Shown here: positions 1 to 33,077 of the stretch, piece after piece | Layout of the letters: each line of letters opens with the position of its first letter | How positions within the stretch are numbered: position 1 is the stretch's first letter | From: an uncultured Erysipelotrichaceae bacterium | Lineage (GTDB): Bacteria > Bacillota_I > Bacilli_A > Erysipelotrichales > Erysipelotrichaceae | Length of the DNA stretch: 33,077 nt | Direction of reading: 5' to 3' | Assembly (NCBI GenBank): GCA_902778375.1 | Contig: CACYXJ010000023.1 | Coordinates: 1-33,077 of the forward strand | Notes under the pieces: generated by a model | Told to the model about the DNA's origin: nothing | Databases searched by the model: none | Seen by the model: the letters and a program-made list of their open reading frames with translations, nothing else | Program-made: the position numbers and the translations under genes

Positions 1-280
1 GGAGGTCGAACGTGATGGCGTCTTCGTCGTAAAGCGGTTCCCCGTAAGGCAAAAAAGTCCGGATCCGGTCCAAAAGCCCGTCCACCCCCTGACCGCGCAG
101 GGCGCTGACCGGGAAAACCTCGGCAAACGGTGCTTCCTTCTGCAGGCGGGAAACCGTTTCTGATACAAACGTCCCGTCGAAAGAATCTGCCTTGTTCACA
201 ACCACAAGAACGGGAACACGTTCCCTTTCCAGCTTTGCGAGAAGGGTTTTTTCCGCCTCGCCGGTTTCCCTTGCGGGAAC
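1..280 (-). CDS. era: Era GTPase, internal fragment
   Basis: Reading the minus strand from about 280 down to 1 gives about 93 in-frame residues of the ribosome-assembly GTPase Era, which binds 16S rRNA and helps 30S maturation. Visible motifs are the G4 motif VVVNKAD, the G5-type motif FPVSALRGQGVDGLLD, and the linker LPYGEPLYDEDAITFD that leads to the C-terminal KH domain. The KH domain lies beyond the window edge. Upstream (towards higher coordinates) the frame meets a TAG at 293-295, and the N-terminal G1-G3 motifs are absent. The gene is therefore broken at its 5' side where cvpA sequence begins. Codon choice differs from the rest of the window: GGG for Gly and CTT/TTG for Leu are frequent, whereas neighbours favour GGC and CTG. 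The fragment probably has a different origin or was joined artificially. Confidence 0.85.
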
Positions 281-854
281 CGTGGTGTGTTTCTACGGTG
301 CCTGGTTTTTCTCATCGGTCCTGGCGAAGTACATCCGCCTCTGGCCGAAGGACTGGGCAATCCTGCAGGATACGCCGTATGCGGACATGGCGCAGTTCTA
401 TATCAACCAGGTATGCTGGCTGCTTGCTGTGTTTCTGGTGCTGAGGATGCTGTTCGTTGTCATCGACAAGATTGCCAAGGGACTTTCCAAGATTCCGGTC
501 ATCGAATCGATCAACAATCTCGGCGGCGGTATCGTCGGTCTCTGCGAGGCGGCGCTGGTCGCTGTGGTATTCACGATTTCCCTGAACACACCGCTGTTCC
601 AGAACGGTGATCTGCTGCAGAAGGAGACGATCCTGAGCGATGTCAACAATATCACCGGCATGCTGCTGAACCGCTTTATCACACCGGTCCTCGACGTCAG
701 TACACTGAAGGACCTGTACGAGCAGGGAAGCAAGCTCAGCGAAGAACAGCGGAAGAACCTGGAACAATGGATGGAGGACAATGGTTTCGAAGAAGAAGCA
801 AATGATGTCTCCTGTCTTCCGTCGCTTGAATATGAGGTCATAGATGAATTCTGA
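279..854 (+). CDS. cvpA: CvpA family membrane protein, 5'-truncated
   Basis: The protein resembles CvpA/YshB-type integral membrane proteins, named for colicin V production; their precise role in Firmicutes is unclear. Three hydrophobic segments are visible: VVCFYGAWFFSSVLAKYI, VCWLLAVFLVLRMLFVVI and a glycine-rich one (GGGIVGLCEAALVAVVFTIS). A soluble Glu/Lys-rich tail follows. The usual first helix and start are missing because the reading frame enters antisense era sequence near 265-285; an ATG at 192 in that frame is therefore not a credible native start. The stop overlaps mutS2 by 11 bases, so the two are cotranscribed, as cvpA and mutS2 commonly neighbour each other in Bacillota. The first CvpA-derived codon is uncertain by about 15 bases. 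Confidence 0.8.
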   Translation, partial: TVVCFYGAWFFSSVLAKYIRLWPKDWAILQDTPYADMAQFYINQVCWLLAVFLVLRMLFVVIDKIAKGLSKIPVIESINNLGGGIVGLCEAALVAVVFTISLNTPLFQNGDLLQKETILSDVNNITGMLLNRFITPVLDVSTLKDLYEQGSKLSEEQRKNLEQWMEDNGFEEEANDVSCLPSLEYEVIDEF

Positions 855-3165
855 ACACAGTCTTGAACTGCATGTCATACTTGCACAGATGGAAAAACTC
901 TGTGCTTTTTCACTTGGCAAAAAACGGATCCGCGAATGCCATCCTTCCTTTGAACCGCTCATCATACGCCGTCAGAATGCCATGATCAAAGAGGCGCTGG
1001 AGGCGGTGCGGAAGTATGACACGATGCCGTTTGCCGGGATCCGCGATATCGGCGAAGCACTGGAGAATGCTTCCAAGAGCATGGTTCTCACCGCCGCCGA
1101 CATCCTGAATGTCATGCATTTCATCCAGGGGATCCGGGGAATCAAGACGTATCAGAAGAGTCTGGAAGAATGCAGTCATGAGCATCTGGATGATCTTCTC
1201 GATACTCTGACGGTTCATACAAAATGTGAGAACTTCCTGAAGAGATGCATCAATGAATACGGTGAAGTCATCGACAATGCCACGCCGGAACTTGCCCAGG
1301 TCAGAAACAGCCTGCGGCGCATCGACGGCGAGATTGCCGAGACTGCCCGGAAATTTCTGGCAGCCCATCATGATTCGGTCGTCGATTCGATCATTACCTA
1401 CCGGGGAGGCAGGGCAGTCGTGCTGCTGCGGGCATCTGACAAGAACAGCTTCGGCGGCATGATCCACGGCGATTCGGCTTCCGGTCAGGCTTCCTATGTC
1501 GAACCGGCATCCTTTGTCGCAGTCAACAACCGCAAGCAGGAGCTGCTGAACCGTCAGGATGAGGAAGTGCAGCGGGTCCTGCGCATGTGCAGCAATGAGA
1601 TTGCCGCGATCGCCAACGAGGAACTGGCGAATCTGGAAACCTGCGCGATCCTTGACGAACTGTTCGCCAAAGCCCGCTGGGGCTGCAGCCGCGAAGCCTG
1701 CGCTGCCGTACTGAGCGAAGAATCGGTACTGAAGCTGGAGCGGGCAAGACATCCGTTGATCGATCCCGCGAAAGTCGTCGCCAACAATTATCACATCGCT
1801 GATCCCTGCCGGATCCTGCTGATCACCGGTCCCAATACCGGCGGCAAGACCGTCAGTATGAAAGTGATCGGTCTGTCCGTGCTGATGACCTATGCCGGCA
1901 TGCCGGTTACATGCGATGAAGCAGTCATACCGTTCTTCGATCAGATCTTTGTCGACATCGGCGACGACCAGAGTGTCGTATCATCTCTTTCATCGTTCAG
2001 TTCGCATATTCAGAAACAGGCGGAAATGTGCCGCAAGGCAACCGAAAACAGTCTGATCCTGCTTGATGAAGTCGGCAGCGGCACTGATCCCAGGGAAGGT
2101 GAAGCCCTGGCAATCGCCATCCTCAACGAACTTCGTGAACGCCACTGCATGACGGTCGCGACGACCCACTACGGAAGATTGAAGGCATACGGCCGCCGGC
2201 ATGACGACATCAAGGTTGCAAGTGTCGAATTCGACATGAAGAAACTGGCGCCGACCTACCGCTACATGGAAGGCACGACCGGCCAGTCCAACGCCCTGGA
2301 AGTGGCTGAGCGCTATGGTCTTCCGGCATCGATCATCAAATATGCCAGATTCCTGAAAGACCAGTCGCGCAGCGAGGAAGACAAGCTGATCGAGCGTCTC
2401 GAAAAGGAAGTCAGCGAGAATGAGCATCTGAAGGAAGAACTGGAAAGGAAACTGCAGAGCGCAAAGGAACTGGAAGCAAGACTGAAGAAGGAAGAAAACC
2501 GTCTGGCGAGGGAAAAAGACCGCTTGAAGGACAAATATGAAAAGGAAGCCCAGGAATATCTGGAAGGCGTGCGTCAGGAAGCCGATGCCATCCTTGCCGA
2601 GATCCGCCAGCGTCCCGATGTCAAATATCATGAACTGATCGGGATCCGTCATGAGATCGACGGTCTCGGCGAAAAGAGCGCACCGGTGCAGGAAGTCAGT
2701 GAAGATCACGAATACCATGTCGGTGATGCTGTCGAACTGCGCGACAACGACCAGGTCTGCGAAGTCGTCAAAATCGGCAGGAAGGATCTGACCATCCTGA
2801 TGAACGGCCGTGAGATCCGGGTGAAGAAGAACCAGATCCGGCCCAGCGCCCACATTATTCCGAAGATGAAGAAACAGCCGTCGGCAGTGATCCGTATCGC
2901 TGACCATAACATGTTTTCCTCGATGCCTCTGGAATGCAACCTGATCGGCATGCGTGTCGACGAGGCGATGGACGCGATGGATGACTACATGGACAAGGCG
3001 AAGCTGCATGGTCTGAAGACTTTCCGCATCATCCACGGCGACGGCACCGGCCGTCTGCGCAAGGCTGTGCATGAAAGACTGAAAAACAATTCCGCTGTCA
3101 GGGAATACCGTCTGGGAATGCCTCAGGAAGGCGGCACCGGAGCGACAGTGGTAGTATTGAAATAA
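844..3165 (+). CDS. mutS2: Endonuclease MutS2
   Basis: MutS2 is an ATPase of the MutS family that acts on branched DNA or collided ribosomes rather than in mismatch repair. The 773-residue length is typical. The core domain comes first, then the ABC-type ATPase with Walker A GPNTGGKT (residues 329-336) and Walker B LILLDEVGSGTDP (about 404-416). A long charged coiled coil (about 510-600) and a C-terminal Smr nuclease domain follow. In Smr, LIGMRVDEA starts near residue 700 and HGDGTGRLR near 731; the family more often has LRGxxxxEA and HGxGTGxLR. ATG at 844 is preceded by a GAGGT-type ribosome site inside cvpA and overlaps the cvpA stop. uvrC starts three bases after the stop, so mutS2 and uvrC form one repair operon. 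Confidence 0.97.
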   Translation: MNSEHSLELHVILAQMEKLCAFSLGKKRIRECHPSFEPLIIRRQNAMIKEALEAVRKYDTMPFAGIRDIGEALENASKSMVLTAADILNVMHFIQGIRGIKTYQKSLEECSHEHLDDLLDTLTVHTKCENFLKRCINEYGEVIDNATPELAQVRNSLRRIDGEIAETARKFLAAHHDSVVDSIITYRGGRAVVLLRASDKNSFGGMIHGDSASGQASYVEPASFVAVNNRKQELLNRQDEEVQRVLRMCSNEIAAIANEELANLETCAILDELFAKARWGCSREACAAVLSEESVLKLERARHPLIDPAKVVANNYHIADPCRILLITGPNTGGKTVSMKVIGLSVLMTYAGMPVTCDEAVIPFFDQIFVDIGDDQSVVSSLSSFSSHIQKQAEMCRKATENSLILLDEVGSGTDPREGEALAIAILNELRERHCMTVATTHYGRLKAYGRRHDDIKVASVEFDMKKLAPTYRYMEGTTGQSNALEVAERYGLPASIIKYARFLKDQSRSEEDKLIERLEKEVSENEHLKEELERKLQSAKELEARLKKEENRLAREKDRLKDKYEKEAQEYLEGVRQEADAILAEIRQRPDVKYHELIGIRHEIDGLGEKSAPVQEVSEDHEYHVGDAVELRDNDQVCEVVKIGRKDLTILMNGREIRVKKNQIRPSAHIIPKMKKQPSAVIRIADHNMFSSMPLECNLIGMRVDEAMDAMDDYMDKAKLHGLKTFRIIHGDGTGRLRKAVHERLKNNSAVREYRLGMPQEGGTGATVVVLK

Positions 3166-3168
3166 ATT

Positions 3169-4968
3169 ATGGATAAAGAGTATATCAAAGCCAAACTGCT
3201 GAATCTGCCGCATCAGCCGGGCAGCTATCAGATGAAGGATAAATACGGCGAGATCATCTATGTCGGCAAGGCAAAGGATCTTCACGCCCGTGTCAACCAG
3301 TACTTCACCGGTGCCCATGACTACAAGACCACCCGTCTTGTCGCCAGCATCGAGGATTTCGACTTTATCGTCACCGCCACCGAGAAGGAGGCGCTGGTGC
3401 TCGAAATCAACCTGATCAAGAAGTACCGTCCCAAGTACAATATCCAGTTCATCGACGATTCCAGCTACCCGTACATCAAACTGACGAGAGAGAAATACCC
3501 GCGGCTGCTGATTGCCAGAGATACCCGCAAGGACCGCAAAGCAAAGTATTTCGGTCCTTTTCCCAATGCCAATGCCGCCCGCAGCACCCTGAAGATCCTG
3601 CAGAACCTCTATCCGTTCCGCCGCTGTGCCAGACTCCAGGACAAGATCTGTCTCTACTATCATATGGGACAGTGTCTCGGTCCCTGCGAGTACGAGATCG
3701 GTGATGAAGTATACGAGAAGATGGCGGATGGTGTCACCCGGTTCCTCAACGGTGATATCAGGGCAGTGGAAAAGGATCTGAAAGAGAAGATGTACGCCGC
3801 CAGCAATGAGCTGGCATTCGAAAAAGCCCAGGAATACAAGGAGATGATCGACAGTATCCACGCTGTCGCTGCCGATGCCCAGAATATCGAAAAGGGCAAC
3901 CGCGGTTCCCGCGACGTCTTCGCCTGGCATGCCGAAAAGGGATACATGGCGATCACCGGCTTCCTGGTCCGCAGCGGTGTCATCCTCAACAAGGAATTCC
4001 GTCTGCGGCCGCTGTACGGCGATCCGGCCGATGAATTCATCAGTTTTCTCTCCCAGTATTACCAGGATCATCCTGCTGCCAGGGAACTGGTGCTGCCGGA
4101 AGGGACAGATCTTGAAGGTCTGGCGGAACTGATTGACATGCCGCTGTTCATTCCTCAGCGCGGCTACAAAAAAAAGCTGATCGACATGTGCGTGGAGAAT
4201 GCCCGGAAGCAGCTGGAACTGAAATTCAATACCGTGGAACGGCAGAATACCGTTACCGACGAAGCGGTCAGACAGCTCAGCGAACTTGCCGGCAGGGACA
4301 TGTCGCGCATCGAACTGTTCGACAACTCGCATATCAGCGGCGCCTTCACCGTGGCCAGCTGTGTCGTCTATGATGACGGCCAGCCAAACCGCAAGGAATA
4401 CCGCCTCTATAAGCTCCATACCGGCAACAGCGACGTCGATTCGATGAAGGAAGTCGTCTACCGCCGCTATTTCCGCCTCCTGAAGGAAGACGGCAGGATG
4501 CCGGACGGGATCCTCGTCGACGGCGGCCGCACCCAGATCGATGCCGCCTATGAGATCATCGATTCCCTCGGCCTTTCCGATTCGATCAGGATCATGGGTC
4601 TGGTGAAGGATGACGGTCACAACACCAATGCTTTGATGAATACCGACGGCGAAGTGTTCGATATCGACAAGAACTCGGGACTGTTCTTCCTTCTGACGAG
4701 GATGCAGGACGAAGTTCACCGCACAGCCGTTTCCTATCACAGAAAACTGCGGGCCAAGGCCCAGACCCGTTCGATCCTCGACGAGATCGAAGGTGTAGGA
4801 CCAAAAAGAAAACGCCTGCTTCTCAGAACGTTCAGGAGCTTTACCGGCCTGAAAGCGGCAGGGGAAGAGGAAATCGCATCGGTCGTGCCGGCCGATGTGG
4901 CAGCCCGCGTCTATGAGGCGCTGCATGCAGAGACAGAAGAGAGTGAAGAAAAAACAGCGGATCAGTGA
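3169..4968 (+). CDS. uvrC: UvrABC system protein C
   Basis: UvrC is the dual-incision nuclease of nucleotide excision repair, acting with UvrA and UvrB on damaged DNA. The 599 residues contain all expected parts. The N-terminal GIY-YIG nuclease holds PGSYQMKD and IIYVGKAKDL near residues 17-38. A UVR (UvrB-binding) helical hairpin lies around 200-233. The RNase H-like endonuclease core has DNSH at 385-388 and LVDGG with Asp451, and tandem helix-hairpin-helix motifs (EIEGVGPKRKRLLL) lie near 535-590. The start follows the mutS2 stop by three bases and has no clear Shine-Dalgarno sequence, which suggests translational coupling. Its last five codons lie inside a hairpin that serves as terminator for the convergent gene. 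Confidence 0.97.
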   Translation: MDKEYIKAKLLNLPHQPGSYQMKDKYGEIIYVGKAKDLHARVNQYFTGAHDYKTTRLVASIEDFDFIVTATEKEALVLEINLIKKYRPKYNIQFIDDSSYPYIKLTREKYPRLLIARDTRKDRKAKYFGPFPNANAARSTLKILQNLYPFRRCARLQDKICLYYHMGQCLGPCEYEIGDEVYEKMADGVTRFLNGDIRAVEKDLKEKMYAASNELAFEKAQEYKEMIDSIHAVAADAQNIEKGNRGSRDVFAWHAEKGYMAITGFLVRSGVILNKEFRLRPLYGDPADEFISFLSQYYQDHPAARELVLPEGTDLEGLAELIDMPLFIPQRGYKKKLIDMCVENARKQLELKFNTVERQNTVTDEAVRQLSELAGRDMSRIELFDNSHISGAFTVASCVVYDDGQPNRKEYRLYKLHTGNSDVDSMKEVVYRRYFRLLKEDGRMPDGILVDGGRTQIDAAYEIIDSLGLSDSIRIMGLVKDDGHNTNALMNTDGEVFDIDKNSGLFFLLTRMQDEVHRTAVSYHRKLRAKAQTRSILDEIEGVGPKRKRLLLRTFRSFTGLKAAGEEEIASVVPADVAARVYEALHAETEESEEKTADQ

Positions 4969-4976
4969 TCCGCTGT
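4949..4976 (-). terminator. Rho-independent terminator, nested in the uvrC end
   Basis: An 11-bp perfect inverted repeat (ACAGCGGATCA, one base, TGATCCGCTGT; 4954-4976) is followed on the minus strand by six T residues (the A-run 4949-4954). It suits termination of the minus-strand gene ending at 4980. The left arm overlaps the final codons and stop of uvrC. On the plus strand there is no good T-run after the stem, so termination of uvrC here would be weaker. Confidence 0.75.
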
Positions 4977-4979
4977 CTG

Positions 4980-5369
4980 TTATCTGCTGAGTACCTTTGA
5001 GACCGCCTTGGCGATGGTCCGGTCGGTCGCTTTTTTCTCGGCATACTTTCTGGCCGCCTCGCCGTAGCCTTTGATGCCTTTCAGGCTGTCATCATTTTTG
5101 TAGATGGCATAGATGGCGTAAAGAACGGGAATGGTGACGAGCAGGGGTCTGATACGGTTCCAGTCGGCCGTCGTTTTCTCTTTCACAACTTCAGACTTGA
5201 TCTCCATCAGTTTCAGTTCATCGTTCATATGGCTTAACTGAGGTTCCAGTGCGGCGGCAGTCTTCGCCAGTTTCATCAGCTTGACGAGCAGGACGATCAG
5301 AAAAATCACAGCCAGGGCAATTGCCGCGTACAGGACCCAGAAATTATACGGATACAGATTCAGATTCAT
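4980..5369 (-). CDS. Small membrane protein with coiled coil, function unknown
   Basis: A 129-residue protein that I do not recognise. An N-terminal membrane helix (about residues 11-31, YAAIALAVIFLIVLLVKLMK) is followed by a helical, charged stretch likely to form a coiled coil (about 32-68). A second hydrophobic segment is IRPLLVTIPVLYAIYAIY (about 73-90), and a Lys-rich cytoplasmic tail ends the protein. The arrangement resembles small membrane-anchored DUF948-like proteins, but the match is not firm. ATG at 5369 is preceded by AGGAAGG at a good distance. The gene is transcribed divergently from the phosphodiesterase gene and converges on uvrC, with its own terminator. Confidence 0.7.
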   Translation of the reverse strand: MNLNLYPYNFWVLYAAIALAVIFLIVLLVKLMKLAKTAAALEPQLSHMNDELKLMEIKSEVVKEKTTADWNRIRPLLVTIPVLYAIYAIYKNDDSLKGIKGYGEAARKYAEKKATDRTIAKAVSKVLSR

Positions 5370-5392
5370 AAGGATACCTTCCTGTTGGTATT

Positions 5393-5401
5393 ATCGTACC
5401 A
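5393..5401 (-). promoter_or_regulatory. Candidate extended -10 promoter of the membrane protein gene
   Basis: On the minus strand TGGTACGAT reads as a TGn-extended -10 element 24 bases before the start codon at 5369. No convincing -35 hexamer is present, so the assignment is tentative. Confidence 0.35.
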
Positions 5402-5435
5402 TAAAAAACATCTGTTGCCATCGTCACTTTAGCGT

Positions 5436-5463
5436 TTGCGGAAAAAGAAGGGACAGTTATAAT
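5436..5463 (+). promoter_or_regulatory. Promoter of the yfcE-like gene, leaderless transcript likely
   Basis: A perfect TATAAT at 5458-5463 lies only six bases before the ATG at 5470, with a weak TTGCGG 16 bases upstream of it. Transcription would start at about 5469-5471, on or next to the start codon. The nearest purine-rich AGAAGGG lies 17 bases before the ATG and upstream of the predicted transcript start. Confidence 0.6.
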
Positions 5464-5469
5464 ATCCCT

Positions 5470-5961
5470 ATGAAAGACAGCGAAACCATCATCCTCGTAT
5501 CCGACAACCACGGCGAGACATCCGGTCTTGAATACGTCAGAAACACACACTGGGGTGCCGATATCTTTGTTCACTGCGGCGATGCCGAACTGCCGACCTA
5601 TCTTCTGGACGGCTTTCTTGTCGTCCAAGGAAACAACGATGCCTGGCAGCAGTTTCCGATGCGGCGGGTCATCGAAGTTCAGGGACACCGGATCTATATC
5701 TGCCACGGCCACCGCGACCTGTTCTACGGCCGTTTCGAGATGCTGGCGGACAAAGCCCGTGATTTTGACTGCGACATCGCTTTCTTCGGACATTCGCATG
5801 TGCCTTTCGACAAAACCGTCAAGGGTGTGCGGCTGCTGAACCCGGGATCGATCTGGCGCAACCGCGACGGATCCCAGCCGTCCTACATGGTCGTCACCCT
5901 GCGCAAAGGGGAAATCGAAGTACGGCGCATGACCTATGTAAAAAACAAATCTGCTTCTTGA
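5470..5961 (+). CDS. YfcE/MJ0936-type metallophosphoesterase
   Basis: A 163-residue phosphodiesterase of the calcineurin-like family, YfcE/MJ0936 branch, which hydrolyses phosphodiesters using two metal ions. All metal-ligand motifs are visible in order: SDNHG (residues 11-15), HCGD, VQGNND, CHGHRD and FGHSH. They are followed by the LLNPGS motif typical of the branch. The frame is open far upstream, but homology begins at MKDSETIILVSDNHG, so I place the start at 5470. That site has no Shine-Dalgarno sequence and lies on the predicted transcription start. The natural substrate cannot be told from sequence. The stop codon overlaps the -35 box of the tRNA promoter. Confidence 0.9.
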   Translation: MKDSETIILVSDNHGETSGLEYVRNTHWGADIFVHCGDAELPTYLLDGFLVVQGNNDAWQQFPMRRVIEVQGHRIYICHGHRDLFYGRFEMLADKARDFDCDIAFFGHSHVPFDKTVKGVRLLNPGSIWRNRDGSQPSYMVVTLRKGEIEVRRMTYVKNKSAS

Positions 5962-5986
5962 AATGCAGGCGGTACTTTGATATATT
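5958..5986 (+). promoter_or_regulatory. tRNA-Arg promoter
   Basis: TTGAAA (5958-5963), a 17-base spacer and TATATT (5981-5986) end ten bases before the mature tRNA 5' end at 5996. The -35 overlaps the TGA stop of the phosphodiesterase gene. Confidence 0.8.
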
Positions 5987-5995
5987 ATTAGCGCT

Positions 5996-6069
5996 GTCGT
6001 TGTAGCTCAGTTGGATAGAGCACCCGCCTTCTAAGCGGACGGTCAAGAGTTCGAGTCTCTTCAACGACG
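5996..6069 (+). tRNA. tRNA-Arg (anticodon TCT)
   Basis: A 74-base cloverleaf. The acceptor stem GTCGTTG pairs with CAACGAC, with discriminator G at 6069. D-arm (GCTC...GAGC), anticodon stem and loop (loop CTTCTAA, anticodon TCT) and T-arm (AAGAG TTCGAGT CTCTT) are all present. One C-A mismatch sits at the outer anticodon-stem pair (27-43). CCA is not encoded. It reads AGA codons, which are used sparingly in this window. The gene has its own promoter and terminator. Confidence 0.95.
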
Positions 6070-6078
6070 CCATATCTC

Positions 6079-6111
6079 ATCGCCGACAGGAACTGCCGGC
6101 GATTTGTTTTT
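6079..6111 (+). terminator. Terminator after tRNA-Arg
   Basis: ATCGCCG and CGGCGAT form a 7-bp stem with an 11-base loop, followed by TTGTTTTT. Confidence 0.75.
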
Positions 6112-6125
6112 ACAGGAACAAAAGC

Positions 6126-6812
6126 ATGGAAAACTACTATACCGAAACACTTGCCGAGATCGGACAGCTGATGCAGGAAGGACGTCTGCAGCAGGCTTTT
6201 TACCGTCTTGAGCAGGAACTGGAAATGCCTTATATCCCGGCTGATGCCGAAGCGGACATGAAGCGGCTGAAAAAGGAACTTGTCTTCCGTCTGGCGGAAA
6301 ACAGACAGCAGAGCGAACCGGCTCTTGACTCGCTGCTGGAACGGCTGAAGGGGAAACCGGAAAGCCAGCTGGCAGCCGCTGCGGCGCTTTCCCGGCGCAA
6401 TCTTCGGGAAATCCTGGAAGAAATCAGGGAGTGGCTGCGGCAGGAACCGTATCCCGAAGCAGCGGCATTGATCATCGAGGCAATCGCCGAACAGCAGATT
6501 CCCGAAGAATTCGTGCTGCTCAGGGACGGTGTCGAGTATACCTTCTGGGGAGACTCAGTGACCCCGGCAGCCGAAAGCGGCGGCTTTCAGAGCGCCTTGG
6601 CATGTCTGGAAGAATGGCTGGGTAGCGATCATCCCGACCTGTTCGAAATGTGCCGTACGCTGCTGATCCACGAGGTCTATCTTTTCCTGCCGCTTTCCTA
6701 TGAATCCCAGGAAGGAGAGCAGCTGGCACTGAACATCGCCGAAGAAGTCAGCGGACTGATGGATGACGGCGAAACATACCGGAATATATTAGATAATAAT
6801 AAAAAGAATTAG
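6126..6812 (+). CDS. Helical, possibly TPR-like protein, resembles DUF3196
   Basis: A 228-residue soluble, mainly helical acidic protein with no signal peptide or membrane segment. The N-terminal third (LAEIGQLMQEGRLQQAFYRLEQEL) has the look of a TPR-type helical pair. Length and composition recall DUF3196 proteins of Erysipelotrichaceae, but I cannot confirm this. ATG at 6126 follows AGGAAC. The gene starts right after the tRNA terminator with no room for a separate promoter, so expression may depend on read-through. Its stop codon TAG lies inside the first CIRCE operator of tig, so the two genes are tightly packed but separately controlled. Confidence 0.65.
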   Translation: MENYYTETLAEIGQLMQEGRLQQAFYRLEQELEMPYIPADAEADMKRLKKELVFRLAENRQQSEPALDSLLERLKGKPESQLAAAAALSRRNLREILEEIREWLRQEPYPEAAALIIEAIAEQQIPEEFVLLRDGVEYTFWGDSVTPAAESGGFQSALACLEEWLGSDHPDLFEMCRTLLIHEVYLFLPLSYESQEGEQLALNIAEEVSGLMDDGETYRNILDNNKKN

Positions 6813-6835
6813 CACTTTTTAGTTGACAGTGCTAA
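6809..6835 (+). promoter_or_regulatory. CIRCE operator 1 (HrcA site) of tig
   Basis: TTAGCACTT, nine bases, CAGTGCTAA matches the CIRCE consensus (TTAGCACTC-N9-GAGTGCTAA) at 16 of 18 positions. It covers the -35 box of the tig promoter, where the heat-shock repressor HrcA would block RNA polymerase. Confidence 0.85.
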
Positions 6836-6851
6836 ACGCCATATGTATGAT
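6823..6851 (+). promoter_or_regulatory. tig promoter P1
   Basis: A consensus TTGACA (6823-6828), 17-base spacer and TATGAT (6846-6851). The -35 lies inside CIRCE 1 and CIRCE 2 starts two bases after the -10. Confidence 0.85.
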
Positions 6852-6852
6852 A

Positions 6853-6879
6853 TTAGCAGGCATAATGAGAGAGTGCTAA
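6853..6879 (+). promoter_or_regulatory. CIRCE operator 2 of tig, degenerate left arm
   Basis: TTAGCAGGC, nine bases, GAGTGCTAA: the right arm is a perfect CIRCE half-site and the left matches six of nine positions. It covers the expected transcription start of P1. Spacing between CIRCE centres is 44 bases, about four helical turns, so the two sites lie on one DNA face. Confidence 0.75.
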
Positions 6880-6906
6880 AAAGTCTGTATGCATTTCATG
6901 GCAGAC

Positions 6907-6937
6907 TTGCCGGAACTCTGTTATAATATTCCGGCAA
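6907..6937 (+). promoter_or_regulatory. Inverted repeat around an extended -10 (possible tig P2)
   Basis: TTGCCGGAA (6907-6915) and TTCCGGCAA (6929-6937) form a perfect 9-bp inverted repeat with a 13-base centre. The centre holds TGTTATAAT, a TGn-extended consensus -10 at 6919-6927. It could be a second promoter with its own operator, or an mRNA hairpin in the P1 transcript just before the ribosome site AAGGAG (6945-6950). Confidence 0.55.
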
Positions 6938-6959
6938 TTAGAAGAAGGAGTAATGAATT

Positions 6960-8231
6960 ATGTCAAACTGGACACTCAAAGAAAAATCCGTCGGTGACCT
7001 GGTCGTCACGATCGAAGGCGCGGAATGGAAGAAGGCCGTTGTCAAGGCATTCAACAAGCTGGCTAAGAACGTCGTTCTTGACGGTTTCCGCAAGGGAAGC
7101 GCGCCGAAGGCACTGCTCGAAAAGAGAATCAGCGCCGGCGAGCGTTACATGCAGGCAATTGAGGACAATGCCAATGACTGGATGCGCAAGGCGCTGGAAG
7201 AAGAAGGCCTGAAGCCGATTTCCCAGCCGCAGCTGGATGTCCGTTCTGTCGATGCCGACAAGGCTGAACTGGTATACACGTTCGCCGTCGAGCCGGAGAT
7301 CGAAATCAGCGATTACAAGGGACTGGATTATCCGATGGATGATGTTACCGTGTCCGATGAAGATATCGACGAAGAAATCGAACGCATGAGAAACACTTAT
7401 GCCGAGATGGAAGTCAAGGACGGACCCGCTGAAGAAGGCGACACCGTCAACATCAACTACAAGGGCTTCAAGGACGGCATTGCCTTTGCCGGCGGCGAAG
7501 CTGAGAACTATGACCTGGTACTTGGTTCCGGTTCCTTCATTCCGGGCTTTGAAGAGCAGCTGATCGGTGCCAAAGCTGGTGAGGAAAAGGATCTGAACCT
7601 GACATTCCCGGAAGACTACCATGCCGAGGACCTCAAGGGTGCGGCTGTTGTCTTCAAGGTCACAGTCAACGAAGTCAAAACAAAAGTACTGCCTGAGGTA
7701 AATGACGAATTTGCCCAGGATATCAATGCCAAGGACGTCAAGACCGTCGCGGATCTGCGCGAAATGGTCAGAAGCAGAATTGAGGAACGCAGAAAGAGCG
7801 AGGCTGAAAGCAAGGCCGACAATGCCCTGGGTGAACAGCTCGTCGCCAAGGTCAATGCCGATCTTCCGGATGTTCTGATCGACGACGAAGTCAAGGGTCA
7901 GATCAATCAGCTTGTCAACCAGCTGCAGCAGTACGGCATGTCCCTGACAGGCTACCTGCAGATGATGGGCCAGACAGCCGAACAGCTGAACGAAAGCTAC
8001 CGCGAAGGTGCCATCAAGACAGTCAAGATGAGACTGGCGCTGGCCAAGATCGCCGAACTCGAAAATATTGTTCCGACGGAAGAAGAGATCGAAAAAGAAT
8101 ATCAGAATATCGCTGATATGTACCAGATGCCTCTGGAAGATGTCAAGAAGTACATCGATCCGGAAATGCTGAAGAACGATCTGAAGAACCAGAGAGCTTA
8201 CGATTTCGTAAAGGAAAACGCAAAGCGCTGA
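6960..8231 (+). CDS. tig: Trigger factor
   Basis: Ribosome-associated chaperone and peptidyl-prolyl isomerase that meets nascent chains at the exit tunnel. The 423 residues show the N-terminal ribosome-binding signature GFRKGSAPK (residues 42-50). An FKBP-type PPIase domain (about 158-240, with EEGDTVNINYKGF and FIPGFEEQLIGAKAGEEKD) and the helical C-terminal chaperone arms follow. AAGGAG lies nine bases upstream of ATG 6960; an earlier out-of-frame ATG at 6953 is not used. The gene is monocistronic, with its own promoter(s), two CIRCE sites and a terminator. This implies control by HrcA and heat shock. Confidence 0.97.
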   Translation: MSNWTLKEKSVGDLVVTIEGAEWKKAVVKAFNKLAKNVVLDGFRKGSAPKALLEKRISAGERYMQAIEDNANDWMRKALEEEGLKPISQPQLDVRSVDADKAELVYTFAVEPEIEISDYKGLDYPMDDVTVSDEDIDEEIERMRNTYAEMEVKDGPAEEGDTVNINYKGFKDGIAFAGGEAENYDLVLGSGSFIPGFEEQLIGAKAGEEKDLNLTFPEDYHAEDLKGAAVVFKVTVNEVKTKVLPEVNDEFAQDINAKDVKTVADLREMVRSRIEERRKSEAESKADNALGEQLVAKVNADLPDVLIDDEVKGQINQLVNQLQQYGMSLTGYLQMMGQTAEQLNESYREGAIKTVKMRLALAKIAELENIVPTEEEIEKEYQNIADMYQMPLEDVKKYIDPEMLKNDLKNQRAYDFVKENAKR

Positions 8232-8259
8232 GCTTCCTGACAACTGCTGAATATTTCTG

Positions 8260-8288
8260 AAATAAGACGCCCCACGCGTCTTATTTTT
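8260..8288 (+). terminator. Terminator after tig
   Basis: AATAAGACGC and GCGTCTTATT form a 10-bp stem with loop CCCAC, followed by a T-run. Only 23 bases separate it from lon. Any lon promoter would have to overlap it (a weak CTGACA-17-AAATAA at 8237-8265) or lon depends on read-through. Confidence 0.85.
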
Positions 8289-8311
8289 CCCAATAAACAA
8301 GGAGGTGCAGG

Positions 8312-10624
8312 ATGAGTGAAATGAATGTACATCTGCCTGTCGTCGCTACCCGGGGCATTATTGTTTTCCCCGGCCAGGATGTCATGATCGAAGTCGGCCG
8401 TGCCAAGTCGCTTGCGGCTGTCGATCTGTCATCCAAGTCTTTTGACAACATGGTATGGATCGTCTGCCAGAACGACATCATGGTTGATGATCCGCATGAA
8501 TCCGATCTTTACAGGGTCGGAACACTTTCGAAAATCAAGGTAATCCGCAAGAAGGACGGTTTCATGCGGGTGACTTTCACCGGCATGAAGAGAGCAAGGC
8601 TCTCCCGGCTGTACGATGAAAAGGACATGATGATGGCTGACGTCGTGCCGATGGAGGAAATCGTCGGCGACCAGCAGGAGGAAGTCGCGCTGGTCAGACG
8701 CATCATCAATGAATTCGAACATATGTCGAACATATCCTCTGCCTTCCCGGCAGATGTGATCCACCAGCTTTCGCACGGTGTCAGCGCCCTGACGCTGACC
8801 GACCAGTTCGCCCAGTACTTCATGATGGACACGGCCGCCAAGCAGAAACTGCTGGAGACGCCGGAAGTCAATGAAAGAATGCTGATGATCATCGCCGAAC
8901 TGGAGAAGCAGCAGCGTTTCAGCGAAATCGAATCGACGATCAATGACAAGGTCAAGGAACGCATCGACGACGGCCAGAAGGAATACTATCTGCGGGAAAA
9001 ACTGAAGGCGATCAAAGAGGAACTCGGCGACGTCTCCAGCATGACAGACGATTCCTCGCAGCTGCGCGAGATGATCGAGAAGAATCCGTATCCCGATCAT
9101 GTCAAGGAAAAGGCGAGAGAAGAACTGCAGCGCTATGAGATGCTGCCGCCGGGAAGCGGCGAAGCAAGCGTTGCCAGAAGCTATCTTGACTGGCTGCTGA
9201 AAGTGCCGTGGTGGCAGCAGACCGAGGACAACGAAGACCTCAAGGCTGTCCGTGCCGTTCTCGATGCCGATCATTACGGTCTGACCAAGGTCAAGGACCG
9301 TATCATGGAATATCTGGCTGTCAAGCAGATGACGGGCAATCTGAACGCCCCGATCCTGTGCCTGGTCGGCCCGCCGGGTGTCGGCAAGACATCGCTGGGC
9401 AAATCCATTGCCAGAGCCCTCGAACGCCGCTTTGTGAAAATGTCGCTGGGCGGTGTCAGGGACGAAGCTGAGATCCGCGGCCACAGAAGGACATACCTCG
9501 GCTCGATGCCGGGCCGTGTCATCCAGGGCATGAAGAAAGCCCAGGTCATCAATCCGGTCTTCCTGATCGACGAGATCGACAAGCTGGGCATGGATTACAA
9601 GGGCGACCCGAGCGACGCATTGCTGGAAGTTCTTGACCCGGAACAGAACTCGCTGTTCTCCGATCATTATCTGGAAGAACCGTATGATCTTTCCAAGGTC
9701 ATGTTCATCGCCACAGCCAACTATCTGGAGAATATTCCGGCGCCGCTGCGCGACCGTCTGGAAATCATCCAGCTGCCGTCCTATACCGAGATCGACAAGG
9801 TGAATATCGCTGTCGAGCATCTGATCCCCAAACAGCTCGCGGCCAACGGCCTTGAGGCATCCCAGTTCAAGCTCCGCAAGAACGAGATCCTGTATCTGAT
9901 CCGTCATTATACAAGAGAAGCAGGTGTGCGCCAGCTTGAGCGTGTCATCGCATCCCTGTGCCGCAAGAGCGTTCTTGCCATTCTCAATCACGAGAAGACA
10001 ACAGTGACAGTCACGAAGAAACTGATCAATACTTGGCTCGGCAAGGAAATGTTCGAATACGGCACGAAGGAAAAGAAGGACCAGGTCGGTGTCGTTACCG
10101 GACTTGCCTATACCGAATTCGGCGGCGACGTGCTGTCGATCGAAGTCAATTACTTCGAAGGCAAGGGTGCCCTGATCATGACCGGCCAGCTGGGCGATGT
10201 CATGAAGGAAAGCGCCTCGATCGCGCTTGACTATGTCAAGGCCCACGCCAAAGAACTGAAGATCGATCCGGCTTTCTTCGACAAGCATGATATCCATATT
10301 CACGTACCGGAAGGGGCAGTTCCCAAAGATGGTCCATCCGCCGGCGTGACGATGACGACAGCGCTTGTATCTGCCCTGAGCAATACCGCTGTTCACAGCG
10401 ATCTGGCAATGACCGGCGAAGTGACGCTGCGCGGCAACGTGCTGCCGATCGGCGGCCTGCGCGAAAAATCGCTGGCAGCCCACAGAGTCGGTATCAGCAC
10501 GATCCTGATTCCGAAGAACAACCTGCGCGATCTCGATGAGATCCCGGAAGCTGTCAAGAACGATATCAAATTCATTCCGGTCGAGAATGTTTCCCAGGTG
10601 CTGAAGGAAGCGCTGGTGAAATAA
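8312..10624 (+). CDS. lon: ATP-dependent protease La (Lon)
   Basis: Cytoplasmic AAA+ serine protease that degrades misfolded and regulatory proteins. The 770 residues contain the N-terminal substrate domain and long helix, then the ATPase with Walker A GPPGVGKT (353-360) and Walker B FLIDEIDKLG. The C-terminal protease has the catalytic Ser676 in PKDGPSAGV and Lys719 in GGLREKSLA, close to Ser679 and Lys722 of E. coli Lon. A strong AAGGAGGTG site precedes the ATG at 8312. engB overlaps the stop by one base, giving the common lon-engB pair. Its position after HrcA-controlled tig places two proteostasis genes side by side. Confidence 0.98.
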   Translation: MSEMNVHLPVVATRGIIVFPGQDVMIEVGRAKSLAAVDLSSKSFDNMVWIVCQNDIMVDDPHESDLYRVGTLSKIKVIRKKDGFMRVTFTGMKRARLSRLYDEKDMMMADVVPMEEIVGDQQEEVALVRRIINEFEHMSNISSAFPADVIHQLSHGVSALTLTDQFAQYFMMDTAAKQKLLETPEVNERMLMIIAELEKQQRFSEIESTINDKVKERIDDGQKEYYLREKLKAIKEELGDVSSMTDDSSQLREMIEKNPYPDHVKEKAREELQRYEMLPPGSGEASVARSYLDWLLKVPWWQQTEDNEDLKAVRAVLDADHYGLTKVKDRIMEYLAVKQMTGNLNAPILCLVGPPGVGKTSLGKSIARALERRFVKMSLGGVRDEAEIRGHRRTYLGSMPGRVIQGMKKAQVINPVFLIDEIDKLGMDYKGDPSDALLEVLDPEQNSLFSDHYLEEPYDLSKVMFIATANYLENIPAPLRDRLEIIQLPSYTEIDKVNIAVEHLIPKQLAANGLEASQFKLRKNEILYLIRHYTREAGVRQLERVIASLCRKSVLAILNHEKTTVTVTKKLINTWLGKEMFEYGTKEKKDQVGVVTGLAYTEFGGDVLSIEVNYFEGKGALIMTGQLGDVMKESASIALDYVKAHAKELKIDPAFFDKHDIHIHVPEGAVPKDGPSAGVTMTTALVSALSNTAVHSDLAMTGEVTLRGNVLPIGGLREKSLAAHRVGISTILIPKNNLRDLDEIPEAVKNDIKFIPVENVSQVLKEALVK

Positions 10625-11205
10625 TGCAGTACCATGACGCAAAGCTTCTGGCGACTGCTGCCAATAAGGCGCAGTGGCCGCCGGAAAGCCTGCCGGAAAT
10701 CATTTTCTGCGGCCGCTCCAACGCCGGCAAAAGCACCCTGATCAACGCTCTGGTCAACCGCAAGAACCTTGCCTATTCCGGCAAGACGCCGGGCAAGACA
10801 AGGCTGCTGAACTTCTTTACCGTGGACGGCAGGGTGATCTTCACCGATGCCCCCGGCTACGGTTATGCGACCAGCGACAAGGCGAGTGCCCTGCAGTTTG
10901 AAAAACTGATCGACCCGTATTTCCGGGAACGTCAGGCATTGAAGGGAATGATCCTCGTCGCCGATGCCAGAAGGGTGCCGAACGATGACGATATTTCCAT
11001 GGTCGAATACGGCCGTCATACGCACAAGGCCATCATTGTCGCCTGTACGAAAGCCGACAAGCTCTCGCACGGAACGCTGATGAGCAATATGAACAAGATC
11101 GCTTCCGTTCTCGGTGTCAACCGCAAGGCGCTGGTTCCGGTATCTGCCATGAAAAAGCAGGGAATCGACGAACTGTGGGCCGAGATCGACAGACTGATCG
11201 GCTGA
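10624..11205 (+). CDS. engB: Ribosome biogenesis GTPase EngB/YsxC
   Basis: A 193-residue TRAFAC GTPase needed for late assembly of the 50S ribosomal subunit. The G motifs are all present: G1 GRSNAGKST (residues 30-38), G2 region KTPGKTRLLNFF, G3 DAPGYGYA, G4 TKADKLS and G5 VSAMKKQG. The start codon shares its A with the lon stop (TAATG), which indicates translational coupling. A terminator follows immediately. Length is normal for the family. Confidence 0.97.
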   Translation: MQYHDAKLLATAANKAQWPPESLPEIIFCGRSNAGKSTLINALVNRKNLAYSGKTPGKTRLLNFFTVDGRVIFTDAPGYGYATSDKASALQFEKLIDPYFRERQALKGMILVADARRVPNDDDISMVEYGRHTHKAIIVACTKADKLSHGTLMSNMNKIASVLGVNRKALVPVSAMKKQGIDELWAEIDRLIG

Positions 11206-11233
11206 AAGGTTTCCGCAAAGGGAAACCTTTTTT
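11205..11233 (+). terminator. Terminator after engB
   Basis: AAAGGTTTCC and GGAAACCTTT form a 10-bp stem with loop GCAAAG, continuing into a T-run. The left arm begins at the last base of the engB stop. Confidence 0.9.
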
Positions 11234-11247
11234 CATATATAAGGGTG

Positions 11248-11256
11248 TGTTAAAAT
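11248..11256 (+). promoter_or_regulatory. Candidate promoter of the murG operon (extended -10)
   Basis: TGTTAAAAT reads as a TGn-extended -10 (TAAAAT at 11251-11256), 22 bases before murG. The -35 region overlaps the T-run of the engB terminator and is poor. Confidence 0.5.
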
Positions 11257-11278
11257 AGTTAGATAACGGGAGACTGAC

Positions 11279-12355
11279 ATGAAAGTGATGATCGCAGCCG
11301 GAGGAACCGGCGGACATATTTATCCGGCCATGGCTCTGGCGGAAGTGCTGAAGGAAAAATACAGCGACAGCGAGATCGTTTTTTTCGGCTCCGACAATCA
11401 TATGGAAGCCAATGTCATTCCCGCTGCCGGTTACCGTTTCTACGGAATCGAAATGAGCGGCATGAACAGCGGCATCATAGCCAAGGTCCGTTCTGCTCTT
11501 TCTCTGATCCGCGGCGAATTCTTCTGCATGAAGATGCTGAAGAAGGAAAAGCCGGATATCTGCGTCGGTTTCGGCAATTATATTTCCGTGCCGTTTATCC
11601 GCGCCGCCCACCGTCAGCATATCCCGACGATGATCCACGAGCAGAACAGTTTCGCCGGCAAGGCAAACCGTTTTGTGTCGCCGCTGTGCGATGCGGCAGT
11701 GACCTGCTATGAAAGCAACCGCGAACAGATGCCGAAAGCAAACATCCGCATGCTCGGCAATCCGGAAGCGACACTGGCCGCCAGGACGGAATGGGATCCG
11801 TCAATGCTGAGTGAACTCGGTCTTGATCCTGATATTCCCTTTGTCGTCTTCATGATGGGATCGCTGGGATCGTCTTCCGTATCGGAAGTGATCGATCAGG
11901 CCTGCGCGCTTTTCGATCCGTCCTTCCAGGTCGTGATCGCCGCCGGCAAGGACAATGAATATGAATTCAGAACACCTTCAAAAGGCAATATCCGGATCGT
12001 CCCTTATGTGGACGGAAAAGCAATGCTGAAAGGATGCGCCCTGGCAGTGACAAGAGCAGGAGCGACGACAATGGCTGAAATCGGAGCGATCGGCTGTGCC
12101 TCGATCCTGATTCCCAGTCCGTATGTGCAGAACAACCATCAGGTGTATAATGCCCTGGAACTTGTGGAAAAAGACGCGGCTGTGATGATCGAGGAAAAGG
12201 ATCTTACAGCGGAAAGGCTGGCTGGCGAAGTCAACCGGCTGATGGAAAATGAAGAAGAACGGCAGAGAATCCGCGCAAATGCCTATCAGGCAGGACGCCG
12301 GGAAGCTGCCGATGATATGATCAAATGGATGGAGGAGCTGGTCAATGAGCGATGA
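11279..12355 (+). CDS. murG: UDP-GlcNAc:undecaprenyl-PP-MurNAc-pentapeptide GlcNAc transferase MurG
   Basis: Transfers GlcNAc onto lipid I to make lipid II on the inner face of the membrane. The 358 residues show the N-terminal glycine loop GGTGGHIYPA (residues 8-17), HEQNSFAGKANR, and the C-terminal nucleotide-sugar site TRAGATTMAEI followed by IPSPYVQNNHQ. These are hallmarks of the GT28 family. ATG at 11279 is preceded by GGGAG. The 3' end overlaps murB by 11 bases. It heads the operon murG-murB-divIB-lipoprotein, the conserved division and cell-wall order of Bacillota. Confidence 0.97.
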   Translation: MKVMIAAGGTGGHIYPAMALAEVLKEKYSDSEIVFFGSDNHMEANVIPAAGYRFYGIEMSGMNSGIIAKVRSALSLIRGEFFCMKMLKKEKPDICVGFGNYISVPFIRAAHRQHIPTMIHEQNSFAGKANRFVSPLCDAAVTCYESNREQMPKANIRMLGNPEATLAARTEWDPSMLSELGLDPDIPFVVFMMGSLGSSSVSEVIDQACALFDPSFQVVIAAGKDNEYEFRTPSKGNIRIVPYVDGKAMLKGCALAVTRAGATTMAEIGAIGCASILIPSPYVQNNHQVYNALELVEKDAAVMIEEKDLTAERLAGEVNRLMENEEERQRIRANAYQAGRREAADDMIKWMEELVNER

Positions 12356-13256
12356 TTTATACAGAAAACTGAAACGGCTGAGCGCTGTTGAAACTGATCA
12401 GCCGCTTTCGAAAATGACGACGCTGCGGATCGGCGGTGTCGCGAAATATGTCGTCTATCCGAATTCCGCAGTCGCTCTTGACGCGGTGATTTCGCTTCTG
12501 AAAAAGGAGAATGTGCCTTGGAAGATCATCGGCAAGGGCTCAGACCTGCTGTGTTCCGACGATCCGTATGACGGCGTCATTGTCCGTCTCGACCGTCATT
12601 TCCGCAACTATTATTTCGACGGTGACCAGGTCATTTCCCAGGCCGGTGCCTCGATCATTGCCTTATCGGTCGACGCCGCCAAGAACGGACTTTCCGGTCT
12701 CGAATTTGCCAGCGGCATCCCCGGCACGGTAGGCGGGGCGGTATTCATGAATGCCGGCGCCTACAAGGCAAGCATCGCCGATATCCTTGATGAGGTTTTC
12801 GTATACCGCAACGGCCGGATGGAATGGATCCCGGTGGAGGAATGCGGATTTTCCTACCGCAGCAGCATTTTCCAGCAGCATCCCGACTGGATCATCGCCG
12901 CTGCCAGAATGACACTTGTACCGAAAGACACGAAAGAAATCTTTTCCCTGATGGATGACAGAAGGGAACGACGCATGAAATCACAGCCCCTCGACCAGCC
13001 CAGCTGCGGCTCCGTCTTCCGCAATCCGGAAAACGTCAATGCCTGGCAGCTGATCGACGGGATCGGCTACCGCGGCAAACGTCTCGGCGGTGCTGTGGTC
13101 AGCGAAAAACACTGCAATTTTATTCTCAATACAGACAATGCCAGCGCCCGCGACTATCTCGATCTCGCCAGAGAGATCCAGGATAAGGTCAGGGAAAAAT
13201 ACGGCATTGAACTGCAGATGGAAATGGAGCGCTTCAATTGGCCGGAAGAGAAGTAA
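12345..13256 (+). CDS. murB: UDP-N-acetylenolpyruvoylglucosamine reductase MurB
   Basis: FAD-dependent reductase that completes UDP-MurNAc synthesis in the cytoplasm. The 303 residues carry TTLRIGGVAKYVVYP and the FAD-binding ASGIPGTVGGAVFMNAGAY. The catalytic-serine region is CGFSYRSS in the short form, without the E. coli-type insertion loop, so it is a type II-like MurB. The C-terminal part has PSCGSVFRNP, GGAVVSEKHCNFI. ATG at 12345 lies within the end of murG behind GGAGGAG. The stop overlaps divIB by 19 bases. Confidence 0.97.
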   Translation: MSDDLYRKLKRLSAVETDQPLSKMTTLRIGGVAKYVVYPNSAVALDAVISLLKKENVPWKIIGKGSDLLCSDDPYDGVIVRLDRHFRNYYFDGDQVISQAGASIIALSVDAAKNGLSGLEFASGIPGTVGGAVFMNAGAYKASIADILDEVFVYRNGRMEWIPVEECGFSYRSSIFQQHPDWIIAAARMTLVPKDTKEIFSLMDDRRERRMKSQPLDQPSCGSVFRNPENVNAWQLIDGIGYRGKRLGGAVVSEKHCNFILNTDNASARDYLDLAREIQDKVREKYGIELQMEMERFNWPEEK

Positions 13257-14443
13257 ATACTACGCCTGTGGAAGAGATACCCGACGGTGTGCAGTCGCTG
13301 TTCGACGAACGGCATGACCGGCGCATCAGCCGCGAATATATGAATGCCAGACCCAGACTTTTCAGGATCGGGATCCTGATCGCAGCCGTGCTGCTGATGG
13401 GCCTGTATTTCATGATTCCCGACAGCCGGGTCAAAGGTGTGACATTCCGCGGCAACCAGTATCTTTCCAGCCGCTATCTGCAGGAGATTTCCGGCGTCAG
13501 GGAAGGCAACCTGTTCTATCTGCCGCTGCCGTGGGTCATTGAGCAGAAGGTCAGCAGCGATCCGTTCGTAGAAAGCTGCGAAGTCCAGCTTCTCAAAGGA
13601 AATATCGTCAAGATCATCGTCAACGAGAAGAAGATCGTCGGCTACCGCTATGATGAGGACCCGGTGATCCTGTTCGCCGACCATACCGTGACCGGACTCA
13701 AGAGCGAATACCTCAGCGTTGTCGCCGATGTGCCGCTGATCAAAGGCTTTTTCGAAGAGGAACAGACACGGCTTCTGGTCAAGGGATTCGAGAATGTCGA
13801 CAAGGAGATTATCAGCGAGATCGCCGAGATCACCCAGTTCGACATCGGTTATGATGCCGAAGCAATCAAGATCCTGATGGCCAACGGCGGCTGGTTCATC
13901 GCCAGCTACCGCAGCCTGCCGCTGATCAACCAGTACAACGCCATCTACTCGCATCTGGAAGACAGGAGCCTGTGCGTGTTTGCCGATGACAATCTCAACA
14001 CGGCCTACGCCAAGGCATGTCCCTGGGACGAACCGGAAACGACGGCGGAATACTGGCGCGACGAAAACGGCAACCTGATCCGCAATACCTACGGCGATCC
14101 GGCCTACAAGCACTATTACACACTTGAAGACGACAGTTTTGCCCTCGATGAAAAAGGCAACAAGATCCCGATCCCGCTCAATGAGAGAGGCTTCGAAAAC
14201 AAGGACAAGGACTTCATAGAACACTATGAAGCCGGCTATTACAAGACCGGAAAACTTGTCATTCCGGAAGAAAAGGACGAGGACAAGGAAAAGAGCGAAG
14301 ACGGAAAGACGGACGAAACCAAGGAAGAGAATAAAGAAGAAAACAAGGAAGAAAAGACGGAGGAGGATGCTTCGGAACAGTCTGAAGAGCAGTCTTCCGA
14401 TAATACTGAAGCTGAAAGCAGCGGGGAGGATGGAAATGAATAA
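13238..14443 (+). CDS. divIB: Cell division protein DivIB/FtsQ, TTG start, charged tail
   Basis: Bitopic divisome protein that helps assemble FtsL/DivIC and septal synthases. The layout of the 401 residues is classic: a short cytoplasmic part, one membrane helix (about 42-60, FRIGILIAAVLLMGLYFMI), an external POTRA domain (about 65-134, starting VKGVTFRGN) and a beta domain. The C-terminal tail (about 345-401) is very rich in Glu, Lys, Asp and Ser and probably disordered. The start is TTG at 13238 with GGAG eight bases upstream; no better start exists nearby. It overlaps murB by 19 bases and the next gene by 8, so it is in the middle of the operon. An acidic tail of this length is longer than in model species. 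Confidence 0.9.
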   Translation: MAGREVNTTPVEEIPDGVQSLFDERHDRRISREYMNARPRLFRIGILIAAVLLMGLYFMIPDSRVKGVTFRGNQYLSSRYLQEISGVREGNLFYLPLPWVIEQKVSSDPFVESCEVQLLKGNIVKIIVNEKKIVGYRYDEDPVILFADHTVTGLKSEYLSVVADVPLIKGFFEEEQTRLLVKGFENVDKEIISEIAEITQFDIGYDAEAIKILMANGGWFIASYRSLPLINQYNAIYSHLEDRSLCVFADDNLNTAYAKACPWDEPETTAEYWRDENGNLIRNTYGDPAYKHYYTLEDDSFALDEKGNKIPIPLNERGFENKDKDFIEHYEAGYYKTGKLVIPEEKDEDKEKSEDGKTDETKEENKEENKEEKTEEDASEQSEEQSSDNTEAESSGEDGNE

Positions 14444-15581
14444 AATTCTTTCACTCGCGGCAGGATGTCTGATCGTATCCTGCCTGGCCGGTTGTGCTGA
14501 CAATTCGCAGCTGAAAGAGCTGCCCGCGCCTGAACCGGAGGAAGGGCTGCGCGGCGAGCAGTTCGGCATCGACAGAAACATCAACGAAAAGACGATCGAC
14601 GAATATCTGAACCGCGGCGACACCATCTACCGCGACATGCGGATGCTGAAGGACGAGGCACAGTACGAGGCCATCGGCGGCGATTCCTGGCTGTCCGGCT
14701 ATGTGGAGGGCTTCGAGATCGTTCCTTATCCTTATCTGGTCAATGTCGAAGGACTGCCAGACGAAGTCGGCGCCTCCTACAGCGGCCCGACACTCTTCAC
14801 CCACAGCCAGGAGGGTTATACCGCCAATTACGACGAATCGATGGACATTCTTGAATATCTGTTTCCGAAGGACAGGAACATCATCCTGATGTGCGGCGGC
14901 GGCGGATATGCCGGCATGACGAAGAACATGTTGAAGGACCTCGGCTGGGATGAGACAAAGATCTGGAATGCCGGCGGTTTCTGGTTCTATGAAGGAAAAA
15001 ATGCCGTCACTCTGAAACATGAGGAAAACGGCACCGCTTATTACGATTTCTACAAGGCACCGTATCATTTCATCGATTTCACATCCCTGCATCCGGCTGA
15101 CGGCTATGATCCGTCCGTGACACCTTCCCCGGGCAATCAGACAGCAAAGGAAACGCTGCGGGCGGAAAAGAGCGGGGAAGAAGTGAAGCAGATGATGGCG
15201 GACAAGCAGACATTCGCACTCTCGCTGTATCTGCCGGGATGTTCCTCCTGTATCGGATTTGCCCCGGTCGCGAAGGAGTACGGCGATGCCGGACTGATCG
15301 AATTCTACAGCATGAATTTCAATGAGGCGGCGAAAGTGGAAGGCCTGGCGGAGAACATCAGCTATACACCGGCTGTCATCCTTGTCAGCGATGGCGAAGT
15401 CACAGCTGTCCTTCGGCCGGATTCCGATGATGACCTGCCGTATTTCAGGAGCACGTCGGCCTTGTCGGAATGGTTCCACGAACATGCCGGTCTGCCGCTG
15501 TATGAAGGAAACCAGGTCAATGACGACACCGAATGCCATCAGGAAGGCTGCCGGGTAGAATTCGAAAGCGAACAGGAATGA
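14436..15581 (+). CDS. Lipoprotein with rhodanese-like and thioredoxin-like domains
   Basis: A 381-residue predicted lipoprotein. The signal peptide MNKILSLAAGCLIVSCLAGC ends in lipobox LAGC with Cys20. The middle domain resembles rhodanese: IILMCGGGGYAGMTKNML places Cys153 where the active-site loop lies, followed by DLGWDETKIWNAGGFW, like the family's L-x-x-x-G-(Y)-x-V-x-x-L-x-GG. The C-terminal domain is thioredoxin-like, with LPGCSSC (Cys269/Cys272) and a TP motif with Pro312 at the expected cis-proline distance. The frame stays open upstream, but GGGGAGG seven bases before ATG 14436 and the signal peptide fix the start. It overlaps divIB. I infer an extracytoplasmic thiol or sulfur-handling role; substrate unknown. 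Confidence 0.8.
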   Translation: MNKILSLAAGCLIVSCLAGCADNSQLKELPAPEPEEGLRGEQFGIDRNINEKTIDEYLNRGDTIYRDMRMLKDEAQYEAIGGDSWLSGYVEGFEIVPYPYLVNVEGLPDEVGASYSGPTLFTHSQEGYTANYDESMDILEYLFPKDRNIILMCGGGGYAGMTKNMLKDLGWDETKIWNAGGFWFYEGKNAVTLKHEENGTAYYDFYKAPYHFIDFTSLHPADGYDPSVTPSPGNQTAKETLRAEKSGEEVKQMMADKQTFALSLYLPGCSSCIGFAPVAKEYGDAGLIEFYSMNFNEAAKVEGLAENISYTPAVILVSDGEVTAVLRPDSDDDLPYFRSTSALSEWFHEHAGLPLYEGNQVNDDTECHQEGCRVEFESEQE

Positions 15582-15607
15582 TATCCGTTCATTATCCAAT
15601 ACGGATT

Positions 15608-15616
15608 TGATATAAT
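15608..15616 (+). promoter_or_regulatory. Extended -10 promoter of asp23-fakA
   Basis: TGATATAAT is a TGn-extended consensus -10 (TATAAT 15611-15616), 25 bases before the ATG at 15642. Just upstream, ATCCGT (15583-15588) and ACGGAT (15601-15606) form an inverted repeat with 12 bases between. It may act as an operator or weak hairpin terminator for the preceding lipoprotein gene. Confidence 0.65.
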
Positions 15617-15641
15617 GATTGGGAACTAATAGGAGTTGAAT

Positions 15642-16001
15642 ATGACAGTAGAAAAGACCACAAATTACGGCAATATTTCTGTCTCCGAAGACGCGATCGC
15701 CTCACTTGCCGGCGGCGTGATCACCGAATGCTACGGTGTTGTCGGCATGGCATCCAAACAGGTGCTGAGGGACGGCTGGGCAGAACTTCTCAAAAAGGAG
15801 AACTATGCCAAGGGCGTCAAGGTCCGCAAGACTGACAACGGCCTGCAGATCGACCTTTATATTATTGTCAGCTTCGGTGTCAGAATTTCCGAAGTCGTGC
15901 AGGAAGCACAGAAGAAAGTCAAATATGTCCTGGAAAAGACACTTTCCATGGATATCGAATCCGTCAATGTATTTGTACAGGGCGTAAGAGCGATTCAGTA
16001 A
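15642..16001 (+). CDS. Asp23/Gls24 family protein (YloU type)
   Basis: A 119-residue member of the Asp23/Gls24 family, small proteins linked to alkaline or envelope stress and often membrane-tethered through partners. Conserved features are the N-terminal GNISVSEDAIASLAGGVITECYGVVGM and the C-terminal VQEAQKKVKYVLEKTLSMDIESVNVFVQGV. A TTG six bases upstream is in frame, but AGGAG (15631-15635) is spaced correctly only for ATG at 15642. Its pairing with fakA/yloV downstream is the usual arrangement in Bacillota, and the two share a promoter. Confidence 0.93.
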   Translation: MTVEKTTNYGNISVSEDAIASLAGGVITECYGVVGMASKQVLRDGWAELLKKENYAKGVKVRKTDNGLQIDLYIIVSFGVRISEVVQEAQKKVKYVLEKTLSMDIESVNVFVQGVRAIQ

Positions 16002-16016
16002 TAGGAGGAACCTGAA

Positions 16017-17621
16017 ATGATGACAATCAATGGCCAGGTTCTGAAAGCCATGCTGGAAAGCGGCTGCAACAACCTGAACAACAAGAAAAGCGAAGTAGAT
16101 GCGCTGAATGTATTCCCGGTACCGGACGGCGATACCGGCACCAATATGTCCCTGACTTTCACCAACGGCATTTCCGAAGTCAGGAAGAGCGGCAGCGATT
16201 CACTGCCGGTCATTGCCAAGACGCTTTCCCGCGGTCTGCTCATGGGCGCCCGCGGAAACTCCGGCGTTATTCTCTCCCAGATCTTCCGCGGCTTCTATCA
16301 GTCCGTGAAAGAAAAGGATGAGATCAGCGTCACGGATTTTGCCGAAGCACTTTCCAACGGCTCCCGGCTTGCCTATAAGGCAGTCATGCGTCCGGTCGAA
16401 GGAACGATCCTGACCGTGATCCGCGAGGCCTGCGAAGCCGGTACGGCATTCGCCGAGGAAAACCCGGAAGCGGACTGCCAGCAGTTCATGAACTGTGTCT
16501 GTGAGGCAGCCGGCGCATCGCTGCAGAGAACGCCGGAACTTCTGCCGGTCCTCAAGGAAGCACATGTCGTCGACTCCGGCGGCAGCGGTCTTCTGGCAGT
16601 GCTGGAAGGCTTCAAGGCATATCTCGACGGCAATCCGGTCCAGGAAGGCGCGCCGCAGGAAGTCAAGAAGGAAGAGAAGAACGAGAAAGCATCCGGCTAC
16701 CGTACAGAATACATTCTGAACCTCAGCCAGCAGGGAAAACTCTCATTCAAGGAAGAGCGTTTCCGCCGTCAGCTGGAACAGCTTGCCAACAAGATCACCC
16801 TGATTGCCCGCGAAGATGAAGTAAGACTCCGCGTCAACACCATGACACCGGGTGAAATTCTTCTCCTCGGCCAGCGCTACGGTTCCTTTGCCAAGGTGCA
16901 GATCGAGAATATCCAGGATGAACTGAATCCTTCCATTATCGAAGAGGAACCGGCGGCAGAGGAAAAGGAATACGGCATCATTGCCACGGCAGCCGGCGAA
17001 GGTCTGAAGAAACTGTTTACCGACTACCGCGTCGACGTTGTCGTCTCCGGCGGCCAGACGATGAACCCTTCGACCGAGGATTTCGTCAAGGCGATTGCCA
17101 AAGTCAATGCCAGACATATCTTCATCCTGCCGAACAACTCCAATATCATCATGGCTGCCAAGCAGGCGGCGGAAGTCACCGAGGACAAGGATGTGATCGT
17201 TCTTGAAACAAAGTCGGTCCCGCAGGGACTCGGTGCCTGCATCAACTTCAACCCTGATGATGAAGTCGATGCCAACAAGGCGGCGATGCTGGATGCCATC
17301 GACAATGTCAGATCCGGTTCCGTGACCTATTCCATCAAGGACACGACCGTGGACGGCGTTGAGATCCATGAAGGTGACTACATGAGCATCTTCGAGAAGG
17401 ATATCGTCTTCACTTCCAGAGACAAGATAGAAGCGGTTACCCATCTGATCGATGTCATGTGCGACGAGGATACCGAGATCATTACCCTGATCAAGGGTGA
17501 AGACGGAACCGACGAGGAATGTGAAGCGATCCAGGCATATATCGATGAACACTACGACGTCGATGTCGATCTGGAAGACGGCGGCCAGCCGGTCTACAGC
17601 TTCCTGATCGGAGCGGAATAA
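16017..17621 (+). CDS. fakA: Fatty acid kinase FakA-like (DhaL/DAK2 domain, YloV)
   Basis: FakA phosphorylates exogenous fatty acids held by FakB (DegV-type) proteins so that they can enter phospholipid synthesis. The 534 residues show the N-terminal DhaL kinase domain with NVFPVPDGDTGTNMSLT (residues 31-47), whose Asp residues bind Mg-ATP, and GARGNSGVILSQIFRG. A middle domain and a C-terminal DegV-like half follow (IIATAAGEGLKKLF; VVSGGQTMNPS; LPNNSNIIMAAKQAA). AGGAGG precedes ATGATG at 16017; the second ATG is equally possible. Cotranscribed with asp23 and closed by a terminator. No fakB is visible in the window. Confidence 0.92.
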   Translation: MMTINGQVLKAMLESGCNNLNNKKSEVDALNVFPVPDGDTGTNMSLTFTNGISEVRKSGSDSLPVIAKTLSRGLLMGARGNSGVILSQIFRGFYQSVKEKDEISVTDFAEALSNGSRLAYKAVMRPVEGTILTVIREACEAGTAFAEENPEADCQQFMNCVCEAAGASLQRTPELLPVLKEAHVVDSGGSGLLAVLEGFKAYLDGNPVQEGAPQEVKKEEKNEKASGYRTEYILNLSQQGKLSFKEERFRRQLEQLANKITLIAREDEVRLRVNTMTPGEILLLGQRYGSFAKVQIENIQDELNPSIIEEEPAAEEKEYGIIATAAGEGLKKLFTDYRVDVVVSGGQTMNPSTEDFVKAIAKVNARHIFILPNNSNIIMAAKQAAEVTEDKDVIVLETKSVPQGLGACINFNPDDEVDANKAAMLDAIDNVRSGSVTYSIKDTTVDGVEIHEGDYMSIFEKDIVFTSRDKIEAVTHLIDVMCDEDTEIITLIKGEDGTDEECEAIQAYIDEHYDVDVDLEDGGQPVYSFLIGAE

Positions 17622-17632
17622 TCATAACCACG

Positions 17633-17661
17633 AAAACACTACAGATTTGTAGTGTTTTTTT
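17633..17661 (+). terminator. Terminator after fakA
   Basis: AAAACACTACA and TGTAGTGTTTT form an 11-bp stem with loop GATT, then further T residues. Confidence 0.92.
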
Positions 17662-17666
17662 GTCTG

Positions 17667-19236
<1,570 letters not shown>

Positions 19237-19250
19237 AAGGATATTGAATT

Positions 19251-20342
19251 ATGAAGCAGCTTGGAATTTCCGTATTTCCGGAACACACAACAAAAGAGAA
19301 GGCATATGCCTATATGCGTCTGGCCGGCAGTCTCGGCTTCAAACGGGTATTTACCTGCTTCCTTTCCATTACCGAAGGAAAGGAAGAGGCAGTCCGCAAC
19401 TTCAGCGAATTCTGCCGGGTCGCCCATGAGGCGGGAATGATCGTTTCCGCCGATACCAACCCGCGCGTATTCGAAGATCTCGGCGCGACGCCGTTCGATC
19501 TTTCCGTCTTCAACGAAATGGGTCTCGACATTATCCGTCTCGACGGCCATTTCGGGGAAGTGGAGGATATTGCCATCACCCATAATCCCTACGGTATCCG
19601 CATCGAATACAACGCCTCCGGCACGATCGGCATCGAGAACATGCTGACATGCGGCGCCGACGCGGAAAACATGTGCTTCTGCTCGAATTTCTTCCCGCAG
19701 AGACATACCGGCATGGGACTCGACCGCTATATCGAGCTGACATCCCGCTACCGCAAAGCCGGAATGCATGTGGCATCATTCATTACTTCCCAGCAGCCGG
19801 ATACGTTCGGACCGTGGCCGGTCTATGACGGACTGCCGACGCTGGAAATGCACCGCGATCTGCCGATCGACCTGCAGCTGCGGCACATGAGCGCCATCGG
19901 TCTGGCCCAGGATATCCTGGTCGGCAACTGCTTCGCTTCCGAAGAGGAGCTGAAACTGATGGCTTCGACGGATCTGACGAAGATCAACATGCGCATCGAT
20001 CTTGAAAAGGATATTTCCGAAAACGAAAGGGAGATCATCTTCTGGGACAAGCACGCCCACCGTGACGACTGCAACGATCTGATCGTCCGCTCCAGCTGGC
20101 CGCGTGTCCAGTTCAAGGGCAAGGCGATTCCGGTCCGTCCGCGTCCGGAAAAAACGGCGCACCGCGGCGATGTCGTTGTCGTAAACGACAATCTCGAACA
20201 TTACCGTGGCGAACTGTGGATCGTTCTGAAAGACATCGAACTTTCGGACGAGTACAATCTTGTCGGACGTGTTCCGAAAGACGAGCAGATCCTGCTCGAC
20301 TGGATCAAACCGCGTTTCGCATTCGGATTCCTGGAGGACTAG
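19251..20342 (+). CDS. DUF871/MupG-like 6-phospho-glycosidase
   Basis: A 363-residue protein of the DUF871 family, whose characterised member MupG of S. aureus is a 6-phospho-N-acetylmuramidase that cleaves MurNAc-6-P-GlcNAc from recycled cell wall. The N-terminal TIM-barrel-like part (about 1-235) contains LGISVFPEHTT, VSADTNPRVFEDLG, IIRLDGHFG and IEYNASGT. The C-terminal part (about 245-363) is a beta-rich domain (HRGDVVVVNDNLEHYRGELWIVLKD region). It lies 14 bases after the GH1 gene and shares its operon. Together with the GH1 enzyme it suggests intracellular cleavage of phosphorylated disaccharides. True substrate is inferred from family only. Confidence 0.85.
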   Translation: MKQLGISVFPEHTTKEKAYAYMRLAGSLGFKRVFTCFLSITEGKEEAVRNFSEFCRVAHEAGMIVSADTNPRVFEDLGATPFDLSVFNEMGLDIIRLDGHFGEVEDIAITHNPYGIRIEYNASGTIGIENMLTCGADAENMCFCSNFFPQRHTGMGLDRYIELTSRYRKAGMHVASFITSQQPDTFGPWPVYDGLPTLEMHRDLPIDLQLRHMSAIGLAQDILVGNCFASEEELKLMASTDLTKINMRIDLEKDISENEREIIFWDKHAHRDDCNDLIVRSSWPRVQFKGKAIPVRPRPEKTAHRGDVVVVNDNLEHYRGELWIVLKDIELSDEYNLVGRVPKDEQILLDWIKPRFAFGFLED

Positions 20343-20345
20343 AAC

Positions 20346-20702
20346 ATGGCAGAAATCGTACTTAATTTTGACAGAAGCATCAAACCGACAGAGGATATCA
20401 CTTCCCTCATGGTAAAAGGCGAGGAGATTCATTACTGTTTCTCCAACGGTCAGGACATCATCGTCTTCACCGACCGCCGCATCATCTATGACCACAGGGA
20501 CGGTCTGCTGGCAGTACATAACAATCTCACTTCCATTCCTTACCGCAGCCTCATCAAATGGCAGACGGTCAACGCCGCCGTCATCACCGACATGCACGCG
20601 GTACTGGATTTCTGGACGATGCATGATCATTACACGGTCAATACCGACAGAAGCCTGAATCTTCTGCCGATCCATCAGTTGATCAGCGAAGCAGTACTGT
20701 AA
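20346..20702 (+). CDS. Bacterial PH-domain (bPH_1-like) protein
   Basis: A 118-residue single-domain protein. The pattern IIVFTDRRIIYDHRDG...SIPYRSLIKW followed by beta strands and a C-terminal helix (LLPIHQLISEAVL) fits bacterial PH-like domains of the bPH_1 type. In those, F-T-D-R-R and I-P-Y-R-S are the recurrent core. It begins four bases after the MupG-like gene behind GGAGGAC. Role unknown; PH-like proteins may bind partners or membranes. No signal or membrane segment is seen. Confidence 0.75.
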   Translation: MAEIVLNFDRSIKPTEDITSLMVKGEEIHYCFSNGQDIIVFTDRRIIYDHRDGLLAVHNNLTSIPYRSLIKWQTVNAAVITDMHAVLDFWTMHDHYTVNTDRSLNLLPIHQLISEAVL

Positions 20703-20706
20703 AAAC

Positions 20707-20735
20707 GATGCCCGGCACCTGCCGGGTATCATTTT
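20707..20735 (+). terminator. Hairpin after the PH-domain gene
   Basis: CCCGGCA and TGCCGGG pair perfectly with a two-base centre, extended by GAT and ATC, and followed by ATTTT. The T-run is short, so it may only attenuate transcription into the next gene. Confidence 0.6.
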
Positions 20736-20759
20736 GAAAAGAAAACAGAGGAAAACGAT

Positions 20760-21623
20760 ATGAAATATGCTGTGCTTGCGACCTGGAAAATGGCGCTGGA
20801 AGGCACGAAAAAAGCCGCATCCCTGCTGGCGGCGGGAGAACACTGCGGCAAGGCAATCGTCGAAGGCGTCTGTATGGTCGAAGACGAACCGTCGTTTCAT
20901 TCCGTCGGTTACGGCGGCCGGCCGAATGCCGAAGGAAGGGTATTCCTCGACGGCGGCTACATGGACGGTGACAGTCTGCATTTCGGCGCTGTCGGATCAA
21001 TCGAAAACTTCCGCTCGCCGGTAAGGATCGCATACTCCCTGCAGGAGGGGGAAGCCAACAATCTCCTGGTCGGCGAAGGAGCCGAACGCTATGCCGAAGA
21101 ACATGGCTTCGAAAGACGGAACAACCTGACTGCCGAAGCGGAACAGCTGTATCTGGAAGAAAAGGACAGAATAAAGGAACTGAGCGCCTACGACGGCCAT
21201 GATACGGTCTGCTTCCTGGCGCTTGATCAGAACGGCACCTTATGTGCCGCCACCTCGACATCCGGCCTGTTCATGAAAAAACCCGGACGTCTGGGCGATA
21301 CGCCGCTGCCGGGAGTCGGCTACTATGCCGATTCTGCTTATGGTGCCGCGGCTGCGACCGGCATGGGCGAGGAGATCATGAAAGGGGCTCTTTCCTATGC
21401 GGCCGTGCAGTACCTGCGTCAGGGCAGAAGCGCCCGGGAGGCAGCAGAGACAGCAGTGAATGAACTGGATGCCGAACTGCGCAGAAGAAACGGTCAGGCA
21501 GCCGCGATGTCATTGATCGTACTGGCAAAAGACGGTACTTACGGCATCGGAACAAATGTCAGTTTCACATACTGTTTTGCTTCTGAAAGCGAAGAGGCAG
21601 CTGTTCACGAAATCACTGTGTAA
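20760..21623 (+). CDS. N4-(beta-GlcNAc)-L-asparaginase-type Ntn hydrolase
   Basis: A 287-residue member of the asparaginase 2 (Ntn hydrolase) family, closest in pattern to aspartylglucosaminidase, which splits GlcNAc-Asn. The precursor should cleave itself between Asp148 and Thr149 (GHDTVCFLAL), exposing Thr149 as nucleophile. Diagnostic stretches are VGYGGRPNAEGRVFLDGGYMDG, AVGSIENFRSPV, AATSTSGLFMKKPGRLGDTP and GVGYYAD. No signal peptide is present, so it acts in the cytoplasm. It follows the sugar-phosphate enzymes in the same direction, so it may share substrates derived from glycopeptides. AGAGGAAAA is its ribosome site. Confidence 0.88.
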   Translation: MKYAVLATWKMALEGTKKAASLLAAGEHCGKAIVEGVCMVEDEPSFHSVGYGGRPNAEGRVFLDGGYMDGDSLHFGAVGSIENFRSPVRIAYSLQEGEANNLLVGEGAERYAEEHGFERRNNLTAEAEQLYLEEKDRIKELSAYDGHDTVCFLALDQNGTLCAATSTSGLFMKKPGRLGDTPLPGVGYYADSAYGAAAATGMGEEIMKGALSYAAVQYLRQGRSAREAAETAVNELDAELRRRNGQAAAMSLIVLAKDGTYGIGTNVSFTYCFASESEEAAVHEITV

Positions 21624-21632
21624 ACAGGGAGG

Positions 21633-21662
21633 GCACAGACAGGGCAGTCTGTGTCTTTTTTT
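21633..21662 (+). terminator. Terminator after the Ntn hydrolase
   Basis: CACAGAC and GTCTGTG form a 7-bp stem with loop AGGGCA, followed by TC and eight T residues. Confidence 0.85.
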
Positions 21663-21690
21663 GCTTGCAGGGTTCTGTTTTTATATATAT

Positions 21691-21719
21691 TTCACAGCCG
21701 CAATTTGGTAAACTGTAAT
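21691..21719 (+). promoter_or_regulatory. Promoter of the partner-switching operon
   Basis: TTCACA (21691-21696), 17-base spacer and TGTAAT (21714-21719), each five of six to consensus. The -10 ends ten bases before ATG 21730, so the leader would be only about 3-5 bases and there is no Shine-Dalgarno sequence. The first gene is probably read from a leaderless or nearly leaderless mRNA. Confidence 0.7.
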
Positions 21720-21729
21720 GTGAAATAGT

Positions 21730-23355
21730 ATGGAGAATTTTAACAGAACATTAAAACTGACCGGTTCATCGATCGATCAGATCTCACATGTCCTCGGACG
21801 GTTCATGAGCGAGACGAAAACGGAACACGCGACCAAGCTGCGCATCCGTCTTTCGATCGAAGAAGCACTGCTGCGAATGCGCGATCATTTCGGCCAGGAT
21901 CAGGAAATCCGGGTGTTCATCGGCCGCATGCTCGGCCGCTATGAATTCCAGGTGGATCTGATCGGGGAGGCGTACAATCCGCTGAGCCTGAAAGACAACG
22001 AGATGGAAAACTGGAGCAGCTCGCTGCTGACCAATATCGGCATGTCTCCTACCTATTACTATTCCGGCGGCCGCAACAAGCTGCGGCTTGTACTGCCGCA
22101 TGAAGGAATGAATCCCGTCTTCAAGCTGCTGATCTGTGTGCTGCTTGGTACACTGTTCGGACTCAGCGGCAAGACATTCCTGCCGCTGGAAGTCAGAATG
22201 ATGATCTCCACCAGCGTCCTGGAACCTCTGTCCACCCTCTGGATGCGGACGCTGACACTGCTTTCCGGACCATTGATCTTCGTCCTGGTTCTGACGACGA
22301 TCCTGAACATGGGAAGAATTGATGTCCAGGGCGGCGACCGCAAAAGGGTGCTGCTCAGATATGTCCTGAACAGTGTCGCTGCCGCTGTCGGAACACTGGT
22401 GGTGATGAATATCCTGCTGCCGCTGACATATCACGCCAATGCCCTGAATGCCAGCGATGTCTCGAGTCTTCTCGATGTACTGTTCCATGTCGTACCCGAG
22501 GATATGATCAATCCGTTTATCGAAGTCAATACCGCCCAGCTGGTCTTCATGGCCATCGTCATCGGCAACGGTATTTCTCTCCTGCGGGGTAACGGTGACC
22601 TTCTTGTCGGTATTGTCAAACAGTTCTACGACCTGGGCCTGATGCTGGCGGACTGGGTCGGTACCGTTGTTCCGTTCTTCGCGGTGTCGCTGCTGACTCT
22701 GGCGTTCTGGAACGGGCAGACCGAGATCTTCAGGAATATGTGGATCCCGTTTCTGATCTTCGCAATACTGAGCGTGATCTTCTCGGTGATAAACATGGTG
22801 CGCCTGAAACTGCGCCGCAAGGTTTCCGTGAGACTGCTCTGGAAGAAACTGAAAAACTCATTTATGGTTACCATCAGGACAGGTTCCCTGAATGAGGCGT
22901 ATACTTATATTGAATCCAGCTGTATCAAATCGCTGGGAATCGACCGTCATTTCACCAAGGCGCTGCTGCCTTCCGGCCTGGTTCTCTATATGCCGGTATC
23001 AACGATCGAACTGGTCGCGTTCTCCATTTACGCAGCCTGGATCCATCACTGCGAGGCATCGTTCGGATGGTATTTCCTGCTGATTTTCCTGGCTGTCGTT
23101 CTGTCGATGGCTTCACCGCCGGTTGCCGGCGTCAGCCTGATCTCGTTCATGACGATCTTCAGCCAGCTGGGGATTCCCTCGGAAGCGCTTGTCGGCGGCA
23201 TGATCGCTGATATCATTCTCGGTATCGCCGCGGGCGGTTTCAACCAGATGATGCTGCAGCTGGAAATGCTGGACGAGGCCGACCGGACAGGTCTGGTAAA
23301 CTACCGTGTCCTTCTGAAGGACAAAGACAAGGAAAAAGGTAATGAGCATGGATGA
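21730..23355 (+). CDS. HATPase-like domain fused to an SDF (dicarboxylate symporter) fold
   Basis: A 541-residue fusion. Residues 1-122 resemble the RsbW/SpoIIAB-type HATPase fold (LRIRLSIEEALLRMRDHFG; LTNIGMSPTYYYSGG; NKLRLVLPH). However, the usual N-box Asn appears replaced by Arg49 and no clear DxGxG box is seen. Residues about 125-530 are hydrophobic and follow the sodium:dicarboxylate symporter order: WMRTLTLLSGPLIFVLVLTTI, then NTAQLVFMAIVIGNGI, IKSLGIDRHFTKALLPSGLV, ASPPVAGVSLISF and a final helix. The NMDGT motif is replaced by YMPVST and the serine-rich HP1 tip is altered, so transport may be lost or changed. It could be a membrane sensor. First gene of a five-gene operon; overlaps the next by 14 bases. 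Confidence 0.75.
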   Translation: MENFNRTLKLTGSSIDQISHVLGRFMSETKTEHATKLRIRLSIEEALLRMRDHFGQDQEIRVFIGRMLGRYEFQVDLIGEAYNPLSLKDNEMENWSSSLLTNIGMSPTYYYSGGRNKLRLVLPHEGMNPVFKLLICVLLGTLFGLSGKTFLPLEVRMMISTSVLEPLSTLWMRTLTLLSGPLIFVLVLTTILNMGRIDVQGGDRKRVLLRYVLNSVAAAVGTLVVMNILLPLTYHANALNASDVSSLLDVLFHVVPEDMINPFIEVNTAQLVFMAIVIGNGISLLRGNGDLLVGIVKQFYDLGLMLADWVGTVVPFFAVSLLTLAFWNGQTEIFRNMWIPFLIFAILSVIFSVINMVRLKLRRKVSVRLLWKKLKNSFMVTIRTGSLNEAYTYIESSCIKSLGIDRHFTKALLPSGLVLYMPVSTIELVAFSIYAAWIHHCEASFGWYFLLIFLAVVLSMASPPVAGVSLISFMTIFSQLGIPSEALVGGMIADIILGIAAGGFNQMMLQLEMLDEADRTGLVNYRVLLKDKDKEKGNEHG

Positions 23356-24766
23356 CAAAAGACAACTTGCGGACCAGCTGATCGAATACTGCCGCAAAAA
23401 TGCCGACAGCAATCTGGAAGTCACGGAAAGCCGTTCTGACGACGCTGTCAGCCTGCAGCTGAAAAGCGACAATGTTACCGGTGTGGTAACCGTGTTTTTC
23501 CTTCAGTACACGATCGCTGAATACCGGATCCTCGACAGTGATTCGGAAACAGTCTTCTATCTGCACTTCGAACTGGAAGATCTCGACCACGCCGAAGAGC
23601 TCTATCATGAGATGCTGGAAAGCCTGCGGAAGCTCAACAAATCGAAAACAACCGAGGTTCTGCTGTGCTGCTCCTGCGGACTTACAACTTCATACTTCAC
23701 GATCAAGCTGAACGAATCGGCGGAGACGATGGGTGTCAAAACGCATTTCGAAGCAGTGCCGTACGAACAACTGTACGATGCCGCTGCCGACAAGGATGTG
23801 ATTCTGATCGCACCGCAGATCGGCTACCAGCTGAAAAACGCGAAGTCGATCCTTTCCGACAAGATCGTCACCGAAATTCCGGTGCAGATCTTCTCGAATT
23901 ACGATGTGCTGGGACTGCTCAACATGGTCCGTGACCTGACCGAGAAAAAGGAAGAAGAAGCCGCAGAGGAAAAACCGGAAACGGTATACAGTGTCAAAAA
24001 GCTGGAGGATGCCGACGGAACGCTTCTTGTCGTATCGATCGTTGACCTCGAACAGAGAACACAGCTGGCCTACCGTCTCTACGATCACGGCCATATCACA
24101 GCATCCAACCAGATCGTCAAGGACAGATACCGCTTCTCGGATGTCAAGGACGTCATTTCCCTGGTCAAGACGATGAACCCGCAGATCAATGCCATCTGTC
24201 TGGTAACACCGGGATCGGTCAGCGACGGAAAGCTGACATACGAAAAGGCGAACATCTTCAACGAGGATATCAAGGAAAGCCTGGAAGACGAATACGGGAC
24301 AAAGGTCTGGCTGATGAACTTCATCGATGCTGTCGTCCTGGGCTATGCGACAACGGAAAAGGAGGGTGAGGACACCGCGTTCTACTTCCTGCCGACAGGT
24401 TCGTATCTCGGCAATATCGGCATGGTCGTCAACAACCGGCTGGTGCATCACTCCGCCCATATGGGAGGCAGACAGCTGGACGGCATCTCGACCATCACCA
24501 CATTCCCGCAGAATCCCTACACTCTGGCGGCAACACCGGAAGGCAACGTCGAACTGGCAGCCCGCTTTCTGACCGGACTGATTACCTATACCGGCTGCGA
24601 CCATGTGGCTTTCTATGCCAAACGCATTCCCGATCCCGAGGAACTGCGCCGCAAGATCGGCACATTCCTGGAAGAGGAATATATCCCCGTACTGCACAAA
24701 GTTGACAGTATCCGCGAGTATCTGTACACAGGTGCTCTGAAATATATGGAAGGACAGGTTGAATGA
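23342..24766 (+). CDS. PTS EIIB-like domain fused to a ROK/ASKHA-like domain
   Basis: A 474-residue soluble protein with three parts. Residues 1-100 are an unrecognised alpha/beta domain. Residues about 104-195 match the lactose/cellobiose-type EIIB fold: VLLCCSCGLTTSYF gives the C-x-x-G-x-[ST]-[ST] loop with Cys110 as the expected phospho-site, followed by VILIAPQIGYQLKNAK. Residues about 220-470 resemble ROK/actin-like sugar kinases or ROK sensors (ICLVTPGSVSDG, NIFNEDIKESLEDEYG, GNIGMVVNNRLVHHSAHMGG), but a typical DxGGT phosphate loop is not evident. It may sense sugars or PTS phosphorylation rather than catalyse. It overlaps genes on both sides, so coupling is tight. ATG at 23342 or 23348. 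Confidence 0.7.
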   Translation: MSMDDKRQLADQLIEYCRKNADSNLEVTESRSDDAVSLQLKSDNVTGVVTVFFLQYTIAEYRILDSDSETVFYLHFELEDLDHAEELYHEMLESLRKLNKSKTTEVLLCCSCGLTTSYFTIKLNESAETMGVKTHFEAVPYEQLYDAAADKDVILIAPQIGYQLKNAKSILSDKIVTEIPVQIFSNYDVLGLLNMVRDLTEKKEEEAAEEKPETVYSVKKLEDADGTLLVVSIVDLEQRTQLAYRLYDHGHITASNQIVKDRYRFSDVKDVISLVKTMNPQINAICLVTPGSVSDGKLTYEKANIFNEDIKESLEDEYGTKVWLMNFIDAVVLGYATTEKEGEDTAFYFLPTGSYLGNIGMVVNNRLVHHSAHMGGRQLDGISTITTFPQNPYTLAATPEGNVELAARFLTGLITYTGCDHVAFYAKRIPDPEELRRKIGTFLEEEYIPVLHKVDSIREYLYTGALKYMEGQVE

Positions 24767-25086
24767 TTATGAAAATTGAATTCAAACATGACGACGATCA
24801 GCTGACGGCGGCGATTTCCGGCCGTATCGACACGAACAGCGCACCGGAGGCTGAGGAACAGATCCTCAACCAGCTGGATGGTGTGAAAAAACTGGTTCTT
24901 GATTTTAAGGAAGTTGATTACATATCTTCAGCAGGTCTTCGTGTTCTCCTTCTTCTGCACAAGCAGATGCTTGCCGAAGAAGGCCTGACGATCATCAACA
25001 TCAATGAGACTGTCAGGGAAGTTCTTGAAATTACCGGCTTTCTTGACATTCTGAATGTCGAAGAGAATACAGTAGAGGAAAGCTGA
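24763..25086 (+). CDS. STAS-domain anti-sigma factor antagonist-like protein
   Basis: A 107-residue single STAS domain of the RsbV/SpoIIAA type. Such proteins release a partner from a kinase when unphosphorylated. The phospho-site motif YISSAGLRVLLLL is intact; by alignment with DSTGL/DSSGL the target is Ser56. The ATG at 24763 overlaps the previous stop, and a second in-frame ATG at 24769 is better spaced from the GGACAGG site, so the start is uncertain by two codons. The stop shares a base with the phosphatase start (TGATG). Its kinase could be the HATPase part of the next protein or of the transporter fusion; no sigma factor is encoded nearby. Confidence 0.9.
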   Translation: MIMKIEFKHDDDQLTAAISGRIDTNSAPEAEEQILNQLDGVKKLVLDFKEVDYISSAGLRVLLLLHKQMLAEEGLTIININETVREVLEITGFLDILNVEENTVEES

Positions 25087-27245
25087 TGACAGCTGCAAAC
25101 CCTCAGGAATGGACGTTTTTTCAGCGGCTGAAATACTCGCTCGGCGCCAAAGTGTTCCGCAGGGTTTTCGCATTTACATTGATTCTTTCCTTTTATGCGG
25201 CAGGTATCGGTCTGGCGCTGTATACCGGTGCGGTCACGGGTGAATATGCCCGAACCACATTCCATGCCGCGAAGATCGTATGGAACACGATCGACAGAGA
25301 AGCTGCTCTGAGATATATCGACAGCATCTTCGAACTGTATAACCGGAAGATTCCTCCCACCTCCAATCCGATAACCACGGATTTTGAGGGCAAGCCGTAT
25401 TATGATCCGGATTATCTGAGGGAAGCCGCTTCCTACTGCGATGAGCAGTATTATGAGATCCAGGATTATATGAAGAAGATCTGCCAGAGCTCTGATGTGG
25501 ATTCCCTCAGCATCGCGGTATTCGACAGGGCCAACAGCAGGATGCTTACAGTCATCGAATCCGATCTTGAATATGAACCGATGGTGGCAGGCGCCTATTC
25601 GGAATTCCGCCGGGAGGATGTGATTGACGTCGCGGCGAACGATAGCACCAACCGTTTTCTGATCATGCCCAGCGACAGATTCAATCTTGTCGTATCAAGC
25701 TCCTATGTCATCAGGAACGACAGGGATTATGTGTACGCGGTATTCTGTGATGTTGAAATCGGCAGAATCCTCGTCGAAGCATGTCAATTCATGCTGTTCT
25801 ACATCATGATCCTGATGATCGTTTCCCTGATCGTCACACTGACGTTTGTCTGGTATATGAACCGTCAGGTCGTCAAACCGATCGACAAACTGACCAAGGC
25901 TGCCGGCAGTTACACACATGACAGGGAAACAGGAAATATGAGCCAGGGACATTTCCGGCAGATAGGTATCCGGACCGGAGATGAGATCGAGAATCTTGCC
26001 AATGTCCTGGATGGCATGGAAATGGAAATCAGCGAGTATTATGATCACCTGATGGAATCGTTCCGTCAGCAGCAGCGTCTGAATTCGGAAATGGAAATCG
26101 CGGAAAGGATCCAGCAGGGAACTCTGCCGAGCATCTTCCCGCCGTTCCCGGATTACACATCCGTATTCGACATCTATGCCCTGATGGACCCGGCCAAGGA
26201 AGTAGGCGGTGACTTCTACGACTTCTTCTTCCTGAACGACGACCAGCTGGTATTCCTGATTGCCGATGTTTCCGGCAAGGGCATCCCGGGCGCCCTGTTC
26301 ATGATGATTTCCAAGATCATGCTGTACAACAACAGCAAGATGATCGGACCTGATCCGGCACTGATCCTGGAGGCGGTCAACAGCAACATCAACGTCAGCA
26401 ATCCGGCGGAAATGTTCGTTACTGTATGGCTCGGCATCCTCGATCTCAAGACCGGAAAACTTGTCGCTGCCAATGCCGGTCACGAATATCCGTTCATCCA
26501 GAAAGCCGGCGGACAGTTCGAACTGCTGAAAGACAAGCATGGATTTGTCATCGGCGGCATGGATGAATTCAAATACAAGAATTACGAGATTCAGATGGAA
26601 CCCGGCGATGCCATCTTCGTCTACACGGACGGCGCTCCCGAGGCACTGAATACCGGGGATGAAATGTTCGGCACGGAACGCATCGGCGAAGCGCTGAACA
26701 GGGATCCGGAAAGAAACATGAAAGATCTGCTCAATGACGTGAAGAACAGTGTCAATGTCTTCAGCGAAGGAACCGAGCAGTTCGATGATATTACGATGCT
26801 AGGTCTGCGATACCATGGAGATACCGATATGCATGAAATGACGATTGAAGCTACATTGGAGAGTATTCCCGAAGTGACAGCCTTTGTCGACCGGAAACTG
26901 GAACAGGTTTCCTGTCCCGTCAAGGCAATCAAACAGATCAATATTGCCATTGATGAACTGTTCAGCAATATTGCCCACTATGCCTACAAACCGGAAACAG
27001 GTCCGGCCACTGTCCGGGTGGAAGTGGAAAAGGACCCGATGACGGTTGTCATCACCTTTATCGACAACGGACGTCCTTATGATCCGCTGTCCAACGGTGA
27101 TCCCGATGTTTCGCTGTCGGCGGAAGAAAGGGAAGTAGGCGGTCTGGGAATTTTCCTGGTGCGCAAGATGATGGACGAAGTGACCTATGAATATAAGGAC
27201 GGTAAAAATATTCTGCGGGTCAGACAGGTAATCAAAAACAACTGA
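25086..27245 (+). CDS. Membrane HAMP-PP2C (SpoIIE type)-HATPase sensor protein
   Basis: A 719-residue protein combining phosphatase and kinase-like parts. TM1 lies about 26-48, an extracytoplasmic domain about 50-228 (predicted sensor), TM2 about 233-257 and HAMP about 258-320. A short coiled coil (SEMEIAERIQQGTLPS) leads into a PP2C domain with KEVGGDFYDFF (Asp376), VSGKGIPGALFMM, ANAGHEYPFI, YTDGAPEA and FDDITML (Asp567/Asp568), all metal-site motifs. A C-terminal HATPase domain (about 585-719) carries the N-box INIAIDELFSNIAHYAY, FIDNGRPYDPL and VGGLGIFLVRKMMDEV. It probably dephosphorylates and/or phosphorylates the two STAS proteins in response to an outside signal. It starts at the TGATG overlap with the STAS gene. 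Confidence 0.92.
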   Translation: MTAANPQEWTFFQRLKYSLGAKVFRRVFAFTLILSFYAAGIGLALYTGAVTGEYARTTFHAAKIVWNTIDREAALRYIDSIFELYNRKIPPTSNPITTDFEGKPYYDPDYLREAASYCDEQYYEIQDYMKKICQSSDVDSLSIAVFDRANSRMLTVIESDLEYEPMVAGAYSEFRREDVIDVAANDSTNRFLIMPSDRFNLVVSSSYVIRNDRDYVYAVFCDVEIGRILVEACQFMLFYIMILMIVSLIVTLTFVWYMNRQVVKPIDKLTKAAGSYTHDRETGNMSQGHFRQIGIRTGDEIENLANVLDGMEMEISEYYDHLMESFRQQQRLNSEMEIAERIQQGTLPSIFPPFPDYTSVFDIYALMDPAKEVGGDFYDFFFLNDDQLVFLIADVSGKGIPGALFMMISKIMLYNNSKMIGPDPALILEAVNSNINVSNPAEMFVTVWLGILDLKTGKLVAANAGHEYPFIQKAGGQFELLKDKHGFVIGGMDEFKYKNYEIQMEPGDAIFVYTDGAPEALNTGDEMFGTERIGEALNRDPERNMKDLLNDVKNSVNVFSEGTEQFDDITMLGLRYHGDTDMHEMTIEATLESIPEVTAFVDRKLEQVSCPVKAIKQINIAIDELFSNIAHYAYKPETGPATVRVEVEKDPMTVVITFIDNGRPYDPLSNGDPDVSLSAEEREVGGLGIFLVRKMMDEVTYEYKDGKNILRVRQVIKNN

Positions 27246-27279
27246 CGAGATTTCAATGAGGATACGATAGGAGAAGAAT

Positions 27280-28464
27280 ATGAGCTTGATTGATACAAAA
27301 AGAGACGGAGAGAAAGCAACGATTTTCCTGAAGGGACATATCGATTCCAACAATGCCGCCGATGTCGAAGCGGAAATCAGAGCATTTCTTGAAGATTCCG
27401 GTACCGTCAAACTGACGATCGATGCCGATGAACTGGAATACATTTCCAGTGCCGGTCTGCGTATTATCCTGCGCCTGCGCAAGGAATATCCGGATCTCAG
27501 CATCATCAATGTCTGCAAGGACGTCTATGAAGTTTTCGAAATGACAGGCTTTACGGAAATGGTTTCGATTCAGAAGGCTTACCGCAGGATCTCGGTGGAA
27601 GGCTGCGAGGTCATCGGCCAGGGTGCCAACGGCAAGGTATACCGCATCGATCCCGACACGATCGTCAAGGTATACCTGGACAGCGATTCCCTGCCGGATA
27701 TCGAACGTGAACGCGAACTGGCCAGAAAGGCTTTCGTCCTCGGTATTCCGACCGCCATTCCTTATGATGTCGTCAGGGTTGACCAGAGCTACGGTTCGGT
27801 ATTCGAACTGCTGAATGCGAAATCCTTCATCAAACTGATTATCGAGGACCCGTCCCGTGTTGACGAGGTTGTCAGAATGTCTGTCGACCTTCTGAAGAAG
27901 ATACATGAAACGGTTGTCAAACCGGATGACATGCCGGATATGAAAGCCATTGCCGTCGACTGGGCGGAATACCTGCAGGACTATCTGCCGGAAGATGAAT
28001 TTCAGAAACTGCACGCGCTGATCACAGCTGTTCCGGATGACAATCACATGATGCATGGCGACTATCATCTGAAGAACGTCATGCTGCAGGGGGATGAAGC
28101 GCTGCTGATCGATATGGACACGATCTGCCGCGGCCATCCGGTCTTTGAATTCGCATCTGTCTTCAATGCCTACAAAGGATATATCGAACTGGAACCGGGA
28201 GATTTCAATCACTTCCTCGGCATTCCCGTCGACACCTGCAATGAAATCTATGAGAAGACACTGCAGTACTATTTTGATGACAAGACACCTGAGGAAATCG
28301 CGGAAATCTCAAAGAAGGCGCAGATCGTCGGTTATACCCGCATCATGCGCCGGACGATCCGCCGCGGCGGCCTCGACGATGAAAAGGGCAGAGGACAGAT
28401 CGAATGCTGCCGCAAACATTTGCACGAACTGCTTGCCGAAGTCGACTCGCTGCTCTGGGACTGA
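27280..28464 (+). CDS. STAS domain fused to aminoglycoside phosphotransferase-type kinase
   Basis: A 394-residue fusion. Residues 1-105 form a STAS domain whose motif YISSAGLRIIL keeps the candidate phosphoserine Ser57. Residues about 108-390 are an APH/choline-kinase-like fold: the nucleotide loop GQGANGKVYRI, the IVKVY lysine strand, HGDYHLKN (His259-Asp261-Asn266) and IDMDT (Asp278/Asp280). The kinase part resembles a family (TIGR02172, from memory) of unknown substrate. AGGAGAAG precedes ATG 27280, 35 bases after the phosphatase gene. It closes the operon before a strong terminator. I infer that phosphorylation of the STAS part may control the kinase. Confidence 0.85.
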   Translation: MSLIDTKRDGEKATIFLKGHIDSNNAADVEAEIRAFLEDSGTVKLTIDADELEYISSAGLRIILRLRKEYPDLSIINVCKDVYEVFEMTGFTEMVSIQKAYRRISVEGCEVIGQGANGKVYRIDPDTIVKVYLDSDSLPDIERERELARKAFVLGIPTAIPYDVVRVDQSYGSVFELLNAKSFIKLIIEDPSRVDEVVRMSVDLLKKIHETVVKPDDMPDMKAIAVDWAEYLQDYLPEDEFQKLHALITAVPDDNHMMHGDYHLKNVMLQGDEALLIDMDTICRGHPVFEFASVFNAYKGYIELEPGDFNHFLGIPVDTCNEIYEKTLQYYFDDKTPEEIAEISKKAQIVGYTRIMRRTIRRGGLDDEKGRGQIECCRKHLHELLAEVDSLLWD

Positions 28465-28485
28465 TCCCGCGGAACCATATAACAG

Positions 28486-28509
28486 AAAAAAGGAGCCATG
28501 GCTCCTTTT
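28486..28509. terminator. Bidirectional terminator between convergent genes
   Basis: AAAAGGAGCC and GGCTCCTTTT form a 10-bp perfect stem around AT (28488-28509), with A-runs on one side and T-runs on the other. It serves both the operon ending at 28464 and the minus-strand gene ending at 28509. Confidence 0.9.
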
Positions 28510-28814
28510 CATTTATCGGATTGAGAAATCAGATCACGCATTTTGTCCAGAACAGAATCATTGTCACAAAGCAGGTCATAGAGCGTATCTTCGCTCAGGA
28601 TGCCGCGCTTCAGTTCGGAAGGAAATTTTCCTTTCTCATCATCTTCATAATCGCGGCGCCATTCGCTCTGGTAATATTCCACCAGTTCACTGATTTCCTC
28701 CTGCAGCGAACCGTATTCTTCGAGAAGCGGTAGAAGACGGTCCATGACGTCGCGGATGCGGTCATGCTTTTCTTCCATCCGGACAATGCGCTGGATCTGT
28801 TCTATCTTTTTCAT
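28509..28814 (-). CDS. DUF4298 family protein
   Basis: A 101-residue helical protein. The pattern YYQSEWRRDYEDDEKGKFPSELKRGILSEDTLYDLL is characteristic of DUF4298, small proteins of unknown function widespread in Bacillota. The first half (MKKIEQIQRIVRMEEKHDR to LVEYY) is a likely coiled coil. No Shine-Dalgarno sequence is seen before ATG 28814, and only nine bases separate it from the upstream Gln-rich gene, so it is probably translated by coupling. It ends in the bidirectional terminator. Confidence 0.85.
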   Translation of the reverse strand: MKKIEQIQRIVRMEEKHDRIRDVMDRLLPLLEEYGSLQEEISELVEYYQSEWRRDYEDDEKGKFPSELKRGILSEDTLYDLLCDNDSVLDKMRDLISQSDK

Positions 28815-28823
28815 CGGCAGGAA

Positions 28824-29750
28824 TTATTTGTTCTTCATCAGCGCGTTGAGAATGCTGAAGAGAGTGCCGACATTGACCTGGCCGTTGCTGTTGACGGTGT
28901 TGGACGGAGCCTGGTTCAGAATGCTGTAAAGAGACGACAGCGGTGACTGCTGGACGTTGTTACCGCTGATGAAATTGAAGAGACTGTTCTGGGCGTTGCT
29001 GTAATTGTTCTGATTGCCGCCGAGACCGAACAGGGAAAGCAGGCTGTTGGAGCCGCTTGTTCCGGTAGTTCCCTGGTTGCCGTAGATGGTATATACGTTG
29101 GTGTTCGGCTGCTGGCTGGATCCGAACAGTGTGCCAAACAGGTTATTGCCATAGACAGGTGTCTGCTGCTGTTGCTGTGGGGTTCCGAACAGATACTGCA
29201 GCGGATTGGACGGTGTCTGCTGTTGCTGCGGCTGCGTAGTTCCGAAGAGGGACTGCAGCGGGTTTGCGGGTGTCTGCTGCTGCGGCTGGGCCGTTCCGAA
29301 GAGGGACTGCAGCGGATTATTATTTGCGGTTGTCGCCGTCTGGGTCTGGTTCTTTTTCTTGAACAGCTTGAGCAGCAGGATGATCAGCAGGATTTCCTTG
29401 AGGTCCAGTTTGCCGTCGAACAGAGCCCGCAGGGCAGTATTGTCCTTGGAAACTTCAGAACCTTCGAGACCGCCGGCATATTCGAGCAGTTCGCCGGCAT
29501 CGATCGTTCCGTCGGATGCCTTGTACAGTTTGAAGAGATTGTTGTTTTCCAGTTCCTTCATGACTTCGTTTACTTCCTGATCGCTGGCATCCTGGCCGAG
29601 AATCTCTTTCAGCGCGTCAGCTACGGCAGAATCGGAAAGTCCGGGCATTGCCCTGGTCGGAGCAGCTTCCTTGTTTTCAGCATCGCTGATCGCCGAAAGC
29701 AGGGAAGGATCCTTGCGGATGGCTTTATAAAGCTCATTGATTTTTGTCAT
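28824..29750 (-). CDS. Gln/Asn-rich repeat protein, function unknown
   Basis: A 308-residue protein I do not recognise. Residues 1-100 are a helical acidic domain (TKINELYKAIRKDPSLLSAI at the start recalls Nif11-like or other small helical domains, unproven), followed by a short hydrophobic stretch KEILLIILLLKLFKKK. The C-terminal two thirds are low-complexity, rich in Gln, Asn, Ser, Thr and Gly. They contain three tandem 18-19-residue units of type NPLQSLFGTxQPQQQQTP and further SLFG/NLFG motifs. The composition resembles prion-like or phase-separating regions. The frame extends to 29867, but GGAAGGAC before ATG 29750 and the promoter position fix the start. Cotranscribed with DUF4298. Confidence 0.75.
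   Translation of the reverse strand: MTKINELYKAIRKDPSLLSAISDAENKEAAPTRAMPGLSDSAVADALKEILGQDASDQEVNEVMKELENNNLFKLYKASDGTIDAGELLEYAGGLEGSEVSKDNTALRALFDGKLDLKEILLIILLLKLFKKKNQTQTATTANNNPLQSLFGTAQPQQQTPANPLQSLFGTTQPQQQQTPSNPLQYLFGTPQQQQQTPVYGNNLFGTLFGSSQQPNTNVYTIYGNQGTTGTSGSNSLLSLFGLGGNQNNYSNAQNSLFNFISGNNVQQSPLSSLYSILNQAPSNTVNSNGQVNVGTLFSILNALMKNK
29155..29318 (-). repeat. Tandem coding repeats (NPLQSLFGT-polyQ units)
   Basis: Three consecutive DNA units of about 54-57 bases encode NPLQ[SY]LFGT followed by Q-runs and TP. The DNA copies are similar (GACTGCAGCGG and TTCCGAAGAGG recur), so the repeat could vary in copy number by slippage. Confidence 0.85.
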
Positions 29751-29780
29751 TATTATGTCCTTCCTTATTAACTTGATTTC

Positions 29781-29789
29781 ATTATAGCA
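29781..29789 (-). promoter_or_regulatory. Extended -10 promoter of the Gln-rich gene
   Basis: On the minus strand TGCTATAAT is a TGn-extended consensus -10, 30 bases upstream of the start at 29750. No good -35 is seen. Confidence 0.6.
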
Positions 29790-29838
29790 TCGCTGCAGGA
29801 ATGGTGATAAAAATGCTGTTCTTGTTCCCGGCTCCGCC

Positions 29839-29873
29839 TTGACAAAAATTAGTTCGCAACCTAACATTATAAT
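29839..29873 (+). promoter_or_regulatory. marR-ABC operon promoter
   Basis: A consensus TTGACA (29839-29844) with 17 bases leads to TAACAT (29862-29867). A perfect TATAAT (29868-29873) lies six bases further at a poor 23-base distance. Both -10 choices sit inside the MarR operator. Confidence 0.7.
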
Positions 29874-29890
29874 TGTTAGGGGACGAACTA
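29850..29890 (+). promoter_or_regulatory. Nested palindromic operator, probable MarR autoregulation site
   Basis: TAGTTCG-CAA-CCTAACA, seven bases, TGTTAGG-GGA-CGAACTA: outer and inner 7-bp arms are perfect and share one centre at 29870. It covers the -10 and transcription start region of the marR gene, ending three bases before the start codon. Confidence 0.8.
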
Positions 29891-29893
29891 AGC

Positions 29894-30349
29894 ATGAGTG
29901 AACACGAGAAAAAACTTGGTTATACCCTGCGGGAACTCAGAATCGTCATGAACCGTTATATCGATGCCAAAAGGGCTGAACTCGGTTACGATGACGTCAG
30001 TTTCGCGCAGGGTGGAATCGTACATTATCTCCATCGCAACCAGGATCACCCGGTCTATCAGAAGAATATCGAGAAAGAATTCGACCTGAGGCCTTCAACG
30101 GTGACCGGAATACTGCAGGGACTCGAAAAAAACGGCTACATTGAGCGGGTCTCCGTGCCTGATGACGGCCGCCTGAAGGAAATCGTCATGACGGACAAAG
30201 CCCGCATCATGGAAAAGAGCATTCATGAACTGCTGCAGGCGGATGAGGAACTGTTCTTCCGGGGATTCAGCGAGGAAGAGAAAGAAGCGCTGTTCGCGGC
30301 GCTTGAGAAAGTGAAACAGAATATCAGAGAGGAGGAAGATCAATTATGA
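29894..30349 (+). CDS. MarR family transcriptional regulator
   Basis: A 151-residue winged-helix protein of the MarR family. The recognition-helix region RPSTVTGILQGLEKNGYIER and the wing VPDDGRLKEIVMT are clear, flanked by dimerisation helices. A TTG at 29873 is in frame but lies inside the operator; ATG 29894 has AGGGGA upstream, so I use that. The stop overlaps the first exporter gene (ATGA). The gene likely represses itself and the exporter through the palindrome at 29850-29890, released by a small molecule. Confidence 0.92.
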   Translation: MSEHEKKLGYTLRELRIVMNRYIDAKRAELGYDDVSFAQGGIVHYLHRNQDHPVYQKNIEKEFDLRPSTVTGILQGLEKNGYIERVSVPDDGRLKEIVMTDKARIMEKSIHELLQADEELFFRGFSEEEKEALFAALEKVKQNIREEEDQL

Positions 30350-32076
30350 TAAAACGTCTTATGGCGGAGATCCGTGAATACAAAGGCGCGTCAATCGGAG
30401 CTCCGCTGTTTATGGTCGGTGAAGTCGTCATGGAACTGAGCCTGCCGTACATCATGTCGGTCATCGTCGACAAAGGTGTCGGCATGGGCGACATGTCTGT
30501 CGTATACAAGTTCGGACTGATCATGGTCATCTGCGCATTCCTGTCACTGTTCTGCGGTATCATGAGCGGCAACCTGGCCGCCTATGCCGCGACCGGTTTC
30601 GTCAAGAATCTGCGCGAGGACATGTTCGCCAATATCCAGCGTTTCAGTTTTGCCAATATCGACAAATTCTCGACATCAGGTCTGATGACACGCCTAGGTA
30701 CCGATGCCACCAATGTGCAGAATGCCTTCATGATGATCCTGCGCATGTGCATCAGGGCACCGCTGACGATCATCATCGCCATGATCATGACCTTCCGGAT
30801 CTCGCCGAAGCTCTCAAGGATCTTCCTTGTGGCGCTTGTGTTCCTGGGAGTTACACTGGGTTTCATCACAGTCAAGACTTACGGCCGTTTTTCCAAAGTG
30901 TTCAGACAGTATGACGCCCTGAACGAAAGCGTGCAGGAGAACGTCACAAATATCCGTGTCGTCAAGGCATATGTCAAGGAAGACGCCGAAACACAGAAGT
31001 TCAAGAAGGCAGCCAAGACCCTGCAGGGAATGTTTGAAAAGGCGGAATCGCTGATCGTTCTCAACGGTCCGATCATGTCGCTGACTGCTTATTCCTGCAT
31101 GATCGCGCTGTCCTGGTTCGGTGCCCATATGATCACCGGTGGTGAACTGGGAACCGGCCAGCTGATGTCGATGTTCACTTACACGATGAACATTCTGATG
31201 GGACTGATGATGCTGTCGATGATCTTCGTCATGCTGACGATGTCGGCAGCCAGTGCCAAGCGTATCGTCGAAGTACTTGAGGAAAAACCGTCGATCACCA
31301 ATCCGGAAAATCCGGTCAGGGAGATCAAGGACGGTTCGATTGATCTGAACCACGTCGGATTCGGCTACTACGAAGGCAAGGACAAGGAAGTCCTGCACGA
31401 TATCGACATTCATATCAGGTCCGGTGAGACAATCGGTATTATCGGTGCCACCGGCTCCGGCAAGAGTTCGCTGACACTTCTGCTGCCGCGTCTGTATGAC
31501 GTCAGCGAAGGCGAAGTCATGATCGGCGGCCGTGATGTCCGGGAATACGACCTGGAAGTGCTGCGCGATTCTGTCGCCATGGTGCTGCAGAAGAATGTCC
31601 TGTTCTCCGGCACCATCAAGGACAACCTGAGATGGGGCAATGAGAACGCAACCGATGAGGAAATGGTCGACGTCTGCATCAAGGCCAATGCCGATGACTT
31701 CATCCGTTCCTTCCCGCAGGGATATGACACTTACATCGAACAGGGAGGCGCCAATGTCTCTGGCGGCCAGAAACAGCGTCTGTGCATTGCCAGGGCGCTG
31801 CTGAAGAAACCAAAGGTCCTGATCCTGGACGACTCCACTTCGGCCTGCGACACAGCCACGGACCAGCGGATCCGCACAGCGCTGAAGAGCACGATGCCGG
31901 AAGTAACGAAAATCATCATTTCCCAGCGTATCGCATCCATCGAGGACGCAGACAGGGTACTGGTTCTCGACAACGGATCGATCTCCGGCTTTGATACTCC
32001 GGACAACCTCCTGAAGAACAATGCGATCTATCAGGAAATCTATGAGACACAGAAGAAAGGAGATGACGACGAATGA
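30346..32076 (+). CDS. ABC exporter, first half-transporter (TMD-NBD)
   Basis: A 576-residue half-transporter with six membrane helices (about 15-310) and an ATPase domain. Motifs: Walker A GATGSGKSS (367-375), signature VSGGQKQR (471-478), and Walker B VLILDDSTSACD. After Asp495 the catalytic Glu is replaced by Asp496. That substitution is typical of the subunit that forms the degenerate ATP site in heterodimeric exporters of the YheI/YheH or BmrCD kind. It overlaps marR (ATGA) and the second subunit gene (ATGA), so all three are coupled. Likely multidrug or lipid-like substrate export under MarR control; substrate not predictable. Confidence 0.92.
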   Translation: MIKRLMAEIREYKGASIGAPLFMVGEVVMELSLPYIMSVIVDKGVGMGDMSVVYKFGLIMVICAFLSLFCGIMSGNLAAYAATGFVKNLREDMFANIQRFSFANIDKFSTSGLMTRLGTDATNVQNAFMMILRMCIRAPLTIIIAMIMTFRISPKLSRIFLVALVFLGVTLGFITVKTYGRFSKVFRQYDALNESVQENVTNIRVVKAYVKEDAETQKFKKAAKTLQGMFEKAESLIVLNGPIMSLTAYSCMIALSWFGAHMITGGELGTGQLMSMFTYTMNILMGLMMLSMIFVMLTMSAASAKRIVEVLEEKPSITNPENPVREIKDGSIDLNHVGFGYYEGKDKEVLHDIDIHIRSGETIGIIGATGSGKSSLTLLLPRLYDVSEGEVMIGGRDVREYDLEVLRDSVAMVLQKNVLFSGTIKDNLRWGNENATDEEMVDVCIKANADDFIRSFPQGYDTYIEQGGANVSGGQKQRLCIARALLKKPKVLILDDSTSACDTATDQRIRTALKSTMPEVTKIIISQRIASIEDADRVLVLDNGSISGFDTPDNLLKNNAIYQEIYETQKKGDDDE

Positions 32077-33077
32077 GCGGACCAAGAGGACGTGCCATGA
32101 GCACCGGTGAAAAACTCGATACCAAAGTGCTGGGCAGACTGATCAGCTTTGTCATGAAGCGCTACCGCTTCCAGATCATTCTCGTCACGCTTTGCATTAT
32201 TCTCGCCGCCTGGGTACAGGTACAGGGATCGCTGTTCCAGAGAACCCTGATCGACGGCTACATCACACCGATGGTAGAGAGCGGCTCCAAGGATTTCGGA
32301 CCGCTGGCCGCAAGACTGCTGCAGATGGCCATGATCTACGGCTGCGGTATCCTGGCCAACTTCATCCACCAGCGCACCATGATCCGTGTCACCCAGGGAA
32401 CGATCGAAGAGATCCGTGAGCAGCTTTTCGAACATATGGAAAGACTGCCGATCAAATACTTCGACACCCATCCGCACGGCGAAATCATGTCTATTTACAC
32501 CAACGATACCGACACATTGAGACAGGTCATCTCGCAGTCGATCCCGCAGTTCTTCAATTCGCTGCTGACCGTCGCCATGGTCTTTATCTCAATGATCACG
32601 ATTTCCATTCCGCTGACACTCCTGGCGGTCCTGATGGTCTTTATCCTGCAGTATGTTCTGCGCAGGATCATGCGCCAGTCCGGCAAGTACTTCATGCGTC
32701 AGCAGAATGACCTCGGCAAGGAAAACGGCTATATCGAGGAAATGATGGAAGGCGCCAAGGTCGTCAAGGTCTTCAACTACGAAGGAAAGGCGATCGAGCA
32801 GTTCAACGTGCTGAACAACAATCTGCGCGATTCCGCGAACAATGCGAACAAATATGCCAATATCACCGGTCCGGTCACCAACAACATCGGCAACATCTCC
32901 TATGTGCTGACAGCTGTGGTCGGATCCATTCTCGTACTCGGCGGTTTCACGAAACTGACACTGGGACAGCTGGCATCGTTCCTGGCACTGAACAAGTCGT
33001 TCAACATGCCGTTCTCCCAGGAATACCTGGACGAACTAACCCGCAGGGCAGCAGGAGGCTACAAGAACCCGGTAGCG
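32073..33077 (+). CDS. ABC exporter, second half-transporter, partial
   Basis: The 335 visible codons hold the N-terminal cytoplasmic part and membrane domain of a type IV ABC exporter (IKYFDTHPHGEIMSIYTND; GAKVVKVFNYEGKAI; GQLASFLALNKSFNMP). It is the expected partner of the preceding gene. The ATPase domain is beyond the window. From about 33021 the sequence (EYLDELTRRAAGGYKN) no longer follows the family, which would continue SQISQQxNxxxxALAGAxRIF. The frame stays open to the end, so the edge may be an assembly join. Confidence 0.85.
   Translation, partial: MSGPRGRAMSTGEKLDTKVLGRLISFVMKRYRFQIILVTLCIILAAWVQVQGSLFQRTLIDGYITPMVESGSKDFGPLAARLLQMAMIYGCGILANFIHQRTMIRVTQGTIEEIREQLFEHMERLPIKYFDTHPHGEIMSIYTNDTDTLRQVISQSIPQFFNSLLTVAMVFISMITISIPLTLLAVLMVFILQYVLRRIMRQSGKYFMRQQNDLGKENGYIEEMMEGAKVVKVFNYEGKAIEQFNVLNNNLRDSANNANKYANITGPVTNNIGNISYVLTAVVGSILVLGGFTKLTLGQLASFLALNKSFNMPFSQEYLDELTRRAAGGYKNPVA

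Follow-up and report, generated by a model that had tools for sequence, protein, structure and literature searches.

What does a partner switch control when it is found without a sigma factor? Partner switching is known mainly for freeing sigma factors. In an uncultured Erysipelotrichaceae bacterium, five forward-strand genes (A-E) at positions 21730-28464 of the window, the whole stretch of 33,077 nucleotides that was analysed, encode the components of such a switch together with a transporter-like membrane protein, an EIIB-ROK protein and an APH-type kinase (Table 1). The reading preferred here, to which a probability of about 0.5 is given, is that the locus would specify a sigma-independent partner switch with SiaABCD-like logic, whose output is the APH-type kinase, with A acting as a receptor and B as a PTS-responsive input.

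Table 1. Features of the five-gene locus and its borders, in window coordinates.
Feature	Position	Strand	Evidence
Hairpin followed by a T run at the end of the preceding, asparaginase-like gene; borders the operon upstream	21626..21661	+	RNAfold -18.9 kcal/mol
A: fusion of a pseudo-HATPase and an SLC1/SDF transporter-like membrane domain	21730..23355	+	ORF; Pfam SDF 8.8e-35; AF2 pLDDT 84.6; SLC1 structures Z up to 41.5; 47-member alignment
A, residues 1-125: degenerate RsbW-like HATPase domain	21730..22104	+	Profile-profile comparison, residue counts, alignment
A, residues 131-523: SDF domain with remodelled ligand site	22120..23298	+	Pfam, structure comparison, residue comparison with GltPh
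B: N-terminal domain, EIIB (lactose/chitobiose type) and ROK-fold domain	23342..24766	+	Pfam/NCBIfam, alignment, AF2 model
B, residues 103-205: EIIB, Cys110 invariant	23648..23956	+	VIA Z 19.0 to EIIB-Chb 2wy2; C110 in 14 proteins
B, residues 223-474: ROK fold, ATP motif not kept	24008..24763	+	VIA Z about 18 to ManNAc/GlcNAc kinases, 15.9 to Mlc; alignment
C: free-standing STAS; SSAG motif, Ser56 the expected phosphosite	24763..25086	+	Pfam STAS 5e-18; TIGR00377 above cut-off
D: single-chain fusion of a two-TM sensor, a weak HAMP, a PP2C phosphatase and an RsbW-like kinase	25086..27245	+	Pfam SpoIIE 3.8e-42, HATPase_c_2 1.8e-23
D, residues 385-576: PP2C (SpoIIE) phosphatase	26238..26813	+	Pfam
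D, residues 587-713: active-looking HATPase_c_2 serine kinase	26844..27224	+	Pfam; conserved catalytic residues
E: STAS fused to APH-type kinase	27280..28464	+	Pfam APH 3.3e-17, STAS 5.8e-11; invariant residues in 24 proteins
Hairpin 3' of E, likely terminator shared with the convergent gene	28488..28509	.	RNAfold -11.6 kcal/mol; scan match on - strand

The five open reading frames lie where the initial annotation had placed them, co-directional and between two hairpins, and are overlapping or closely spaced as it described (overlaps of 14 nt for A/B, 4 nt for B/C and 1 nt for C/D, and a D/E gap of 34 nt). Of the single promoter and single terminator that it assigned to them, the terminator finds a counterpart in the hairpin after E, whereas a promoter scan in front of A returned no sigma-70-like consensus promoter. 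Its domain calls were borne out by Pfam and NCBIfam, by profile-profile comparison for the HATPase of A and by an AF2 model for the folds of B, with the qualification that the HATPase of A lacks ATP-binding residues and that the HAMP of D falls below the Pfam cut-off (E 0.065). The grouping of A-E is more than chance: the assembly as a whole holds three STAS domains and two RsbW-like kinases above the family cut-off, of which two STAS domains and one kinase are concentrated here, and other families show the grouping as well. The RsbW-like kinase model also picked up one ordinary histidine kinase in the genome.

Proteins C, D and E carry the partner-switch logic originally attributed to the locus. 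As in the RsbU/RsbV/RsbW and SpoIIE/SpoIIAA/SpoIIAB systems, STAS, an HATPase_c_2 serine kinase and a PP2C phosphatase are combined, with catalytic residues conserved. The phosphorylatable Ser motif is present in all 93 STAS domains of the cassettes (SSAG-type in 91, SSAA in the other two); the cassette kinases, that of D included, retain the N-box (54/54), the G1 Asp (52/52) and the last G2 Gly (54/54), and the PP2C aspartates (GGD, DVSGKG, TDG and DD) occur in all sequences covering them. The transmembrane segments of D span residues 26-50 and 225-260. The APH domain of E (PF01636) scores 63.5 bits against a cut-off of 23.2, and 24 STAS-APH proteins share invariant Ser56/Ser57 in the STAS part and Lys130, HGDxHxxN (259-266) and Asp278 in the APH part. 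E also reaches 107.5 bits against TIGR02172, under the curated cut-off of 228.2; a literature search in a limited collection found no publications on TIGR02172 or on STAS combined with APH. Judged by these residues, the kinase and phosphatase domains of D appear intact, and the APH domain of E has its full catalytic set.

The match of C to TIGR00377, an anti-sigma factor antagonist superfamily model, lies above the cut-off and would fit a sigma switch of the ordinary kind, with the sigma factor encoded elsewhere in the genome. This alternative was rejected as highly improbable, since the only region-3 sigma factors of the assembly, two in number, both fit RpoD far better than SigB/F/G (TIGR02980 scores of 128.8 and 127.5 bits, where the cut-off is 234.35). 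As the initial annotation stated, the operon encodes no sigma factor, nor was one of the SigB/F/G type found in the assembly, which, being 92% complete, may have missed one; among the cassette neighbours scanned there is no sigma gene. The A-E locus differs from RsbU/V/W and SpoIIE/AA/AB in that no SigB/F/G-type sigma factor was found, kinase and phosphatase form one chain, and a second STAS domain is fused to APH. In SiaABCD of Pseudomonas aeruginosa, a membrane PP2C phosphatase and an HATPase kinase balance a STAS-like protein, and the output is an enzyme rather than a sigma factor (PMC7647112, PMC8457831). The best score of D is to the SiaA model (4.8e-22), although far under its cut-off. 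The output enzyme would be an APH-type kinase here and is a diguanylate cyclase (SiaD) there; A-E encode no GGDEF domain detectable with Pfam or NCBIfam, and add the transporter-like and EIIB-ROK proteins.

Recurrence of the cassette was counted over the 36 STAS-APH loci for which 7 kb or more of context was available, taking neighbours within 6 kb; nearly all of the genomes are MAGs. An RsbW-like HATPase, always with one on the same strand, accompanies STAS-APH at 33 loci, leaving three without a linked kinase. A second STAS domain is nearby at 27/36 and PP2C at 24/36, each time with one on the same strand, while B joins 10/36 and A 12/36. Domain splits and fusions vary, and include PP2C-HATPase in one chain as in D, a lone HATPase (L039-L043, L152, L154) and a STAS-APH-HATPase fusion (L074, L077, L160-L162). 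The A-E gene order, whose absence from relatives would have counted against the initial proposal, is retained in the closest relatives; records from Lachnospiraceae, Oscillospiraceae and other Clostridia show the parts together but rearranged. The conserved unit is C/D/E, which A and B join as alternatives, so that the five-gene operon initially proposed represents one version among several. A STAS-HAD hydrolase fusion in cassette L156 provides a second enzyme type joined to STAS, which favours an enzyme as output. Neighbouring genes (HD_4, PHP, HAD, permease, ABC pairs and MATE) vary and give no common clue to the substrate of E. A MATE-HATPase fusion stands beside the cassettes of L040 and L164, a xanthine/uracil permease beside those of L149 and L152, and a REC-EAL-GGDEF gene adjoins the related cassette L163. 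A role in anti-phage defence was considered and rejected, PADLOC giving no match for A-E.

Protein A joins a transporter fold to a relative of the switch kinase. Its SDF domain has the SLC1 fold in the AF2 model (VIA Z 41.5 to 8oui and about 38 to GltPh), and 9bgz is its best PDB sequence match. The SLC1 residue signature (NMDGT, the HP1 serines and D394/R397/N401/D405 in GltPh numbering) is largely absent: NMDGT reads YMPVS, and D394, R397 and D405 are replaced. Of this signature, A and most of its 26-member clade retain no more than a single HP1 serine, the Met of NMDGT and N401. In this remodelled clade, M421, P422, L509, Q510 and E512 are found in 26/26 proteins and S386, D494 and N505 in 25/26, and the best-conserved segments are HP2, TM8 and TM7. 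Clade I, with 11 members, largely keeps the canonical SLC1 residues, D394 excepted. Decay of a transporter was rejected as the main reading of A, because 26 proteins belonging to several families share the rebuilt site without variation.

Linkage to the cassette was seen for 17 of the 26 remodelled proteins and for none of the 21 other A relatives, as raw counts uncorrected for phylogeny; on a quickly built tree, in which some branches are long, only eight changes of the cassette-linked label are needed. The relatives were drawn from the genus and from genome contigs, and class- and phylum-wide samples yielded one full-length relative (G146). No STAS cassette accompanies the remaining nine remodelled proteins within the sequence covered; some of them have good context (L037, L038, L091, L092), which indicates that A can function without a linked cassette.

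The N-terminal domain of A matches the cassette kinases in profile-profile comparison with a probability of 98.2% (E 4e-14), compared with less than 1% for five control profiles. The HATPase assignment rests on this comparison, given that no Pfam model matches the domain and that a fold search with whole A returned SLC1 chains throughout and was uninformative on this part. The N-box Asn is replaced by Arg, and the G1 Asp and the G2 glycines are absent; across the 48 members of the family, the G1 Asp occurs in none among the residues counted and the N-box Asn in four. By these losses of the ATP-binding residues of cassette kinases, the domain is classed as a predicted pseudo-kinase.

The initial annotation inferred that the switch controls transport or a metabolite kinase. 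In the transport version A is the output: dephosphorylated STAS would bind the pseudo-HATPase and gate an SLC1-type transporter with altered substrate. The strong constraint on the remodelled site and the best conservation in the transport core, as in a working transporter, speak for it, as do the position of A as first gene of the operon and the other transporters adjoining cassettes (MATE-HATPase and xanthine/uracil permease, above). However, loss of the canonical sodium- and substrate-binding residues leaves control of transport unproven and makes a transporter-derived receptor at least as likely a role for A. Moreover, A is present in just 12/36 cassettes and so is not the general output, whereas the E kinase is the constant partner. 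Overall, A as output appears rather unlikely. RsbW-type kinases are dimers, and pairing of a pseudo-kinase with a kinase is a common regulatory scheme. This scheme, with the specific homology of the A domain to the cassette kinase, suits another proposal, in which A regulates the kinase and not STAS: the pseudo-HATPase would pair with the HATPase of D, inhibiting or activating it, and A would be a membrane-bound regulatory subunit. Sequence alone does not separate such pairing from STAS binding, and the proposal is considered unlikely.

The same homology bears on whether A and B lie next to a C/D/E switch by chance and have no role in it. Both genes are found apart from the cassette in some genomes, and the nearest relatives of the window are syntenic over the whole region, flanks included, as chance adjacency would allow. 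Nevertheless, A and B accompany the cassette in differing gene orders on the same strand, A does so also in distant families (Lachnospiraceae, Oscillospiraceae, Clostridia records), and a domain of A is homologous to the cassette kinase, which makes mere adjacency very improbable.

Protein B combines domains of the PTS and ROK families, recognized by Pfam PTS_IIB (5e-8), a sub-threshold ROK match and an AF2 model in which residues 103-205 adopt the EIIB-chitobiose fold and residues 223-474 the ROK fold (Z 14.9-18.3). Its invariant Cys110 aligns with the phosphorylated Cys of EIIB-Chb. The DxGGT ATP motif is missing (SIVDLEQRT instead), and the ROK ND motif, with its catalytic Asp, reads NF in the B of the window and is retained as ND in many other B proteins, as judged by eye from the alignment. 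No EIIC or EIIA partner genes were found among the window genes scanned; the genome carries HPr and two lac/cel-type EIIA genes, the latter on other contigs. On the strength of the invariant Cys and of these HPr and EIIA genes, the PTS-state sensor initially suggested for B is plausible. The Mlc-EIIB complex (3bp8) is a comparable case of a ROK protein under PTS EIIB control, although B carries both parts in one chain, has a chitobiose-type EIIB and shows no DNA-binding domain.

In the preferred reading, with the E kinase as output, the kinase of D would phosphorylate the serines in the STAS domains of C, E or both, and its PP2C domain, governed by the outer domain, would remove the phosphate. 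Phosphorylation would set the partner of each STAS domain and thereby switch the APH kinase of E, which may act on a small molecule or a protein. The SLC1 part of A would bind a non-aspartate ligand at the rebuilt site, and its pseudo-HATPase could hold unphosphorylated STAS, or pair with the kinase domain of D, without phosphorylating STAS; in this way, the ligand state would alter the pool of free STAS. B could use its phosphorylatable EIIB and its ROK domain to relay the PTS or sugar state into the switch, much as EIIB and Mlc do as separate proteins elsewhere.

Fusions of secondary transporters with GHKL ATPase-type domains are known from CbrA (SLC5 and histidine kinase) and from SSS-HATPase_c-PP2C proteins of Actinobacteria (PMC7918813, PMC7096432); A differs from these in its SLC1/SDF type, in an ATPase domain that is N-terminal and inactive-looking, and in its place within a STAS/PP2C operon. 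DctA/DcuS likewise employs an SDF-family protein as a sensor component; DctA is an active C4-dicarboxylate transporter with a two-component kinase as partner, and its contact with the STAS-bearing DauA runs via membrane domains, not STAS (PMC4280142, PMC5703999). Sodium-uncoupled and ancestral SLC1 transporters show the SLC1 fold with altered sodium coupling (PMC12668577), whereas A has also lost substrate residues and bears a signalling domain.

A broader picture is put forward tentatively, as possible though doubtful in its entirety: in sigma-free switches of gut and rumen bacteria, a former sodium-coupled amino-acid transporter may have become a receptor with a rebuilt site, its fused RsbW-type domain a pseudo-kinase dock for STAS, and a STAS-tethered APH kinase the output, with canonical, half-lost and rebuilt stages kept within the A family. 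If true, this would represent a widespread version of the switch in which a small kinase is informed directly of membrane and sugar state, and a transporter-to-receptor change whose presumed stages still exist in living relatives. It opens two testable questions, namely which substrates STAS-APH kinases act on and whether an RsbW-like domain that is dead as a kinase can act as a receptor for STAS.

The five genes A to E have the coordinates and order of the initial annotation, as the reading frames confirm, with overlaps of 14 nt (A/B), 4 nt (B/C) and 1 nt (C/D). Domain searches identify A as an SDF protein, B as PTS_IIB with a weak ROK match, C as STAS and E as STAS plus APH; D combines a SpoIIE-type PP2C with HATPase_c_2 and two membrane segments. 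The AF2 model of A (pLDDT 84.6) matches SLC1 transporters with Z up to 41.5, and that of B (pLDDT 81.9) matches EIIB-chitobiose at residues 103-205 (Z 19.0) and ROK proteins at residues 223-474 (Z about 18), the Mlc/EIIB complex entry 3bp8 also being among its matches. Hairpins lie on both sides of the operon; the single promoter proposed initially was not recovered, no promoter-like site being found between A and the gene upstream. The 34-nt gap between D and E lacks the HD_4 gene (Pfam family of RelA/SpoT-type HD domains) that several relatives carry there. A repetitive protein without a Pfam match adjoins the operon.

Coordinates and gene orders in the window and at loci of relatives (L numbers)
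Locus	Position	Feature
Window	21626-21661	Hairpin + T run, end of gene upstream of A
Window	21730-23355 (+)	A
Window	23342-24766 (+)	B
Window	24763-25086 (+)	C
Window	25086-27245 (+)	D
Window	27280-28464 (+)	E
Window	28488-28509	Hairpin 3' of E
Window	28824-29867 (-)	Gln/Asn/Pro-rich repetitive protein
L036	12783-13211	HD_4 between D and E
L166	9230-9673	HD_4 between D and E
L108	8175-8744	HD_4 between D and E
L150	6361-6933	HD_4 between D and E
L093		Rearranged: A-C-D-E
L081		Rearranged: A-D-E
L075		Rearranged: A-C-D
L074		Rearranged: A-C-[STAS-APH-HATPase]
L077		Rearranged: PP2C-C-[STAS-APH-HATPase]-A
L040, L043		Rearranged: A-E-C-HATPase
L088		Rearranged: A-C-HATPase-gene-E
L065	6483-8020	A parts in separate frames
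L066	8251-9599	A parts in separate frames
L049	2036-4998	A paralogue, with a TIR-domain gene directly 3'
L156	2845-3975 (-)	STAS fused to Cof-type HAD hydrolase
L160	7072-7941 (-)	PHP-domain gene
L161	11112-11975	PHP-domain gene
L162	9968-10840	PHP-domain gene
L040	30-1814 (-)	MATE-HATPase_c_2
L164	5210-6976 (-)	MATE-HATPase_c_2
L042	2037-3821	MATE-HATPase_c_2
L163	3156-5372	REC-EAL-GGDEF gene

STAS-APH proteins occur in 47/70 genomes of the genus and 12/392 of the phylum; a literature search covering few subscription journals found no reports of them, which is weak evidence of novelty. Context of 7 kb or more is available for 36 distinct STAS-APH loci; an RsbW-like HATPase lies within 6 kb at 33 of these, another STAS at 27, PP2C at 24, A at 12 and B at 10, and every neighbour type counted has a same-strand copy. 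B is also present without A (L149, L151-L154, L157, L159-L161). The five-gene operon is therefore one version of a C/D/E module, in which A and B are optional. STAS-APH is found in 26/29 genus genomes with A versus 21/41 without it (Fisher p = 0.0008, kinship ignored). One cassette (L156) contains a STAS-HAD fusion, and at L160-L162 a PHP-domain gene lies 3' of STAS-APH-HATPase fusions. Others adjoin MATE transporters with a C-terminal HATPase_c_2 (Pfam check on L040 and L164), a second transporter type with an RsbW-like domain, whose N-box looks intact. At L163, a REC-EAL-GGDEF gene 5' of a C-D-E cassette makes a c-di-GMP link, as in SiaABCD, possible.

Relatives of A (20-70% identity) occur in 29/70 genus genomes. 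Beyond the genus, the class sample yielded a full-length relative in a single genome (G146) and the phylum sample yielded none. A scan of 84,980 species genomes that used the window's clade of A as query returned 26 loci, all MAG or uncultured records, some of them from Lachnospiraceae, Oscillospiraceae, other Clostridia and Coriobacteriaceae/Atopobiaceae; relatives overall are mostly MAGs. The closest relatives share the A-B-C-D-E order: L034, L036 (one additional gene between D and E) and L035 (up to the contig end), all with the window's flanking genes. Taken alone this would be plain synteny, and the rearranged loci are stronger evidence. At two loci the pseudo-HATPase and SDF parts of A lie in separate reading frames, as split genes or frameshifts.

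A quick tree of A, with long branches, gives three groups. Clade I (11 members) has canonical NMDGT, HP1 serine, R397, N401 and D405 positions, and a mixed group (10) keeps the HP1 serines and D394 and has lost NMDGT and D405. In the window's clade (26), HP1 S279, NMDGT, D394, R397 and D405 have all given way to other residues, and a new residue set has become fixed (M421, P422, L509, Q510 and E512 in 26/26; S386, D494 and N505 in 25/26). Conservation within this clade is highest in HP2, TM8 and TM7, which argues against decay of the membrane domain. Cassette linkage holds for 17/26 members versus 0/21 elsewhere (Fisher 1.3e-6, kinship ignored), the tree requiring 8 changes of this label and some contigs being short; the rebuilt site and the cassette thus go together. 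A role of A as a regulated transporter keeps a lowish but real probability, below that of a receptor role.

Profile-profile comparison shows the N-terminal domain of A to be a homologue of the cassette kinases (98.2%, E 4e-14; STAS, EIIB, APH, PP2C and B-N control profiles all <1%). It is a pseudo-kinase by sequence, because the N-box Asn is kept in only 4/48 members and the G1 position has Leu, Ala, Tyr, Met and Val as its five commonest letters, Asp not among them. The cassette kinases retain the N-box Asn (54/54), G1 Asp (52/52) and last G2 Gly (54/54), the PP2C aspartates are kept in all sequences covering them, the STAS serine motif is present in 93/93, and STAS-APH proteins (n=24) have invariant Ser56, Ser57, Lys130, HGDxHxxN and Asp278; these parts look active. 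B is a possible phosphorylation target of the PTS, because its EIIB Cys is invariant and the genome encodes HPr and two lactose/cellobiose-type EIIA proteins. In the alignment, the ATP motif is absent from the ROK part of B, and members of the window clade are missing the catalytic Asp as well.

The sigma factor missing from the operon was likewise not found elsewhere: the assembly (92% complete) has two region-3 sigma factors, both fitting RpoD models best and scoring far under the SigB/F/G cut-off, and a cognate sigma factor elsewhere in the genome is unlikely. The shorter of the two (L168, L169), of 380 aa, lies directly 5' of a gene resembling peptide chain release factor 1. The RsbW-like kinases are D and a second PP2C-HATPase (L171, contig C37); HATPase_c_2 also matches a third protein, L172, whose sequence marks it as an ordinary histidine kinase. 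One of three STAS domains is an orphan on contig C14 (L174).

In partner switches, an HATPase kinase phosphorylates a STAS protein, a PP2C phosphatase reverses this, and the phospho-state sets partner choice. With the composition, catalytic residues and co-inheritance of the cassette parts established, A may act as a receptor holding STAS or the kinase, and B may report PTS state. Transporters serve as sensor parts in CbrA (PMC7918813) and DctA/DcuS (PMC4280142, PMC5703999). SiaABCD follows the same logic, and there too the output is an enzyme (PMC7647112); here it would be the APH kinase of E, because E is the constant element and STAS is fused to another enzyme, an HAD hydrolase, in one cassette (L156).
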